From assembly GCA_902806095.1 (NCBI GenBank), contig CADCVF010000081.1, positions 62,001 to 126,000 of the forward strand: a DNA stretch of 64,000 nucleotides, read 5' to 3'. The notes beneath the pieces were generated by a model. The model had not been told where the DNA came from, made no database searches, and saw only the letters and a list, made by a program, of their open reading frames with translations. This document shows, piece after piece, positions 1 to 64,000 of this stretch. Source of the DNA: an uncultured Rubrobacteraceae bacterium (GTDB taxonomy: Bacteria; Actinomycetota; Rubrobacteria; Rubrobacterales; Rubrobacteraceae). The first letter of the stretch is position 1; each line of letters opens with the position of its first letter. Made by a program: the position numbers and the translations under genes.

Positions 1-87
1 GTCCCAGGGCGTCACCAGGAGCAGAGAACCCAGCCAGTGCCGGCAGCGATTCCTGGAGTGCCGCAGGGCGAGGCCATCAGGGGGAAA

Positions 88-141
88 GCTGACATGCTGA
101 CAAGCGAAGGCCGCAAGGCCTGAGTGTGCTGAAATGCTGAC
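88..141 (-). repeat. Dispersed intergenic repeat, family A, copy 1
   Basis: An imperfect palindromic unit lying just past the 3' end of the minus-strand rpmB gene. It shares TGCTGACAAGCGAAGGCCGC and flanking GCTGAAATGCTGAC-type arms with copies near 51.2 kb and 57.4 kb. The arms (GCTGACAT / ATGCTGAC) can pair around an inner GGCC-rich stem. All copies sit between genes, which suits a mobile palindromic element or a processing/termination site; the function is unknown. Confidence 0.7.
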
Positions 142-144
142 GGC

Positions 145-357
145 TTACACGCCGGAGCGTGCTCCAATTGATGCCTTCTTGACCTTGAATCCCTTGAGGC
201 ATGAGGTGCAGACCCACTCACGCCGCATGGTTGGGCCTTCCTGGATACGGACCTTCTGCAGGTTCGGGTCTCTGCGCCTGCGCGTCGCCCTCAGTGAGTG
301 GCTGCGGGCGTTGCCGAAGTCTGGCTTCTTTCCGCACGAATAACAAACTTTCGCCAC
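145..357 (-). CDS. rpmB: 50S ribosomal protein L28
   Basis: A 70-residue protein with the L28 hallmarks: an N-terminal MAKVCYSCGKKP segment, a central RATRRR basic stretch, and a second Cys pair in WVCTSCLKGFKV. The two CxxC pairs mark the zinc-binding (C+) form of L28, which many actinobacteria keep beside a zinc-free paralogue. It is a large-subunit protein needed for 70S assembly. The start is GTG, preceded on the minus strand by a good AGGAG site about 8 bases upstream. It is transcribed divergently from the DAK-domain gene. It is one of only two convincing minus-strand genes in the window. Identification is firm. Confidence 0.95.
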   Translation of the reverse strand: MAKVCYSCGKKPDFGNARSHSLRATRRRRDPNLQKVRIQEGPTMRREWVCTSCLKGFKVKKASIGARSGV

Positions 358-528
358 GAAACTTCTCCTGTGCTAGGATACCGGTCGAATTTGGGGACCC
401 CGGAAAACGCGACTCGCAAGCCGTACCCGGACGTCGGGCGGTGATTGTACCAGATTGTCGTCGATCTCCTACAGTGGGGAGTGGTCTGCCGGAAATCCCA
501 TGGGAGGAGCAATGAAGGATCTCTTGCG

Positions 529-2106
529 ATGGCGATAGAGGTGGCCCACATGGTCACGGCGGCCCACGCGGCCGTGAAGGCCCAGGTCGCCAGGATCAAC
601 GATCTCAACGTCTACCCAGTACCAGACGGTGACACAGGCACCAACATGCTGCTCACCCTGGAGTCTTTGTTGAACGAAACGTCGGGCAGATCCTACGATA
701 GCCCCGAGGAGGCGAGCAGGGCCTGTGCCAGGGCCGCGCTGATGGGTGCGAGGGGGAACTCCGGGGTCATACTCTCGCAGATGATCCGGGGCGCCTGCGA
801 GGTGCTAGCCGACCGAGACTCCCTGGACGCCGAGGCCTTCGCCGCCGGGCTCGACGGCGCGAGGGAGCGGGCCCACGCCTCCGTCCGCGAACCGGTAGAG
901 GGCACGATGCTCACCGTGATAAAGGATGCTGCCCTGGCGGCACGAGAGGCGATCGAAGGAGGGAGCGCTTACCTGCCTTCCGTGGCAGGGGCTGCTAGGC
1001 TGGCGGCCCACGATTCGGTGCGCCGCACCCCTGAGCTGCTCGCCGTGTTACGCGAGGCCGGCGTCATCGACGCGGGGGGATTGGGTGTTGCGGTGGTCCT
1101 CGACGGCCTCTACGCGTGCATTACCGGGCAGGAGATCGAGGCCCCCGAAGCAGGCGAGGACGAGGTGCCCGACCTGGAGGCGATCCACGCCCAGGAAGAG
1201 GCTTGGGGATACTGCACGGAGTTCCTCGTCGACGGCTTCGACGGTGACGCAGAGGAGTTCAGGGAGCACGTCTACGACTCGGGCAGGAGCGTCTTCGTGG
1301 TCGCCGACGACGATGTGGTCAAGGTGCATGTGCACACGCAAGACCCTGGCGCGGCCCTCTCCTACGCTGGCGGTTTCGGCCGCCTTGCCGGCGTGAAGGT
1401 AGATGACATGGAGGCACAGGTCCGCTCCCGCGGGCCGGTGGAGCGGCCCGCGGCCAGACTCGGTGTTGTAGTTGCCAGCCGCGGGGAGGGCAACCGCGTC
1501 CTCTTCGAGCAGATGGGGGCGGTCGTAATCGAGGGTGGGCAAGGCAAGAACCCGAGCGCAGCCGACCTCGCCAGGGCGGTAGAGAAGACAGGAGCAACAG
1601 CCGTAGTGCTGCTTCCCAACAACAAGAACATCGTCCCAACAGCAGAGCAAGTCGACGAGCTGGTAGCAGCGAGGACGCACGTCGTACCGACGACGAACAT
1701 AGCAGCCGGACTCGCAGTGATGGTCGGATACGACGCTGAAGGCGAGCCGGATGAGGTAGTCGAGGAGATGTGTGAGATCTCCGACTCCCTGCGCGTCGCC
1801 GAGATCACACGCGCCGTGCGTGATGCCCGCATCGGGGACCGTGAGGTCCCCGAGGGGGCTTACCTCGGGTTCCTCGGCGGAGAGCTCGTAGCCGTCGAGG
1901 GTGGCGCCAGAGACGCCGCGCTCGCGCTCGCGAGGAAGATGGTGGGCGACGGGGCCGACGTTCTGACCCTACTGAAGGGCGAGGAGCTGGCCGAGGCCGA
2001 GCTCGAGTCGATACTCGATGGGATCAGAGACCTCGACGACGTCATCGAAGTCGAGGTGAGGGGCGGCGGACAGCCGCTATATCCTCTGCAGCTGGTGGCC
2101 GAGTGA
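529..2106 (+). CDS. fakA: DAK2-domain fatty acid kinase subunit FakA-like (YloV)
   Basis: A 525-residue protein of the DhaK/DhaL-like YloV/FakA family. An N-terminal DAK2 (DhaL) domain carries the nucleotide/Mg motif DGDTGTNM near residue 33 and GARGNSGVILSQ near 85. A middle DegV-like region and a C-terminal DUF1949-like region follow. In Staphylococcus FakA phosphorylates a fatty acid bound to a FakB (DegV) partner, and the next gene is exactly such a partner, overlapping by 4 bases. I chose ATG 529 because GAAGGA lies 9 bases upstream. An ATG at 512 behind a better GGGAGGAG site is in another frame and stops after 8 codons, so it may be a leader peptide or coincidence. Confidence 0.88.
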   Translation: MAIEVAHMVTAAHAAVKAQVARINDLNVYPVPDGDTGTNMLLTLESLLNETSGRSYDSPEEASRACARAALMGARGNSGVILSQMIRGACEVLADRDSLDAEAFAAGLDGARERAHASVREPVEGTMLTVIKDAALAAREAIEGGSAYLPSVAGAARLAAHDSVRRTPELLAVLREAGVIDAGGLGVAVVLDGLYACITGQEIEAPEAGEDEVPDLEAIHAQEEAWGYCTEFLVDGFDGDAEEFREHVYDSGRSVFVVADDDVVKVHVHTQDPGAALSYAGGFGRLAGVKVDDMEAQVRSRGPVERPAARLGVVVASRGEGNRVLFEQMGAVVIEGGQGKNPSAADLARAVEKTGATAVVLLPNNKNIVPTAEQVDELVAARTHVVPTTNIAAGLAVMVGYDAEGEPDEVVEEMCEISDSLRVAEITRAVRDARIGDREVPEGAYLGFLGGELVAVEGGARDAALALARKMVGDGADVLTLLKGEELAEAELESILDGIRDLDDVIEVEVRGGGQPLYPLQLVAE

Positions 2107-2918
2107 CCACCGCGGTAGTTACGGACTCGACCACGAGCCTCGCCCCCGGTGTCCTGGAGCGGCCCGACGTGAGGGTGGTCCCGCTGACGTTCCACTTCGC
2201 CGAAGACGAGACGTATACGGACAAGATGGATATGTCCAACGAGCAGTTCTACGAGCGGCTGCACGACTCCGACGTCTTCCCGACGACGGCGCAACCGGCC
2301 CCAGGTGCCTTCGTCGAGACTTACGAGGCGCTCTCCGACTACGACGACATCCTTGTGCTAACCCTCTCGAGCAAGTTCAGCGGCACCTATGAGTCGGCCC
2401 TGCAGGCGGCAGGGATCGTCGAACGCCCCGTCCACGTGCTCGATACCAGGAGCGCCGAGATGGGGTCTGGTTTGATCCTGCTCGAGGCCCTGCGCTGTAT
2501 CGACGAGGGTGGGAATTTCGACGAGGTCAGACGCGCCGCGGAGATGGCCATCGGGAAAGCGAACGTGCTCTTCGCCGTTGGTACGCTCGAGTATCTGGCC
2601 AAGAGCGGGCGTATAGGAAGGGCGCAGCGCCTCCTCGGCACGGCCCTCGATGTTAGGCCAGTACTGAAGGTGGAAGACGGGGAGATCGTTCCTTTCAAAC
2701 GTACCCGCGGTCGCAAGCGGCAGCTGGCGAGCATGGTCGAGGAGGTCAGGCCGGCCGCGGAGGCCGGACGCACCCTCTACTTCGGGCATATCGCCGCCCC
2801 CGAACTCCTCTCTGAGCTGGCCGACCGGCTCGGGGTCGAGGAGACGCTCGTCGCTGAGATCGGTGGTGTCGTCGGGTCTCACGTCGGCCTCGGGGCCTAT
2901 GGCGTCGCCCACCTTTAG
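2103..2918 (+). CDS. DegV family fatty-acid-binding protein (FakB-like)
   Basis: A 271-residue DegV-family protein. The N-terminus reads VVTDSTTSL, followed by a TTAQPAPGAF segment (the family's T-S-Q-P loop) and DTRSAEMGSGL, all part of the fatty-acid pocket in known structures. DegV/FakB proteins present an acyl chain to the kinase FakA and may deliver the acyl phosphate to PlsX/PlsY; plsX lies 5 kb downstream in the same run. The GTG start overlaps the stop of the upstream kinase gene, so translation is probably coupled. Lipid specificity cannot be read from the sequence. Confidence 0.9.
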   Translation: MTTAVVTDSTTSLAPGVLERPDVRVVPLTFHFAEDETYTDKMDMSNEQFYERLHDSDVFPTTAQPAPGAFVETYEALSDYDDILVLTLSSKFSGTYESALQAAGIVERPVHVLDTRSAEMGSGLILLEALRCIDEGGNFDEVRRAAEMAIGKANVLFAVGTLEYLAKSGRIGRAQRLLGTALDVRPVLKVEDGEIVPFKRTRGRKRQLASMVEEVRPAAEAGRTLYFGHIAAPELLSELADRLGVEETLVAEIGGVVGSHVGLGAYGVAHL

Positions 2919-5043
2919 GGCTGGCGGGGCGCTGGGGACCGTCCTCCCCCCGCGGACGACTCTGACGGACCTTCGTTCGAGGCCTGTGGGCGAACTTCCC
3001 GGCGTCGGGCCGCGGATCGAGGCCGCTTTGGCCGACCTCGGCATAGCGTCGCTGGCCGATATGGTCTCCCACTACCCCTCGCGCCACGAGGACCTATCCA
3101 ACGTGAAGAGGATCTCCGAGCTGCGCGTGGGTGAGAGGGCCACGATCTTCGGCACGGTGGTCTCGACGCGCCCCGTCGGCAAACCCGTCAGGGGACGCGC
3201 CCCAGGCTTTACGGCGCAACTCTACGACGGCACGGGATATATCCCCGTGACGGTCTGGGGCAGGAGCTGGCTTCTAAATCAGCTACTCCCCGAGGTGCGG
3301 GTCGTCGCCTCCGGCGAGGTCCAGAGCCGCTACGGTATCCAGATAGTCGCGAAGAGCATTGAGGTCGTCGATGATCCAGCGGGCGACGAAGGACCGCATG
3401 CCGGACGCTTCGTCCCCGTCTACCCCGTCAACAAGGGTATACAGGCGCGGAGGATGCGGACCCTCATCCACCGCGCCCTCGAAGCGGCCGGCCGCATCCT
3501 CGACCCACTGCCCGCCGACGTGCTCGTGCGCCACGGCCTCTCCAATTTGCACGACGCTATACACGAAGTTCATTTCCCGACGCAGCGGGCGCGTCTTAGG
3601 GCCGCGATGCGGCGTCTAATCTTCCACGAGCTATTCCTGATTCAGGCCGGCCTCGCTGCGCGCAAAGCGCGCTTGGAGAAGACCGAGGTCGGCGGCAGGC
3701 ATCGCGGCGACGGGAGTCTCCTCAATCCTTTCCTGAACGGCCTCCCCTTTGGCCTGACCAGGGCTCAGGAGCGTGTCATAGAGGAAGTCCTCGACGACAT
3801 GCGGCTGGAGAAACCGATGCGCCGCCTCCTGCAGGGCGACGTCGGTAGCGGCAAGACCGTGGTCGCCATAGCCGCGCTGCTTACCGCTGTCGAGGCAGGG
3901 GGACAGGGAGCAATTATGGCCCCGACCGAGGTTCTGGCCGAGCAGCACTACCTCTCGATCTCGGCGGCCCTCTCCGACTTGCCCGTCAACGTCGTTATCC
4001 TCACCGGCTCACAGGGCGCGGCGGAGAGGCGCACCGCCCTCGGGCAGATAGCCTCTGGTGGGGCCAACGTCGTCGTCGGGACGCACGCGCTCATACAGAA
4101 AGGCGTGGATTTCGACGACCTCTCGCTCGTCGTCGTGGACGAGCAGCACCGCTTCGGCGTCGGCCAGCGGACGGTTTTCCGTGAGAAAGGCACGACCCCT
4201 GACACCCTCGTTATGACCGCAACCCCGATACCCAGGACGCTCTCCCTCACGCTCTACGGAGACCTCGAAGTCTCCCTGATAGACGAACTGCCGCCAGGGA
4301 GGAAGCCGGTCGAGACCAAAACCGTCGACCCCGCGGAGCGGCTCGGAGCCTATGAGGAGGTGAGAAAGGAAATAGAGGAAGGGCGGCAGGCTTACGTGAT
4401 CTGCCCGCTCGTAGAGGAGTCTGAGGCCCTGGAAGACGTACGCGCCGCCGAGGAGCTCAGGGAGGAGCTGGCGAACGAGATCTTCCCCGAGCTGCGGGTC
4501 GGGCTGTTGCACGGCAGGATGAAGGCCAGGGACAAGCGCGGGGTCATGGCACAGTTCCGGGCAGGGGAGATCGAAGTCCTCGTCGCGACCGTCGTCGTCG
4601 AAGTCGGTGTCGACGTGCCGAACGCGAGCGCGATCGTGATCGAAGGCGCAGAGCGGTTCGGGCTCTCCCAACTCCACCAGCTGAGGGGCCGCGTGTGCAG
4701 GGGTCTTCATCCCCCGAAGTGCTTCCTGGTCGGCGCCCCGAAGACCGACGATTCCGAACGACGGCTTCAGGCGTTGGAGGACTATCAGGACGGCTTCAAG
4801 CTCTCTGAGGTAGATCTCGTCATCAGGGGCGAAGGCACGCTCTTCGGAAGCCGCCAGAGCGGCATGCCAGACCTGAAAGTCGCCAAGCTACTGCGCGACG
4901 TCGACGTACTCGTCGAGGCCAGGCGCGAGGCTTTCGCGCTCGTGGCCGGGGATCCCACGCTAAAGCGGCCAGACCACAGGCCCTTGCGGCGTGAGATCCG
5001 GGAGCTGCTCGGCGCCGACGTCGAGTGGCTGTTCAGGGAATAG
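2899..5043 (+). CDS. recG: ATP-dependent DNA helicase RecG
   Basis: A 714-residue superfamily 2 helicase that regresses stalled forks and migrates branched DNA. The wedge (OB-fold) domain is at about 75-170, Walker A GDVGSGKT near 315, the DEQH box (VVVDEQHRFGVGQR) near 413 and TATPIPRT shortly after. Motif VI reads QLHQLRGRVCRG, with Cys at residue 600 where the family normally has Gly. ATG 2899 lies within the last codons of the DegV gene and keeps a natural N-terminal length; an in-frame start at 2863 would only lengthen the overlap. It sits between the FakA/FakB pair and the rsmD-coaD fusion. Confidence 0.96.
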   Translation: MASPTFRAGGALGTVLPPRTTLTDLRSRPVGELPGVGPRIEAALADLGIASLADMVSHYPSRHEDLSNVKRISELRVGERATIFGTVVSTRPVGKPVRGRAPGFTAQLYDGTGYIPVTVWGRSWLLNQLLPEVRVVASGEVQSRYGIQIVAKSIEVVDDPAGDEGPHAGRFVPVYPVNKGIQARRMRTLIHRALEAAGRILDPLPADVLVRHGLSNLHDAIHEVHFPTQRARLRAAMRRLIFHELFLIQAGLAARKARLEKTEVGGRHRGDGSLLNPFLNGLPFGLTRAQERVIEEVLDDMRLEKPMRRLLQGDVGSGKTVVAIAALLTAVEAGGQGAIMAPTEVLAEQHYLSISAALSDLPVNVVILTGSQGAAERRTALGQIASGGANVVVGTHALIQKGVDFDDLSLVVVDEQHRFGVGQRTVFREKGTTPDTLVMTATPIPRTLSLTLYGDLEVSLIDELPPGRKPVETKTVDPAERLGAYEEVRKEIEEGRQAYVICPLVEESEALEDVRAAEELREELANEIFPELRVGLLHGRMKARDKRGVMAQFRAGEIEVLVATVVVEVGVDVPNASAIVIEGAERFGLSQLHQLRGRVCRGLHPPKCFLVGAPKTDDSERRLQALEDYQDGFKLSEVDLVIRGEGTLFGSRQSGMPDLKVAKLLRDVDVLVEARREAFALVAGDPTLKRPDHRPLRREIRELLGADVEWLFRE

Positions 5044-5047
5044 CGTA

Positions 5048-6085
5048 TTGAGGGTCATCGCCGGGTCGGCCAGGGGCAGCAGGCTCGCCTCAGTCCCGAA
5101 GGGCGTGCGTCCTACTTCCGACCGCGTGCGGGAGAGCCTGTTCAACACATTAGGACAGTTCTTCGAAGGCGGAAGCGTCCTCGACCTCTACGCGGGGACT
5201 GGCGCTTTAGGTATAGAGGCCCTCAGCCGTGGGAGCGGGCTGGCTGTCTTCGTCGAGCGGGACAGACGCGCGCGGGCCGTGATCCTGGAGAACCTGCGGC
5301 GGACCGGCTTCGCCGAGAGGGCAGAGGTGATCGGGGGCGAGGTCGAGCCCGTGCTTGGAAGGCTCATCGCACGCGGCGAACGATTCGATTTGATCTTCGC
5401 CGACCCACCATATAGAATCGCGGCGGAGGTCGGGGGAATCTTGCACCGGCTACGCTCCCTGCTCGCGCAGGGAGGAAGGGTCGTGATCGAGAGCGGCGAG
5501 GCTCCGGTTGAGGGCGCAGGAGGCAAGAAAGGGGTAACGCGCCGCTACGGCGGCACGTTCGTATCCATACTTGGACGGTCCGAGCTGACAATGGTCGTGG
5601 CTGTGTGTCCCGGTAGCTTCGACCCTGTAACTACGGGCCATCTCGATGTCATCCGGCGCGCTTCCAAGATCTTCGACCACGTGGTCGTTGCCGTTGGTAG
5701 CAACCGCCGTAAACAGGCTCGCCTGCCTGCGGTCGAACGGGCGCGGCTAGTAGAGAAAGTAACGGCCGAGGTGGACAACGTCTCCGTCGAGGTGATGGAA
5801 GGTCTCCTCGTGGATTTCGCCAGGGAGCGAGGCGCGCAGGTGATAGTGAAGGGCCTGCGCGCTGTCTCTGACTTCGAGTCGGAGTTCGAGCAGGCCCAAC
5901 TGAACCGGACGATGTTCCCCGAGCTCGAAACGGTCTTCATAATGGCCTCGGCCGAGCACAGCTTCCTCTCCTCGAGCGCGGTCAGGGAGATAGCATCGCT
6001 CGGCGGGGAGGTGCGTGGGCTCGTGCCCGAAGGTGTACTCGAGACCGTGAGGCAGATATATTCCGGTCAGGACGGTAAGATATAG
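5048..6085 (+). CDS. rsmD-coaD: Fused 16S rRNA m2G966 methyltransferase RsmD and phosphopantetheine adenylyltransferase CoaD
   Basis: One open frame of 345 codons covers two proteins that are usually separate neighbours. Residues 1-181 are RsmD: MRVIAGSARG start, VRPTSDRVRESLFN, the SAM loop DLYAGTGALGIEALSRG and catalytic DPPY near 119. From codon 182 (ATG 5591) the frame is CoaD: VVAVCPGSFDPVTTGH nucleotide-binding motif, then the FLSSSAVREIA phosphate-binding motif. The frame runs through SELTMVVAV without a stop. The CoaD ATG could also be used as an internal start, giving separate CoaD. A one-base indel near 5585 would create a TGA just before that ATG, so a sequencing error must be excluded. 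The RsmD start is TTG, 2 bases after the recG stop. Confidence 0.9.
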   Translation: MRVIAGSARGSRLASVPKGVRPTSDRVRESLFNTLGQFFEGGSVLDLYAGTGALGIEALSRGSGLAVFVERDRRARAVILENLRRTGFAERAEVIGGEVEPVLGRLIARGERFDLIFADPPYRIAAEVGGILHRLRSLLAQGGRVVIESGEAPVEGAGGKKGVTRRYGGTFVSILGRSELTMVVAVCPGSFDPVTTGHLDVIRRASKIFDHVVVAVGSNRRKQARLPAVERARLVEKVTAEVDNVSVEVMEGLLVDFARERGAQVIVKGLRAVSDFESEFEQAQLNRTMFPELETVFIMASAEHSFLSSSAVREIASLGGEVRGLVPEGVLETVRQIYSGQDGKI

Positions 6086-6115
6086 GGATCGTAGGCGAAG
6101 GATAGGTAGTAGAAG

Positions 6116-6571
6116 ATGGACGTACTTGTACTCATAGACAGGTTGGAAGAACTGGTCGAGGACGCCCGCAGCTTCCCCGGTTTCGGCAACACGGCGATGG
6201 TCGACCGGGACGCCGCCTTCGACATCATAGACCAGATGCGCCAGACCATACCGGAGGAGCTCAAGCAAGCGCGTTGGATCGTCAAGGAGCGCCAGGCGAT
6301 GCTCGACGAAGCGCGCAGCGAGAGCGACCGCATTATCCGCAGCGCCCAGGATGAGGCCGAGAAGATAACCTCGGAAGAAGAGGTACTCAAGAGGGCTGAG
6401 AAGCGGAGCGCGGAGATCATGGAAGACGCCCGCCGCCGCGAGCGCGAGATCCGGCTCGGCGCCGAGGACTACGCCGACGAGGTCCTCGCCAATTTGGAGG
6501 ACAACCTCGGTAAGCTCCTCGAGGCCGTACAGCGCGGCCGTACCAAGCTGCAGGGCGTCCAGGAACAATAA
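6116..6571 (+). CDS. Coiled-coil protein of unknown function (ATP synthase B/DivIVA-like)
   Basis: A 151-residue, highly charged, alpha-helical protein with no signal peptide or membrane segment. Residues about 55-125 form a long Glu/Arg/Ala coiled coil (ARSESDRIIRSAQDEAEK region). Proteins like this are common in actinobacteria between coaD and yceD and are often auto-named V-type ATPase subunit H or DivIVA-like; that name rests on coiled-coil resemblance, so I give no function. It begins 30 bases after the coaD stop. The spacer contains GGTAGTAGAA, which also appears before the next gene. Confidence 0.75.
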   Translation: MDVLVLIDRLEELVEDARSFPGFGNTAMVDRDAAFDIIDQMRQTIPEELKQARWIVKERQAMLDEARSESDRIIRSAQDEAEKITSEEEVLKRAEKRSAEIMEDARRREREIRLGAEDYADEVLANLEDNLGKLLEAVQRGRTKLQGVQEQ

Positions 6572-6589
6572 CGGTAGTAGAATAATCTC

Positions 6590-7048
6590 ATGAACCACTT
6601 GATCCCCTTAAGACGACCCGGCGCGGAGGTCGGAGACACCCACGAGGTGCGTGCCGAGTTCTCCGTCGATCCTTTGGAGCTCTACGGACGCCACCACGAA
6701 GTTATGGAGGCTGTGGCAGACGTATGTGTCACCCGCCTCTCCGAGGGCCTGCACCTCGACGTTGGGGTCGTGGCGACGGTGCTTACGACCTGCGACAGGA
6801 CGCTCGAGCCCACGGAGCTCGAACTCGAGTTCGGAGACTCGGAGTTCCTCTCGGGGCCGAACAACCTCGAGGTCTCCGTACAGGACTGGACCCTCGATCT
6901 GGCACGCTACACGGAGCGGGCCCTGCCGAACGAGGTTCCGATGCAGGTTTTCTCGCCTGGCACGATGCCAGTACAGCCCGAGGGTGATGGCGACGAGGTA
7001 GACCCGCGCTGGCGGGGCCTCGACGGCCTCTTCGCCTCGGGATTTTAG
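6590..7048 (+). CDS. yceD: YceD/DUF177 family protein
   Basis: A 152-residue DUF177 protein, recognised by its position directly before rpmF and its layout: an N-terminal beta segment (LIPLRRPGAEVG), a central TTCDRTLEP that replaces the family's usual Cys-x-RC pair, and the terminal DPRWRGLDGL motif (usual DPRWAAL). In E. coli and plants YceD/DUF177 proteins affect 23S rRNA accumulation. Only one of the usual Cys residues is evident, so the metal site of some family members is probably absent. No Shine-Dalgarno precedes ATG 6590, but TAGAAT lies 6 bases upstream, so leaderless translation is possible. Confidence 0.82.
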   Translation: MNHLIPLRRPGAEVGDTHEVRAEFSVDPLELYGRHHEVMEAVADVCVTRLSEGLHLDVGVVATVLTTCDRTLEPTELELEFGDSEFLSGPNNLEVSVQDWTLDLARYTERALPNEVPMQVFSPGTMPVQPEGDGDEVDPRWRGLDGLFASGF

Positions 7049-7073
7049 TCAGTAGCAATCAGGAGGTATTCTC

Positions 7074-7256
7074 ATGGCCGTACCGAAGAAGAAGACGTCA
7101 CGCGCGCGCAGGAACCAGCGCCGGGCGCACCACGCGATCACCGGCCCTGGCCTGGTCGCCTGCCCCAACTGCGGCCAGCCGCACGTACCGCACAGGGTCT
7201 GCCCTGAGTGCGGTTACTACAAGGGCCGCACGGTGGTCGCCGTGGAGGACATCTAA
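7074..7256 (+). CDS. rpmF: 50S ribosomal protein L32
   Basis: A 60-residue L32: [20 protein letters not shown] start, then CPNCGQ and CPECG, the four-Cys zinc ribbon of the C+ form. It binds the large subunit near domain VI of 23S rRNA. AGGAGG lies about 7 bases before the ATG. The yceD-rpmF-plsX-fabH order is widely conserved and couples ribosome and membrane synthesis. Confidence 0.97.
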
Positions 7257-7280
7257 CCGAAGCCCTGAAAAGGTCCGCCA

Positions 7281-8294
7281 GTGCGCATCGCGGTAGACGC
7301 CCTCGGCGGAGACAACGCCCCGCAGGCGGTCGTCGCGGGCGCCCTCTCCGCTGCCGGGGGGCTGCCGCACGACGAGTTATTGCTCGTCGGGAAGCCCGAC
7401 GCCATCGAGCCCGAGGTTGGCCCGGATCCCCCAGCGAACGTCTCGGTGTGGTCCTCGGGGGAAGCCGTTGGGATGCACGAGGAACCGTCAGCGACTCTGA
7501 GGGCCCATCCCGACGCCAGCGTCGCGGTCGCAGCCAGGATGGTTCGTGACGGTGAGGCCGACGCGTTTTTCTCGGCTGGGAACACCGGTGCCACAGTGGC
7601 GGCGGCATTGCTCAGGATAGGACGCATCGAGGGATGCCGCAGGCCTGCGATCGCGACGATGCTCCCTTTCCCTTCGCCCGTGTTGCTACTCGATGCCGGG
7701 GCCACCGTCTCCTGCAGGCCGCAGGACCTCTTGAATTTCGCTATTCTTGGCGGTGTGCTCGCGACACGTTACTTCGGGTTGGATGGGGAAGCGCGGATCG
7801 GGCTCGTCAACGTCGGCGAGGAGCCAGGGAAGGGCAACGACCTCGCCAAAGAGGCGCACCGTCTCATGGACGAGTCTGAGATCTGTTTCGTCGGGAACGT
7901 GGAGGGTAGAGATATCGGACGCGGGGCGGCTGACGTGCTCGTAACGGACGGCTTTACGGGCAACATCGTCCTCAAGACGGCCGAGGGGGTGGCCCGTGAG
8001 ATCCTCAGCATGGTCAGGTCGGCGATGACGGCCGATGTCGTAAGCAAACTCGCCGCAAGCGTCCTTCGTCCGCGGCTGCTCGGTGTGAGAGACACCGTAG
8101 ACCCCGAGAACTACGGGGGTTCGTTCCTGCTCGGCGTAAGGGGCTCGGTCGTGATCGGCCACGGGAACTCGCAAGCTAAGGGCGTCGAGAACGCGCTCCT
8201 CGGTATCTCGCGCATGGGAGCCGGCCTGACCGGGGAGTTGCAGCGGGCGCTCTCGACGCAAAGTGTCCGCGTCTCGGAAGGCGGGTCGGCTTGA
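7281..8294 (+). CDS. plsX: Phosphate acyltransferase PlsX
   Basis: A 337-residue PlsX that converts acyl-ACP to acyl phosphate for PlsY. Seen: the [12 protein letters not shown] start, [40 protein letters not shown] and the C-terminal [19 protein letters not shown] block. It may also exchange acyl phosphate with the FakA/FakB pair upstream. The start is GTG and the end overlaps fabH by 4 bases (TTGA), a sign of translational coupling in the lipid operon. Confidence 0.96.
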
Positions 8295-9238
8295 ACGGCG
8301 GTGCTGCCGGCAGGATCGTCGGCGTCGGCAGGGCTCTCGGGGGCAGGATCGTCACCAACGGCGACCTCGAAGACGTACTCGACACCACGGACGATTGGAT
8401 CTCGACGCGTACCGGGATCAAGGCGCGCCACTTTGTCGTTGAGGGTGAGAACGCCGCTACGCTCGCCATAGAGGCGTCGAGGAAGGCCATCGAGCACGCA
8501 GGGGTGGATGGCGGGTCGATCGACCTCGTCATCTGCGGTACCTCGACGGCGCCTGAATCCATGCCCTCGGTCGCGTGCCTGGTTGGGGAGGAGATCGGGA
8601 CGCCTGGCGCAGGTGCGATGGATCTTGCCGCGGCGTGTGCCGGGTACTCTTACGCCGCCTCCGTCGCTTCATCCATGCTCCACGCTGGGGCGGCCGGAAG
8701 AGTCTTGCTCATCGGGTCGGATGCCATGAGCACCATCGTCGACCCAGGGGATCGCTCGACGGCCGTCCTTTTCGGCGACGGTGCCGGCGCGGTCGTACTC
8801 GACGCCGGCGACGGGGACTCGGGTTTTGTAGACCACATCCTCGGGGCCGATGGCAGCGGGGCCGCGCTCGGGCGGGCCGGCCACCCTGGCGACCACGAGA
8901 AGCTCTTCCAGAACGGCCGCGAGGTCTTCAAGTTCGCCGTCAAGATACTGCCCGAGATGATCGAGAAGCTCCTTTCCCGCAACGGACTCTCGTCCGAGGA
9001 GGTCCAGTACGTCATACCCCACCAGGCAAATGCACGCATAATACGCTCCGCGATGCGCAAGATGGAGATACCCGAGGACAGGGTCGTGATCAACCTCGAC
9101 AGGTTCGGGAATACTTCGGCGGCGAGCATCCCGCTCTCCTACCCTGACATCTACGATGCGATGGAGCCGGGAAAGTACGTGATCACCGTCGGCTTCGGTT
9201 TCGGCCTGACCTGGGCTGCGAACCTGTACAGGATCTAG
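8291..9238 (+). CDS. fabH: 3-oxoacyl-ACP synthase III (KAS III)
   Basis: A 315-residue condensing enzyme that starts fatty-acid chains by joining an acyl-CoA to malonyl-ACP. The catalytic triad is visible: Cys near residue 115 in AACAGYSYA, His in [10 protein letters not shown] and Asn in [12 protein letters not shown] is the start, overlapping the plsX stop. Whether it prefers branched primers cannot be told from sequence alone; branched chains are known in Rubrobacter lipids. The exact word CGCATAATA occurs at 9035. Confidence 0.96.
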
Positions 9239-9239
9239 G

Positions 9240-10064
9240 TTGAGCGGCGCGATAGAACGGGCCTTTGTCTTCCCTGGTCAGGGCACCGTCGGGGCGGAGA
9301 TCACCGGCGCCGCCCGCGACGCGGTGCTCGACTACGTCGGCGACACGGCCGTGCCTTACCAGCTCTCGGTATTCGCCGGCTCTGTCGACCTTCTCTACCG
9401 CTTGCGGGAGGCCGGGATAGAGCCCGACGTGGTGGCAGGACACTCACTCGGAGAATACGCTGCGGCCCACGCGACGGGGGGCCTCGGTCTCGCTGACGGC
9501 GTCAGGCTCGTGGCCGAGAGGGATCGCCTGATGAACGAGGCGTCGAGGGCGAATCCCGGGGGGATGGTGGCTTTGATCGGCGCCGACCCCAGCGAGGTCG
9601 CCACGGCTACCGAGGAGGCCAGTGGCATCGTCGTCGCGGCGAACTTCAATACCCCGCGCCAGACCGTCGTCTCCGGGCAGCTGGATGCGCTCGAGAGAGT
9701 TACCGGGCGCGTGCGAGGGCGGAAGGTGCCGCTCGAGGTATCCGGGGCCTTCCATTCGCCGCTCATGGAAGGGGCAGCGCTGGAGATGGACGAGCTTCTC
9801 CGAGGAGTAGAGTTGGAAGAACCGGAGATACCGATGGTTGGGGCGACGGATGGGGCGTTGTTGACGACGGCGGAAGGGATGCGCGAGGCATTGCGGAAGC
9901 AGATGCTCTCCCCCGTGCGGTGGGTGGCCGTAGTAGAGCGACTGCTGGATCTGGGGGTGCGTGAGTTCTTCGAGGCGGGGGAGGACGGGACTCTGACAAG
10001 GATGCTGCGCGAGTTCAAGAGAAAAGACGTTGAGGGGCGGACGGCCAGGGAGGCGCTCTCGTGA
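9240..10064 (+). CDS. fabD: Malonyl-CoA:ACP transacylase, compact form
   Basis: A 274-residue FabD with VFPGQG at the N-terminus, the nucleophile elbow [25 protein letters not shown] and the GAFHSPLM His motif. It loads malonate onto ACP. The nucleophile Ser is residue 69, whereas in E. coli FabD it is Ser92, so the helical segment between the GQG loop and the elbow is about 20 residues shorter. TTG 9240 directly follows the fabH stop and no upstream start would restore the missing part. The 3' third is strongly G-rich. Confidence 0.93.
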
Positions 10065-10510
10065 GGGCGCCGCTCGGGCCGGCGCAGATCCGGGACCTCA
10101 TCCCTCACCGCTATCCCTTCCTACTGGTCGACAGGATCGAGGAGCTCGAGGCCGGGGTGCGGGCCGTAGGCATAAAGAACGTTACCCAGAACGAGCCATT
10201 CTTCCAGGGTCACTTCCCTGACTACCCGGTCATGCCGGGTGTCCTCATTATCGAGGCCATGGCCCAGGTGGGCGCCGTCGGCGTCATGGCCGGTGGGGAG
10301 CACGCGGACAAGCTCGCGCTCTTCGCGGGGATAGACGGCGTCAGGTTTCGCAGGCAGGTCATTCCCGGCGACGTGCTCAGGATGGAGGTCGAGATAAGCC
10401 GCCTCAAAGGCAGAGTCGGAAGGGGCAAGGGGAGGGCTACGGTCGGGGAGGAACGGGTCTGTGAGGCCGACCTCATGTTCGCCTTCGCCGAGAGGGGTGA
10501 AGTCGAATGA
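10061..10510 (+). CDS. fabZ: 3-hydroxyacyl-ACP dehydratase FabZ
   Basis: A 149-residue hot-dog fold dehydratase. [11 protein letters not shown], and then [23 protein letters not shown] with the catalytic His and Glu, are plain. It removes water from 3-hydroxyacyl-ACP during elongation. The GTG start overlaps fabD by 4 bases and the end overlaps fabG by 4 bases, so it is locked into the operon. Having fabZ between fabD and fabG gives a complete elongation cluster except for enoyl reductase, which is not in the window. Confidence 0.96.
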
Positions 10511-11253
10511 TCCGGGACGGACGCGTCGCCGTCGTAACGGGCGGCGGAAGGGGAATAGGCCGCGCCGTGGCCGTGCGACTCGCGAACGAAGGCGCGAGCG
10601 TGGCGATATCTTATCGCTCCAACGACACGACGGCGGAGGAGGTGGCGGAGGAAGTAAGGGCGGTGGGGGCGATGTGCGAGATGTTCAAGGGTGACGTCGC
10701 CTCTCCCGAAGATGTCGCTGCGCTGTTCGAGGGCGTGGGCGAAGCCCTGGGGCAGGTCGAGATACTCGTCAACAACGCCGGCCTGACCAGGGACAACCTG
10801 ATGATGCGGATGAAGGAAGAAGAGTTCGATGAGGTATTGAGGACCAACCTCAAGGGCACCTACCTGTGCACGAGGGCCGCATTGAGGCCGATGATACGGG
10901 CGCGTTGGGGACGGATCGTCAACGTTTCCTCCGTCGTCGGGCTCGTCGGGAATGCGGGGCAGGCCAACTACGCCGCTTCCAAGGCCGGGATCATCGGCTT
11001 CACCAAGAGCGTGGCGCGGGAGGTGGCGCAGCGTGGCATTACTGCCAACGTGGTCGCCCCAGGGTACGTCGAGACCGAGCTGACCCGTAGCCTGCCCGAT
11101 GAGATCAAGGACCGGATCAGGGGCCAGGTACCGGCGGGCAGGTTCGCGGACGCGGAAGAGGTGGCTGAGGTCGTTTCGTTCCTGGCCGGCGAAGACGCCG
11201 GATACGTTACGGGACAGACCCTTGCCGTCGACGGCGGCATGACTATGCAGTAA
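10507..11253 (+). CDS. fabG: 3-oxoacyl-ACP reductase FabG
   Basis: A 248-residue short-chain dehydrogenase. The NADPH motif [10 protein letters not shown] is at residues about 13-22, NNAG near 89, catalytic Ser in VNVSSVVG, and Tyr/Lys in NYAASKAG. The C-terminal [16 protein letters not shown] is typical of FabG. The ATG overlaps the fabZ stop. Operon position supports the fatty-acid role over other SDR roles. Confidence 0.96.
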
Positions 11254-11331
11254 AGCGTTTTGGGTTTACACTACGCGCTATCATTGGACCTATCATGGTA
11301 ATTTGTAAGAGTCTTCGAGAGGAGAGACGGC

Positions 11332-11577
11332 TTGGACCGCGAAGAGATACTCGGCAAGATACAGGAGATCGCCGCCGACAGGTTGGGAGTGGATGAGGGC
11401 GACGTCACGCCCGACGCCTCATTCCGCGAGGATCTGGAGGCTGACTCCCTGGATCTGGTAGAGCTCATAATGGAGCTCGAGGAGCAGTTCGGGATGGAGA
11501 TCCCAGATGAGGAGGCCGAGAAGATAACCACGGTCGAGGAGGCCGTCGACTACGTGACGGAGCACCAGGCCGCGTGA
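11332..11577 (+). CDS. acpP: Acyl carrier protein
   Basis: An 81-residue acidic ACP with the phosphopantetheine attachment Ser in [19 protein letters not shown]. It carries growing acyl chains for the neighbouring Fab enzymes. TTG 11332 follows an AGGAGAGAC Shine-Dalgarno. The 78-base gap before it is AT-rich by local standards and carries TTTACA and two TATCAT words, so a separate promoter that boosts ACP is plausible but not proven. CoaD, fused to RsmD upstream, makes the CoA from which its arm comes. Confidence 0.96.
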
Positions 11578-12824
11578 CCGACCCTGACGCGGGTGGGAGG
11601 GCGCTCATAACCGGAACCGGGGCCGTGACGCCCCTTGGAACGGGGGTCGAGAACTTTTGGGATGCGGCCCTGCACGGTAAGAGCGGGATAGGGGAGATTA
11701 CGCTCTTCGACCCCTCCCCTTACCCTTCGCGGATAGCCGGCGAGTGCTGGGATTTCGACCCGACGGACTTTGTTGGCAAGAAGCAGGCCCGAAGGATGGA
11801 CCGCTTCGCCCAGCTCGGCATAGCCGCAGGCATACAGGCCGCGGAGAGCGCCGGGATAGTCGACTTGATCCGCCAAAGGCCCGAGCGGGTGGCTATCGTG
11901 ATGGGCAGCGGTATCGGAGGGCTCTCGACCTGGGAGCGCGAGTACAGGATCCTGAACGAACGTGGACCAGGAAGGGTCAGCCCGTTCCTGATCACGATGA
12001 TGGTCCCAAACATGGCGGCCGGGCAACTCGCCATCGTGCTCGGCGCTACGGGGCCGAGCCAGTGTCCTGTCCTGGCCTGCGCCACGGGGGGGGAGGCAAT
12101 CGCCGAAGGTCTCGAACTGATCCGGCGCAAAGACGCCGACGTTGTGATCGCCGGCTCGTCGGAAGCTCCTATAACACCACTCTCGATGGCTGGATTCTGC
12201 GCGATAAGGGCCGTGAGCCGCCGCAACGACGACCCCGCCGGCGCGAGCCGTCCCTTCGACGAGGGCCGCGACGGCTTCGTTATGAGCGAGGGTGCCGGGG
12301 CCCTGGTCCTCGAGAGCGAGGAGCACGCCGAGCGCCGCGGCGCCGAACCGCTCTCCGCCGTCGCCGGCTACGGCCGCACGACCGACGCCTACCACGTGAC
12401 CGCCCCGGACGAGGATGGCCGTGGCGTCGAGCGGGCGATGATCCACGCGTTCGAGGATTCCGGGCTCTCCGCCGAAGACGTTGGCCACGTCAACGCCCAC
12501 GCCACAGCCACCCCGACTGGAGATGGGCCCGAGACGAAGGCGATAGCGAGGGTAGTGCCACACGCCCTGGTATCCGGCACGAAGTCGATGACGGGGCACT
12601 CCTTCGGGGCCGTCGGCGCCACCGAAGGCATCATGTGCGCCCTCGCCCTAAAGCATAAAGTCGTCCCACCGACGATCAACCTGGAGAACCTGGCAGAAGA
12701 TTGCGAAGAGCTCAACTACGTCGGAAGCGAGCCTATCGAGGCCCCTGACCTGAAAGCCGCCATCTCCAACTCGATGGGATTCGGCGGGCATAATGTCGTG
12801 ATCGCATTTACAAGTGTAGAATAG
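11574..12824 (+). CDS. fabF: 3-oxoacyl-ACP synthase II (KAS II)
   Basis: A 416-residue elongating condensing enzyme. Active-site Cys lies in [10 protein letters not shown], and the two His in [11 protein letters not shown] and [13 protein letters not shown]. The first His motif reads NAHA where the usual form is NAHG, a mild change. The GTG start overlaps the acpP stop (GTGA). The acpP-fabF-rnc order is the classical one. Confidence 0.95.
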
Positions 12825-12832
12825 AGAACGAG

Positions 12833-13492
12833 ATGTCTATAAGAGACCTCATAGCGATCCTACCACAACCTCTCAGGCAGCGCTCATTGACTCACCCGAG
12901 CGTCGCAGACCCTTACGAATCGAACGGGAGGCTGGAGTTTCTCGGGGACTCTGTGTTGAACAGCCGCGTCGCAGAGCTCGTCTTCCACGGCTACCCCGAG
13001 CTTCTGGAGGGGGATCTCACGCGCATCAGGGCCCATCTGGTACGGAAGTCCTTTCTCGCCATGGTAGGCAGGAGCGAGGGCATAGAGGAGATCATCGAGA
13101 GCTCCGTGATAAACGATTCGGTCATCGCCGATACCGTCGAGGCCATAATCGGTGGGGCCTACCTCATAGACAGAGACCTTGTTTTGCGGACGTTGGATGA
13201 GATCTTCAACCCTGCAGAGGTCGATACCGACGAGCTGCGTGACTGGAAGACGCTCCTCCAGGAGACGTTGCAGGCAGACGGGCTCAGGCCGACTTACCGG
13301 GTTATCTCCAAGCAAGGACCGGCACACCGGCCAAGCTTCACTTCGAGGGTCTCCGTAGAAGGAAAAGAGATCGCAACCGGTGAAGGCAGCTCCATAAAAG
13401 AGAGTGAGCAGACCGCGGCCCGAACCGCGCTGGAGATTCTCGGCATCCGTCCCGTCCTACGATCTACCGTGGAAGTGCACGTCGGCGCCTGA
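12833..13492 (+). CDS. rnc: Ribonuclease III
   Basis: A 219-residue RNase III that cleaves double-stranded RNA in rRNA and mRNA processing. The catalytic signature NGRLEFLGDSVLN is near residue 24 and the second acidic site is in IADTVEAIIGGAYL near 100. The double-stranded RNA-binding domain is at about 145-208, with the GEGSSIKESEQTAARTAL helix. The gene lies 8 bases after fabF and ends 17 bases before the stop of the convergent acetamidase-family gene; no terminator is evident in that gap. Confidence 0.94.
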   Translation: MSIRDLIAILPQPLRQRSLTHPSVADPYESNGRLEFLGDSVLNSRVAELVFHGYPELLEGDLTRIRAHLVRKSFLAMVGRSEGIEEIIESSVINDSVIADTVEAIIGGAYLIDRDLVLRTLDEIFNPAEVDTDELRDWKTLLQETLQADGLRPTYRVISKQGPAHRPSFTSRVSVEGKEIATGEGSSIKESEQTAARTALEILGIRPVLRSTVEVHVGA

Positions 13493-13509
13493 CGCTGATG
13501 TATACCTTT

Positions 13510-14445
13510 TCATCTGATCGATCCGTGCGGCAGCACGGCATGCACGCCTTTTGCGCCGTTGACCACCTGGGTAACGCGGAAGTCCACAGCCACGCTGGCC
13601 AGTGCCAGTGCCTGGTGTCGATCGAAACCGAATAACTCGTCCATAAGATCGAGCATCGCTTCCACTGCGAGGAACATCGCCTCGTCGAGGTCGCTGTGGA
13701 AGCCGAAGGATATCCAACCTGCGGGCGTAAGTGCCCGTGGCGTCCTCAAGTGAAGATCGTGGTGCAGGCCAAATAGGAGCTCCACGCGCTCCACGGGGCA
13801 CTCTATTGCCGTCTGGCATACTTCACCGTCTCCCTGAACAGCGTGCCCGTCGCCGACCGAGAAGAGCGACCCTGGGACGGCGATGGGCAGGAAGAGCGAG
13901 CTGCCTGGCACCAGCTCCTTGCAGTCTATATTGCCACCTGTAGCACGCGGCGGCTGGGTCGGGTGAAGGCCAGGCTCGCCCGGGGGCATCCCCATGACTC
14001 CCATGAAAGGTCTCAAGGCGACGCTGTGCCCGTACTGGTCGCGTCCTATGAGGGCGTCGGGATCCAGCGTCCAGACCAACTCTTCTTGGCGGTCGGCCAC
14101 GCCAAGTCGTTTGTTCAACTCCTCCGGATATGGCCCTCCTGCTATCGTTCTGCCCCAGGTTCCCGTCCTCAGGCCGACGACGCGTACCTCGAGTGTCATG
14201 CCTGGCTCGGCACCTCGTACCTCTACAGGACCGCACAGCGCGTGCCCGTCGCCGCGCCACTCGGGGCGGAAGTCCTCGAAGCGGCTGCGCTCTCCATTCT
14301 CCCCGGACGGCTCCAGTCCCCATCCTGACTCCAGCGTACTGAATACGACCGTATCCCCGGGATCTATGCTCAGAGCCGGGGGCAGGTCCCGCGAGAAGGC
14401 GCCGTGTAAGGTCTCTCTTCTTGGTTCAATGTAATGCATTGCCAT
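13510..14445 (-). CDS. Acetamidase/formamidase family protein
   Basis: A 311-residue FmdA/AmdA-family protein (Zn-type amidases that release ammonia from short amides). Seen: the start HYIEPRRETLHGAFSRDLPP, the FRPEWRGDGHALCGPVEVRGAEPGM block, ATGGNIDCKEL and the GDGHAVQGDGEVCQTAIE metal-site region. It is on the minus strand and interrupts the conserved housekeeping order, so it looks like an accessory gene. Its substrate (formamide, acetamide or another amide) cannot be told. Upstream it diverges from the RlmJ-like gene. Confidence 0.88.
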   Translation of the reverse strand: MAMHYIEPRRETLHGAFSRDLPPALSIDPGDTVVFSTLESGWGLEPSGENGERSRFEDFRPEWRGDGHALCGPVEVRGAEPGMTLEVRVVGLRTGTWGRTIAGGPYPEELNKRLGVADRQEELVWTLDPDALIGRDQYGHSVALRPFMGVMGMPPGEPGLHPTQPPRATGGNIDCKELVPGSSLFLPIAVPGSLFSVGDGHAVQGDGEVCQTAIECPVERVELLFGLHHDLHLRTPRALTPAGWISFGFHSDLDEAMFLAVEAMLDLMDELFGFDRHQALALASVAVDFRVTQVVNGAKGVHAVLPHGSIR

Positions 14446-14625
14446 TCGTACCCTCCTCCACAGTTACCTTCAGCAGTATAGAGGCGAGACGGTCGGCTTT
14501 ACGAGACACGTCCTCGGCGTCCGGGTTGCATCCTGCCTCGGGTGCCGCTGCTGGTTGCCGCGAAATCGGAAGTGAGCCGTGCGAAACTACGACGGCCTGG
14601 AATGTTCTCGGAGGATGCGGTATCT

Positions 14626-15218
14626 ATGGCCAACGTCCATTACGCGGAGATCGGTGACGTATGGAAGCACCTGCTCCTGGCGGAGGTGCTCGGGATCGAA
14701 GGCCCGCGTCGCTACCTCGAGTCGCATGCTGCATCTTCGAGCTATCCACTGAGCCCTTCTGCCGAGAGGAGCTACGGTAATGAAGAAGCCTCCGAAACGT
14801 TCCTGCACGCCGACCCCTATCTCCCGCTCGAAGCGGGAAATGACGGCACCACCAGCGTAGATCTCTTGGGGCGTGCCGCGGCTCTCGGCACGAGATGCAT
14901 GCTTTGGTACCGATTCGACTCCACACGCGACAGGGACGCCGTGCTCGGTACCCTGCGCTGTTGCGCGGCCGGGATGCGGGAGGCGGCCGGAGACCACCGT
15001 CCGCTCTGGTTCGGAGAGGTTTCGCTGCGCTATGACGACCTCTCGGAGGTCGGCTTCGACCCTGGCGTGCTCGGCTGCGGGTCGTCTTGTGCAACGTCGG
15101 CGAGGAGGCACTTGGGACGTGCGCTCGTTTGGGCGATGAGCTCGCCTCGATGTACGAGGGGGCGAGGCTCCCAACAGGCGCTGACGGCTCCCTCCTATTC
15201 TGTCAAGGTCTGATCTAG
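14626..15218 (+). pseudogene. RlmJ-like gene with an apparent one-base frameshift
   Basis: ATG 14626 follows GGAGG and opens MANVHYAEIGDVWKHLLLAE, then RYLESHAA...YPL. From memory this resembles the start of RlmJ, the 23S rRNA A2030 methyltransferase (H-x-G-N-x-A-D-V-x-KH and YLDTHAGxGxY). The frame is good until about 15060, then turns into low-quality Ser/Arg-rich sequence. The frame one base earlier, open from 15036, continues sensibly (VVLCNVGEEALG, then ELASMYEGARLP, GSLLFCQGLI) to a TAG at 15216. A single-base deletion in 15036-15080 explains this. No DPPY methyltransferase motif is visible even after repair, so function is doubtful. Confidence 0.5.
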
Positions 15219-15326
15219 GGGACACCCTGGACCTGCGTCTGCTCATCCCTGCTCGGAGCCTCGGCCGCCTCGTTTGCGCCGGCTCCCGGTCGGGGCTACG
15301 ATGGCACCGACGGAAGGAGGTGCGGA

Positions 15327-15827
15327 TTGGTCGGACGCGAGGATCCGCCCGAGCCAGGCATGCGCGACCGTCCCTACGCGCCGGGCTACGGTATACCGTC
15401 GGACCACCGCGGGATGCTCCTCTGGGGCAACGTGGAGGAGCGCTTGTCCTCAGCCCGCAACTACTGGGTTGCGACGGTGCGTGCCGACGGCCGACCTCAT
15501 GCAACACCGGTTTGGGGACTTTGGGTGGGTGGAGCGTTCTACTTCGGCGCTGGGCCTGGCACGCGCAAGGCGCGCAACCTCGCAGCAAACCCCAACGTCG
15601 TGGTACATCTGGAAGGCGGCAAAGAAGTGGCGATCGTGGAGGGCGCGGCCGAGGTTGTCGCCAATCCCGGTCCCGATCTCGTCGAAAGGCTCTTCGTCGC
15701 TTCCACCGCCGAGTACGGGACGGGTTCCAGCGATGTCGAAGGTTCCTACGTCGTGCGCCCGCGCGTGGTGTTCGCGTGGTCGGAAGGTGGCCCTCGTACG
15801 TTCACGCGATGGGCGTTCGACTGCTAG
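15327..15827 (+). CDS. Pyridoxamine 5'-phosphate oxidase-family flavoprotein
   Basis: A 166-residue split-barrel protein of the PPOX family. The core reads NYWVATVRADGRPHATPVWGLW, FYFGAGPGTRKARNLAANP and VVVHLEGGKEVAIVEGAAE, the usual FMN/F420-binding arrangement. TTG 15327 follows a strong GGAAGGAGG. Members range from pyridoxamine oxidase-like enzymes to F420-dependent reductases and haem-binding proteins; the exact cofactor cannot be assigned. It stands between the broken RlmJ-like gene and smc. Confidence 0.85.
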   Translation: MVGREDPPEPGMRDRPYAPGYGIPSDHRGMLLWGNVEERLSSARNYWVATVRADGRPHATPVWGLWVGGAFYFGAGPGTRKARNLAANPNVVVHLEGGKEVAIVEGAAEVVANPGPDLVERLFVASTAEYGTGSSDVEGSYVVRPRVVFAWSEGGPRTFTRWAFDC

Positions 15828-15997
15828 CAACCCACTTCTCACCGTCAGATCCGCGGACGAGTTCCGCTGCACCGTAAGGCCGGGAGATCCCTGACCTCGC
15901 GTCGAGGTTTGCCGCGTGTGCAGGCCCTAGCTGATAGCTCATTTCCTGCACTTTTCGACGTGCTTTCCTGGCAGAAGTTGCGTAAAATGTTCCATTA
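15828..15997 (+). promoter_or_regulatory. Gap before smc with a -10-like element
   Basis: 170 bases without a gene. TAAAAT at 15983-15988 resembles a -10 box and would start transcription only a few bases before the smc GTG at 15998. There is no Shine-Dalgarno before that GTG. A leaderless smc message is therefore possible. I see no convincing -35. Confidence 0.35.
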
Positions 15998-18900
15998 GTG
16001 CTTTCGGCGATCTATATCAAGGGTTTCAAGACCTTCGCCAGGCCCGTCAGGATGCCGCTCGAAGGGGGCATAACTTCGATCGTCGGGCCCAACGGTTCGG
16101 GGAAGAGCAACATCACCGACGCTGTGCTCTTCGCGATCGGAGAGCAGAGCCCTGGCGTATTGCGCGCCGGGGCTATGAGCGAGTTGATCTTCGCCGGCTC
16201 GGAGACGCTCTCGGGTGCGAGCGCCGCCGAGGTCACCCTCGTACTAGATAATGAAGTGGGCTGGATCTCGCTCCCTTACAAAGAAGTTTCGATCACGCGC
16301 CGCATCTCGCGCGGTGGCGAGACGGAGTATAGGATCAACGGCTCCCGCGCTCGGCTGGCGGACATACGGGCTGTTGCTGGTGAGGCCGGGCTGGGACGCC
16401 ACAGCATCCTCCGCCAGGGCGCTGTAGATTCGATAGTCGCTGGTGGGGCGGCCGCGTGCCGACTGGCGCTTGAAGAGGCTGCCGGACTCGGCGTCTACAG
16501 ACGACGGCGCGTCGCGGCCAGCCGCCGTCTGGAGAGGGCTGATGCCCAACTCGAGCAGAGTCGCCAGCTAGAGGCTGAGCTCGAGGGCCAGTTGCGCAGG
16601 ATAGAGAGGGAGGCAACCGCCGCCCGCGCCTACCGCGAGATCGAATCCCGCTTTCGGGAGCTCTCGCTGGCACACCTTTATCGGGTCGCAACCAGGGGGC
16701 TCGACGGGCTCAGGGAGAAGCTCGCCGAGGCCAGAACGCATGCTGCGGAGCTGGCCGCGACCGAGCGGGACGTTCGTGAGGAAGAAGCAGGGATCGAAAT
16801 CCGCCTGCAACAACTCGAGGAGGATCTCCGGAAGACCGAACGGCAACTGGAGGCCCTCGAGGACGGGGCCGAGGACCTGCGGGTCGAGGCACTGCGTTCG
16901 GATAGGACCCTCTTGCGGCTGGAGGCGGGCCGCGGACGCGAGGGTGAGATGAGGCTCGCCGTCTCCCGCCTGGAAGAGGAGTTACGCCGGGTGTTGCGAA
17001 CTCTGGATGGCCTCGAGGAAGAAGCCAGAGACCTCGAAGCCGCGAGCCTCAGGAAGCGAGAAGAATCAGACCGGCTACAAAAGGTCGTCACGATGTCCCG
17101 CGAGGAGAGCGCCACCGCCGAGCAGGAGAGGGATAGGCTGGCCGGGGAGTTGGATGGGCTGCGCAAGCGCCTCGCCGGGCTCGGGTCCCATGGAGAGCAT
17201 CCTGTGATCTCCGAGGAGGGACTCGCGCGCCTCGAGGTCGTGATCTCGAACCTCGAAGAGGCAAGAGATCAGGGGATGACGGAGAATCTCAGCGAAGCAC
17301 GCGAGCAGGTGAGTGGCATGCTCGCGCGGGTAGATGAGCTCGCCGAGGAAGTCAGCCGCAGGCGCGGGGTTCTATCTGCTGCGATCGGGCGGGCAGAATC
17401 CAGGATACGTGCGCTGAGGGAGACGGCTCCCGAGGGCGCGAGCACGCGGCTCTACGAAGTGATCCGGGCCCGCCCCGGCTACGAGGTCGCGGTCGAGGCG
17501 GCCCTTGGAGAGTATGGCGCCGGGGTGCTTGCCGAAAACCTGGACGAGGGGATGAAGCTTCTTTCGAGCGTCGAGCCTGTTGCCGTCCGCCTCGACGCGA
17601 GGGCCATGGAGTCCAACGGGGCCCTACCTGGAAAACCCCTGATCGAATGCATAGAGGTTCTCGACGCGCGCTACGACGATGCGCTCCGACGTCTCCTGAC
17701 CGGCATCTTCGTCGTCGAGCGCCCCGACGACGGGGCGAACGCCAACGGCTACGTGGCCGTAACGAGGGACGGCTTTCGCCTCACGAGGACCGGCGTGAGC
17801 CTGCGTCCGGGCCCAGGCAACTTCGCGCGCGAGACACAGCTCGCCAACTGGAGAGAGTGCCTCGAAGCTCTGAAAGACGGGCCTGGCGGCGTCCTATACG
17901 ACGCGAGAGAGACCGTCGCTGGTGTCTCGGATCGCCTGAAAAACCTGGCCGCGGCCGTACATGGGATCAGTGTTATTGCCGAGCGCACGGAGCGCGCTCG
18001 GGCACTGATCTCACGCGAAGCCAGACGCCGGAGGACTTCAGGGGAGAATTCCAGGAGGGCTTTTCTGGAGCGGGAGAGGGCTCTCTACGTCCTCTCCCGC
18101 GAGGCTGCCTCGACGGAGGGTGCTCTCGTCGAAGCCGGAAAACGCGCCGACCGCGCGAAGGAGGAGCTCCTCGCCGCTACTGCCGCCGCCGAGGGGGCCG
18201 GCGCGGCTGCGGCCGACTCGGACCGGAGGTTGTCGGAGGTGCGCGCCACCCTCGCAGCGGGCACGAGTCGCAGGGAGGCGATCTCACGCAGGCTGGAGCG
18301 GTCCGCGGGCTCTCTTGCGGCCGCAGCAGGTAACCCTGAAGCCCTCGCAGCCAGGGCTGCGAGGGCTTCTACACAGCTCGTCACTGCCGTTCGCTCGCGC
18401 AGAAACGGCTTGCGGCGCCTCAGAGGAGAGGCAGCCGAGGCTCACCGCAGGGTCTCCGCTGAGCGCACGACCCTCTCCCGCAGGACCGTGGATCTCGCAG
18501 GCAGACTCGCCACCGCCCGCGCGAACGCCGAACGCCTCGCCGAAGAGGTGGACAGGGCCGAAAGCGCGGCGGCCGAGGCCGGGGAGGAGATACAGGCAGA
18601 GTGGGGCGCCACCCTGGATGCGGCCCGCCAGGAGGCCGAGAAGCACGATGAGAGCACAGACGGAGAACGACACACCCTCGCGCGCAGGCTCAAGCGCTTC
18701 GGGGACGTAAACCTTCTAGCCCTCTCTCAGGAAGAAGGACTGCGCGAACGCCACGAATTCGTCTCGGTCCAGAGGGCCGACGCAGAGGACGCAGCCAACG
18801 AATTAAACCGCATAATACGGTCGGTGGACGGGGAGATAGAGTCGCGCTTCGCTGAGACCTTCGGGCGGGTCAGGGATGCGTTCGGGGAGATGGTGCCGCG

Positions 18901-19291
18901 GATGCTCGAGGGGTCTTCCGGGGTACTGGATCTCTCTGAGGAGGGGGTAGAGATCGGGTTGCGCTTGGGGAGGAAGGGCTGGAGGCCGTTGCGGGTCCTG
19001 TCCGGGGGCGAACGGGCACTGCTCGCGCTGTCGTTCCTGTTCAGCGTGTTCTTGAGCCGGCCAGGGGGGGATTCGGGGGCGTTCTGCGTGCTAGACGAGG
19101 CCGAGGCGGCGCTCGACGATCTCAACCTGGCCCGTTTTCTCTCTGTGGTAGACTCTCACCGGGCGAACGGCCAGTATCTGCTGGTCACCCATCAAAAACG
19201 AACGATGGCCGCGGCGGACGTGCTCTACGGGGTGGTTCAGGATGCCTCCGGGGCCACCACTGTTGTGTCGAAGCGTTTGCAGGGAGAGTAA
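15998..19291 (+). CDS. smc: Chromosome partition protein SMC
   Basis: A 1097-residue SMC ATPase that, with ScpA/ScpB, organises and segregates the chromosome. Walker A GPNGSGKSN is at about 30-38. Two long coiled coils (about 165-450 and 640-930) flank a hinge near 460-620 (TRLYEVIRARPGYEVAVEAALG). The signature LSGGERALLALS is near 1000 and Walker B FCVLDEAEAALD near 1030. At 1097 residues it is somewhat shorter than the roughly 1180 of Bacillus SMC, probably from shorter arms. CGCATAATA occurs at 18809, after which the 3' part becomes G-rich. GTG start; ftsY follows by 10 bases. Confidence 0.96.
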   Translation: MLSAIYIKGFKTFARPVRMPLEGGITSIVGPNGSGKSNITDAVLFAIGEQSPGVLRAGAMSELIFAGSETLSGASAAEVTLVLDNEVGWISLPYKEVSITRRISRGGETEYRINGSRARLADIRAVAGEAGLGRHSILRQGAVDSIVAGGAAACRLALEEAAGLGVYRRRRVAASRRLERADAQLEQSRQLEAELEGQLRRIEREATAARAYREIESRFRELSLAHLYRVATRGLDGLREKLAEARTHAAELAATERDVREEEAGIEIRLQQLEEDLRKTERQLEALEDGAEDLRVEALRSDRTLLRLEAGRGREGEMRLAVSRLEEELRRVLRTLDGLEEEARDLEAASLRKREESDRLQKVVTMSREESATAEQERDRLAGELDGLRKRLAGLGSHGEHPVISEEGLARLEVVISNLEEARDQGMTENLSEAREQVSGMLARVDELAEEVSRRRGVLSAAIGRAESRIRALRETAPEGASTRLYEVIRARPGYEVAVEAALGEYGAGVLAENLDEGMKLLSSVEPVAVRLDARAMESNGALPGKPLIECIEVLDARYDDALRRLLTGIFVVERPDDGANANGYVAVTRDGFRLTRTGVSLRPGPGNFARETQLANWRECLEALKDGPGGVLYDARETVAGVSDRLKNLAAAVHGISVIAERTERARALISREARRRRTSGENSRRAFLERERALYVLSREAASTEGALVEAGKRADRAKEELLAATAAAEGAGAAAADSDRRLSEVRATLAAGTSRREAISRRLERSAGSLAAAAGNPEALAARAARASTQLVTAVRSRRNGLRRLRGEAAEAHRRVSAERTTLSRRTVDLAGRLATARANAERLAEEVDRAESAAAEAGEEIQAEWGATLDAARQEAEKHDESTDGERHTLARRLKRFGDVNLLALSQEEGLRERHEFVSVQRADAEDAANELNRIIRSVDGEIESRFAETFGRVRDAFGEMVPRMLEGSSGVLDLSEEGVEIGLRLGRKGWRPLRVLSGGERALLALSFLFSVFLSRPGGDSGAFCVLDEAEAALDDLNLARFLSVVDSHRANGQYLLVTHQKRTMAAADVLYGVVQDASGATTVVSKRLQGE

Positions 19292-19301
19292 GAAGTCGCC
19301 T

Positions 19302-20516
19302 ATGGCGCGCTCGTGGCGTAGTTTTTTCAGACGGAACGCAGACGAAGAGCAGGAGAACGGCCCGACGGTAGCGAGCGAGCCGGAGCCTTCCACCGAAGAT
19401 CTCGAAGTAGGCAACGGCCACCTTTCCGATGATCTCACCGAAGGGGTGCCCAAGGCCGAGGAGGTGCAGGCGGAGAGGAAGGAGCCTGCCCCCGCGGACG
19501 CGTGGGAGGTCGAAGAGACCGAACCCGGTGATGCCGAGGAAACCCTACCAGAGTCGAGTGCGGTCGAGGAGGCCCGCGACGCCGATACGGTCGCCGAACT
19601 GCAGGAGTCGGGCGGGTGGTTTGGCAGGCTGAGGCAGGGTCTCAGCCGCAGCCGCGCATCGTTCGTCGGGCAGCTCAACGCCGCCGTCGCCGAGTTCAGG
19701 GACGTCGAGGACGAGGAGTTCTGGGAGAGAGTCGAGGAGATCTTGATCTCTTCCGATGTCGGGGTTCCGACCACGGCGAAGCTCGTCGGTGAGCTGGAAC
19801 AGGAGGCGCTGGAGAGGAACATTACGAGTGGTGCCGAGTTGCGGGAGCTCATGATCGAGCACGCCACCAGCATGCTAGAGGGGCCAGTCGAGCTGGACGT
19901 CTCGCACGAGCCCACGGTTATCCTGATGGTCGGGGTGAACGGGACGGGCAAGACGACGACCATAGGCAAGCTCTCACGTTTTTTGCCGGGGACTAAGATG
20001 TTCGCCGCAGGGGACACGTTCAGGGCTGCGGCCATCGAACAGCTTCAACAGTGGGGCGAGAGGACGGGTACGCCCGTGGTGGCGCGCGAGCGCGGCGCCG
20101 ATGCGGCAGCCGTAGCCCACGAAGCCGTACATTCCGCCAGGCGCGAGGGGACTGACGTACTGCTCATCGACACGGCGGGCAGGCTGCACACCAAGGTCAA
20201 CCTGATGGCCGAGCTCGACAAAGTGCAGAGAGTCGTACAGCGGCAGCTTCCAGGGGCACCGCACGAGGTGCTGATGACCGTCGACGCGACCACGGGACAG
20301 AACGGTTTGAGGCAGGCCCAGATGTTCAAAGAAGTTGCCGGGCTAACCGGGATCATCCTCACCAAGCTCGACGGGACCGCCAAGGGCGGTATAGCCCTCG
20401 CCATAGCCAACGAGGTTGGGGTGCCGATCAAGCTGATCTCGGTCGGGGAGAAGGTCGAGGACCTGCACCCGTTCGACGCCCGCGAGTTTTCAGAAGCATT
20501 GTTTGGAGATCTATAG
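19302..20516 (+). CDS. ftsY: Signal recognition particle receptor FtsY
   Basis: A 404-residue SRP receptor GTPase. A basic start (MARSWRSFFRR) is followed by an acidic A domain to about residue 110, then the N domain and the G domain with G1 GVNGTGKTTTIGKL near 208, DTFRAAAIEQL, DTAGRLHT and TKLDGTAKGG. It docks ribosome-SRP complexes at the membrane. ATG 19302 follows GGGAGAGTAAGAAG; the upstream in-frame start at 19242 lies inside smc and lacks a site. ffh starts directly after its stop, so receptor and SRP protein are made together. Confidence 0.95.
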   Translation: MARSWRSFFRRNADEEQENGPTVASEPEPSTEDLEVGNGHLSDDLTEGVPKAEEVQAERKEPAPADAWEVEETEPGDAEETLPESSAVEEARDADTVAELQESGGWFGRLRQGLSRSRASFVGQLNAAVAEFRDVEDEEFWERVEEILISSDVGVPTTAKLVGELEQEALERNITSGAELRELMIEHATSMLEGPVELDVSHEPTVILMVGVNGTGKTTTIGKLSRFLPGTKMFAAGDTFRAAAIEQLQQWGERTGTPVVARERGADAAAVAHEAVHSARREGTDVLLIDTAGRLHTKVNLMAELDKVQRVVQRQLPGAPHEVLMTVDATTGQNGLRQAQMFKEVAGLTGIILTKLDGTAKGGIALAIANEVGVPIKLISVGEKVEDLHPFDAREFSEALFGDL

Positions 20517-21848
20517 ATGTTCGATACGTTAGGCGAAAGGCTCAACAAGGCACTCGACGGGGTCCGCGGCAGCGGCAATCTCACGGAGGACCAGGTAAAG
20601 AAGGTTACGCGTGAGATCCGTCTTGCCCTCCTCGAGGCTGACGTGAACTATGGCGTCGTCAAGGAATTTGTCTCCAACGTCCGCGAACGGGCCACGGGAG
20701 CCGAGGTCTCTAAGGCGCTGAGCCCAGGCCAGCAGGTTGTCAAGATAGTCGATGAAGAGCTTGCGAACCTTATGGGCGGCACAGCCCACAAGCTCTCCTT
20801 CGCCTCCAGGCCGCCCACGGTCGTGATGCTAGCTGGCCTAAACGGCCACGGCAAGACGACGGCGGCTGGGAAGCTGGCATTGTTCGCGCGGAAGCTAGGG
20901 AAGAACCCTTATCTCGTCGCGTGCGACACTTACAGGCCGGCCGCGATCGAGCAGCTGCAGCAGATCGGTCGCGAGCTCTCTGTTCCCGTGTACACGGAGG
21001 GCACGGGGCCGAAGCCCGAAGAGATCGCCGAGCGCGGCATCAGGGAGGCCAGAGACGGTGGGTACGACTTCGTCATCGTAGACACGGCGGGGCGGCAGGT
21101 CGTCGACATGGAGATGATGGAGGAGATACGGCGCGTCAGGAGCACGAGCAGGCCGCACTCCGTCCTCCTCGTGCTCGACGTCGTAACGGGCCAGAACGCC
21201 GTCGAGGTGGCGGAAGCCTTCCAGGAGTACGCCGACTTCGACGGGATGGTCTTGACCAAACTCGACGGCGACGCCCGCGGCGGAGTTGCGCTCTCCGTCG
21301 TCTCCGTTACAGGAAGGCCGATCAAGTTCGCCTCCGAGGGCGAGAAGATGGGCGAGTTCGACTACTTCTACCCCGACAGGATGGCTGGCCGCATCCTCGG
21401 GATGGGCGATGTCCTCACGCTCATCGAGAAGGCCGAGCAGCAGATGGACCGCACGGAGGCCGAGGCCCAGGGCAAGAAGCTCATGAGCGGGAAGTTCACC
21501 TTCGAGGACTTTCTGCAGCAGATGCAGATGATAAAGAAGATGGGTCCGCTCTCCGGCCTCCTCGGTATGATACCGGGCCTCGGCAAGCAGCTCAAGGACG
21601 TCGAGATAGACGACAGGCAGCTAGGGAGGGTCGAGGCCATGATAACCTCGATGACCGTCAAGGAGCGCAGGAACCCCAAGTTGTTGCAGAACCCGAGCCG
21701 GGCGCGTAGGATTGCGCGGGGCTCGGGCGCTACCCAACAGGATGTCCAGAAGCTCGTCAAGCAGTTCAAGGAGATGCAGAAGATGATGACCCAGATGGGC
21801 AAGGGCGGCGGGATGCCGCGTATCCCAGGTCTGTCGGGGCGCAGGTAA
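20517..21848 (+). CDS. ffh: Signal recognition particle protein Ffh
   Basis: A 443-residue SRP54. An N-terminal four-helix domain is followed by the GTPase with G1 [14 protein letters not shown] near 106 (His where Ser is usual), [22 protein letters not shown] and [10 protein letters not shown]. The Met-rich M domain from about 320 ([23 protein letters not shown]) binds signal peptides and 4.5S RNA. No ffs RNA gene was noticed nearby. The gene abuts ftsY. Confidence 0.97.
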
Positions 21849-21867
21849 GAGTTCGAGAGGAGACGGC

Positions 21868-22110
21868 ATGGCGGTAAAGATAAGGCTCGCGAGGTATGGT
21901 TCCAAGGGCAACCCCTTCTACAGGATAGTGGTCGCCGATTCACGGAGCCCGCGCGACGGTCGGTTTATCGAGCGGATAGGGACCTACGATCCGCAGCAGG
22001 AGCCTTCAGACATAAAGGTCGACGAGGAGAAGGCCAGGGAGTGGCTCGGCAAGGGGGCGCAGCCTACCGACCAGGTGCGCAACCTGCTGAAGATCTCCGG
22101 GGTCCTCTAG
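21868..22110 (+). CDS. rpsP: 30S ribosomal protein S16
   Basis: An 80-residue S16: [39 protein letters not shown] and the trailing [14 protein letters not shown] are typical. It binds 16S rRNA in the body of the small subunit early in assembly. AGAGGAGAC precedes the ATG. It leads the conserved rpsP-khpA-rimM-trmD-rplS set. Confidence 0.98.
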
Positions 22111-22116
22111 CAAGTA

Positions 22117-22356
22117 ATGGAGCAGCTAGAGAACCTGTTACTCGTCCTCGCCCGCTCGCTCGTGGACGAACCGGAGAAGGTCGAAGTCTCGGGGACCGAG
22201 TCGGACTCGCGGGTGGATCTGGAACTGAGGGTGGCTCCCGATGACATGGGGCGTGTAATAGGTCGCCAGGGTAGGACGATCCGGGCGATCCGCACGGTCG
22301 TGAAGGCCTCATCAGTGAAGCTCGGTAAACGGGTCACCGTGGAGGTTCCGGACTAG
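22117..22356 (+). CDS. khpA: KH-domain RNA-binding protein KhpA
   Basis: A 79-residue single KH-domain protein. LLLVLARSLVDEPEKV, then the GxxG loop in MGRVIGRQGRTIRAIRTVV, is the family pattern. KhpA pairs with KhpB (Jag) and influences cell division and small RNA stability in Gram-positives. It starts 6 bases after rpsP and ends 5 bases before rimM. Confidence 0.94.
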   Translation: MEQLENLLLVLARSLVDEPEKVEVSGTESDSRVDLELRVAPDDMGRVIGRQGRTIRAIRTVVKASSVKLGKRVTVEVPD

Positions 22357-22361
22357 AGACC

Positions 22362-22859
22362 GTGGACGAACTCTCCGATCCGGTCGCGATCGGGGTCGTG
22401 ATCGCACCGCACGGGGTGCGCGGCACGTTGAGGGTCCGTGCCCTCGGCGCCGGCAAGCATCTCAGGAAAGGCACGGAACCCGTGGTAGCAGGCGTGAGAC
22501 GCCGCATCTCCGCCGTCAGGCAAACGCCGAAAGGCTTCTTGCTCGACCTCGAAGGCATCCAGAACAGGCGCGACGCAGATACCCTGAGGGACCGGGAGCT
22601 CTCGCTTGACCGCGAGGAGCTCGATGCGCCCGAAGTGGGAGAGTTCTACGTGGCCGACCTGGTCGGCCTGAACGCCATGGACGACGCGGGTGAGGTCGTC
22701 GGAACTGTCGAGGATACCTTCGAGACTGCCGCCCACGAAGTCCTCGTGGTCAGGGAAAAGAAGGATGGGCACGTTCTCTATCTTCCCTTTACCCTAGAGC
22801 ACGTCCCCGAGGTGAACCTTGGGGCTGGGCGAATTCTGATCCGGCCGCCGGAAGGCTAG
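22362..22859 (+). CDS. rimM: Ribosome maturation factor RimM
   Basis: A 165-residue 30S assembly factor that binds S19. VAIGVVIAPHGVRGTLRVRAL opens the N-terminal barrel; the PRC-barrel part has EFYVADLVGLNAMDDAGEVVGTV and ends LPFTLEHVPEVNLGAGRILIRPPEG. It starts at GTG 22362, 5 bases past khpA, and is followed by trmD 4 bases on. Confidence 0.95.
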   Translation: MDELSDPVAIGVVIAPHGVRGTLRVRALGAGKHLRKGTEPVVAGVRRRISAVRQTPKGFLLDLEGIQNRRDADTLRDRELSLDREELDAPEVGEFYVADLVGLNAMDDAGEVVGTVEDTFETAAHEVLVVREKKDGHVLYLPFTLEHVPEVNLGAGRILIRPPEG

Positions 22860-22863
22860 GTCT

Positions 22864-23556
22864 ATGAGAAGCATAGATGTTTTCTGCGTTTTTCCACGCG
22901 CGGTCGACGCCGCCGTAAACGTCGGGGTCGTCGGCAGGGCCATAGAGAATGGCACAGTCGGGTACCGCAGCTTCGACTTGCGTGACTACGCCCCTGACGG
23001 GCGCATCGACGATATGCCGTACGGTGGCGGTGCCGGTATGGTCGTCCGTGTCGATGTCGTGGGGAGGGCGTTGGAGGAGGTTTACGGCGTTGCGGCGAGA
23101 GAGGTAAGGAAGGGGCGGCGGGTCGTGCTCACCGAGCCCGCCGGACGCAGGCTCACACAGGGCTACGTCGAAGAGGTGGCCTCGGGGCCTGACCTGACCA
23201 TCATCTGCGGACGCTACGGTGGGATAGACGAGCGCGTGTGGAGCCGGCTCGCCACGGAGGCCATCTCGCTCGGCGACTTCGTGCTATCCGGGGGTGAGAT
23301 CGTGGCCGCCGCGCTGGCCGATGCTGCGATCCGGCGCCTCCAGGGTGTCCTCGGGAACGCCGAGAGCCTCGTGGGTGAGTCGTTCTCGGCCGATGATGTG
23401 GTCGGTCCTCCGACCTACACGCGGCCGGCGCTGTGGGATGGAGAGGAGGTGCCAGGCGTGCTATTATCGGGCGATCATGCGAAGATCCGTGCCTGGCGCG
23501 AGCGCGAGGCGCTGGAGCGCACGCGGGCCAGGACGACCGGAAGGAGGTCGCCCTAG
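22864..23556 (+). CDS. trmD: tRNA (guanine37-N1)-methyltransferase TrmD
   Basis: A 230-residue SPOUT methyltransferase that makes m1G37 and so prevents +1 frameshifts. Seen: VGRAIENGTVGYRSFDLRDY, DDMPYGGGAGMVVRVD, the trefoil knot CGRYGGIDERV, LGDFVLSGGE and GPPTYTRPALWDG. Together with rimM and rplS it belongs to the classical S16 operon. Confidence 0.97.
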   Translation: MRSIDVFCVFPRAVDAAVNVGVVGRAIENGTVGYRSFDLRDYAPDGRIDDMPYGGGAGMVVRVDVVGRALEEVYGVAAREVRKGRRVVLTEPAGRRLTQGYVEEVASGPDLTIICGRYGGIDERVWSRLATEAISLGDFVLSGGEIVAAALADAAIRRLQGVLGNAESLVGESFSADDVVGPPTYTRPALWDGEEVPGVLLSGDHAKIRAWREREALERTRARTTGRRSP

Positions 23557-23589
23557 CCATCCGGAGTAGGTCCACGAGAGGAGAGGTAC

Positions 23590-23916
23590 ATGATAACGAG
23601 CGATAATTTGCAGCAGCGGGACCGCACGTTCAAGGCGGGCGACACGGTGCGTGTGCACTACCGCGTCATCGAGGGCAACCGTGAGCGCGTACAGGTCTTC
23701 GAAGGCCTGTGTATCTCGCGCAAGGGAAGCGGCATCCACGCGACGTTCATGGTCAGGAAAAACTCCTTCGGGGTGAACGTGGAGAGGATCTTCCCGCTCC
23801 ACTCCCCGAAGATCGCCAAGATCGAAGTCGCCTCACGCGGCGCTGTGAGGCGCGCGAAACTCTACTACATCCGCGACAAGGTGGGCAAGAAAGCCAGGGT
23901 CAAGAAGGCCAGGTAA
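23590..23916 (+). CDS. rplS: 50S ribosomal protein L19
   Basis: A 108-residue L19 at the 30S/50S interface. [26 protein letters not shown], then [34 protein letters not shown], is diagnostic. GAGAGGAGAGG precedes ATG 23590 after a 33-base gap from trmD. Confidence 0.98.
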
Positions 23917-23929
23917 GCCAGCACCAGCG

Positions 23930-24556
23930 TTGTCAGGGCTTCTCCCGGGCGGTCTTCCGCCGGAGGAATGTTCTCTCTACGCTTTCGACGCGGCGTGGGT
24001 CCTGTGCCGCAGCGGGCCGCTCGCGGGGGCCGATGAGGCCGGCCGTGGCGCGTTGGCGGGACCGCTTGTGGCTGCGGCCGTCGTCCTCGGCGAGGCTGAG
24101 ATCTCCGGCATCAACGACTCCAAACTGCTAAGGCCCGCTCTGCGGGAGAAGATCTTCGGCGCGCTACTCCGCCGGGCCGAGGCCGTCTCCGTAGTGGCCT
24201 ACCCGGCCTGGTGGATCGACCGTCACGGCGTCGGCCTGGCGAACCGCGAAGCCCTGAGCAGGGCTCTCGCCTCCCTGAAGGCTCGCGCCGGGTGCGGCCT
24301 CGCGGACGGGAACCTGGATCTCGGCCCCGAGGTGGAGTGTCTGCCCAGGGCCGACGCCAGGAGCGCTGCGGTCGCCGCTGCGAGTGTCGTGGCCAAGGTC
24401 GTCCGCGACGACGCGATGCGCGCCCTCTCCGAGACCCACGCCGGCTACGGCTTCGGGCACAATCGTGGGTACGGAACGTCCGAGCACCGGCTCGCCCTCT
24501 CTGAACTAGGCCCTTGCCGGGTCCACCGACTCAGCTACGCCGGGGTGGGAGACTGA
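23930..24556 (+). CDS. rnhB: Ribonuclease HII
   Basis: A 208-residue RNase HII that removes misincorporated ribonucleotides from DNA. The catalytic GADEAGRGALAGPLVAAAVVL is near residue 33, INDSKLLRPALRE follows, and later acidic residues lie in the PRADARSAAVAAASVVAKVVRD block. TTG 23930 is the start; about 30 extra residues precede the catalytic motif. The next gene overlaps its 3' end. Confidence 0.94.
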   Translation: MSGLLPGGLPPEECSLYAFDAAWVLCRSGPLAGADEAGRGALAGPLVAAAVVLGEAEISGINDSKLLRPALREKIFGALLRRAEAVSVVAYPAWWIDRHGVGLANREALSRALASLKARAGCGLADGNLDLGPEVECLPRADARSAAVAAASVVAKVVRDDAMRALSETHAGYGFGHNRGYGTSEHRLALSELGPCRVHRLSYAGVGD

Positions 24557-24903
24557 AGGACAAATCTCCTGGAGCATGGGGTGAGGACCTCGCGCTGCGC
24601 TACCTGATCCAAAACGGGTACACACTCATCGAGCGCAACTACAGAATACGGCGCGGGGAGATCGACCTGATAATGCGCAAGGATGAGGCCCTTGTCTTTG
24701 TCGAAGTGAAGTTGCGGCGCGGAACCGGCTATGGAGACCCGCTCGAGGCCGTCACCCCCCGCAAGCAAGACACCCTGCGCTTCGTAGCCGAACATTACAT
24801 CTACGCCAGAGAACCACACTTCGATACGCTGCGGTTCGATGTGATCGGCATCCTCGCCGACCGACCCGACGTCAGGGTGCATCACGTCGAGGACGCATTC
24901 TGA
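24514..24903 (+). CDS. yraN: YraN family (UPF0102) nuclease-like protein
   Basis: Up to 129 residues. The family core is clear: GAWGEDLALRYLIQNGYTLIERNYR, RRGEIDLIMRKDEALVFVEVKLR and DTLRFDVIGI. The GEIDLI/FVEVK pattern is the PD-(D/E)xK nuclease fold; the family is tied to DNA processing and often sits by rnhB and comM. The only canonical in-frame start is TTG 24514, which forces a 43-base overlap with rnhB. A CTG at 24553 overlaps the rnhB stop (CTGA) and would give 116 residues beginning LKDKSPGAWGE, which matches family lengths better. Confidence 0.9.
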   Translation: MPGPPTQLRRGGRLKDKSPGAWGEDLALRYLIQNGYTLIERNYRIRRGEIDLIMRKDEALVFVEVKLRRGTGYGDPLEAVTPRKQDTLRFVAEHYIYAREPHFDTLRFDVIGILADRPDVRVHHVEDAF

Positions 24904-24915
24904 GAGTGGTCTACT

Positions 24916-24948
24916 TGTAGGGGCGGTTCGTGAAGCACCCACATACGT
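24916..24948 (+). repeat. Dispersed repeat, family B, copy 1
   Basis: TGTAGGGGCGGTTCG, then a CACCCACATACG stretch. The second copy at 59784 matches in the TGTAGGGGCGG core, the following TCG, the CCCAC and the TACG that ends it. Here the right arm has decayed, so the hairpin is weak. It opens the accessory stretch between yraN and comM. Confidence 0.55.
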
Positions 24949-25047
24949 ACCACGACTTCAGGTGTCAGGATTCCTCTGGAGGCAGAACTGGACCAGCAGG
25001 CGAAGTCCCCATTGTGCAGTTTCGGCTGAAAAACTCCAGGCGAAGTG

Positions 25048-25067
25048 GTTAGCGGAACTCCGCTAAC
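25048..25067. repeat. Perfect inverted repeat GTTAGCGG-AACT-CCGCTAAC
   Basis: An 8-base stem with a 4-base loop, 28 bases before the membrane-protein start. No T-run follows on either side, so it is not a textbook terminator. An operator, or a remnant of an insertion end, are alternatives. Confidence 0.5.
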
Positions 25068-25094
25068 TATAGGACGATCGTAGAGGAGTTGCGG

Positions 25095-25811
25095 GTGAAT
25101 CATCAGGAAGAGTCTCACTGGCGATCGATCATGAGCCGAACCCCGGTCTACGCGTGGATCGGTGGATGCTCCGTACTAGCATTCGTTCTGATTCTCGTTA
25201 GTTGCCAATACAAGATAACGCTCTGGGATTGGGCAAAGTGGGGCATCGCGTGGCGCGGGTCGCGCACCGATTCATCGCCTATTCATCACAATAATGTTCC
25301 ATACACTCCGAGTAGCAGCTATCATCCATGGGAGGAGAAGGAGGGAGGCGCCGTGACCGAACAAGGGAACGATCAGACGAAGGGAAGCCCCGTGAGCAAA
25401 CAAGGCGATGGACAGTCTAAGGGAGGCCCCGGGGCCGAACAAGCGACCGAAGGGACGTGGAGGAGTCCACCGTACGCCTTCAAAGTCGCGCAATACGCCA
25501 TCGTGGGAGCTTGCCTCGTCTTCGGTGTCTCTATGTTGTTCTTCGGCGCCCTGTTCAAGGACGCCACCTCTTTGACCGCGGCGTTGGGGTCGCTGTTCAC
25601 CCTGCTAGGCACTATCGTAGGGGCCTACTTCGGAATCAAGGTCAGCAACGACACCTCCGAGAGATCCCAGGGTGCCATCGAGAAAGCGCACGGCAGCGCT
25701 CTGGAGGCCAACGAGAAGACGCAGAAGGCGAACGAGACTGCGCAGGAAGCCCTGGCCGAGCTGGATCCCACCGTGGCGAAGCCGATTGTGGAAAGACGAC
25801 GATCTAGCTAG
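25095..25811 (+). CDS. Membrane protein of unknown function
   Basis: A 238-residue protein I do not recognise. One membrane helix lies near residues 20-38 (VYAWIGGCSVLAFVLILVS). A Gly/Gln/Lys-rich linker repeats QGNDQTKG / QGDGQSKG at about 88-120. Two further helices follow (YAIVGACLVFGVSMLFFGAL and ALGSLFTLLGTIVGAYFGI), then a charged Lys/Glu/Ala helix. GTG 25095 fits AGGAG 6 bases upstream; TTG 25089 and ATG 25131 are alternatives. It is in an accessory insertion absent from the usual yraN-comM order. The GAYFGIKVSNDTSER segment after the last helix resembles small phage or island membrane proteins, an impression from memory only. Confidence 0.7.
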   Translation: MNHQEESHWRSIMSRTPVYAWIGGCSVLAFVLILVSCQYKITLWDWAKWGIAWRGSRTDSSPIHHNNVPYTPSSSYHPWEEKEGGAVTEQGNDQTKGSPVSKQGDGQSKGGPGAEQATEGTWRSPPYAFKVAQYAIVGACLVFGVSMLFFGALFKDATSLTAALGSLFTLLGTIVGAYFGIKVSNDTSERSQGAIEKAHGSALEANEKTQKANETAQEALAELDPTVAKPIVERRRSS

Positions 25812-25979
25812 GTTATGGTGAATCAAGCATTTTAGCTCCCTATTGCAGGCGCCGAGCAGTGGTCGGCAAGTCTTTGCGCGTAAGTGAAGCTGTAGGGTAC
25901 TTTTCTCCGAAGTTGCCAAAACGTTTCAATCCTAGTTCCCTAGTTCCTTTAAGTGATGCTCCCACCCCCATAATGAGTT

Positions 25980-26216
25980 ATGCACATCGGCGAGAAGCCG
26001 CACAATGCGGATTTTCCGGCCGGCTCCTCATTCGGCAGCGGCGCCGACTCCTCATGGGGCTACGAGGGGGCATACATGTATCACGCGCCTTATCTCTGGT
26101 GGTTCTACGAGGACGGAACACGAACGACGATCGCGCTGCGACAGTCCGCGCGTACACGCGCGAACCTGATCATTAGCAACGCCTTTGCCGAGCAGCCGCC
26201 GTTTGTGGTGAATTGA
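25980..26216 (+). CDS. Small hypothetical protein
   Basis: 78 residues, aromatic-rich (WGYEGAYMYHAPYLWWFYEDG), with no family I recognise and no membrane helix. There is no Shine-Dalgarno, but CATAAT at 25969-25974 stands 5 bases before ATG 25980, so a leaderless message is conceivable. Its TGA overlaps the ATG of the next tiny membrane gene (TGATG), which supports both being real. The opposing view is that it is the tail of a decayed gene; in-frame stops lie just upstream. Confidence 0.45.
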   Translation: MHIGEKPHNADFPAGSSFGSGADSSWGYEGAYMYHAPYLWWFYEDGTRTTIALRQSARTRANLIISNAFAEQPPFVVN

Positions 26217-26332
26217 TGGCGGGCAGCCCAATGAAAAGCGGCCGTGCCTGCTGGCCCTGCATCATCGGCGGAATATCGATGATGATAGCAATGGCCGGTG
26301 CCGTGTATCTGATACTCGACTACCTGTTCTAG
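26216..26332 (+). CDS. Tiny single-pass membrane protein (38 residues)
   Basis: ATG 26216 overlaps the stop of the preceding small gene by one base. The 38-residue product starts MAGSPMKSGRACWPC and has one hydrophobic helix (IIGGISMMIAMAGAVYLIL), ending DYLF. A CxxC pair lies at the membrane entry. No homologue comes to mind. Coupled start, clean stop and an obvious helix argue for a genuine small membrane protein. Confidence 0.45.
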   Translation: MAGSPMKSGRACWPCIIGGISMMIAMAGAVYLILDYLF

Positions 26333-26379
26333 GCCTTTGGAAACTAAGCGAACTATACAAAAAGAGGAGCCGTAGCGCG

Positions 26380-26586
26380 GTGATTCCCAGGCTAAACCAG
26401 ATTTTTGGGGACACCGTCGAGCAGATCACAGCAGCGCTCAACAGACCGCGGGTTTGATTTGGGGGCAGATCGTCGGCATACATCCACGCCATAGAGTCGC
26501 TCCTACGCGGTTGACGGTTTTTGGAGTCGGAGTACTTCGCCCTCGAGACCCTCATCAGAGTTGCTCGCGAACACTGCGAAGCATGA
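26380..26586 (+). pseudogene. Decayed reading frame with in-frame TGA codons
   Basis: After AAGAGGAG, GTG 26380 opens IPRLNQIFGDTVEQITAALN. The frame meets TGA at 26455, 26512 and 26584, yet the residues between read like one helical protein (SAYIHAIESLLRG, then FLESEYFALETLIRVAREHCEA). Both internal TGAs could come from CGA Arg codons by one C-to-T change. I treat it as a nonsense-mutated gene of unknown function. Selenocysteine or opal readthrough is not supported by anything I can see. Confidence 0.4.
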
Positions 26587-27231
26587 CTGTAACTCGGCTG
26601 GTAGGGAATCTCTACGGATCGGCAAACCGAGGAACCTCTGCCGTGCCGCTCGGGTGGCCCGAGGCCGGCGGAGAGCTTCAAACGGAAGTTCGCGGAGATC
26701 CAATCCTCGTCTCCGTCTGCCACTGCTACCGCTTGCCAACGCAGAACCGGCAGTGTCTTTAGCGCGCAGGCGAGCTTTCCTCGAGAGTCCGTGGCCATCA
26801 AGGGCACGGAGTTACACTTTCCAGCCCCAACGGTCTCGGTCTATGAGAAGCGTAGGCCTCCGTGGGTCTCTGTTCCCGACGATGTCGAGCACTGGCGTAC
26901 CGATCCTACGCCCGGGAGGTAGCCTCCGAGGAGTGGCCCTTGATGGAGCGGGACAAGCGACCCCGACCGGGTGGAAACTGGTCGACGACATCCGGGCGAC
27001 CGTCCGAGAGCTCGAGCCGATAAGTTGATTCCACAAGAGGTGGTGGGTCTAGACAAGAATGCCAGTTCCCGTCCGATTCCCATCTCCACTCTGAGCGCGC
27101 CATACGATTGTTGAAGGAGCAGTAGGCAGCAAAGCCTACTGTCGTGGCCCAGCCTCACCTTCGTGTGTATCCCGTCCACCCGTATGTATAAAATAAAATA
27201 CCTCTGTATATCATTATGGACAAAGATCCTG

Positions 27232-27237
27232 TATACT
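27232..27237 (+). promoter_or_regulatory. Possible -10 element upstream of comM
   Basis: TATACT in a locally AT-rich stretch, about 67 bases before the comM start. TGGACA lies too close (9 bases) to be its -35, so the call is weak. Confidence 0.3.
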
Positions 27238-27303
27238 ATGGGTCTGCTGAGTTGAGGTGGTGCAGTTGGGGGTCACTGCGATGGCTTGTTGGGGTTCTGG
27301 CTG

Positions 27304-28812
27304 ATGTCTGTCTGCCGGGCGAGGAGTCTGAGTCTATTCGGGATAGACGCGTTGCCTGTTGAGGTAGAGGTGGACGTGAGCTCTGGCCTACCTGGTTTCT
27401 CGATCGTGGGTCTGCCTGATGCTGCTGTGCAAGAGGCGCGGGAGAGGGTGAGGGTGGCCATCTCCAACAGTGGCTACAAGTTTCCGACGAAGAAGGTAAT
27501 AGTGAACCTTGCCCCTGCGAACCTCAGGAAAGAGGGTCCTGCCTTCGACCTTCCGATCGCGCTCGGCATCCTCGCCGCCTCCGGTGCGTTGGCGGCGGGG
27601 GGTCTGGAGGGGGCCGGGATGGTAGGAGAGCTCTCGCTCGACGGTGGGTTGCGGGGCATCAAGGGGGCGCTCTCGATGGCTGAGGGCGCGAGGCGGGAGG
27701 GGTTGGCGCGGCTGCTCGTTCCGGAGCGGGATGCGCCCGAGGCTGCGGCCATAGGTGGCGTCGAGGTCTACGGGATGAGGACCCTCAGGGAGGCGGTTGA
27801 GTTCCTGGGGGATTGTGCGGAGGTTTGCCCAGCCGAAGCGGCGGTGGAGGAAGGGCGGCCGGTCGAGGTAGGCGAGGACTTTGCCGACGTGGCAGGGCAG
27901 CGGTACGCCAAGCGGGCTCTCGAGGTTGCTGCGGCTGGGGCGCACAACGTTGTGATGAGTGGGCCGCCTGGCTCTGGGAAGACCATGCTCGCGCGCAGGA
28001 TGCCAGGCATACTGCCACCGCTCACCATGGAGGAGCGCATCGAGGTAACCAAGGTCCACAGCGCGAGCGGGGAGGGCAACGGGAAGCTCGTCACGCGGAG
28101 GCCGTTCAGGGCGCCGCACCATACTGTATCGACCTCGGGGCTCGCAGGGGGTGGGAGCAACCCACGGCCTGGGGAAGTGTCGCTGGCACACCACGGCGTG
28201 CTCTTCCTCGACGAGTTGCCCGAGTTTTCCCGGACGGCGCTCGAGGCCTTGCGCCAGCCCCTCGAGGATGGGCAGGTGACGATCTCGCGGGTTGCAGCGA
28301 CGCTCACCTACCCTGCACGCGTCACGCTACTGTGTTCCATGAACCCCTGTCCCTGCGGCTACGCGGGGGACAGGAGGAAGGTCTGCCGGTGCACGGCCGG
28401 CCAGATCGAACGCTATCAGGGCCGCATCTCGGGCCCCTTGCTCGATCGGATGGATCTCTTCGTCGACGTACCACGCCTAACGCTTCAGGAGCTGCGCGAG
28501 GAGAGACTGGCCGAAGAGTCCAGGCTCGTAAGGGAGCGGGTCAGCGGGGCACGTGGAATCCAGGCCAGGCGGCAGGGCTCTCCCAATTCAGCGCTCTCAG
28601 GACGCCGGCTACGTGAGGTTTGCGCGCTACGGGGAGATGCGGAGACGCTCTTCTCCCGGGCGGTGGATCGGATGGGGCTCTCGGGGAGGGGGCACGACAG
28701 GGTGCTCAGGGTGGCAAGGACCGTCGCCGACCTCTCTGGCGAAGAGGAGATAGCCGCCGAGCACGTCGCAGAGGCGCTCAACTACCGGAGGTCGCACCTA
28801 GTTGGAAGATGA
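27304..28812 (+). CDS. comM: YifB/ComM Mg-chelatase-like AAA+ helicase
   Basis: A 502-residue AAA+ protein. The N-terminal S5-like domain reads VEVEVDVSSGLPGFSIVGLP, and KKVIVNLAPANLRKEGPAFDLPIALG follows. Walker A GPPGSGKTMLARRMPGILP is near 218, Walker B VLFLDELPEF near 295, and a Cys cluster MNPCPCGYAGDRRKVCRC near 350. ComM is a helicase that extends branch migration during natural transformation. ATG 27304 gives the usual MSVCRARSLSL start; in-frame TTG 27286 adds six residues. It is followed by dprA with an 11-base overlap, the usual competence pairing. Confidence 0.94.
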   Translation: MSVCRARSLSLFGIDALPVEVEVDVSSGLPGFSIVGLPDAAVQEARERVRVAISNSGYKFPTKKVIVNLAPANLRKEGPAFDLPIALGILAASGALAAGGLEGAGMVGELSLDGGLRGIKGALSMAEGARREGLARLLVPERDAPEAAAIGGVEVYGMRTLREAVEFLGDCAEVCPAEAAVEEGRPVEVGEDFADVAGQRYAKRALEVAAAGAHNVVMSGPPGSGKTMLARRMPGILPPLTMEERIEVTKVHSASGEGNGKLVTRRPFRAPHHTVSTSGLAGGGSNPRPGEVSLAHHGVLFLDELPEFSRTALEALRQPLEDGQVTISRVAATLTYPARVTLLCSMNPCPCGYAGDRRKVCRCTAGQIERYQGRISGPLLDRMDLFVDVPRLTLQELREERLAEESRLVRERVSGARGIQARRQGSPNSALSGRRLREVCALRGDAETLFSRAVDRMGLSGRGHDRVLRVARTVADLSGEEEIAAEHVAEALNYRRSHLVGR

Positions 28813-29908
28813 CGACCGGGCCAAGTATCTTTTCCTCTCACTGCTGCAGGCCAGGGTCGGGAGCAGCCTCGTCTCGCATCTCGGCACCCTCGCCCCCGAG
28901 GCCGTTCTCAGAACCCCGGTCGCCGAGCTGGTGGGGCGCGCGAGGATCTCCGAGAAGGCTTCGCGCGCTTTCGAGGAGCTGCAGCGGGCCTTCGATCCTG
29001 ACAGGATGCAGGAAGGTCTGGCCGCTAGAGGGATCGAGGTCCTCACGCCGGTCGACGAGGCTTACCCAGGGCCGCTGAGGAGCATACCCGACCCGCCACC
29101 GGCGCTCTTTGTGAACGGCTCTGTCCCCGATACCGTCTCCGTCGCGCTCGTCGGCTCGCGCAAGGCCTCGGCGACGGGTATCGAGACGGCCAGGGCCCTC
29201 GGGCTCGCGCTCTCCGAACGGGGTGTTTGCGTGGTGAGCGGGCTCGCACTCGGGGTGGATGCCGCGGCACACGAGGGGGCACTCGAGGCCGGGGGCCTTA
29301 CGGTTGGCGTACTCGGATGCGGCATCGACGTCGTCTACCCGAGGCGCAACAGGGGCCTCTTCGAGTCGGTCAGGCGGCACGGGGCTCTGGTCTCCGAGTA
29401 CTCCCTCGGCGAGGCGCCGCTGGCGTGGCGCTTCCCTGCCAGGAACCGCATCATCGCTGGCCTTGCTGGTACCGTCGTGGTCGTCGAGGCGCCCGAGCAC
29501 AGCGGGGCACTCATAACAGCCCGCCACGCCCTCGACGCCGGAAGAGATGTCTGGGCCGTGCCCGGCCCTCCGGGTGTGCGCGAGTGCCGGGGATCGAACG
29601 CGCTGCTCTCCGACGGTGCAGGCGTTCTGTGGGACATCCCAGAGTTCGTCGAAGCCGTGGCGCGGGAGAGTAGTGTCCCCGCCGTGGGAGGGGGTTCTGG
29701 AGACGCCAATCCCTTGCCTTCCGGTCTCGAGGACACGGAGGCCGCCGTGCTCAGTGGGGTCGGCTTCGAACCCAAGGGGGTGGACGCGGTCGCGAAGCGC
29801 ACCGGGATCGAGATGCCGGAGGTGCTAACCGCGCTCGCCCTGTTGGAGCTGAAGGGATTCGTGAGCCGCGACGGTCTAGGATCGTACGTGAGGAGGGCTG
29901 TGCCTTGA
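28802..29908 (+). CDS. dprA: DNA processing protein DprA
   Basis: A 368-residue DprA that loads RecA on incoming single-stranded DNA. The Rossmann core shows VALVGSRKASATG, VVSGLALGVDAAAHEGAL, GCGIDVVYPRRN, FPARNRIIAGLAGTVVVVEA, SGALITARHALDAGRDVWAVPG and GSNALLSDGA. A C-terminal winged-helix region (about 310-360) is present. TTG start within the comM end. Confidence 0.95.
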   Translation: MEDDDRAKYLFLSLLQARVGSSLVSHLGTLAPEAVLRTPVAELVGRARISEKASRAFEELQRAFDPDRMQEGLAARGIEVLTPVDEAYPGPLRSIPDPPPALFVNGSVPDTVSVALVGSRKASATGIETARALGLALSERGVCVVSGLALGVDAAAHEGALEAGGLTVGVLGCGIDVVYPRRNRGLFESVRRHGALVSEYSLGEAPLAWRFPARNRIIAGLAGTVVVVEAPEHSGALITARHALDAGRDVWAVPGPPGVRECRGSNALLSDGAGVLWDIPEFVEAVARESSVPAVGGGSGDANPLPSGLEDTEAAVLSGVGFEPKGVDAVAKRTGIEMPEVLTALALLELKGFVSRDGLGSYVRRAVP

Positions 29909-30738
29909 CGCGTCGTACCCTCCGCCCGCTCTGGTCGCATTATTTTCGGGTCAGCAAGCGCCTGGCCGAAGCAGAAATGTCGAGTGACGAGCGCCGGCAG
30001 GCCGAACGCGTGGCGAGGGGACTGAGAGACAGGCTCGTGGTCAACTACTCTCCGCTCGTGAAGTACGTGGCTGGCAGAATCTCGGGGCGCATGCCCGGAC
30101 CGCTCGACCAGGAGGACGTCGTCGCGGCTGGGCTCTTCGGGCTCCTGAACGCCGTCGAGACCTACGATCCTGGTCGCCGCACCAAGTTCGAGTCTTACGC
30201 AATCTCCAAGATTCGGTGGTCCATCCTCGACGAGCTGAGGAAGTTGGATCCACTCTCCCGCCGCACCCGCCTTAGGGCGCACCAGACAGAGCGTACCAGG
30301 GACGAGCTCGTGCAGAAGCTGGGCCGCCCGCCTACGGAGTCTGAGTTGGCGGGACGCCTCGGTATAAGCGTTGCCGAGCACCGGGCGTTTCTCGATCAGT
30401 ACGCGCGGGCGCAGGTGAGGTCGCTCGAAGCCCGCCTAGAGTGCCAGGGAGGCCCTGGCGCCGGGCTTCACGACCTCATTGGGGACCGCTCGGCGACAGA
30501 CCCGGCGTCCGCTGCGGAGGTGGCCGAGGTTCGCGCGCGGCTGGTTCGGGCCATAGAGGGCCTCGGCGAGCAGCAACGGGTGGTCACCACCTTCTACTAC
30601 TACGAAGGCCTTACGCTAAAGGAGATCGGCAGGGTCCTACACCTGACGGAAGGTCGCATCTCGCAGATACTCCACAGTGCGCTCGCGCGGCTCAGGCAAA
30701 GCCTCGCCGAGGAGTGCCGTCTCTCAGAGAGAAACTAG
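29905..30738 (+). CDS. whiG: RNA polymerase sigma factor, WhiG/FliA group
   Basis: A 277-residue sigma-28-type factor. Region 2 has YSPLVKYVAGRISGRMPGPLDQEDVVAAGLFGLLNAVETYDP and KFESYAISKIRWSILDELRK. Region 3 has LGRPPTESELAGRLGIS. Region 4 carries the helix-turn-helix TLKEIGRVLHLTEGRISQILHSA. In Streptomyces whiG lies in the same place, between dprA and rpsB, and controls sporulation; in motile bacteria FliA controls flagella. No flagellar gene is in view, so the regulon here is unknown. TTG start overlaps the dprA stop. Confidence 0.93.
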   Translation: MTRRTLRPLWSHYFRVSKRLAEAEMSSDERRQAERVARGLRDRLVVNYSPLVKYVAGRISGRMPGPLDQEDVVAAGLFGLLNAVETYDPGRRTKFESYAISKIRWSILDELRKLDPLSRRTRLRAHQTERTRDELVQKLGRPPTESELAGRLGISVAEHRAFLDQYARAQVRSLEARLECQGGPGAGLHDLIGDRSATDPASAAEVAEVRARLVRAIEGLGEQQRVVTTFYYYEGLTLKEIGRVLHLTEGRISQILHSALARLRQSLAEECRLSERN

Positions 30739-30932
30739 GAGAGCTAGAAGCTTAAACCCCCTTGTGCTAACATCTGCAGGTCGGACGAGGCGATACTTTC
30801 GGGCCCCGTCCGCGATTACGCACGCCCGCCGCAGGGTCCTCCGGATCCGGGTGGTGGTCCGCCGGGAGATCGAAAGGCGGATTGCGAGGCGCGGGCGGAG
30901 GATACCAACCACCTTAAGGAGAGGTAGAGATC
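30739..30932 (+). other. Leader region of rpsB
   Basis: 194 bases between the sigma gene and rpsB, rich in paired GC runs (for example GGATCCGGGTGGTGGTCC around 30842). TAACAT near 30769 might serve as a -10. S2 represses its own operon through the leader in E. coli; whether this leader does so cannot be told. AAGGAGAGG near its end is the rpsB ribosome site. Confidence 0.35.
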
Positions 30933-32021
30933 TTGCAGAGCACAACCGAGCGCGTAGGAATTCGAGAACTGCTCGAAGCCGGCGTCCATTTCGGACACCA
31001 GGCCAAACGGTGGAACCCCAAGATGAAGCGCTACATCTTCGCCCAGCGGGCCGGGGTCCATATTATCGACCTGGACCAGACGTTGACACTTTTGGAACGG
31101 GCTTTGGGCTTTGTCCGCGGCGTCGCTGAGGCGAACCGCGAGGTCCTTTTCGTAGGGACGAAGAAGCAAGCCCAGATCCCGCTGGCCGAGGAGGCCATCA
31201 GGAGCGGGCAGCCCTTTGTTGCGGAGCGTTACATCGGGGGCATGCTGACCAACTTCCAGACGATCCTGCCGCGCATCCAGTACTTCAAAGACCTGGCCGT
31301 GAGGGTCGATGAGACGCCCGAGGAGGCAAGGACAGGCAAAGATTGGTTCGCCCTCCACAGGGAGTACCAGAAGCTCAGGCGCAACTTCGCCGGCATAACC
31401 GAGATGGAGCGTCTTCCTGGCGCGGTCTTCGTCGTAGACCCGAAGCGCGAGGAACTCCTGGTCAAAGAGGCGAATAGACTCAAGATCCCTGTGCTGGCCC
31501 TCACAGATACCAACTGTGACCCCGAAGTAGTCGACTACGTGATCCCCGGCAACGACGATGCGATACGGTCGATAAGCCTGATCTCCAGGCTCGTAGCCGA
31601 TGCGATCATCGCCGGAAGGGGTGAGGAAGTGCGGGTCGAAGCACGCCCCGTGCCGCCCGTTATCGAAGACTCCCAGGTGGACGTCGAGGTCCTGCAGACA
31701 GCGACGGCCGACGGCCCAACCGAGACACCAAACGGGGCCGCCGGCGGGCCGCCGGCGGACGAGCCGGAAGTCCCTGCAGAACCGGAAGCACCGCCTGAGT
31801 CGGATTCCGCGGACGAGTCTGAGGTCGTCGAGTCCGAGGTCATAGCGGAGCCGGAGGCGACAGCTGAGGACGAGGCTGAGATCGTCGATGCAGCCACCAT
31901 CGATGTGGAGGCCGTCGACCAAGAGGCGGTTGCAGAGCTCGAGGCAGAAGAGTCAGTAGAGTCCGGGCGTGTCGAAGAGGAGGCGCCGGACGAGGAGAAC
32001 GAAGAGACTGAGGAGAAGTAA
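30933..32021 (+). CDS. rpsB: 30S ribosomal protein S2 with a long acidic C-terminal tail
   Basis: A 362-residue S2. The conserved body, residues about 1-235, shows LLEAGVHFGHQAKRWNPKMKRYIF, ERYIGGMLTNFQTI, DWFALHREYQKLRRNFAGI and ALTDTNCDPEVVDYVIPGNDDA. Roughly 110 further residues are Glu/Asp/Ala/Pro-rich with no basic patches (from about 250, e.g. ADEPEVPAEPEAPPESDSAD). Acidic S2 tails occur in some actinobacteria, but this one is long. TTG start with AAGGAGAGG. tsf follows after 5 bases. Confidence 0.96.
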   Translation: MQSTTERVGIRELLEAGVHFGHQAKRWNPKMKRYIFAQRAGVHIIDLDQTLTLLERALGFVRGVAEANREVLFVGTKKQAQIPLAEEAIRSGQPFVAERYIGGMLTNFQTILPRIQYFKDLAVRVDETPEEARTGKDWFALHREYQKLRRNFAGITEMERLPGAVFVVDPKREELLVKEANRLKIPVLALTDTNCDPEVVDYVIPGNDDAIRSISLISRLVADAIIAGRGEEVRVEARPVPPVIEDSQVDVEVLQTATADGPTETPNGAAGGPPADEPEVPAEPEAPPESDSADESEVVESEVIAEPEATAEDEAEIVDAATIDVEAVDQEAVAELEAEESVESGRVEEEAPDEENEETEEK

Positions 32022-32026
32022 GAACT

Positions 32027-32614
32027 TTGGCTAGTACGATAGAGAAGATCAAGCAGCTCCGGGAGGAGACTGCCGCGGGGATGATGGACGTAAAGCGGGC
32101 GCTCGAGGAGTCCGACGGGGATGTCGAGGGCGCCAGGAAGGTCCTGAGGGAGAGGGGCCAGGCCCTGGCCGCAAAGAAGAGCGGGCGGGCCGCGACCGAG
32201 GGCCTCATCGAGGCCTACGTGCACTTCAACGGGCGGGTAGGCGTGCTCGTCGAGGTCAACTGCGAGACGGATTTCGTGGCGCGCACGCCCGAGTTCAAGG
32301 AGTTCGCCCGCAACGTGTCGCTACACGTAGCCTCCATGCGGCCGATGTGCGTCTCGCCTGAGGACATCCCTGCCGGGGCGCTGGAAGAAGAGCGGCAGGT
32401 GGTCGAGAAGCAGGTCGCCGAGATGGGCAAGCCCGAGAATATCTCACAGCAGATCGTCGAGGGCAGGATGAGAAAGTGGGTCGCCGAGCAGGCCCTCCTC
32501 ACGCAACCCTACGTCAAGGAGACGGACAAGACGGTCGGCGATCTCCTGCAGGAAACGATCCAGAAGGTCGGCGAGAACGTCGTGATCCGGCGCTTCGTCC
32601 ACTACGAACTCTAG
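32027..32614 (+). CDS. tsf: Elongation factor Ts
   Basis: A 195-residue short-form EF-Ts, the nucleotide exchange factor for EF-Tu. It has the UBA-like N-terminus [21 protein letters not shown] and the core [21 protein letters not shown], and lacks the second core subdomain of the E. coli protein, as in Thermus. TTG start. It lies in the rpsB-tsf-pyrH-frr block. Confidence 0.96.
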
Positions 32615-32622
32615 TAGCGGTC

Positions 32623-33426
32623 TTGGACGAGTCCACCAGACTTACGGGTGAGATCGAAGGGGCCGGGCTCTCTGAGCTCGGCCCCGTAAAGCGCGTCGTG
32701 TTGAAGCTCTCGGGGGAGAGCCTCGCTGGCGACGGCGGCTACGGGATCAACCCTGGTAGCCTCGATTCGACGGCGCAGGGTGTGCTCGAAGCGGTCGAGG
32801 CTGGGGCCGAGGTGGCCGTTGTCGTCGGCGGCGGCAATATCTTCCGGGGCTCGCAGGTCGCCGACGAGCTCGGCATAGAGGGCGCGACCGCTGACTACAT
32901 GTCCATGCTCGGGACGGTCATCAACGCGATGGCGCTGCAGGCGGCCCTGGAAGGGCGCGGCGTCGAGACGCGGGTTCAGACGGCCATCGAGATCCAGGAG
33001 GTCGCCGAGCCCTACATCCGTCGAAGGGCCATACGCCACCTGGAGAAGGGCAGGGTCGTCATCTTCGGCGGCGGGACAGGCAACCCCTTCTTTACGACCG
33101 ACACGGGCGGTGCTTTGAGGGCACTGGAGATCGGGGCCGACGCCCTCCTGATGGCGAAGAACCGGGTCGACGGCGTCTACGACAAGGACCCACTGAGGTA
33201 CCCCGACGCGGTGCGCCTGCCGCGGCTCAACTACATGGACCTGCTCTCCAACAACCTCTCTGTCATGGACCACACTGCGGCCACGCTTTGTAGCGGCGAG
33301 AACTTGCCCATAGTCGTTTTCGATATACTCAAGGAAGGCAACCTGCGCCGCATCCTGCAGGGGGAAGAGGTGGGGTCGCTGGTGTGGGGAACGGCGAACG
33401 GAGGCGGAGGAGGCTCACATGTCTGA
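32623..33426 (+). CDS. pyrH: UMP kinase
   Basis: A 267-residue amino-acid-kinase-fold UMP kinase. [20 protein letters not shown] is at about 23-42, [11 protein letters not shown] near 67, [15 protein letters not shown] near 89, [17 protein letters not shown] near 152 and DGVYDKDP near 185. TTG 32623, 8 bases after tsf, is the start, which gives a 20-residue lead before the kinase fold. It overlaps frr by 8 bases at the end. Confidence 0.95.
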
Positions 33427-33979
33427 CGTTATAGATCTCACGGCGGCCGAGCGCAGGATGGGCGGGGCCGTCGAGTCGGTGAAGAGCAATTTCGCCACCA
33501 TACGCACGGGCAGGGCGAACCCCTCGCTTCTGGACAGGATCGAGGTCGATCTCTACGGGACGAGGATGTCCTTGAGGAGCGTCGCGAACATCGGCGCGCC
33601 CGAGGCGCGGCTACTGACCGTGACCCCCTTCGACCCGAACTCCTTGAAAGACATCGAGCGTGCCATAAGGGATGCAGATATCGGCCTCAACCCGCAGAAC
33701 GATGGCAAGATACTAAGGCTACCGATACCCGAGTTGACGGAGGAGCGCCGTAGGGACCTTGTCAGGATGGCGAGGAGCATGGCCGAGGAGGGCAAGGTCT
33801 CTGTCAGGAACGTGCGCCGCGACGAGATGAGGGACCTGCACGAGTTGCGCAAGGAAGGTGAGATCTCGCAGGACGACGAGCACAGGGCCGAGGACGAGCT
33901 ACAGAAGCTCACCGACGGCTACGTCAAGAGGGTCGATGCTGCCCTCTCCGACAAGGAAGCCGAGCTCTCGGAGGTCTGA
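33419..33979 (+). CDS. frr: Ribosome recycling factor
   Basis: A 186-residue RRF that splits post-termination ribosomes with [65 protein letters not shown] and [14 protein letters not shown] are typical. ATG 33419 lies inside the end of pyrH behind GGCGGAGGAGG. Its own end carries the GGAGG that serves uppS. Confidence 0.98.
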
Positions 33980-33982
33980 CTG

Positions 33983-34729
33983 CTGGAACCCGCCGAGATA
34001 CGACTCCCCACAGACTCTCCCGAGCAGCGTGTCCTCGACCCACAGCGGACCCCGCGTCACGTCGCCATCATCATGGACGGCAACGGACGCTGGGCGAGGA
34101 GGCGCTGGCTCCCTCGCGCCGCCGGCCACCGGGCCGGTGTCTCTGTGCTCACGCCCCTGCTCGAGACGGCGGGCCGCGCCGGGGTGAAGACGCTCACCCT
34201 CTATGCCTTCTCGACGGAGAACTGGACGCGTCCCGAGAGTGAGGTAAAGACGCTCATGAAGCTCTTTCTGGATACGGCCCGCGAGAAGGTGCCCGAGTTG
34301 AATGAGCGTGGGGCGAGGCTTCATTTCCTGGGAAGACGGGGACACCTGCCGGCAACGGTGCTCGAAGCCCTGGAGGAGGCTGAGGATCTCACCTCGGGCA
34401 ACGACACCCTCGACGTTTACATCGCGCTCGACTACGGAGGACGCGCGGAGATCGTAGACGCCACCCGCCGGATAGTCGCAGACGGTCTCTCTCCCGAGGA
34501 CATCGACGAGGTCACCTTCGCCCGCTACCTCTACGCCCCCGACGTACCCGAAGTCGACCTGGTGATCCGGACTAGCGGCGAGCTTCGCGTCTCGAACTTC
34601 TTGCTCTGGCAGATAGCCTACGCCGAGTTCTACGTGACGGAGACGCTGTGGCCCGACTTCTCCCCCCAGGAGTTCTTGCGCGCCCTCGAGTCTTTCGGGT
34701 CCCGGTCCAGACGCCGGGGCGGCGTCTAG
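33983..34729 (+). CDS. uppS: Undecaprenyl diphosphate synthase, probable CTG start
   Basis: A cis-prenyltransferase that makes the lipid carrier for peptidoglycan. TPRHVAIIMDGNGRWARRR with the catalytic Asp, YAFSTENWTRP, and RTSGELRVSNFLLWQIAYAE are all present. The first ATG in frame (34073) sits inside the essential MDGNGRWA motif, so the true start lies upstream. No ATG, GTG or TTG occurs in frame there. CTG 33983 (or 33980) follows GGAGG by 8 bases and just clears the frr stop, giving 248 residues, a normal length. Confidence 0.9.
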   Translation: MEPAEIRLPTDSPEQRVLDPQRTPRHVAIIMDGNGRWARRRWLPRAAGHRAGVSVLTPLLETAGRAGVKTLTLYAFSTENWTRPESEVKTLMKLFLDTAREKVPELNERGARLHFLGRRGHLPATVLEALEEAEDLTSGNDTLDVYIALDYGGRAEIVDATRRIVADGLSPEDIDEVTFARYLYAPDVPEVDLVIRTSGELRVSNFLLWQIAYAEFYVTETLWPDFSPQEFLRALESFGSRSRRRGGV

Positions 34730-34736
34730 GAACCCT

Positions 34737-35507
34737 GTGCTCCTGAGGAGGGCAGCGACCGCCCTGGTGCTCGCGCCGATCGTGCTCGCCAGCATAGCCC
34801 TCGGCAAGTGGGCTGTGATCGCCGTTCTTCTCGTAGTCATAGCGGGGGCCGCCTACGAGCTCTCGCGGGCCCTGGAGCCGCTGCCCTTCGTCGCAGCGCT
34901 TGGCGCCGGCGCGCTCCCGCTCCTCCTCTCGATCCCTTACCATCAGACCGGCATACTCGCAGGCGCCGTGGCCGGCCTGCCCTGGGCCCTGATCTGGCTC
35001 TCCGCAAGGCCCGAGACAAGAACCCTGCGCGCGGTTCTGGCCGTCCTTCTCATGTCGCTCTGGGTCGGCGTCCCACTTGCCCACCTGGGGCTGTTTCCTC
35101 GCTCGCGATACGGCGTCGTCCTCATCATCATTGCCGTGGTCGGGCCCTGGGTGTCCGACTCGGGCGCGTACTTCGCCGGGCGCTTCTTCGGCCGTAACTT
35201 GTTGTTCCCCAGCCTGAGTCCGAACAAGACCGTCGAGGGCAGCGTGGGCGGACTTCTGTTGACCGTTGTGATCGTCACACCCCTCGCTCTACAGTTCCTC
35301 GACTTCACCTTCGCCAAAGCCCTGGTCACGGGCGCCGGGGTCTCTGTCTCGAGCCAGTGCGGGGACCTCTTCGAATCGTCCCTGAAACGTATCCTCGACG
35401 TTAAGGACCTCGGGAATTTCCTTCCAGGCCACGGAGGTGTCCTCGACAGGGTCGACAGCCTGCTGTTTACGGCCCCGACGGTATACTATATCTCCCTACT
35501 CATGTGA
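34737..35507 (+). CDS. cdsA: Phosphatidate cytidylyltransferase
   Basis: A 256-residue polytopic membrane enzyme that makes CDP-diacylglycerol. Several hydrophobic helices (e.g. ALVLAPIVLASIALG, WAVIAVLLVVIAGAAYEL) precede the signature SDSGAYFAGRFFGRN, SPNKTVEGSVGG and SSQCGDLFESSLKR, KDLGNFLPGHGGVLDRVDS. GTG 34737 starts 7 bases after uppS. The uppS-cdsA-dxr-rseP-ispG order links lipid, isoprenoid and envelope functions. Confidence 0.95.
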   Translation: MLLRRAATALVLAPIVLASIALGKWAVIAVLLVVIAGAAYELSRALEPLPFVAALGAGALPLLLSIPYHQTGILAGAVAGLPWALIWLSARPETRTLRAVLAVLLMSLWVGVPLAHLGLFPRSRYGVVLIIIAVVGPWVSDSGAYFAGRFFGRNLLFPSLSPNKTVEGSVGGLLLTVVIVTPLALQFLDFTFAKALVTGAGVSVSSQCGDLFESSLKRILDVKDLGNFLPGHGGVLDRVDSLLFTAPTVYYISLLM

Positions 35508-35526
35508 GATTGGACCCAGCACCCCG

Positions 35527-36666
35527 ATGAGACGCCGCCTCACGATCCTCGGCTCGACTGGCAGTATCGGCCGGCAGGCCCTCGACGTCGTCCGCAGATA
35601 TCCCGACCGCTTCGAACTCGTCGGCCTCTCGGCGGGCAGCGACGCACAAACACTCGCCCTCCAGGCAACCGAGTTCGGCCCCGAGTACGTAGCCCTGGAA
35701 TCTGGGGACGCAAGCCCGCTCGAAGGCCTCACTGCCGAGGTACTTGCCGGTCCCGGCTCCGCCGGGCGGCTTGCCGGCGCGCCATCGGACGTCGTCCTCA
35801 ACGGCATAGTCGGCTTCGCCGGCCTCGCAGCCACCGTCGGCGCCCTGCAGGCTGGCAACCGCGTCGCCCTCGCCAACAAAGAGTCGCTCGTCGCAGGGGG
35901 CGAGTGGGTAATGGACCTGGCGGCCGGTAACCGCATAATACCGGTAGATTCCGAGCATTCGGCGATCTTCCAGTGTCTGGAGGGGAGGCGCCAGGAGGAG
36001 ATAGCGGGGATATTGTTGACGGCGTCTGGAGGACCTTTCTACGCGTTCGAGAAGGCAAGGATCGTCGAGGCCGGCCCCGAGGATGCGCTCAGGCATCCCA
36101 CGTGGCGAATGGGGAGGAAGATCACCATAGACTCGGCCACTATGATGAACAAGGGGCTCGAGGTAATAGAGGCGCACCACCTCTTCGGAGTTCCGTTCGA
36201 AGACGTACGGGTAGTAGTGCACCGCCAGTCGGTGGTTCATGGTGGCGCGCTCTTCGAGGATGGCTCCGTCGTGCTGCACGCGGCGTTGCCTGACATGAGG
36301 CTTCCCATAGCCTTCGGTCTCATCTACCCTGAGAGGGTCGACGTCGGGGCCGAGCCTGTGCCCTTCGACGGCGTCAGTTGGAGCTTCGAGGAGCCGCGCA
36401 ACGACGTCTTCAGGTGCCTGCCGCTCGCCGTGGAGGCCGGTCGCGTTGGGGGCGCCTATCCCGTCGCGCTCAACGCGGCCAACGAGGTCGCTGTCGAGGC
36501 CTACCTTGACGGCAGGATAAGATTCCTGCATATAGCGGATGTTATAGAGGAGGTCCTCGAATTGGTGCCGGACTTCGGGATGATGCAGAGCATGGAGGCC
36601 ATAGTAGCCGTTGACGGATGGGCGCGTGATGAGGCCCTGCGGCGGGCGGACGGAGACTCGCGATGA
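35527..36666 (+). CDS. dxr: 1-deoxy-D-xylulose 5-phosphate reductoisomerase
   Basis: A 379-residue enzyme that makes MEP in the non-mevalonate isoprenoid route. The NADPH motif ILGSTGSIGRQALDVV opens it; ALANKESLVAGGEWVM, DSEHSAIFQCL, LTASGGPF and RHPTWRMGRKITIDSATMMNKGLEVIEAHHLFG follow. ATG 35527 is chosen over the upstream in-frame start at 35437 because the latter lies within cdsA. CGCATAATA at 35932 falls where the gene changes from C-rich to G-rich. Confidence 0.97.
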   Translation: MRRRLTILGSTGSIGRQALDVVRRYPDRFELVGLSAGSDAQTLALQATEFGPEYVALESGDASPLEGLTAEVLAGPGSAGRLAGAPSDVVLNGIVGFAGLAATVGALQAGNRVALANKESLVAGGEWVMDLAAGNRIIPVDSEHSAIFQCLEGRRQEEIAGILLTASGGPFYAFEKARIVEAGPEDALRHPTWRMGRKITIDSATMMNKGLEVIEAHHLFGVPFEDVRVVVHRQSVVHGGALFEDGSVVLHAALPDMRLPIAFGLIYPERVDVGAEPVPFDGVSWSFEEPRNDVFRCLPLAVEAGRVGGAYPVALNAANEVAVEAYLDGRIRFLHIADVIEEVLELVPDFGMMQSMEAIVAVDGWARDEALRRADGDSR

Positions 36667-37706
36667 CCGTTATCGTCGCGCTGCTCGGCCTGATCTGCCT
36701 CATAGTAATCCACGAGCTCGGGCACATGCTTACGGCCAAAGCCCTTGGCGTAAGGGTCCCTGAGTTCGGCGTCGGCTTCGGGCCGCCGCTCGTCAAAAAA
36801 AAGATCGGCAACACTGTCTATTCTTTCCGCATAATACTCCTTGGAGGGTTCGCCAGGATGGCGGGGATGGGGGACGGTGCGGAGGGACCAGACACGTATT
36901 ACGCCAAAGCGGCGTGGCGACGGGCACTTATCATTCTAGCTGGTCCTGTCGCCAACATCCTCGCCGCCGTTGCCATACTCGCTGGTGTTTACATGTTCCA
37001 GGGTGTTGTCACCGACGTAAAGCCGGTCGTGAGGGATGTCGAACGAGGATCGATGGCACAGGAGGTTGGGCTCAGGGCTGGAGACAGGATCGTCGGCCTC
37101 GATAGCGATAGGGTAAAGACCTGGGGCGGTTTCGAACGCCAGATGTCTGGCCGTGAGCCCGGTGAGAAGGTGAGTGTTACCGTGTTGCGCGACGGTTCAC
37201 AGAAGACCTTCGAGGGAGAGTTGGGGGCGGATCCGGAGGATAAAGATCGGGCGCTCGTCGGTGTGCGTCCCGAGGTAGAGACGACCACGTACGGGCCCCT
37301 GGAGTCAGTCGGCCTATCCGTACAGCGGTGTGGAGAGATCACGGTGAAGCTTGGGGTTTTCGTCGGGCAGCTCGTAACAGGCGAGAAAGATCTGTACGAT
37401 AACGTGACCGGTCCTGTCGGCATCGCCTCGGTCGGGAGCACCGCCGTCGACCAGGGTTTCTTCCTGCCGCTTCTGGCCTTGATCAGCCTGAACCTGGCAT
37501 TGTTCAACTTGTTCCCGATCCTGCCTCTGGACGGCGGGCACCTCTTCTTCATAGCGGCGGAGAAGGTGCTCGGCAGGCCCGTCAGCGAGCAGACGATGGG
37601 CAAGATCGCCGCTTTCGGCCTCGTCCTCGTCCTGGCCCTTTTCCTCTTCGCCACCTACGCCGACCTGAGTAAAATCTTCACTGGACAGCCGTTCATCCCG
37701 AATTAA
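36663..37706 (+). CDS. rseP: Site-2 intramembrane metalloprotease (RseP/M50)
   Basis: A 347-residue membrane zinc protease. The HELGH site is in the first helix (IVIHELGHMLTAKALG, near residue 18), GFGPPLVKKK follows, one PDZ domain is at about 125-200 (GSMAQEVGLRAGDRIVGLD) and the second metal motif is NLFPILPLDGGH. Such proteases cleave anti-sigma factors or signal-peptide remnants within the membrane. ATG overlaps the dxr stop. The dxr-rseP-ispG order is widespread in actinobacteria. CGCATAATA lies at 36828. Confidence 0.95.
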   Translation: MTVIVALLGLICLIVIHELGHMLTAKALGVRVPEFGVGFGPPLVKKKIGNTVYSFRIILLGGFARMAGMGDGAEGPDTYYAKAAWRRALIILAGPVANILAAVAILAGVYMFQGVVTDVKPVVRDVERGSMAQEVGLRAGDRIVGLDSDRVKTWGGFERQMSGREPGEKVSVTVLRDGSQKTFEGELGADPEDKDRALVGVRPEVETTTYGPLESVGLSVQRCGEITVKLGVFVGQLVTGEKDLYDNVTGPVGIASVGSTAVDQGFFLPLLALISLNLALFNLFPILPLDGGHLFFIAAEKVLGRPVSEQTMGKIAAFGLVLVLALFLFATYADLSKIFTGQPFIPN

Positions 37707-37737
37707 GATAGGGGCGTAAAGAACGTATGGGAGCGAG

Positions 37738-38811
37738 ATGACAGAGGCAGCGCTGCGTGAACGCCCGGTTACGAGCCGGCAGATAAAGGTCGGCGACGTG
37801 CCCATAGGTGGCGGAGCCCAGGTGGCCGTGCAGTCGATGACCAATACCATGACCTACGACGTCGAGGCGACGGTGCAGCAGGTCTACGACCTCAACGCCG
37901 CCGGAGCCGACCTCGTGCGCGTCTCGGTCAACGGCTCCAAGGCTCTCAAAGGTTTCAGGGAGGTCGTCTGGCGTTCGCCGGTGCCCCTGATCGCCGACAT
38001 CCACTTCGATTACAGGATGGCCCTCGGGGCCGCAGACGCCGGTGCTGCGTGCGTCCGGATAAACCCGGGCAATGTGGGGAGCGACGACCGCTACCGCAGA
38101 GTGATCGAGAAGTGCCAGGAGAAGGGCACCGCCATGCGCATTGGGGTCAACTCAGGGTCTGTAGAGAAGCGGTTCTGGGACCTGCCAAAAGCCGAGGCGC
38201 TGGTGGCGAGCGCGTTGCACAAGGTCGAGATCGCCGAAGAGATGGACTTCTTCGACTTCAAGGTCTCGCTCAAAGCGAGCCACGTCCCAGAGATGGTCGA
38301 GGCCAACAAGAGATTCCGCGAATACTCTGACGCGCCGCTGCACCTCGGCGTAACCGAGGCAGGGACAAAGCTGCCAGGGGCCATAAAGAGTGCTGCGGCA
38401 CTGGGCCAGCTTCTGCCCTACGGGATCGGGGACACCATCCGCATCTCGCTCGCCGAGGACCCCGTCGAGGAGATACCAGTGGCCTACCACATCCTCTCGG
38501 CCCTCGACCTCAGGCACCGCGGGCCCAACGTTATAGCTTGTCCGAGTTGCGCTCGCACGCTCGGCTTCGACGTGATCGGGATGGCGGCGAAGGTCGAGGA
38601 AGGGCTCGAGCACTTCGAGGACCACTTTACCGTTGCGGTCATGGGCTGCGTGGTCAACGGTCCTGGTGAGGCCCGCGACGCGGATTACGGGGTGGCCGGC
38701 GGCAAGGACGACGGTGTGATCTTCTCCAAGGGCCAGCCGCTGCGGAAAGTTGGCCGCGACGAGATCTACGATGCCCTCTTCGAAGAGATAGCAAAGGACG
38801 ACAGGAAGTAG
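37738..38811 (+). CDS. ispG: 4-hydroxy-3-methylbut-2-en-1-yl diphosphate synthase IspG
   Basis: A 357-residue iron-sulfur enzyme of the MEP pathway. The TIM-barrel start includes VAVQSMTNTMTYDVEATVQQV and PLIADIHFDYRMAL; the [4Fe-4S] ligands sit in IACPSCARTLGF and MGCVVNGPGEARDADYG. Ferredoxin or flavodoxin supplies electrons. It closes the dxr-rseP-ispG set; a weak GC hairpin follows. Confidence 0.97.
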   Translation: MTEAALRERPVTSRQIKVGDVPIGGGAQVAVQSMTNTMTYDVEATVQQVYDLNAAGADLVRVSVNGSKALKGFREVVWRSPVPLIADIHFDYRMALGAADAGAACVRINPGNVGSDDRYRRVIEKCQEKGTAMRIGVNSGSVEKRFWDLPKAEALVASALHKVEIAEEMDFFDFKVSLKASHVPEMVEANKRFREYSDAPLHLGVTEAGTKLPGAIKSAAALGQLLPYGIGDTIRISLAEDPVEEIPVAYHILSALDLRHRGPNVIACPSCARTLGFDVIGMAAKVEEGLEHFEDHFTVAVMGCVVNGPGEARDADYGVAGGKDDGVIFSKGQPLRKVGRDEIYDALFEEIAKDDRK

Positions 38812-38826
38812 TAAATGCTCTCTGCT

Positions 38827-38850
38827 CTCCCACCTGAAGAACCGGCGGGA
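38827..38850 (+). terminator. Weak hairpin after ispG
   Basis: CTCCCACC, a 7-base loop and GGCGGGAG pair except for one mismatch, 16 bases after the ispG stop. There is no T-run, so termination would need help or the hairpin may act as a 3' stabiliser. Confidence 0.4.
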
Positions 38851-39219
38851 GTTGTGCCAGCGGGCGGGATTCCACTTATCTGCCGAGAGTCTTTTCACTC
38901 CTGAGCCTCTCTACTACGACACAGGTACGGCAAGACATGCCCGGCCTTGATGTAGTCGAGTCAAGCGGTCTCGGGGTCGAAGATGGCCTAGAAGCAGATG
39001 AAAAAATATGCTGGCAGGCGAAGGCGCGCTGTGATCCGAGTCGCCCCCACATTCGTAGACTGCATTGAAACGTTGTGTTATAACTCCGCCCTGAGCGGCA
39101 TGGGCGCCCGGGGATGAACGGAGCGTGCGAAGAGGAAGGGGGATATAGGACAGGTCGAACGAGCGGCGATGAATAGACTGGCCAGACCTCTGGCTTACGA
39201 GAAAAGGATGAGTGACTAC
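38851..39219 (+). promoter_or_regulatory. Intergenic region with promoter for the ferritin-like gene
   Basis: A gene-free stretch between ispG and the ferritin-like protein. TAGACT at 39056-39061 and TATAAC at 39079-39084 are spaced by exactly 17 bases, a good sigma-A-type promoter. A purine-rich AAGAGGAAGGGGG follows. In-frame ATGs at 39169 and 39208 precede the chosen start. I see no Fur or PerR box that I would defend. Confidence 0.5.
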
Positions 39220-39990
39220 ATGAGTGAACGTACATACCTCGATGAAAACGAGGGAAGATCACTGACGTCCCGACGGGGCTTCCTGACCGGATCGGCGGCG
39301 GCGCTCGCCGGCGGCGCCCTGATGGCGGTCCCTGGCGCGGCATTCGCCCACAAGACGGCGGAACCGCCCACCGACGTCGACATGCTCAACTTCGCGCTAA
39401 CGCTCGAGCACCTCGAGGCGGTCTTCTACACCCAGGGCCTCAAGAAGTTCGACGCGAAGGACTTCAGTGAGTTCTTCAAGAAGAATAGGGCCTACAGGGA
39501 GCAGGGGATCAACGGGACGCTTGAAGGCGAAGAGGTCCGCATGGAGTTCACGATCCTCCGCGAGCACGAGCAGACCCACGTGGACACGCTCAAGAGCGTG
39601 ATCCGGAGCCTCGGGGGCAAGCCCGTTCCCGAGTGCCGCTACAACTTCGAGAAGACCGCCTTCACGAGCGTCGGGAAGTTCGTCGCCGTGGCGCGGGTGC
39701 TCGAGAACACGGGCGTAACCGCCTACGACGGGGCGATAGGCCACATCGAGAACGCCAAGCTCCTGACCGCGGGGGCGACCATCGCCACGGTCGAGGCGCG
39801 CCACGCCGCCTACTTGAACCTCATAAACGGCGTCCAGCCGTTCCCTAGGGCCTTCGACAAGGCGGTGGCGCCGCGGAAGATCTGCGGGATGGTGGAGCCG
39901 TTCATCGTCAGTTGCCCGGAGCCCTACGGGCCCTACAAGAGCCTCGCCGATCTTTGCGGCCGGGTGCCCAACACGGTGAGGGAGTTGTAA
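39220..39990 (+). CDS. Tat-exported ferritin-like domain protein
   Basis: A 256-residue protein of the ferritin_2 (desiccation-related, Pcc13-62-like) group. A twin-arginine signal (SRRGFLTGSAAALAGGAL, cleavage likely after GAAFA) is followed by a four-helix bundle with carboxylate/His motifs (TLEHLEAVFYTQGL, REHEQTHVDTLKSVIRSLGG, ATVEARHAAYLNLI). It should bind a di-iron or similar centre outside the cytoplasm; its enzymatic role is not known. It has its own promoter and terminator, so it is a single-gene unit. The start could also be 39208 or 39169. Confidence 0.88.
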   Translation: MSERTYLDENEGRSLTSRRGFLTGSAAALAGGALMAVPGAAFAHKTAEPPTDVDMLNFALTLEHLEAVFYTQGLKKFDAKDFSEFFKKNRAYREQGINGTLEGEEVRMEFTILREHEQTHVDTLKSVIRSLGGKPVPECRYNFEKTAFTSVGKFVAVARVLENTGVTAYDGAIGHIENAKLLTAGATIATVEARHAAYLNLINGVQPFPRAFDKAVAPRKICGMVEPFIVSCPEPYGPYKSLADLCGRVPNTVREL

Positions 39991-40022
39991 GCGTAACGTC
40001 TACGGTCGAAGCGAGGATTCAG

Positions 40023-40053
40023 GGGCCGGGGCAACAGCTCCGGCCCTTTTCTT
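40023..40053 (+). terminator. Rho-independent terminator of the ferritin-like gene
   Basis: GGGCCGG pairs with CCGGCCC around a short loop and is followed by TTTTCTT, 33 bases after the stop. A clear intrinsic terminator. Confidence 0.85.
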
Positions 40054-40086
40054 CCCCAGCCTGATAACGCCTGCGATGAGAAGGTC

Positions 40087-40176
40087 ATGATCGTAGAGGC
40101 CTCTGCCCTCGACTTCGAGGAGTTCTTGCCCAAGGCGGAGCAGGTGATAAAGACGGTGGAGTGGAAAGCTTCGTAG
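40087..40176 (+). CDS. Possible 29-residue peptide or gene remnant
   Basis: ATG 40087 to TAG encodes MIVEASALDFEEFLPKAEQ and about ten more residues, a plausible amphipathic helix. GAGAAGG lies just upstream. It sits between the ferritin terminator and the rimP promoter, where an unrelated decayed gene or chance frame is equally likely. A tandem CCGGTTGGCAA/CCGGTTGGCCC repeat follows at about 40179. Confidence 0.25.
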   Translation: MIVEASALDFEEFLPKAEQVIKTVEWKAS

Positions 40177-40246
40177 AACCGGTTGGCAACCGGTTGGCCC
40201 GGCGCGAGCCGGTGTCGTAGAGAATCCCCTGGCGGCCCTGGGCGCC

Positions 40247-40274
40247 TTGTAACCTACATACTCTGAGATATAAT
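40247..40274 (+). promoter_or_regulatory. Promoter of the rimP-nusA-infB operon
   Basis: TTGTAA (-35), 16 bases, then a perfect TATAAT (-10). It predicts a transcript start near 40281, about 57 bases before rimP. It is one of the strongest promoter matches in the window. Confidence 0.75.
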
Positions 40275-40292
40275 CGGACGTGCTGCAAGTGA

Positions 40293-40323
40293 GCAAGGGG
40301 TCTTCGGGCCCGTTGCTTTTTTT
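40293..40323 (+). terminator. Leader terminator/attenuator before rimP
   Basis: GCAAGGGGTC, a TTCG tetraloop and GGCCCGTTGC form a 10-pair stem with one mismatch and one G-T pair, directly followed by seven T. It lies between the operon promoter and rimP, so most transcripts would end after about 40 bases unless antitermination occurs. NusA is known to control its own operon in E. coli; the same logic could apply here. Confidence 0.8.
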
Positions 40324-40337
40324 ATCGTTCGGAGAAG

Positions 40338-40790
40338 GTGAGAGAGACGGCGGGATTAGAGAGGCTGACAGAGGTGATCGAGGGCGTGCTTCCCGAGGGA
40401 ACCGAGCTGGTCGAGGCCAGGTTCTCGGGGGGGCCTTTGCTCACCGTGCTGCTGGATCGGGAGGACGGTCCTGTGGACCACGAGTTCTGCTCGCGGGTTG
40501 CCGCCGTCATCGCACCGGCTGTGGAGGCCGAGGGCTACGATGGTCCCATCGAAGTCTCGTCAGCGGGCATCGAGCGTCCGCTGACGAGGCCCGAGCACTT
40601 TCGGCGTTTCGTTGGTCATGAGGCGAAGGTCCGGCTCGGCGAACCCCTGGATGGGCGCAGGAACTTTACGGGCGTCATAGAAAGGACGCGTGAAGACGCC
40701 TTCGTACTGAGACTCTCCGAGGGAGCGGAGGTGGAGCTGTCGTTCAGTTCCGTGACCCGCGCGAACCTCAAGGAGGACATATACAAGTGA
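40338..40790 (+). CDS. rimP: Ribosome maturation factor RimP
   Basis: A 150-residue 30S assembly factor. VLPEGTELVEARFSGGPLLTVLLDREDG, DHEFCSRVAAVIAPAVE and the conserved EVSSAGIERPLTRPEHFRRFVG are present, followed by the Sm-like C-terminal barrel. GTG 40338 follows GGAGAAG. It overlaps nusA by 4 bases. Confidence 0.95.
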   Translation: MRETAGLERLTEVIEGVLPEGTELVEARFSGGPLLTVLLDREDGPVDHEFCSRVAAVIAPAVEAEGYDGPIEVSSAGIERPLTRPEHFRRFVGHEAKVRLGEPLDGRRNFTGVIERTREDAFVLRLSEGAEVELSFSSVTRANLKEDIYK

Positions 40791-41905
40791 ATACGGCATT
40801 GTTATCCGCGCTACGCGAGATAGAGACGGACAAGAGCATCCCCTTCGAGACGGTGAAAGGCGTACTCGAGGAGTCGCTGCTCGCAGCTTACCAGGGCCGT
40901 GAGGGGGCTGAGGAGGAGGCGAGGGTCGTCCTCGACGAGGAGACCGGTGACCTGCGGGTCATGAAGGACGGCGAGGACATAACGCCGCACGACTTCACGC
41001 GCATAGCGGCCCAGGTTATGCGCCAGACTTTCTACCAGCGCCTCAACGAGGTGCACAACGAGCAGCTGTTGGAGGAGTACGGCGAGCGCATGGGCGACGT
41101 CGTGACCGGCATCGTACAGCAGGCCCACAGGCGGATGACGCTCGTCGACCTCGGTAAGGTCGAGGCGATCCTGCCGGCCAGCGAGCAGGTTCCGAACGAG
41201 CGCTACGAGAACGGCCAGCGGCTCAAGGTGTACCTGCTGGAGATCAGGGAAGGAGGGCGTGGCCCCAGCCTGACCGTGAGCCGGCGCCACGAGGGGCTGC
41301 TCAGGAACCTCTTCGAGCTGGAGGTGCCCGAGATCTACGACGGCCTCGTCGAGATAAGGGCTGTCGCCCGCGAGGCGGGACTGCGCTCGAAAGTGGCCGT
41401 CTGGTCCAATGAAGCTGGTGTGGATCCTGTGGGGGCCTGTGTGGGGCCGCGCGGGAGCCGCGTGAGGGCCGTCGTCTCCGAGCTCAGGAACGAGAAGATA
41501 GACATCATCCAGTGGGACCCCGAGCCGGCGCGCTTTATAGCGAAGGCCTTGAGTCCTGCGCGCGTGCGCGAGGTCTACCTGGACGAGGACGAGAAGCAGG
41601 CCGAGGTGATCGTACCCGACGACCAGCTCTCGCTGGCCATCGGCCGCGAGGGCCAGAACGCCCGCCTCGCCGTGAAGCTGACAGACTGGAAAATAGACAT
41701 AAAGCCCGAGAGCCAGGCGACGGAATACGAGGAAGAGGAAGAGGACTGGGAGCCGGACGAGGACTCGACGATGCACCGTTGCAGGGCCGTCCTCTCCAAC
41801 GGCCGCAGGTGCGCCAACATGGCGTTGCCGGGCTCGCTGTTCTGCGGCATCCCTTCGCATCAGGCGCAGGCCGCGGAGTTCGAGGGCATGGTAGGTAGAG
41901 GGTAG
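40787..41905 (+). CDS. nusA: Transcription factor NusA with a C-terminal Cys3His tail
   Basis: A 372-residue NusA. The RNA-polymerase-binding N domain (residues 1-105), S1 domain (GIVQQAHRRMTLVDLGKVEAILP, about 106-185), KH1 (GACVGPRGSRVRAVVSEL) and KH2 (LAIGREGQNARLAVKLTDWKIDI) are in order. After an acidic linker the last 45 residues hold Cys332-x9-Cys-x10-Cys-x4-His, a zinc-knuckle-like module not part of the standard NusA core. The usual ylxR gene between nusA and infB is missing. GTG start. Confidence 0.95.
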   Translation: MNTALLSALREIETDKSIPFETVKGVLEESLLAAYQGREGAEEEARVVLDEETGDLRVMKDGEDITPHDFTRIAAQVMRQTFYQRLNEVHNEQLLEEYGERMGDVVTGIVQQAHRRMTLVDLGKVEAILPASEQVPNERYENGQRLKVYLLEIREGGRGPSLTVSRRHEGLLRNLFELEVPEIYDGLVEIRAVAREAGLRSKVAVWSNEAGVDPVGACVGPRGSRVRAVVSELRNEKIDIIQWDPEPARFIAKALSPARVREVYLDEDEKQAEVIVPDDQLSLAIGREGQNARLAVKLTDWKIDIKPESQATEYEEEEEDWEPDEDSTMHRCRAVLSNGRRCANMALPGSLFCGIPSHQAQAAEFEGMVGRG

Positions 41906-41913
41906 GGGATCTG

Positions 41914-44076
41914 ATGAGTAAACGCGTATACGAGATAGCCCGCGAGCAGTCGCTGGAGAATAAAGAGGTAATACAGCGCCTCAAGGAGGCAGGGGTGGAG
42001 GTAAAGAGCCACTCCTCCTCCGTCGAGGATAATGTCTACGAGAGGGTCTTCGGCGCAGGGGCCGACGTCGAGATTCCCAACGGTCGCTCGGCGGCCCAGG
42101 AGGCCGAGGCGCAGGAGGCCCGCGCCGAGGCGGAGATGTCGGGACACGGCGCCACCATAGCGGAGGCGCCGGCCGAGGAGCCGGTCTCGGTCCCGCAGCA
42201 GGGCCGTCCTCAGAAGAAACGCCGCAGGGTCGTTATAGACGCGAGCGCGAGGAACCGTGGTGCGCGCCAAGCCGCGCCTGCCGCCCCGGCCGCAAGGGAG
42301 CCCGTGCGTGCTCCTGTCGACGAGACAGTGCCAGAGACCAGCGGGGTGCGGGTCGAGCCAGGGGCTACAGTCAAGGACCTGGGAGAGGCCTTCGGGGTCC
42401 CACCGACCCAGATCATCAAGGTCTTGATGGGCCTAGGGGAGATGAAGACGCTCACCCAGACCCTTTCGACCGAGGAGATCGAGCTGATTTCCGTGGAACT
42501 CGGCGTCGAGGTGGAGATCGGCGCGGTCGAGGAGCCCGAGCCTGTCGAGGTCGCGCCAGATGATGACCCTGCCGACCTGGTGGAGAAGCCGCCGGTAGTA
42601 ACGGTGATGGGCCACGTCGATCACGGCAAGACGAGCCTTCTGGACAGGATCCGACAGGCTAATGTCCAGTCAGGGGAGGCCGGTGGCATCACCCAGCACA
42701 TCGGGGCCTACCAGGTCGAGTCCGACGGCAGGAAGGTCACCTTTATAGACACCCCGGGCCACGAGGCTTTCACGGAGATGCGGGCCCGCGGGGCGAAGGT
42801 TACGGACGTGGTCGTGCTCGTCGTGGCCGCCGACGACGGCATCATGCCCCAGACGGCTGAGGCTATAGAGCACGCCAGGGCAGCCGGCGTCCCCATGGTC
42901 GTGGCGCTCAACAAGATCGACGTACCGAACGCGAACCAGGACAGGGTCCTCGGGGAGCTCTCCGAGAGGGAGCTAGTGCCCGAGGTCTACGGCGGGGACA
43001 CCGTCACGGTGCCAGTGTCGGCCAAGACCGGCGAGGGAATCGATGAACTTCTGGAGAACATCCTGGTCGTCGCCGAGCTCGAGGACCTGAAGGCGAACCC
43101 CAAGGCTCCTGCGAGCGGCTATGTCATCGAGGGGGAGCGCGACCCCGGCCGCGGTCCCGTTGCCACGCTGCTTTTGAGCCGCGGGACACTGGAGAAGAGC
43201 GACGCCGTGCTCGCAGGGACGGCCTACGGCAGGGTAAGGGCGATGCTCGACTACACGGGTCAGCGGGTCAAGCAGGTGGGACCTGGGACTCCGGTCGAGA
43301 TCCTCGGCCTCTCCGGCGTCCCCGAGGCGGGGACCCGCTTCGAGGTCGTCGACCACGAAAGGATAGCGCGCGACCGGGCCCAGCAGGCTGAGGAGAGGCT
43401 GCGCAGGCAGGAGCTCGCCCAGGGGGGTACGCGCCGCACGCTGGAAGAGCTGCTCGGCGAGGGTGGAACCCAGGATCTCAACCTCGTCATCAAGGCGGAT
43501 GTAGCCGGTTCCGTCGAGGCGCTAAAAGAGGCGCTCGCAAAATTGTCCACGGACGAGGTAAGGGTCAACATCGTGCGCAGCGGTGTCGGGGCACTAACTG
43601 ACTCAGACGTCATGCTCGGCTCGGCGAGCGACGGCATCCTGCTCGGTTTCAACGTCAGGCCGACCAATCCGGCCAAGCAGGTCGCCGAGCGCGAGGGCGT
43701 CGAGATCCGGACCTACGACGTTATCTACAAGGCCCTCGAAGAGATCGAGGCCGCCATGCGCGGTATGCTCGCCCCCGAGATAGAGGAGCGCGAGAGCGCC
43801 ACCGCCGAGGTGCGCCAGACTTTCAGGGTGCCTAACGCCGGCGTCGTCGCCGGCTGCTACGTAACGGGCGGTGAGATCTTCCGCAACAACCGCGTGCGCG
43901 TCGTGCGCGACGGCACCGTGGTCTACGAGGGCAACATCGCCTCCCTGAAACGCTTCAGGGATGACGTGCGCTCGGTGCGCGAAGGATTCGAGTGCGGCGT
44001 CGGCGTCGAGAACTTCAACGACGTCAAAGAGGGCGACGTTCTCGAGTTCTTCGAGACCGTCGAGGTCCCGAGGTAG
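41914..44076 (+). CDS. infB: Translation initiation factor IF-2
   Basis: A 720-residue IF-2. The N-terminal helical part ([28 protein letters not shown]) and a modest linker lead to the G domain with [18 protein letters not shown] near 230, DTPGHEAF and NKIDVPNA. Domains II-IV follow, including [14 protein letters not shown] and [19 protein letters not shown]. It places initiator tRNA on the 30S subunit. At 720 residues the N-terminal extension is short for an actinobacterium. Confidence 0.97.
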
Positions 44077-44085
44077 AGGCGGCCT

Positions 44086-44367
44086 TTGTTCTGCGCGGTA
44101 AGGTTGGAACTGGAGCTGCCCTTCTCTTCGAGCCTGAAGGATAAGCGCCAGACCCTGCGCTCCCTAAAGGACCGGTTGCGCCGCAAGAACGTCAGCGTGG
44201 TGGAGTCCGATCACCAGGACCTGTGGCAGCGCGCCACGATGGAGATCGCGCTCGCCGCGGTCTCCCGCGGCGCAGCCGAGGAGAAGCGGGAGGAGCTTCG
44301 CAGGACGCTCCTAAACTACGAGGACCTGTCGATACTGGACTGGCGCGAGGAGTTCGTAAGACTGTGA
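44086..44367 (+). CDS. ylxP: YlxP/DUF503 family protein
   Basis: A 93-residue DUF503 protein: LELELPFSSSLKDKRQTLRSLKDRLRRKNVSV is the family signature. Its place between infB and rbfA is conserved in Gram-positives. The role is not settled; a ribosome-linked function is inferred from neighbours. TTG start; the end overlaps rbfA (GTGA). Confidence 0.9.
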   Translation: MFCAVRLELELPFSSSLKDKRQTLRSLKDRLRRKNVSVVESDHQDLWQRATMEIALAAVSRGAAEEKREELRRTLLNYEDLSILDWREEFVRL

Positions 44368-44720
44368 GCGGGCGCACGCGCAAGGTGGAGTCGCAGCTGA
44401 AGGAGATCACCGGCGAGGAGGTAGGCTTGCTGTCGGACCCACGCATCCAGGGCCTCGTTACGGTTACCGGCGTCAGGGTGAGCCCCGACCTCGCCCATGC
44501 GACGGTGTTCTATAGTGTGCTCGCCGGCGAGGATGGGCTGGCGGCGAACGAGGGCCTGCAGAGCGCGGCGGGCCGCATCCAGGCCGCGGTAGGTGCACAG
44601 ACGCGCCTCAAGCGCACGCCCAAACTGCACTTCGAGCCCGACCCCGTCGTCGAACGCGCGACTAGGATAGAGGCCGCTCTTAGGGAGGTAAGGACAGATG
44701 AAGACGCGCACGAAGAATAA
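44364..44720 (+). CDS. rbfA: 30S ribosome-binding factor RbfA
   Basis: A 118-residue KH-fold factor acting late in 30S maturation. KVESQLKEITGEEVGLLSDPRIQGLVTVTGVRVSPDLAHATVFYSVL is the family core, with RLKRTPKLHFEPDP later. GTG 44364 overlaps the ylxP stop; an in-frame start at 44223 would lie deep inside ylxP. It overlaps the next gene by 23 bases. Confidence 0.95.
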   Translation: MSGRTRKVESQLKEITGEEVGLLSDPRIQGLVTVTGVRVSPDLAHATVFYSVLAGEDGLAANEGLQSAAGRIQAAVGAQTRLKRTPKLHFEPDPVVERATRIEAALREVRTDEDAHEE

Positions 44721-45660
44721 TACGCTTGCTGAGATTGCGGAGTTCTTGAAGACTCTGGACAGGGTCGCCGTCACGACGCACGTAGGGGCAGACGGTGACG
44801 CCATCGGCGCCTCGGTCGCGCTCGTGCGCCTGGTGCGCCGCCTTGGGGCTGAGGCCGTGTTCTGCCACGCGGAAGCCGTGCCAGACTATCTGGCGTGGCT
44901 CCTGCCCGGCGAGGCCCTGCGCGAGCTTGCGCCGGATCATGACCTCCTCGTCGCCGATACATCTCGCGCAGACCGAACCGGCGTACCTGTACCCGAAACT
45001 GGGGCCCGCCTCAACGTCGACCACCACGAGGACAATCCTCTCTATGCCGAGTACAACCTGGTGAGCCCGAGGGCGGCTGCGACGGCCGAGATCATCGCCG
45101 ACCTCTACGCCGAGCTCGACGTACCGCTCGACAGGCCCGCCGCCGAGGCCCTCTACGTCGGCATAAGGACCGACACGGGCGGCTTCAACTTCCGCAACAT
45201 CTCCCCCCGCGCCCACGAGTTGGTCGCCGACCTCCTTAGGGCGGGCGTCGTGCCTGCCGAGGTCAACGAGCGCATCAACCGCAGGGGCAGCATCGAGCAG
45301 CTAAGGATCGTCGGCGTCTCGCTCGCGAACGCCGTGCGTTACGGTGACGCCCTGATCTCTACCGTCGAGAACGCAGACTACGAGCGGACCGGCGCAACGG
45401 AACTCGATTCGAAGGAGTCTATAGACCAGCTCCGCACCGTCGCGGGTGTCGACGTCGTGGCCCACCTGCGCGAAGTGCCGCAAGGCACTAAAGGTTCCCT
45501 CCGTTCTGAGACGGTCGATGTCGGAGAGATAGCGCGCCGCTTTGGGGGAGGCGGCCACAGGCTCGCCGCCGGATACACCACGCGGCGCCGGCCGAACGAG
45601 GCCAGGGAAGAGCTTCTCGGGATGCTGGAAGGCGTCCTCGACCTCGGGGGCGGGCGATAA
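44698..45660 (+). CDS. nrnA: DHH-family nanoRNase/pAp phosphatase NrnA
   Basis: A 320-residue DHH/DHHA1 phosphoesterase that degrades 2-5-mer RNAs and dephosphorylates pAp. Seen: VAVTTHVGADGDAIGAS, LLVADTS, the NVDHHEDN motif that names the family, GIRTDTGGFNFRN and the terminal GGGGHRLAAGYT of DHHA1. pAp is the by-product of ACP synthesis from CoA, a loose link to the fab cluster. ATG 44698 lies inside rbfA. Confidence 0.93.
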   Translation: MKTRTKNNTLAEIAEFLKTLDRVAVTTHVGADGDAIGASVALVRLVRRLGAEAVFCHAEAVPDYLAWLLPGEALRELAPDHDLLVADTSRADRTGVPVPETGARLNVDHHEDNPLYAEYNLVSPRAAATAEIIADLYAELDVPLDRPAAEALYVGIRTDTGGFNFRNISPRAHELVADLLRAGVVPAEVNERINRRGSIEQLRIVGVSLANAVRYGDALISTVENADYERTGATELDSKESIDQLRTVAGVDVVAHLREVPQGTKGSLRSETVDVGEIARRFGGGGHRLAAGYTTRRRPNEAREELLGMLEGVLDLGGGR

Positions 45661-45671
45661 CGAAAGCGGCT

Positions 45672-46538
45672 CTGTGTGGTGGCCTTCTGCTTGACAAACC
45701 GCCAGGCATAACGAGTGCCAGGGCGGTCTCCTGGGTTAAACGTCTTCTCGCAACGAAGACCAGGATCGGTCACACCGGAACCCTCGACCCACTGGCCTCG
45801 GGCCTCCTCGTGCTCCTACTCGGACGCGCAACCCGTCTCTCGCGCTACGTGACCAACCTGGACAAGGCATACACGGCAACCGCCCGTTTCGGCGCCGTCT
45901 CCGACACGCTCGACGCTGAAGGCGAGATCATCGATCTCGACGCCCCTCTGCCTTCTGAAGAGGCCATCCGTGACGCGCTACCCACTTTCACAGGCGATCT
46001 CCTCCAGGTTCCACCGATGACCTCAGCCCTCAAACGCGGGGGCGTCCGCCTCTACGACCTGCACCGCCGCGGCATCAGCGTTCAACGGGAGGCCCGTCCT
46101 GTCACGGTGCATAGTCTCGGTCTCGCCGGACTCGACCCCGCCGAACAGACTGCAACGTTCGAGATCTCATGCAGCAGCGGCACCTACGTAAGAACCCTCA
46201 TAAACGACCTCGCCACGTCCCTGGGCTCAGGCGCCTACCTCACCGCCCTGCGCCGCACGAGCGTCGGACACCTCACCGTCAATGACGCCCCTCCCCCACA
46301 AAATCTCTCCCCCGAAACCTTACATAACCACATAATACAATCACTCAAGGTGGTGGCCCATTTGCCTGAAGTGGAAGTTTCTGCGGAGGTAGGCTGCGGC
46401 CTGGTCTGCCACGGCGGGCGTATAGGGAGGTGTCGAGTCGATGGCAGCTACAGGGTGATGTGCGGGGGCGAGATGTTGGCTGTATACAGGGACGACGAGG
46501 GTGGGGGGCGGGCCGAGGTGGTGTTATGCGCGGAGTAG
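45672..46538 (+). CDS. truB: tRNA pseudouridine55 synthase TruB, probable CTG start
   Basis: TruB makes pseudouridine 55 in tRNA. GGLLLDKPPGITSARAVSWV, the catalytic Asp in RIGHTGTLDPLASGLL, VPPMTSALKRGGVRLYDL and SSGTYVRTLINDLA are present. The first canonical in-frame start (GTG 45810) lies after the catalytic motif, so it cannot be the real one. Upstream the frame is open but has no ATG/GTG/TTG. CTG 45672 aligns with the usual M-x-G start and gives 288 residues; ATA 45657, overlapping the nrnA stop, is a less likely option. The gene is C-rich up to about 46330, then G-rich. Confidence 0.9.
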   Translation: MCGGLLLDKPPGITSARAVSWVKRLLATKTRIGHTGTLDPLASGLLVLLLGRATRLSRYVTNLDKAYTATARFGAVSDTLDAEGEIIDLDAPLPSEEAIRDALPTFTGDLLQVPPMTSALKRGGVRLYDLHRRGISVQREARPVTVHSLGLAGLDPAEQTATFEISCSSGTYVRTLINDLATSLGSGAYLTALRRTSVGHLTVNDAPPPQNLSPETLHNHIIQSLKVVAHLPEVEVSAEVGCGLVCHGGRIGRCRVDGSYRVMCGGEMLAVYRDDEGGGRAEVVLCAE

Positions 46539-47422
46539 TCGTAGCCCTCGGGAACTTCGATGGTGTACATCTCGGCCACCAGGAGGTCTTGCTGCGGGCT
46601 GTCGAGGAAGGGCGGTGGAGGGACATGAAGGTAGTTGCTGCCACCTTCCACCCGCATCCACGGACCGTATTGAGGGCTGGTAACCCGCCGAAGCTACTGA
46701 CACCGGTGGCATTGCGGCGTGAAGTCCTACTTCGTTACGGGGCCGATGAGGCGTGGGTGATACCGTTCGACCTCGGGCTATCCAGGAAGAGCCCCGAACA
46801 ATTTGTGCGGGACGTTCTGGTGGGGGAGGTAGGGGCCGAGGTAGTCGTAGTCGGCGCGAACTTTCGTTTCGGGCACAGGGCTGCCGGAGATTTTCAGGAC
46901 CTCCTGCGACTCATGCGGGAGGCAGGGGGGACGGCCGTTGCAGTTCAGGTACGCGGTGCCGGCATGGAGGGTGGGATCAGCTCCACCCGCATACGGGCTC
47001 TGATCTCCGAGGGAGAAGTGACCGAGGCCGCCGGCCTCCTCGGACGCCCCTACGTGCTCAGGGGAGAGGTAGTGGTCGGAGACAAGCGAGGCAGGTCCAT
47101 CGGCTTTCCAACGGCAAACGTGGTGCCTGATGCGGACGCCGTTGTACCGGCCCGCGGAGTCTACGCCGGGTTCGTCCGCTGTGGCGAAGAAGAGTACGCC
47201 GCGTGTACGAACGTCGGCGTGGCTCCGACCTTCGGGCGGGCCGAGATCCGCGTCGAGGCTCATCTCCTCGACTTCGAGGGAGACCTCTACGGGCGCGTGG
47301 TAGACGTCGGCTTCATGAAGCGCATAAGGGAAGAGCGACGCTTCTCGGGCATCGATGAGCTCAAAGGCCAGATCCGGCGCGACGTAGAGGAGGCAAGGCT
47401 TATCACCGATGGTCTCGGGTAG
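46526..47422 (+). CDS. ribF: Bifunctional riboflavin kinase/FAD synthetase
   Basis: A 298-residue enzyme that makes FMN and FAD. The adenylyltransferase half has VVALGNFDGVHLGHQEVL, ATFHPHPRTVL and GGISSTRIRALISEGEV; the kinase half has GDKRGRSIGFPTANV, ARGVYAGFV and NVGVAPTFG. ATG 46526 lies 13 bases inside truB and matches the family N-terminus; the upstream in-frame start at 46430 would add truB-encoded sequence. Confidence 0.96.
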   Translation: MRGVVVALGNFDGVHLGHQEVLLRAVEEGRWRDMKVVAATFHPHPRTVLRAGNPPKLLTPVALRREVLLRYGADEAWVIPFDLGLSRKSPEQFVRDVLVGEVGAEVVVVGANFRFGHRAAGDFQDLLRLMREAGGTAVAVQVRGAGMEGGISSTRIRALISEGEVTEAAGLLGRPYVLRGEVVVGDKRGRSIGFPTANVVPDADAVVPARGVYAGFVRCGEEEYAACTNVGVAPTFGRAEIRVEAHLLDFEGDLYGRVVDVGFMKRIREERRFSGIDELKGQIRRDVEEARLITDGLG

Positions 47423-47588
47423 TCGATGGACCTGGATGGAGAACGTGAGGCGCCGGCCGAGCCGTCGGGGCTCCTCGAGGACGTTTTCGGGTCGAGCATG
47501 ACGTACGATACTAATTGATGCATGTGGTAGCATAAAGGTTCGAACGGGTTAAACGATAGAGAAGTGAACAAAGAGGAGAAAGAAGAAG

Positions 47589-47855
47589 TTGGCTGTAGTT
47601 GAGCACAAAGAAGAGATCATTCAGGAGCACCGGACGCACGAGGGGGACACGGGGTCGCCCGAGGTGCAGGTCGCGGTGCTCACGCGGCGCATAGCGCACC
47701 TCACGGAGCACTTGCGCGAGCACAAACACGACTACCATTCGCGGCGTGGACTGTTGAAGTTGGTCGGCAGGCGCCGCAGGTTACTCAAGTATCTGCAGAA
47801 GAAGGATGTCGAGCGCTACCGGGCGCTCATCGCCAAGCTCGGCCTACGCCGGTAG
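47589..47855 (+). CDS. rpsO: 30S ribosomal protein S15
   Basis: An 88-residue S15: [53 protein letters not shown]. It organises the 16S central domain. TTG 47589 follows AGAGGAGAAAG. The 166 bases upstream may hold an S15-binding autoregulatory leader as in other bacteria; I see no structure I would assert. Confidence 0.98.
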
Positions 47856-47890
47856 TCCGGGTAACAAGAGAAGCAAGAGGAGAAAACAAT

Positions 47891-49948
47891 ATGCGTCTAG
47901 ATATACCAGTAGGTGAGCGCTCGATCGTGCTCGAAACCGGGAGGCTGGCCAAACAAGCCGGTGGCTCGGTGACGGCGAGGCTCGGCGACACCGTGATCCT
48001 TTCCACAGCGACACGTTCGCAGGCCCCGCGCCCCGGCGCGACGTTCCTGCCCTTGAGCGTGGACATCGAGGAGCGCATGCCCGCGGCTGGCAAGATCCCC
48101 GGCGGCTTCATCAAGCGCGAGGGAAGGCCCTCAGAGCGTGCGATCCTGACCTCGCGCCTCACTGACAGGCCTCTCAGGCCGCTGTTCCCGAAGAACTATC
48201 ACTACGAGATACAGGTCGTAGGAACAGTTCTGGTCGCCGACCAGGACACCCCTTATGACACCGTTAGCATGGTCGGGGCTTCTGCGGCGCTCGCCCTCTC
48301 TGACCTGCCATTCGCAGGCCCGATCGGAGCCGTACGCGTCGGACGTTCGCTCGACGGCGAGTTCATCCTGAACCCTACCTACGCCCAGATCGCAGACAGC
48401 GACCTCGACCTCGTTGTTGCGGGCACCAAGGAAGCTATCACCATGGTCGAGGCGGGGGCCAACGAGGTGCCCGAGAACGTCATGGTCGAGGCCCTGCAGC
48501 TCGCCCAGGAGACCATCAAGGCCCAGGCAGAGGCGATCGAGGAGTGGGCCGGCGAGTACGGAAAAGAGAAGCAGCAGATAGAGGAGACGCAGGAGAATCC
48601 TTTTCTCGCGGACTTTCGCGAGCGGTATCTCGGGCGGATGAAGGATGGCATCGTCCAGACCGACCGCAGGGCCAGGCACGACGCGCTCGAGGAGCTGAGC
48701 GAGGAGTTGAAGGAAGGCCGTGACGAGGAGGAGATCCCCCAGATAACGGCCGCCCTATCGACGCTCGAGAAGGAGGCTTTCCGCGAGCTCTACCTCAAGG
48801 ATCGCAAGCGTACGGACCTGCGGGGGCTCGACGAGATAAGACCGACTTCAGCCGAGGTGCAGGCGCTCCCGCGGGTACACGGCACGGGACTCTTTACCAG
48901 GGGCGAGACGCAGGTCTTGAGTTCTTTGGCCCTGGCCGACCTCGGGCTCGCCCAAAGGCTCGACACCATCGAGCCGCAGACGGGCAAGCGCTACATGCAC
49001 CACTACAACTTCCCGCCCTACTCCACGGGCGAGACCGGCCGCCTTGGAAGTCCGCGGCGGCGTGAGATCGGGCACGGAGCACTGGCCGAGCGGGCCCTGG
49101 TTCCCGTCATTCCGTCCGAGGATGAGTTCCCCTATGCTCTACGCATAATATCTGAGGTACTCGAGTCGAACGGCTCCTCCTCGATGGCGAGCGTCTGCGG
49201 CTCGACGCTGGCGCTCATGGACGGCGGCGTGCCGATCAAGGCCCCCGTCGCCGGAGTTGCGATGGGGCTCGTCAAGGAGGGCGACGACTATGTCATCCTC
49301 AGTGACATACAGGGCCTCGAGGACCACATGGGCGACATGGATTTCAAGGTCGCTGGCACGGCCGACGGCATAACGGCGCTCCAGATGGACATGAAGATCA
49401 CCGGTGTTTCGGCCCAGCTCTTGCAGGAGGCGCTGGAGCAGGCGAAAGCCGGGCGTCTAGAGATACTCGAGATCCTGCGCGGCGCCATAGCAGAGCCGAG
49501 GGCCGAGGTCTCCGACTATGCCCCGAGGGTCGAGGTCCTAAAGATCCCGAAGGACAAGATCGGGATGCTCATAGGGCCCGGTGGGAAGACCATCAACGCG
49601 CTGCAGGAGCAGTTCGGCGTGAACATCTCCGTCGAGGATGACGGGACGGTCTTCGTGGCCGGTGAAGGGAGCATCTCCAGGGATGCTGCCTCCGCGATAA
49701 ACGGGATGATGAAGGATGTCGAGGCAGGTGAGATCTACACCGGCAAGGTCGTGAAGACCACTAACTTCGGGGCCTTCGTCGAGCTCACGCCGGGCCGCGA
49801 CGGGCTCGTGCACATCTCACGTCTCGCGCCAGGAAGGCAGAGGGTCGAGAGGGTCGAGGATGTCGTGAGCGAGGGCGACCGCATCAAGGTGCGTGTCCTC
49901 GAGATCGACAAGCAGAACCGCATCAGCCTCGAGAAGTTGGAGGGCTAG
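47891..49948 (+). CDS. pnp: Polyribonucleotide nucleotidyltransferase
   Basis: A 685-residue PNPase, a 3'-5' phosphorolytic exoribonuclease. First RNase PH domain (ETGRLAKQAGGSVTARLGDTVIL; PGGFIKREGRPSE), helical domain, second PH domain (GTGLFTRGETQVLSSLALAD; MASVCGSTLALMDGGVPIK), KH domain (DKIGMLIGPGGKTINALQEQ) and S1 domain (YTGKVVKTTNFGAFVELTPGRDGLVHIS). AGAGGAGAAAACA precedes the ATG. RNase J, RNase Y and RNase III also lie in this window. Confidence 0.97.
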   Translation: MRLDIPVGERSIVLETGRLAKQAGGSVTARLGDTVILSTATRSQAPRPGATFLPLSVDIEERMPAAGKIPGGFIKREGRPSERAILTSRLTDRPLRPLFPKNYHYEIQVVGTVLVADQDTPYDTVSMVGASAALALSDLPFAGPIGAVRVGRSLDGEFILNPTYAQIADSDLDLVVAGTKEAITMVEAGANEVPENVMVEALQLAQETIKAQAEAIEEWAGEYGKEKQQIEETQENPFLADFRERYLGRMKDGIVQTDRRARHDALEELSEELKEGRDEEEIPQITAALSTLEKEAFRELYLKDRKRTDLRGLDEIRPTSAEVQALPRVHGTGLFTRGETQVLSSLALADLGLAQRLDTIEPQTGKRYMHHYNFPPYSTGETGRLGSPRRREIGHGALAERALVPVIPSEDEFPYALRIISEVLESNGSSSMASVCGSTLALMDGGVPIKAPVAGVAMGLVKEGDDYVILSDIQGLEDHMGDMDFKVAGTADGITALQMDMKITGVSAQLLQEALEQAKAGRLEILEILRGAIAEPRAEVSDYAPRVEVLKIPKDKIGMLIGPGGKTINALQEQFGVNISVEDDGTVFVAGEGSISRDAASAINGMMKDVEAGEIYTGKVVKTTNFGAFVELTPGRDGLVHISRLAPGRQRVERVEDVVSEGDRIKVRVLEIDKQNRISLEKLEG

Positions 49949-51210
49949 TGGCCGACCCGAACGTAAGGCGGAAGGATCTTCCAGGGGGCCTCAGAGTCTT
50001 CTCCGAGCCACTCGCCGAGGCGACGAGCGTCGCACTTGGGCTCTGGATCCGGGCCGGATCGCGCGACGAGAGGGACGAGGTCGCCGGTATCAGCCATCTG
50101 ATGGAGCACATGCTCTTCAAGGGGACCCCTGACATGGACGCCCTCGGCATCGCCCAGGCCTTCGAGGGCATCGGAGCCCAGGAGAACGCGGCGACCGGCG
50201 AGGAGTACACCCTGCTCTACGCCCGCTTTCTGCCCGAGCACCTCGGGCGCGCCCTCGACATCATGAGCGACATGGTCCTCAGGCCGACGCTCGTTGACCT
50301 CGAGCGGGAGCGGGAGGTCATCGTCGAGGAGATCAAGATGTACGAGGACAGGCCAGACCAGCTCGCCGACGAGTACCTATCTTCTTTGATCTTCCACGAG
50401 GACCCACTCGGTCGCCCGATTATCGGGTCGGCCGAGACCGTCCGCGGGGTCGACCACGATACCCTCGAGGACTTCCACAGCCGCACCTACACGGCCCCCA
50501 ATGTCTTCGTCGTCGCCGCCGGCAAGCTCGACCCCGACGACGTAGAGCGGATAGTCGAGGAGAAGCTCTCTGGACTGCCCGAAGGAGAGCCGTTCGTGCG
50601 GGAGGCGAGCCCGACCCCGCCCGAGAGTCGCTTTTTCTTCAAGTTCAAGGAGACGGAGCAGTACCACGTCTCGATGGGCTCTCTCGGTATCCCCGCGAAG
50701 AGCGAAGACCGTTACGCGATGGCCGCGCTGAACAACGTCTTGGGCGGCGGCATGAGCAGTCGACTCTTTCAGGAGGTGCGCGAGAAGCGCGGGCTCGCAT
50801 ACGCCGTGTACTCCTACCACCAGGGATACTCGGACGCAGGCGCGATCAAGACTTACGTCGGCTCGACCACGGGCAACGTGGAGGAGGCGGTCGGGGTGAT
50901 CGTCGAGCAACTCGGAAAGGTCATGGAGGAGGAGGTCGAGGAAGAAGAGCTCGAGCGTACCAAGCAGCAGCTCAAGAGCTCGACGCTCCTCGCCCTCGAG
51001 AGCACCTCGGCGAGGATGAATCGCGTAGGCCGCAGCGTCATAACCGGGGCTGAGCTCTTGACGCCGGAGGAGATCTCCGCCCGCATCGAGGCCGTGGCCC
51101 CGGAGGACATCGCACGCCTCGCCAGAGAGCACCTTAGAACAGAGAAGATGTACCTCTCCGCCGTCGGGCCGAAGGAGCTCGATCTGGGCAGGTACCTGAA
51201 CGGAAGCTAG
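49948..51210 (+). CDS. M16 family zinc peptidase (processing peptidase-like)
   Basis: A 420-residue M16B peptidase. The inverted zinc motif ISHLMEHMLFKGT (HxxEH) is near residue 49-53 and the third ligand lies in VIVEEIKMYEDRPDQ. The C-terminal half has LGGGMSSRLFQEVREKRGLAYAVYS. Homologues follow pnp in Gram-positives; substrates are unknown. GTG overlaps the pnp stop by one base. Confidence 0.93.
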   Translation: MADPNVRRKDLPGGLRVFSEPLAEATSVALGLWIRAGSRDERDEVAGISHLMEHMLFKGTPDMDALGIAQAFEGIGAQENAATGEEYTLLYARFLPEHLGRALDIMSDMVLRPTLVDLEREREVIVEEIKMYEDRPDQLADEYLSSLIFHEDPLGRPIIGSAETVRGVDHDTLEDFHSRTYTAPNVFVVAAGKLDPDDVERIVEEKLSGLPEGEPFVREASPTPPESRFFFKFKETEQYHVSMGSLGIPAKSEDRYAMAALNNVLGGGMSSRLFQEVREKRGLAYAVYSYHQGYSDAGAIKTYVGSTTGNVEEAVGVIVEQLGKVMEEEVEEEELERTKQQLKSSTLLALESTSARMNRVGRSVITGAELLTPEEISARIEAVAPEDIARLAREHLRTEKMYLSAVGPKELDLGRYLNGS

Positions 51211-51216
51211 TTATTA

Positions 51217-51265
51217 GCATGTCAGCATTTCAGCACGGCGCTTCGCGCCTTGTCAGCATTTCAGC
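51217..51265 (+). repeat. Dispersed repeat, family A, copy 2
   Basis: GCATGTCAGCATTTCAGCAC, a GGCGCTTCGCGCC hairpin, then TTGTCAGCATTTCAGC. Starts 7 bases after the M16 peptidase stop. Direct sub-repeats TGTCAGCATTTCAGC occur twice within the unit. Confidence 0.75.
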
Positions 51266-51270
51266 AAGAA

Positions 51271-51328
51271 GCTGAAGTGCTGACAAGCGAAGGCCGCAAG
51301 GCCCGAGCGTGCTGAGATACTGACATGC
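51271..51328 (-). repeat. Dispersed repeat, family A, copy 3 (inverted)
   Basis: The reverse orientation of the unit, 5 bases after copy 2, so the pair can fold into a long hairpin. Closest to the copy at 88-141 (shared TGCTGACAAGCGAAGGCCGC). The ATG at 51325 that would start the RNase J frame is part of this repeat. Confidence 0.75.
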
Positions 51329-51351
51329 TTTCCGACCGAAGGGAGGAAATA

Positions 51352-53013
51352 CTGTTAGACAATCAGACCTTGCAGGTCGTTCCCCTCGGGGGGCTGGGTG
51401 AGATCGGCAAAAACATGACGGCCGTGCGCCAGAGCAGTGGGATAATCCTGGTCGACGCTGGTATGTCGTTTCCTGACGAGGAGATGCCTGGGATCGACCT
51501 TGTCCTCCCTGACTTCACCTACCTGCGGGAACACGCTGGCGAGCTGAAGGGCATAGTGCTCACGCACGGTCACGAGGACCATGTTGGTGCGCTACCTTAT
51601 CTCTTGCGCGAGTTCAACGTGCCTGTCTACGCCACCAAGCTCACCCTCGGGCTCGTGCGCAGCAAGCTGCAGGAGTTTGGGATCAAGAGGGGGGATCTGC
51701 GCGAGATAAAGGCGGGCGGCACACAGAACCTCGGGGGTTTCGGTCTCGAGTTCATCAACGTCAACCACTCCATCCCCGACGCCGTTGCCGTGGCGATCCG
51801 CACCAACGCGGGCCTGATCGTCTTCTCCGGTGATTACAAGGTGGACCTGACGCCGATCGAGGGCGGGCCGATAGATCTTGGGAGATTGGCCGAGCTGGGC
51901 AAGGAGGGGGTTCTCGCCTACTTCGGTGACTCTACCAACTCGGAGAGACCCGGCTACGTGCCCTCCGAGAAGACCGTCGCGACGACTTTCCAGGACGTCT
52001 TCGAGAAGGCGCAGGGCCGGATCATCGTGGCCTCCTTCGCCTCCCACATCCACCGCGTCAGCCAGGTCGTCGAAGCGGCCAAGGCGCACAACCGACTCGT
52101 CGGCGTGGCAGGACGTTCCATGATCCGCAACGTCCAGATCGCGCTGGAGCTAGGCTACCTGGACCTCCCGTCCTCGATGCTCGTCGAGCAGAGGGACATC
52201 AATAAGGTTCCAGACTCAGACATCGCCGTTCTGATGACCGGCTCCCAGGGCGAGCCGCTCGCCGCCTTGAGCCGGGTGGCGAACGGTACCCACCGCACCA
52301 TAGAGGCCGGCCCAGGCGACACGGTCGTGATAGCCGCCCACCCCATCCCAGGCAACGAGCGCGGCGTCTCGCGCACCATCAACAACCTGATGAAGCGTGG
52401 CGCTGAGGTCTACTACAGTCCCCTGCGAAACGTGCACGTCTCGGGTCACGCGGCCCAGGAGGAGCAGAAACTGATACTCGCGCTCCTCAAGCCCAAATTC
52501 CTCGTGCCCGTGCACGGCGAGTTCAGGATGCTCAGGCACCACGCCAACACCGCGATCAGCGTCGGCATCCCCGAAGAGAACATCTTTATCCTGGAGAATG
52601 GCGCCTGCCTGGAGTTCGACAACGGCGAGGCGCGCATGGCCGAGAACGTCGCCGCAGGAATGTTCCTCGTTGACGCCGGTGCCATCGCCGAGAGCTCCGA
52701 CGGTGTAATGCGCGAGCGCCAGCAACTCTCGGAGGACGGCATGTTTATCGTCGTCGCCCGCATCAACGCCCAGAACGGACAGCTCTTGGGACCCCCCGAT
52801 GTGATCTCGCGCGGCTTCGTCGACCAGCAGGCCGCAAACGGCCTGGTCGACGAGTCGATGGCCGTGGTTACGGGTACTCTGGAGCGGACGGCCAGGCGCC
52901 AGGTAACGGACTGGGGCGAGCTCAAGAAGGCAATCCGTAAAGACCTCTCCAGCTTTCTCTCCGAGCGGACAGGTAAACGCCCGATCATCCTGCCGCTAAT
53001 AGTTGAGGTATAG
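51352..53013 (+). CDS. rnj: Ribonuclease J, probable CTG start
   Basis: A metallo-beta-lactamase/beta-CASP RNase. VVPLGGLGEIGKNMTAV, LVDAGMSFPDEEMPGIDLVLPD, the metal motif LTHGHEDHVGALPYLL, FGDSTNSERPGYVPSE, and the C-terminal ALLKPKFLVPVHGEFRML are diagnostic. It has 5' exo- and endonuclease roles in mRNA turnover. ATG 51325 in frame lies inside repeat A with no ribosome site. CTG 51352 stands 5 bases after GGGAGG and gives the natural start LDNQTLQVVPLGG (553 residues). Confidence 0.94.
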   Translation: MLDNQTLQVVPLGGLGEIGKNMTAVRQSSGIILVDAGMSFPDEEMPGIDLVLPDFTYLREHAGELKGIVLTHGHEDHVGALPYLLREFNVPVYATKLTLGLVRSKLQEFGIKRGDLREIKAGGTQNLGGFGLEFINVNHSIPDAVAVAIRTNAGLIVFSGDYKVDLTPIEGGPIDLGRLAELGKEGVLAYFGDSTNSERPGYVPSEKTVATTFQDVFEKAQGRIIVASFASHIHRVSQVVEAAKAHNRLVGVAGRSMIRNVQIALELGYLDLPSSMLVEQRDINKVPDSDIAVLMTGSQGEPLAALSRVANGTHRTIEAGPGDTVVIAAHPIPGNERGVSRTINNLMKRGAEVYYSPLRNVHVSGHAAQEEQKLILALLKPKFLVPVHGEFRMLRHHANTAISVGIPEENIFILENGACLEFDNGEARMAENVAAGMFLVDAGAIAESSDGVMRERQQLSEDGMFIVVARINAQNGQLLGPPDVISRGFVDQQAANGLVDESMAVVTGTLERTARRQVTDWGELKKAIRKDLSSFLSERTGKRPIILPLIVEV

Positions 53014-53078
53014 ATCTAACCCTGTACCACACCTTGCGGTTGACGGTGGACTAGAGGCTTATGGGCTAGACTTAGGGC

Positions 53079-55340
53079 GTGGCTAAGAGTAGGCGTGCGC
53101 CGAAGAAGGGTACGAAGAAGGTCTCCTCTGGCGGGGGCAAGACGACGCGCAAGGGCGTCTCGCCCCTAACCCGGGTAGGGAAGGGCCTCACCGAGGCTGT
53201 GACGAGGGAGGCCATCGGGGCATTCCTTCTCGCCCTGGGCCTGTTTTTGAGCGCTGCGTTCGTGAGTGGACGCGGCGCATTCCTTGGGGATGCTGGAACC
53301 TTTGTGACGGCACAACTGCTTGGGAGGGTTGGCCCCGCGATCGCCCCGCTCGTGGCGGTGGCCGGTGTGCTCCTCTTGCTTGGCCGCCAGGCCGGCCGGT
53401 TTGTCGCCGGCGCCGTTCTGTTGCTACTTGCGGGTGCGGCCACCTTCGCTGCTACCTTGCCCCAGAGGCTGCTCTTCACCGCCGGGCATTATCCCGAGGC
53501 CGGGGGCCTTCTGGGCAGTGGATTCTACGAGGGGGTGCATTGGGCCGCCGGGGCCATCGGGGCCGCGCTTGCGATCGGACTGCTGTTCGCACTTGGCCTG
53601 TCCCTGCTCACCGGCGTGAGCTTTGCTTCGGCCTTCGCTGCACTCAAGAGCGTCGGCGAGAAGGCCGTAGGATCGGCCCAAGGGCTGCAGGAGAGGAGAG
53701 CGAAGCGGCCGGAATCGAAGCCGAAGCGAGAATCGAAGCCGAAGCGAAGCGGTACCGTGGACAGCGCTGACTCGGGTGTGCGGGGGAAGGCACCGGTTGA
53801 AGAAGGGGGGATGGAGAGCGCGCCGACCAGAGAGTTCGAAGTCATCTTGCCGGAGCGCGGGCCTGCCCAGGAGGCCTTTAGCGCAGAGAGGGAGCTCGCG
53901 CCCGGCGAGTACACACCGCCGCCTTTCTCCATGTTGAGCCTCGGGAGTGGGGATCCCGAGCACGACGCCGAGGGTACCAGCCAGAGGCTCACCCTGGCGC
54001 TCTCCGATCTCGGGGTCGAGGCCCACGTGGTGCGCGCCGTGGTCGGCCCTCGGGTTACCCGCTACGAGCTTCGTCTCGGGAGCGGGGTCAAGGTGGGGAA
54101 GGTCAGGAATTTGCAGCAAGACATCGCCTATGCCCTCGCCGCGACCGAGGTCAGGATACTCGCCCCGATCCCTGGCAAGAGCGCGGTTGGGGTCGAAGTG
54201 CCCAATACCAGGCCGGCGAAGGTGACGCTCGGGGACGTGTTCCAGGCCTATCCCGACGCCAACGACTGGACCCTTCCTGTAGGACTGGGCAAGGATATCT
54301 CCGGGCGGGCCGTTTTCTTCGACCTCTCCGAGATGCCGCACCTGCTCGTCGCGGGTACCACGGGCAGCGGCAAGAGCGTAATGCTCAACGGGCTTTTGAC
54401 CTCGCTGCTGCTTACCACCGATCCGAGGCAGGTCAAGATGGTCCTTATAGACCCCAAGAGGGTCGAGCTCTCCCAGTTCGGGCGGGTGCCGCACCTCATA
54501 ACGCCGGTCGTAACCGACGTCAAGAAGGCTGCAAACGCGCTGGCGTGGGCCGTTGCCGAGATGGAGCGCCGGTACGAGGTGCTCGAGAAGATCGGGGTCA
54601 GGTCAGTCGAGGGATACAACGACAAGGCCGAGACCCAGATGCCCTACGTGGTCGTCGTCATAGACGAGCTCGCCGACCTCATGATGCAGGCCGGTGCCAA
54701 GGTAGAGGACGCCATCATCAGGCTCGCCCAGAAGGCGCGCGCTGTGGGCATCCACCTGGTAGTCGCTACCCAGAGACCCAGCGTGGACGTAATAACGGGC
54801 ATGATCAAAGCGAACGTCCCTAGCCGCATAGCCTTCGCCGTCTCGAGCCAGGTCGACAGCCGTGTGATCCTGGACACCCCCGGCGCAGAGGCCCTGCTCG
54901 GGATGGGAGACATGCTCTACAAGCCTGTCTCGGCGGCGAGGCCATCGCGTGTCCAGGGCGCTTTCATCTCAGAAGCGGAGGTCGGCAGGGTGGTCTCGGC
55001 CACGGTCGATGCGGCCTCGGGGCGCGCGGAGGCGCGCTTTGTGGAAGAGGTAACGGAACCTAGAAGTGTCAAGCAGGAGAACGAGGAGCCGGACGACGAC
55101 CTACTTCCCGAGGCGGCGAGCTTCGTCGTCTCCACGCAGCAGGCCTCCGTAAGCGCGGTGCAGCGCCGATTCAGGGTAGGCTACTCTCGGGCCGGCAGGA
55201 TTATCGATGCGCTTGAGCGTAAGGGCATCGTCGGCCCCTACGAAGGCTCCAAGAGCCGCGCCGTGGTTGCTTCTACGATGGACCTCGAGTCCATGTTCTC
55301 AGGCGACGAAGGGAGGGCCGAACGGGCCGAGGATTGGTAG
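53079..55340 (+). CDS. ftsK: DNA translocase FtsK/SpoIIIE
   Basis: A 753-residue motor that clears chromosome ends from the division septum. A basic start is followed by about four membrane helices (residues 45-190), a short charged linker with a tandem 18-base repeat encoding ESKPKR twice (about 211-224), then the motor with Walker A GTTGSGKSVMLNGLL near 428, VVVIDELADLMM, and RIAFAVSSQVDSRVILD. The C-terminal gamma winged helix (VSAVQRRFRVGYSRAGRIIDALE) reads polar DNA motifs. GTG start; no clear promoter in the 65-base gap. Confidence 0.96.
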   Translation: MAKSRRAPKKGTKKVSSGGGKTTRKGVSPLTRVGKGLTEAVTREAIGAFLLALGLFLSAAFVSGRGAFLGDAGTFVTAQLLGRVGPAIAPLVAVAGVLLLLGRQAGRFVAGAVLLLLAGAATFAATLPQRLLFTAGHYPEAGGLLGSGFYEGVHWAAGAIGAALAIGLLFALGLSLLTGVSFASAFAALKSVGEKAVGSAQGLQERRAKRPESKPKRESKPKRSGTVDSADSGVRGKAPVEEGGMESAPTREFEVILPERGPAQEAFSAERELAPGEYTPPPFSMLSLGSGDPEHDAEGTSQRLTLALSDLGVEAHVVRAVVGPRVTRYELRLGSGVKVGKVRNLQQDIAYALAATEVRILAPIPGKSAVGVEVPNTRPAKVTLGDVFQAYPDANDWTLPVGLGKDISGRAVFFDLSEMPHLLVAGTTGSGKSVMLNGLLTSLLLTTDPRQVKMVLIDPKRVELSQFGRVPHLITPVVTDVKKAANALAWAVAEMERRYEVLEKIGVRSVEGYNDKAETQMPYVVVVIDELADLMMQAGAKVEDAIIRLAQKARAVGIHLVVATQRPSVDVITGMIKANVPSRIAFAVSSQVDSRVILDTPGAEALLGMGDMLYKPVSAARPSRVQGAFISEAEVGRVVSATVDAASGRAEARFVEEVTEPRSVKQENEEPDDDLLPEAASFVVSTQQASVSAVQRRFRVGYSRAGRIIDALERKGIVGPYEGSKSRAVVASTMDLESMFSGDEGRAERAEDW

Positions 55341-55365
55341 CTTTTGTGATAGGCTCTAAGGCGCG

Positions 55366-56247
55366 ATGGAAGATGGGCGGCACAACCCGGCGCGAGGCGC
55401 CGAATCGAACGATGAGGTCGAGATCGGCCGCTTTCTGGAGCACAAGCGCAAGGAGCGTGGTCTCTCCCTGGAGGATGTCGAGCAGGCGACCAAGATCCGC
55501 AAGCGTTACCTCACTGGCCTGGAGCGCGGGGACTACGCAGTGCTACCCGACGCGGTCTACGTCAGGGGCTTCCTAAAGACCTACGCCAATTACCTCGGCC
55601 TCGACGGTGAAGCCCTCTCGCGGCAGCTCAAGGGCACCAGTAAACCGCAGCGCGAACGTGGGATCGACTACAACACCAGGCCGGAGAGTGACTTCGAGGA
55701 GCCCCTGATCACACCCAGTGGCCTGACGGGGACGCGGAAGAGCAAGATCCCCACCTCGGCCATCGCAACGGTGATCGTCGCCCTTCTCGCTCTGGCCGCC
55801 GTTTTCGGAACCCTCTACTTCGTCGGACGCGGGGTTCAGGTCTCCAAGGAGGGCAATCCGCCTTCGGAGGAGAGCCCGCCCCGCCAGGAGCAACGAGAGG
55901 TGGCCGACAGGGAGAAGCCCTCCGGAGCCGGGCCGGCGAAGGAAGACGCCGGCGAGCGCAAGGAACCAGCGGGCGCGAAGCAGAGTGCCCCATCCGATAC
56001 GTTGCAGGTCCTCGTCAACGTGAGAGAGCGGCCATCGTGGATTCTGATCCGGACCGACGGAAGCGCTGTCTACGAGCAGATAGCACAGCCAGGGTTCTCG
56101 AAGACTTTCGAAGCCGAGCAGCAACTTTACATCAAGAGCGGGGATGCAGGGGCTGTTACGGTGGAGATCAACGGCCAGGATGCTGGCACGCTCGGGCGCT
56201 CGGGTGAGATAGTCGCCAGGAACTACACCCTGAAGAACGCAAGCTGA
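55366..56247 (+). CDS. rodZ: RodZ-like membrane-anchored HTH protein
   Basis: A 293-residue protein with a cytoplasmic HTH_25 domain (IGRFLEHKRKERGLSLEDVEQATKIRKRYL, about 20-55; GDYAVLPDAVYVRGFLKTYANYLGLD), one membrane helix near 128-150 (IATVIVALLALAAVFGTLYFVG), a Pro/Glu/Lys linker and an outer DUF4115 domain (LQVLVNVRERPSWILI onward). RodZ anchors MreB for cell shape in rods; in many actinobacteria the homologue's role is open. It lies between ftsK and recA. Confidence 0.88.
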   Translation: MEDGRHNPARGAESNDEVEIGRFLEHKRKERGLSLEDVEQATKIRKRYLTGLERGDYAVLPDAVYVRGFLKTYANYLGLDGEALSRQLKGTSKPQRERGIDYNTRPESDFEEPLITPSGLTGTRKSKIPTSAIATVIVALLALAAVFGTLYFVGRGVQVSKEGNPPSEESPPRQEQREVADREKPSGAGPAKEDAGERKEPAGAKQSAPSDTLQVLVNVRERPSWILIRTDGSAVYEQIAQPGFSKTFEAEQQLYIKSGDAGAVTVEINGQDAGTLGRSGEIVARNYTLKNAS

Positions 56248-56264
56248 AGGACTCCTGATACCCC

Positions 56265-56293
56265 TTGGGAGCCCTGGACCCCTACAGTATAAT
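56265..56293 (+). promoter_or_regulatory. recA promoter
   Basis: TTGGGA, exactly 17 bases, then a perfect TATAAT, 60 bases before the recA start. I looked for a GAAC-N4-GTTC LexA box in the gap and did not find one, so SOS control of this promoter is not supported by what I can see. Confidence 0.75.
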
Positions 56294-56352
56294 CAGGCGC
56301 AGTAGATGCCGATTACATAATCTGTTGGCACACTCGCTTTTTGGAGGATGCA

Positions 56353-57390
56353 TTGGATAAGAGCAAGGCTATAGACGCCGCCGTCTCCCAGATAGAGCGG
56401 CAGTTCGGGAAGGGTTCGATCATGCGCATGGGCGACGAGGAGCGGCCTAAGATCGCCTGCATCCCGACCGGCGCCCTGGCCCTCGACCTCGCCTTGGGCG
56501 TCGGCGGAGTCCCAAGGGGCCGGATCGTCGAGATCTTCGGTCCAGAGTCGAGCGGTAAGACGACCCTCGCACTGCACATCATCGCCGAGGCGCAGAAGGC
56601 CGGAGGTCTCGCCGCCTTCGTCGACGCCGAGCATGCCCTCGACCCTACCTACGCCCAGGCTATCGGTGTCGACCTCGAAAACCTCTACTTTTCCCAGCCG
56701 GATAACGGCGAACAGGCCCTCGAGATAACGGATACCCTCGTCCGCTCAGGCGCCCTCGACGTCGTCGTCATAGACTCGGTCGCGGCGCTCGTACCTAGGG
56801 CTGAGATCGAGGGAGAGATGGGCGACACTCACGTGGGACTTCAGGCGCGGCTCATGAGCCAGGCCTTGCGGAAGCTCTCGGGATCTCTCAACCGCTCTGG
56901 GACTACGGCCGTCTTCATCAATCAGCTGAGGGAGAAGATAGGGGTCATGTTCGGCTCTCCCGAGACGACTCCTGGAGGTAGGGCGCTGAAGTTCTATTCG
57001 AGCGTGCGTCTGGACATCCGGCGCATTGGTGCGCTCAAGGTCGGCAACGACGCGGTCGGCAACCAGACCAGGGTCAAGGTCGTCAAGAACAAGGTGGCGC
57101 CTCCTTTCAAGACGGTGGAGTTCGACGTGATGTACGGGGAGGGGATCTCCCGAGAGGGGAGCCTGCTCGACGTCGGCATCGAGCACGATGTGGTACAGAA
57201 GAGCGGCGCCTGGTTCGCATACGGAGATGAGCGCCTCGGGCAGGGCCGCGAGAACGCCAAGCAGTTCCTCAAGGAGAACTACGAGGTCCGCGGGCGTATT
57301 CTCGAGGAAGTCTACGAGAAGCTCGGACTCATCGAGCCTGTCGAGACGGCCGATGAAGTAGCCGAGGAGCCCGCGGGCCAGGTGCTTTAA
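56353..57390 (+). CDS. recA: Recombinase RecA
   Basis: A 345-residue Rec[20 protein letters not shown], Walker [59 protein letters not shown], and [28 protein letters not shown] are all present, with no intein. TTG 56353 stands 5 bases after GGAGGA; TTG 56341 in frame overlaps that site and is less likely. recX follows after a hairpin and a family A repeat. Confidence 0.97.
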
Positions 57391-57391
57391 A

Positions 57392-57429
57392 GCTGGCTGG
57401 CTGGGAGATCGACCTCCCTGCCAGCCAGC
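57392..57429 (+). terminator. Strong hairpin after recA
   Basis: GCTGGCTGG..GGGAG pairs with CTCCC..CCAGCCAGC, a stem of about 16 with one mismatch, starting 2 bases after the recA stop. No T-run follows, so it may terminate weakly and set a lower recX level, as hairpins between recA and recX do in other bacteria. Confidence 0.6.
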
Positions 57430-57430
57430 A

Positions 57431-57477
57431 GCATGTCAGCACGCTCCGGCTTCGCCTCCACTTGTCAGCATTTCAGC
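57431..57477 (+). repeat. Dispersed repeat, family A, copy 4
   Basis: GCATGTCAGCACGCTCCGGC, a CTTCGCC stretch, then CTTGTCAGCATTTCAGC. It matches copy 2 at both ends. It lies between the recA hairpin and recX. Confidence 0.7.
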
Positions 57478-57533
57478 TTGATAGTTTCGCCTAGCCCTCG
57501 ACAGGGGTCGATACCTCTGCTCCAGGAGTGTCT

Positions 57534-58154
57534 ATGCCTGAGATAACGGGCGTTCGCGGGCGCCGGGACAAGGCCAGAATCTTCGTCGACGGAGAGTTCT
57601 GGGCAGAGATCGACGCCGGAGTAGCCGCAGAGATCGGGCTCGTGGAGGGGGCGATTTTTTCGCCCGAGCAGTTGGGTAGGGCGCGTATTGCGGGGGAGAG
57701 GCCCTTGGCGATGAGCCGCGCGCTCAACCTCCTGGGGTACAGGGCCAGGTCCGAGGCCGAGCTCCGCGAACGTCTGGGGCGTTACGGTTATGTCGAGGAG
57801 ACCATAGAAGGCGTCGTCCTTCGCCTGGAGGAGCTCGGCTATGTCGACGACGCCGAGTTCGCGCGCGAAAAGGCGCATGAGAAGGCACGCAGGTACGGAC
57901 CGCGGCGGGTCTCGGTCGAGCTCAAGAAGAGCGGCGTGGAGGAGGACCTGGTGCGGGAGGTAGTCGATGAGGAGTTCGCAGGTCGCTCCGAGCTGGATGA
58001 GGCTCGTGCCGCCGCTGCGCGGCGGTATAATGAGCGTGGGTCCGACGCGGAGGCGCGTAGGGTCTACGGCTTTCTGGTTCGCCGGGGCTACTCGGTGGAG
58101 GTATGTTCCCAGGTTGCCCGGGAGTACCGGGAGCCTCCGGAAGCCCAAGGATAG
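57534..58154 (+). CDS. recX: Regulatory protein RecX
   Basis: A 206-residue RecX, an inhibitor that caps RecA filaments. Three-helix repeats show ALNLLGYRARSEAELRERLG, LEELGYVDDAEFAREKA and GPRRVSVELKKSGVEEDLV. ATG 57534 fits AGGAG 6 bases upstream; GTG 57528 is a near alternative. A TATAAT at 58026-58031 inside its 3' end may help transcribe rny. Confidence 0.93.
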   Translation: MPEITGVRGRRDKARIFVDGEFWAEIDAGVAAEIGLVEGAIFSPEQLGRARIAGERPLAMSRALNLLGYRARSEAELRERLGRYGYVEETIEGVVLRLEELGYVDDAEFAREKAHEKARRYGPRRVSVELKKSGVEEDLVREVVDEEFAGRSELDEARAAAARRYNERGSDAEARRVYGFLVRRGYSVEVCSQVAREYREPPEAQG

Positions 58155-58213
58155 TCGAGCGAGCTTTATACCGGGCCACCGTTCTCGCGGCGGGCCCGCT
58201 GGGAGGACAACCT

Positions 58214-59758
58214 GTGAATGTTTTGTTACTGGTCCTGGGACTGGTCGCCGGCCTCGCCGTCGGCGCGGCCCTGGGCTATTTCGTTTCCAAGTCACGTGTG
58301 GACAGTCGCCAGGCCCGGGCCAGGGCCGACGCAAGGTCCATCCTCGAGGATGCCGATCGCGAGGTCGAGACCAAACGCCGTGAGGCCGACCTTGCGGCCA
58401 AAGAGTCCTCGCTCAAGATCAAAGACGACGCCGAAACCGAGGTGCGTGCCAGGCGGGCCGAGATCGCACGCGTCGAAGAGCGCCTGGACAACAGGGATAC
58501 CGCACTAGAGAGGCGTGAGGGAGAGCTCGACGAACGCAGGCGCCGGCTTACGGAGACCGAAGAGGCGATGCGGCGCAAGGAAGGAGAGCTGAGGGAGCGG
58601 GAGGCTGACCACCTCAGGATGCTAGAGGAGGTCTCCGGCCTGACGCGTGAGGAGGCCGAGAGGAGGCTGTTCTCCGACCTCGAGACGGAGCTTGAGGGAA
58701 GGCTCGGGCGCATGGTGCGCGACCTGACCCTCGAGGCCGAGGCGCGGGCTGATGCCGAGGCGCGGCGTCTGATCTCCACCACCATGGAGCGCCTCGCTTC
58801 TGACCTGACCTCGGAGTCGACGGTGAAGGCCGTGTCTCTGCCCTCTGACGACATGAAGGGCAGGGTCATAGGCCGTGAAGGCAGGAACATAAGGGCCTTC
58901 GAGGCCACGACGGGTGTAGACGTCATTATCGACGATACGCCCGAGACGGTGGTTATCTCAAGCTTCGACCCTGTCAGGCGCGAGGTGGCGCGGGTCTCGA
59001 TGGGGCGGCTCGTGCAGGACGGGCGCATCCACCCAGGGCGCATCGAACAGATCGTCGCCAAGGCCCGCAAGGATGTCGAGAAGGAGATGAAGGCCGCGGG
59101 GCGCCAGGCGCTCTACGACGCCAAGATCTCAGGCGGCATGCACAACGACTTGCTGCGGCTTCTCGGCGCCCTGAAGTACCGGACTTCGTACGGCCAGAAC
59201 GTGCTCGCCCACTCGGTCGAAGTGGCCAACCTCTGCGGCATGATGGCCCAGGAGCTAGGGGCCGACGTCAAGATCGCCCGCAGGGCGGCCCTGCTGCACG
59301 ATGTCGGCAAGGCCATAGACCACGAGGTCGAGGGCACCCACGCCCTGATCGGGGGCCGCTTCGCGAAGAAGAGTGGGGAGTCGGACGAAGTGGTGCGCGC
59401 CATAAGCGCCCATCACCACGAGATCGAGATGGAGTCGGTCGAGGATGTGCTCGTCGCCACAGCAGACGCGGTCTCGGCGGCCCGCCCCGGCGCCAGGCGC
59501 GAGACGACGGAGACCTACATCGAGCGCCTGCGCTCCCTCGAGGACATCGCCCTCGGCCACAGGGGGGTAGACAAAGCCTACGCGATCCAGGCCGGACGTG
59601 AGATAAGAGTTATGGTCCAGCCCTCCGAAGTGGACGACCGTATCGCCGCCAAGCTGGCCTACGACATCTCCAAGCAGATAGAGACCGACCTCGAGTACCC
59701 AGGCCAGATAAGGGTGACCGTTATCCGCGAGAGCCGGGTCAGCGAGGTGGCGAGGTAA
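58214..59758 (+). CDS. rny: Ribonuclease Y
   Basis: A 514-residue membrane-bound endoribonuclease that starts mRNA decay. One N-terminal helix (VLLLVLGLVAGLAVGAALGYFV), a long coiled coil (about 30-195), a KH domain (MKGRVIGREGRNIRAFEATTG) and an HD domain (HSVEVANLCGMM, LLHDVGKAID, AHHHEIE) are in the usual order. GTG 58214 fits GGGAGGA and the normal length; an in-frame start at 58103 would lie inside recX. Confidence 0.96.
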   Translation: MNVLLLVLGLVAGLAVGAALGYFVSKSRVDSRQARARADARSILEDADREVETKRREADLAAKESSLKIKDDAETEVRARRAEIARVEERLDNRDTALERREGELDERRRRLTETEEAMRRKEGELREREADHLRMLEEVSGLTREEAERRLFSDLETELEGRLGRMVRDLTLEAEARADAEARRLISTTMERLASDLTSESTVKAVSLPSDDMKGRVIGREGRNIRAFEATTGVDVIIDDTPETVVISSFDPVRREVARVSMGRLVQDGRIHPGRIEQIVAKARKDVEKEMKAAGRQALYDAKISGGMHNDLLRLLGALKYRTSYGQNVLAHSVEVANLCGMMAQELGADVKIARRAALLHDVGKAIDHEVEGTHALIGGRFAKKSGESDEVVRAISAHHHEIEMESVEDVLVATADAVSAARPGARRETTETYIERLRSLEDIALGHRGVDKAYAIQAGREIRVMVQPSEVDDRIAAKLAYDISKQIETDLEYPGQIRVTVIRESRVSEVAR

Positions 59759-59783
59759 GGTAGGGACCCTGCAGCGGATGGCA

Positions 59784-59823
59784 TGTAGGGGCGGCTCGGG
59801 AACCGCCCACTTACGAACCGCGG
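59784..59823 (+). repeat. Dispersed repeat, family B, copy 2
   Basis: TGTAGGGGCGGCTCGGGAAC followed by CGCCCACTTACGAACCGC. GGGCGG and CCGCCC pair as a short hairpin around TTC/GGGAA. It lies 25 bases after the rny stop and corresponds to the copy at 24916. Confidence 0.6.
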
Positions 59824-59860
59824 CTGCTTAGATGGTTCAGTCGATCCGAAACGAGCTGTA

Positions 59861-60790
59861 ATGGATGGCCCCTACAGGGACCTCGGCGCCGGTTTCGCCC
59901 GCCTCACCGGCGTGGAGGGGGCCCGCCGCGGACCCTCCCGCATCACCCACGTCGAAGACGCCCTCCTCGAGCTGGTTCGCAACGCCCGCGACGCCGGGGC
60001 GGCCCACATCTACGTGGCCTCTACCCTCAGAGACCGGCGCTACAGGACCCTTACCGTCCTCGACGATGGCCACGGCATCCCTGAATCTCACACGGATTTG
60101 ATCCTGGAACCCGGCGTGACCACCCGCCACCTGAATCCCGTCACAGAACCAGGCGATGCTTCCCTACCCACCCACGGCGCTGGCCTCTCCCTGTACCAGA
60201 TAAAGAGCCTCTCTGTGGAGATCAGAGTCCTCTCCACGTCCTCGCCTACCTCGATACGGGCCACCTTCGATACCAACACCATCCCAGAACGTACCCTCCA
60301 GTCACCAACCCGACCGTCGCACAGTAACCTCAGGGCTACGCTAGAACACTTCACCGAAAGAACCAACAGGCATAGTCACCGGCTCCACACCTACTACGGG
60401 ACTCCGGCCCGCATCCTCGCCACCCTCTTACATCACCGCATAATACAGAGACGCCGAGAGAGTGCGGGCTTAAGGGAGGAGGCTTTGGCGCTCGGACTTG
60501 GTGTATCGACGAGGAGTGTACAGAGGATATTGCGTGGTGAGGTGTTGCCTGTCGAGGGAGTTTCGGCGGAGGAGAGTACTGGAGGGACAGGGAGGCGGCG
60601 GGTTGGTGGGGGGGTAGATGGGGGTCCTGTGCTCGAGCTTGGGGAGGAGGAAAGTGGGCGCATTACGGATATACTCAGGCGGGCGGCGCGGGCCGGGTAC
60701 ATGGAGGTTGAGGATGTGAGGCTCGAGAGACGTCCGGGGGAGATCTCTCTCAGAGCCCGAGTCTACGAGCCGGAGGAAGAGTATGAGTAG
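59861..60790 (+). CDS. GHKL ATPase with a C-terminal helix-turn-helix region, function unknown
   Basis: A 309-residue protein with the Bergerat ATP-binding fold of Hsp90, MutL, gyrase and histidine kinases. The N box EDALLELVRNARDAGAAHIYV is at about 29-49, the G1 box VLDDGHGIPES near 67 and the G2 box PTHGAGLSLYQIKSLSVEIR near 104. No kinase dimerisation domain or receiver is present. After a linker, EEALALGLGVSTRSVQRILRG (about 207-227) looks like a DNA-binding helix-turn-helix; the tail is acidic. It overlaps miaB by 8 bases. MutS/MutL genes stand near miaB in Firmicutes, so a MutL-like or regulatory role is possible but unproven. First half C-rich, second half G-rich. Confidence 0.8.
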   Translation: MDGPYRDLGAGFARLTGVEGARRGPSRITHVEDALLELVRNARDAGAAHIYVASTLRDRRYRTLTVLDDGHGIPESHTDLILEPGVTTRHLNPVTEPGDASLPTHGAGLSLYQIKSLSVEIRVLSTSSPTSIRATFDTNTIPERTLQSPTRPSHSNLRATLEHFTERTNRHSHRLHTYYGTPARILATLLHHRIIQRRRESAGLREEALALGLGVSTRSVQRILRGEVLPVEGVSAEESTGGTGRRRVGGGVDGGPVLELGEEESGRITDILRRAARAGYMEVEDVRLERRPGEISLRARVYEPEEEYE

Positions 60791-62120
60791 CACGACACGA
60801 TCGACGCCGAGAGCGCCCATACAGCTCTCCAGCAAGCCTGCCGGGCGGGCCAGCCCTGAAAGTAGGACCGCCTGCATAAGGACCTTTGGGTGCCAGATGA
60901 ACGTGCACGACTCGGACCGCATAAGGCGGATGATCCAGGACGCAGGTTACGCCGAGGTCCAGCATTACGAGGATGCTGACCTCGTAATACTCAACACCTG
61001 CTACGTCCGCGAGAACGCCGTCGACCGCGTGAAGGGACACCTCGGAGAACTAAACCGTCTCCGCCGCGAGGGCCGGGTCAAGAAGGTGGCCCTAACAGGC
61101 TGTATCGGCGCCGCCGAAGAGTCGGCCACCCTCAAGCAGACCTACAATATAGACCTCGTACTGGGCACGCATAATACTTACGAGTTGGCTGAGTTCGTAG
61201 GGCTACCGACGATGCGGGAGACGTACACTCCCGAGTTGCCTGGCACGGAGGGCGGGCACAACGCCTTTGTGACGATAATGACCGGGTGCAACTACCAGTG
61301 CAGTTACTGCATAGTACCGACTGTGAGGGGGCGTATGCTCTGCCGTCCGATGGGGAGTGTGATCGGGGAGGTAGAGAGGCTCGTCGCTGGCGGTACCGGG
61401 TACGTGACGTTGCTGGGCCAGACGGTGGACGCTTGGCGACACGAGGGCAAGAGGTTTTGTGATCTCCTGGAGGCAGTCTCGGAGAGCGCGCCGCGGGTGT
61501 GGTTTACCACGAGCCACCCTTCCAACATGGAGGATCGCACGTTACGGGCCATAGGGGAGAGGGATACCATTGTGAAGCGGCTCCACCTGCCCGTGCAGTC
61601 GGGGTCCGACAGGATGCTCAAGGTCATGCACCGCGGGTACAAAGCGGAGCGGTACAGGCGCAAGATCGAAGTTTTCAGGGAAGCGGCGCCGGACGGTACC
61701 CTCAGCACGGACATTATCGTGGGCCATCCCGGCGAGACCGAGGAGGACCACGAACAGACACTCGAGCTCGTCGAGGACTGCGCCTTCGACGCGGCTTACA
61801 TCTTCAAGTTCTCACCCAGACGGGGCACCGAGGCCGCGGCGCTACCCGGTGCCGTGCCCGATGCCGTCGTCCAGCGGCGCTTCCTCGAGGTGCTGAGACA
61901 GATCGAACAGAACGCCTTCGCGAGGAACCAGCGCAAAGTCGGTGGCGTAGAGGAGATCTACATCCGTCACGGTAGCACGGAAGACGGAAAGGCTATCGGG
62001 GAGACCTGGAGTGGTCACGCCGTTCACGTCAAGACCGACGTCGCACCGGGCAACTACGTCAAAGCCAGAATCGAGGGCGCAGGACCCCACGTACTGTACG
62101 CCGGCGAGCCATCAGGGTGA
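60783..62120 (+). CDS. miaB: tRNA-2-methylthio-N6-dimethylallyladenosine synthase MiaB
   Basis: A 445-residue radical SAM methylthiotransferase. The N-terminal cluster Cys lie in RTFGCQMNVHDSDRI, ILNTCYVRENA and ALTGCIGAAEE; the radical SAM motif is GCNYQCSYCIVPTVRGR; a TRAM domain closes the protein (GETWSGHAVHVKTDV). It adds the 2-methylthio group to the i6A37 made by MiaA, which is encoded next. ATG 60783 is inside the previous gene's end. Confidence 0.96.
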   Translation: MSSTTRSTPRAPIQLSSKPAGRASPESRTACIRTFGCQMNVHDSDRIRRMIQDAGYAEVQHYEDADLVILNTCYVRENAVDRVKGHLGELNRLRREGRVKKVALTGCIGAAEESATLKQTYNIDLVLGTHNTYELAEFVGLPTMRETYTPELPGTEGGHNAFVTIMTGCNYQCSYCIVPTVRGRMLCRPMGSVIGEVERLVAGGTGYVTLLGQTVDAWRHEGKRFCDLLEAVSESAPRVWFTTSHPSNMEDRTLRAIGERDTIVKRLHLPVQSGSDRMLKVMHRGYKAERYRRKIEVFREAAPDGTLSTDIIVGHPGETEEDHEQTLELVEDCAFDAAYIFKFSPRRGTEAAALPGAVPDAVVQRRFLEVLRQIEQNAFARNQRKVGGVEEIYIRHGSTEDGKAIGETWSGHAVHVKTDVAPGNYVKARIEGAGPHVLYAGEPSG

Positions 62121-62144
62121 CGACCCTGGCCTGAGGTAAGACTT

Positions 62145-63014
62145 CTGACACAGGACTCGAACAAGGCCGCACTCGTAGTTTGTGGGCCGACGGCGGGCGG
62201 CAAGAGCGAACTCTCCGATGACGTGGCCGAGAGGCTCACCGAGGCTGAGGGTCGCCACGTACCCACGCTGGCCGTCGATTCCATGCAAGTCTACAGGGAG
62301 CTGCCTGTGATCACCAACCAGGCCAGAAGGAGGCCGGCGGAGCTAGTCGGCATCGTATCTGTAACCGAGGAATGGACAGTCGCCAGGCACAGGGCGCGTG
62401 CCGAGGAGATCATCGCACCAGAAGCTACTTTCGTCCTCGACGCGGGAACGGGGATGTACCTGAATGCGATCCTGCTAGATATCCCTCTCGCGCCAAAGGT
62501 CTCTTCCCTGTTGCGCCGGCAGGCGCAGGAGGCTGCTGCGAACGAATCCAACCCTCGCAGGGCTGCGCGGACGAAAGAGCTGGAACTGGCCGGGGCCGGG
62601 GGCCGGGGTTCTATCTGGGAGGGAGAACTTCTCTACGACACTACCATCGTCTACCTCCGCCCAGAGAGGCATGCGGTCGACGCCGCCATCGGCGAGAGGT
62701 CCAAGAGAATAACCCTGGACGGCGTGCGCGAAGCCGAGAGACTCAAAGCCATGGTCGCGGCGGGGAAGAGTGTAAGCCCCCAGGTCATGGACTCCGTAGG
62801 GGTGCGCGAGCTCTCCGGGCACCTCGCAGGGACGCTCTCTCTGCCGCAGGCACAGGACCTCATTTCGACCCGTACCAGACGGCTCGCCCGACGCCAGATG
62901 CGCTGGTTCGACAAGCTGGTGCGTACACTCGAAGGCCGCGCCAGGATTACCGTCTTGCATTGCCCGTATCACGAGAGAAATTTGCATAATATGCATGATA
63001 TAATTGGTATATGA
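62145..63014 (+). CDS. miaA: tRNA dimethylallyltransferase MiaA, probable CTG start
   Basis: MiaA isopentenylates A37 of tRNAs that read U-starting codons. Walker A CGPTAGGKSELSDDV, then LAVDSMQVYRELPVITNQ and the late RTRRLARRQMRWFDKL are diagnostic. The first canonical in-frame start (GTG 62223) lies after the Walker A loop and cannot be real. Between the in-frame miaB TGA (62118) and the loop there is no ATG/GTG/TTG. CTG 62145 follows GAGGTAAG by about 6 bases and gives 289 residues. The 3' end is AT-rich and holds the hflX -10. Confidence 0.92.
   Translation: MTQDSNKAALVVCGPTAGGKSELSDDVAERLTEAEGRHVPTLAVDSMQVYRELPVITNQARRRPAELVGIVSVTEEWTVARHRARAEEIIAPEATFVLDAGTGMYLNAILLDIPLAPKVSSLLRRQAQEAAANESNPRRAARTKELELAGAGGRGSIWEGELLYDTTIVYLRPERHAVDAAIGERSKRITLDGVREAERLKAMVAAGKSVSPQVMDSVGVRELSGHLAGTLSLPQAQDLISTRTRRLARRQMRWFDKLVRTLEGRARITVLHCPYHERNLHNMHDIIGI
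62983..63004 (+). promoter_or_regulatory. Palindrome and -10 element before hflX
   Basis: TGCATA-A-TATGCA is a perfect 13-base inverted repeat (62983-62995), followed by a perfect TATAAT at 62999-63004. The predicted transcript start coincides with the hflX ATG at 63011, so hflX may be leaderless, with the palindrome a candidate operator. No clear -35 is present. Confidence 0.5.
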
Positions 63015-64000
63015 GTGAGGAGAGAGCGGTACTGGTAGGCGCTGGGGAGAGGCGCCACGTGGCGGAGCTAGGGCGGTTGGCGAGCACGCTTGGGATCGGG
63101 ATCGCCGGTGTACTCGAGCAGGCTCGCAGGGACGGCACTGGTTACATAGGGCGTGGCAAGCGCGAAGAGTTGCGTGATTTGGTAGAGGAGACTGGGGCGC
63201 GTTTCGTCGTCTGCGACGACGAGTTGACCGCCTCACAGGCTAGGGTACTGGAGAAGGCGTGTGGCGTCTCCGTCGTGGACAGGACGGAGTTGATCATCCG
63301 CATCTTCGAGGCGCATGCCAGGGACGCGGCGAGCCGCCTCGAGGTCGAGCTCGCCGACCTGGAGTACCGTTTGCCGAGGGTCAAGGGAAAGAACCCTGAG
63401 TTGAGTCGCCTCGGGGGTGGAGGGGTCACCACCAGGGGCCCTGGCGAGCAACAGCTAGAGTACGACAGGCGTGTCATCCGCGAGCGCATAGCGACCATAA
63501 ACCGCAAGCTCGAGGAGGAGAAGGCAGGCAGGGCCGTCAGGGGTACCCGTCTTAGAGAAGATGGACCACCGACCGTCGCGCTGGTGGGCTACACCAACGC
63601 CGGCAAGACTACCATCTTGAACGCTCTCAGCGGGGCTAGTAGGTCGACGAAAGACAGGCTATTCGAGACGCTGGAGACTACCACGCGTCGAGTCGAGGGA
63701 GGCAGGAAGAACGGGCCCGATGGCATGTGGCCAGACTTCGTCGTCACCGACACCGTAGGGTTTATAAGGAAGCTTCCCACGCAACTGGTGCATTCTTTCG
63801 CCTCGACGCTGGAGGTGGCCCGTAACGCCGATGTCACGGTCGTGTGCGCGGACGCCTCGAGCGAGGAACTCGAGGAGGAGATCCAGACGGTCACACGCAC
63901 ACTGTCTGAGGCGGTCGAGAACGGAGTTGGACCTGGGTCCATTATTATGTGCCTCAACAAGATGGACCTGGTCTCAGAGAGGCATGCTTCGGAGTTGCGT
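63011..64000 (+). CDS. hflX: GTPase HflX (3' end beyond the window)
   Basis: 330 codons are present and the frame is open at the window edge. The N-terminal domain has TLGIGIAGVLEQARRDGTGYIGRGKREEL and the glycine-rich LGGGGVTTRGPGEQQLEYDRR linker; the G domain shows G1 VGYTNAGKTTILNAL near 190, LFETLETTTRR, DTVGFIRKLP and NKMD. HflX splits stalled or hibernating ribosomes. ATG 63011 overlaps the miaA stop (ATGA). The miaB-miaA-hflX order is common. Confidence 0.95.
   Translation, partial: MSEERAVLVGAGERRHVAELGRLASTLGIGIAGVLEQARRDGTGYIGRGKREELRDLVEETGARFVVCDDELTASQARVLEKACGVSVVDRTELIIRIFEAHARDAASRLEVELADLEYRLPRVKGKNPELSRLGGGGVTTRGPGEQQLEYDRRVIRERIATINRKLEEEKAGRAVRGTRLREDGPPTVALVGYTNAGKTTILNALSGASRSTKDRLFETLETTTRRVEGGRKNGPDGMWPDFVVTDTVGFIRKLPTQLVHSFASTLEVARNADVTVVCADASSEELEEEIQTVTRTLSEAVENGVGPGSIIMCLNKMDLVSERHASELR

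Follow-up and report, generated by a model that had tools for sequence, protein, structure and literature searches.

The window, a stretch of 64,000 nucleotides from the genome of a soil Rubrobacteraceae bacterium, contains yraN, frr, uppS, truB, rnj and miaA. The following features bear on where translation of these genes would begin.

24553..24903, + strand: yraN (UPF0102); CTG 24553 is a possible start and TTG 24514 the canonical alternative
33419..33979, + strand: frr (ribosome recycling factor); its stop lies 3 nt upstream of the uppS CTG
33970..33975, + strand: Shine-Dalgarno sequence GGAGGT of uppS, within the final frr codons; energy -13.2, spacing 8 to CTG 33983
33983..34729, + strand: uppS (undecaprenyl diphosphate synthase; PF01255/TIGR00055); candidate start CTG 33983
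45657..46538, + strand: truB; candidate start ATA 45657, its ATAA overlapping the stop of the upstream gene; Shine-Dalgarno energy -10.2, spacing 6
51341..51346, + strand: Shine-Dalgarno sequence GGGAGG of rnj; energy -14.5, spacing 5 to CTG 51352
51352..53013, + strand: rnj (RNase J); candidate start CTG 51352
62133..62140, + strand: Shine-Dalgarno sequence GAGGTAAG of miaA, with GAGGT at 62133-62137; anti-SD energy -9.9 kcal, spacing 8
62145..63014, + strand: miaA (tRNA dimethylallyltransferase; TIGR00174, PF01715); candidate start CTG 62145

Shine-Dalgarno (SD) energies refer to pairing with the 3′ end of the 16S rRNA, whose anti-SD core in the Rubrobacteria is reported as CCUCCUUU (PMC10783764).

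CTG as the candidate start of miaA and uppS

In the profile search the match of miaA to TIGR00174 begins at ORF residue 18, and PF01715 is matched as well. After the in-frame TGA at 62118-62120 the codons read CGA CCC TGG CCT GAG GTA AGA CTT CTG (62145), followed by LTQDSNKAALVVCGPTAGGKS, and it is 39 nt from this CTG to the start of the P-loop, GPTAGGKS. The earliest canonical codon of the frame, GTG 62223, lies downstream of the P-loop. The original prediction, that miaA has no ATG, GTG or TTG between TGA 62118 and the P-loop and has an SD at normal distance from the CTG, was confirmed, and a start at CTG 62145 is well supported by the sequence.

The miaA comparison covered 23 other family genomes, one of which lacks the 5′ end of the gene, and conservation of the CTG as a start is partial. 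A CTG shortly before the P-loop region, where no canonical codon is usable, occurs in the source genome (G000) and in G007, G008, G010, G013, G017 and G018; the codon is therefore kept in at least seven family genomes, while others have ATG, GTG or TTG close to the same position. Neither CTG nor a canonical codon precedes the MiaA core in G004 (L072) and G006 (L069), where the best-placed codon, and our best guess for the start, is an ACG after an AAAGGAG or AGGGAG SD.

The frr ORF (33314-33979), which by its family we take to be ribosome recycling factor, has its first canonical codon at residue 36 and its C-terminal sequence at 33938-33979. Its junction with uppS reads ...GGAGGTC TGA CTG CTG GAA CCC..., the TGA at 33977-33979 being the frr stop. 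Between this stop and the ATG within HVAIIMDGNGRW, the first canonical codon, the uppS frame offers no ATG, GTG or TTG. Here too the predicted arrangement, an SD at normal distance and no canonical codon ahead of indispensable sequence, is present.

The motif GAGGTCTRR-N2..6-CTG-GAV-CC was counted over 40 family genomes, and is found in 18 of them, representing 8 of 13 genera. With ATG, GTG or TTG in place of the CTG, the same 40 genomes yield eight matches, none at the frr-uppS junction and all at other loci. Nearly all of the family members read have the uppS CTG, followed by GAA, GAC or GAG, one codon past the frr stop or nearby, with the same SD; as a start the CTG is thus conserved among the relatives. 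In other classes of the phylum ATG, GTG or TTG is mostly available at the uppS start. Within three close pairs, 13 of the 18 substitutions between the CTG and the first ATG fall at third codon positions, a bias which indicates that this stretch is translated. A start of uppS at CTG 33983 is accordingly well supported at the sequence level, and the keeping of the CUG across genera suggests that low or regulated initiation may have been selected.

In the source genome uppS and miaA share the frame of the frr and miaB stops, respectively, which would suit a reading of frr-uppS and miaB-miaA as fusions made by stop readthrough or frameshifting. Between relatives, however, the stop varies among TGA, TAA and TAG while the SD-CTG arrangement persists, and the frame relation shifts, with 5 or 2 nt from stop to CTG in G002, G020 and G024. 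We regard fusion as extremely improbable.

RNase J, truB and yraN

The CTG start proposed for rnj has a strong SD and is conserved; the accompanying claim that a canonical codon is absent fails, since an in-frame ATG lies upstream at 51325. The SD of this ATG is only -4.5, versus -14.5 at CTG 51352. ATA 51349, one codon ahead of the CTG, is a third possible start. Relatives for rnj and truB were taken from a single genome-contig scan. In 24 family members, the source genome included, the aligned rnj start column holds CTG in 13 and TTG in 7; the others have CAA (one genome, with an ATG one codon earlier) or ATT, ATA or ACA (three genomes, with a TTG following each). At other near-invariant leucine columns of RNase J the median NTG fraction is 0.42. 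A strict motif search of the 40 family genomes found CTG in 11, TTG in 5, and ATG or GTG in none. The codon is therefore conserved as a start in the relatives, most of which also have an in-frame stop, part of the SD (GGAGGTAA), 6-9 nt upstream of the CTG or TTG, so that no start is possible upstream there. In the nearest relative the start is an ATG aligned to the ATA of the source genome, one codon ahead of the CTG. RNase J likely begins at CTG 51352.

A TTG also stands at codon 7 of RNase J (51370-51372), 18 nt 3′ of the CTG. Of 24 relatives 20 share it, and it is the most conserved NTG among the leucine columns of the protein. No SD was found near it in the source genome (-3.5). This codon is possibly a secondary start, or reflects selection for low structure.

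The truB frame is open for 100 residues without a canonical codon, and to this extent the original prediction stands. The CTG at 45672 that it named as the start was rejected: it has no SD (-2.4), and relatives have CTA, CTC, TCG, CCG or another codon in its place. In 13 of 14 relatives an in-frame ATA overlies the upstream stop (ATAA or ATAG, that is ATAR), mostly with an SD, so that at this site it is the ATA, and not the CTG, that is conserved. ATAR needs an upstream gene whose last sense codon ends in A, and only 17% of last sense codons do so genome-wide; because ATAR is nonetheless kept in 13 of 14, ATA 45657 is the best candidate for the truB start. In L269 a strong SD instead precedes a CTG, and in L206 (R. 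marinus) the codon is ATG. The overlap scan found no genome-wide excess of ATAA or ATAG stop-start overlaps.

In yraN the SD at CTG 24553 is strong (-12.8, spacing 7), versus -5.3 at the in-frame TTG 24514, the presence of which contradicts the supposed lack of a canonical codon. In the alignment to TIGR00252, profile position 4 falls on ORF residue 17, the CTG codon itself.

Translation might instead proceed from canonical codons, downstream of the candidate starts or, in RNase J and yraN, upstream of them, giving shorter or longer proteins. The codons available for this are ATG 51325, TTG 24514 and, in RNase J, codon 7, the conserved TTG. Such starts would, however, remove the P-loop from miaA and the first half of strand 1 from uppS. 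Substitutions upstream of the uppS ATG follow a coding pattern, the alternatives have weak SDs, and in rnj the stop just 5′ of the CTG or TTG in most relatives opposes a longer protein. Initiation at these canonical codons is in our opinion unlikely.

Sequence or assembly errors could also have removed normal starts from this metagenome-assembled genome, a draft in 85 contigs with a completeness of 98.6% and a contamination of 3.4%. Yet the uppS and rnj CTG codons recur independently in many family genomes, complete ones included; two of the 11 genomes with the strict rnj CTG motif are 100% complete, and one of these two, G016, is a single contig. For these two genes the conservation refutes such errors, which as a general explanation are very improbable.

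Near-cognate codons across the genome

The genome-wide analysis covered 2.61 of 3.83 Mb in sixty-nine stretches, from which 2,179 coding ORFs were chosen. In a blind SD test all non-canonical codons were counted in 182 genes with coding signal ahead of the first canonical codon, the estimates of coding onset being noisy. Of the 58 non-canonical codons CTG led and ATC came next, with SD-backed positions numbering 18 of 53 for CTG (p=4e-5), 15 of 44 for ATC (p=2e-4) and 4 of 9 for ATT; for the synonymous control CTC the figure was 5 of 68. By within-gene permutation, SD-backed CTG was found in 16 genes without a usable canonical start versus 7.2 expected (p=0.00025), and SD-backed ATC in 13 versus 5.2 expected (0 of 4,000 permutations). 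CTC was not enriched in this comparison (5 versus 7.0 expected). In genes that have a canonical start CTG was not enriched, and the excess of the other leading codons was likewise absent.

The excess over chance amounts to about nine SD-backed genes each for CTG and ATC among ~2,180 ORFs. Canonical starts were estimated over 1,879 genes at ~710 ATG, ~380 GTG and ~207 TTG (roughly 55:29:16). An EM start-codon model assigned CTG to ~22 of the 1,879 genes, a number to be read as an upper bound only, as unrelated codons are similarly noisy. The proposal that CTG is a routine start in this organism is thus too strong, the nine or so genes above chance being dwarfed by the canonical starts. What survives of it is CTG initiation in miaA, in uppS and likely in RNase J, as a heritable trait and not an error. 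The share of CTG, approximately 0.5-1% of genes, is genuine and heritable, and rare. Since ATA accounts better for truB, and the enrichment of ATC is as great as that of CTG, the trait appears to be a tolerance not of CTG alone but of a number of near-cognate codons.

Named examples were sought as genes in which a Pfam or NCBIfam profile starts before the first canonical codon, with a CTG just upstream. A start at the first canonical codon would truncate the conserved domain in mraZ, yhaM and aat, in two ABC transporter genes (an exporter and a permease) and in a cupredoxin gene, all of which have an SD-backed CTG. The SD at the CTG of ruvX is weak. In ftsQ, glmM and ispD there is no usable canonical start, and ATC or ATA codons compete beside the CTG.

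The N-terminus of a response regulator (L163:3182-3910, + strand) fits an ATC start, TCGGAGGGCACC ATC CGC ATC CTG ATA GCA GAC GAC. On L095 the pair at 9740-10999 and 15646-17478 (+ strand) comprises a DAO-type oxidoreductase, with the apparent start GGGAGGCGAGC ATA, and an ABC exporter, with the apparent start AAGAGGAGGACGAAG ATC; neither has a canonical codon before the domain. These genes point to near-cognate starts other than CTG. The recA gene starts at TTG (56341-56343 of the window) with no obvious SD, and among relatives the codon here is variously TTG, CTG or GTG. A recA start at this CTG, which four genomes have at the homologous site, was set aside, as a canonical TTG, ATG or GTG follows four codons on in nearly all.

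Proposed mechanism, known systems and the initiation apparatus

It is very probable that a small set of genes in the Rubrobacteraceae starts at near-cognate codons with an ordinary CAU initiator tRNA. The set would comprise some 0.5-1% of genes, with CUG in miaA and uppS and probably also in RNase J, AUA in truB and AUC in some others. The near-cognate codon would be set in the P site either by a good SD spaced 5-9 nt away or through coupling to the upstream stop. The likely mechanism is conventional, with the 30S subunit bound under the lead of the SD or, where genes are coupled, with a ribosome that has just terminated. The fMet-tRNA would then pair with a mismatch, C1-U36 for CUG and the third base for AUA or AUC, at low efficiency, and fMet would be the first residue of these proteins. 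The rare codon may hold the protein level low or regulated, and for this reason CUG would not be swapped for AUG, GUG or UUG; UppS synthesis, for instance, could be tied to RRF-dependent reinitiation after frr. That the CUG codons, and the AUA of truB, are actively maintained by purifying selection for regulation, beyond mere tolerance, is possible, and we put it forward with some doubt.

In E. coli and its relatives infC and pcnB start at the near-cognate codons AUU or AUC, often in connection with discrimination by IF3. As in the present case, a near-cognate start is conserved there in a housekeeping gene; unlike infC and pcnB, the genes of the Rubrobacteraceae are uppS, rnj and miaA (with CUG) and truB (with AUA).

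Documented bacterial genes with a CTG start are sparse; they include E. coli ano, plasmid repA and, in Deinococcus deserti, rpsL (Baudet et al. 2010, as cited in PMC5960689). In these the initiator tRNA reads CUG as the first codon of a real protein, as is proposed here. They stand alone and are experimentally supported, whereas in the Rubrobacteraceae several housekeeping genes of many species are involved, known from sequence. In a study of start-codon switching in 36 prokaryote groups, suboptimal starts tended to have strong SDs (Belinky et al. 2017; PMC5622118), as do the CTG genes of the Rubrobacteraceae. Switches to CUG were nearly absent from that study (2 of 61,358 from AUG, 1 of 5,080 from GUG and 1 of 2,468 from UUG, by annotated starts; PMC5622118), whereas in the rnj of the Rubrobacteraceae CUG and UUG interchange at 13:7. 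Mycobacteria, of the same phylum, also select starts under the lead of the SD and accept TTG; they accept ATT as well, but CTG starts are scarce and not enriched (0.03%; PMC4633059), in contrast to the enrichment found here. The literature examined describes no CUG start that a whole family retains in several of its housekeeping genes.

The stability of a CUG start across many species, with ATG, GTG and TTG one mutation away, contradicts the view of such starts as transient accidents, and alignments of the Rubrobacteraceae offer natural material on whether rare starts serve expression control. Gene callers restricted to ATG, GTG and TTG would shorten or miss such proteins family-wide, MiaA losing its ATP-binding loop.

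The original prediction had called for inspection of the initiator tRNA and IF3. No changed anticodon stem-loop was found in the initiator tRNA; at C60:25964-25980 it has the exact standard sequence, TCGGGCTCATAACCCGA. IF3 is 51% identical to that of E. coli. At the residues compared, presumably the ones important for start discrimination, most arginines are kept, with Gly opposite R112 and Phe opposite Y107; as far as can be judged from its sequence, IF3 looks ordinary. A lineage-wide relaxation of the apparatus (initiator tRNA, IF3 or 16S), by which CTG would become a generally good start, would agree with the enrichment of ATC, and probably of ATT and ATA, and with the lack of a nearby canonical start in infC. 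The standard stem-loop, the retention in IF3 of most residues thought important, and a near-cognate usage of only about 1% argue against it, and such relaxation is rather unlikely.

The infC gene, which encodes IF3, lies at approximately 11505 of L092 (G000:C6), minus strand, with no canonical start near the conserved RING... N-terminus. The in-frame codons after AGAGGAGTGG are TGC GCA GTA GCG. IF3 itself may use an odd start, perhaps the GTA, or a far upstream TTG beside a TATAAT box.
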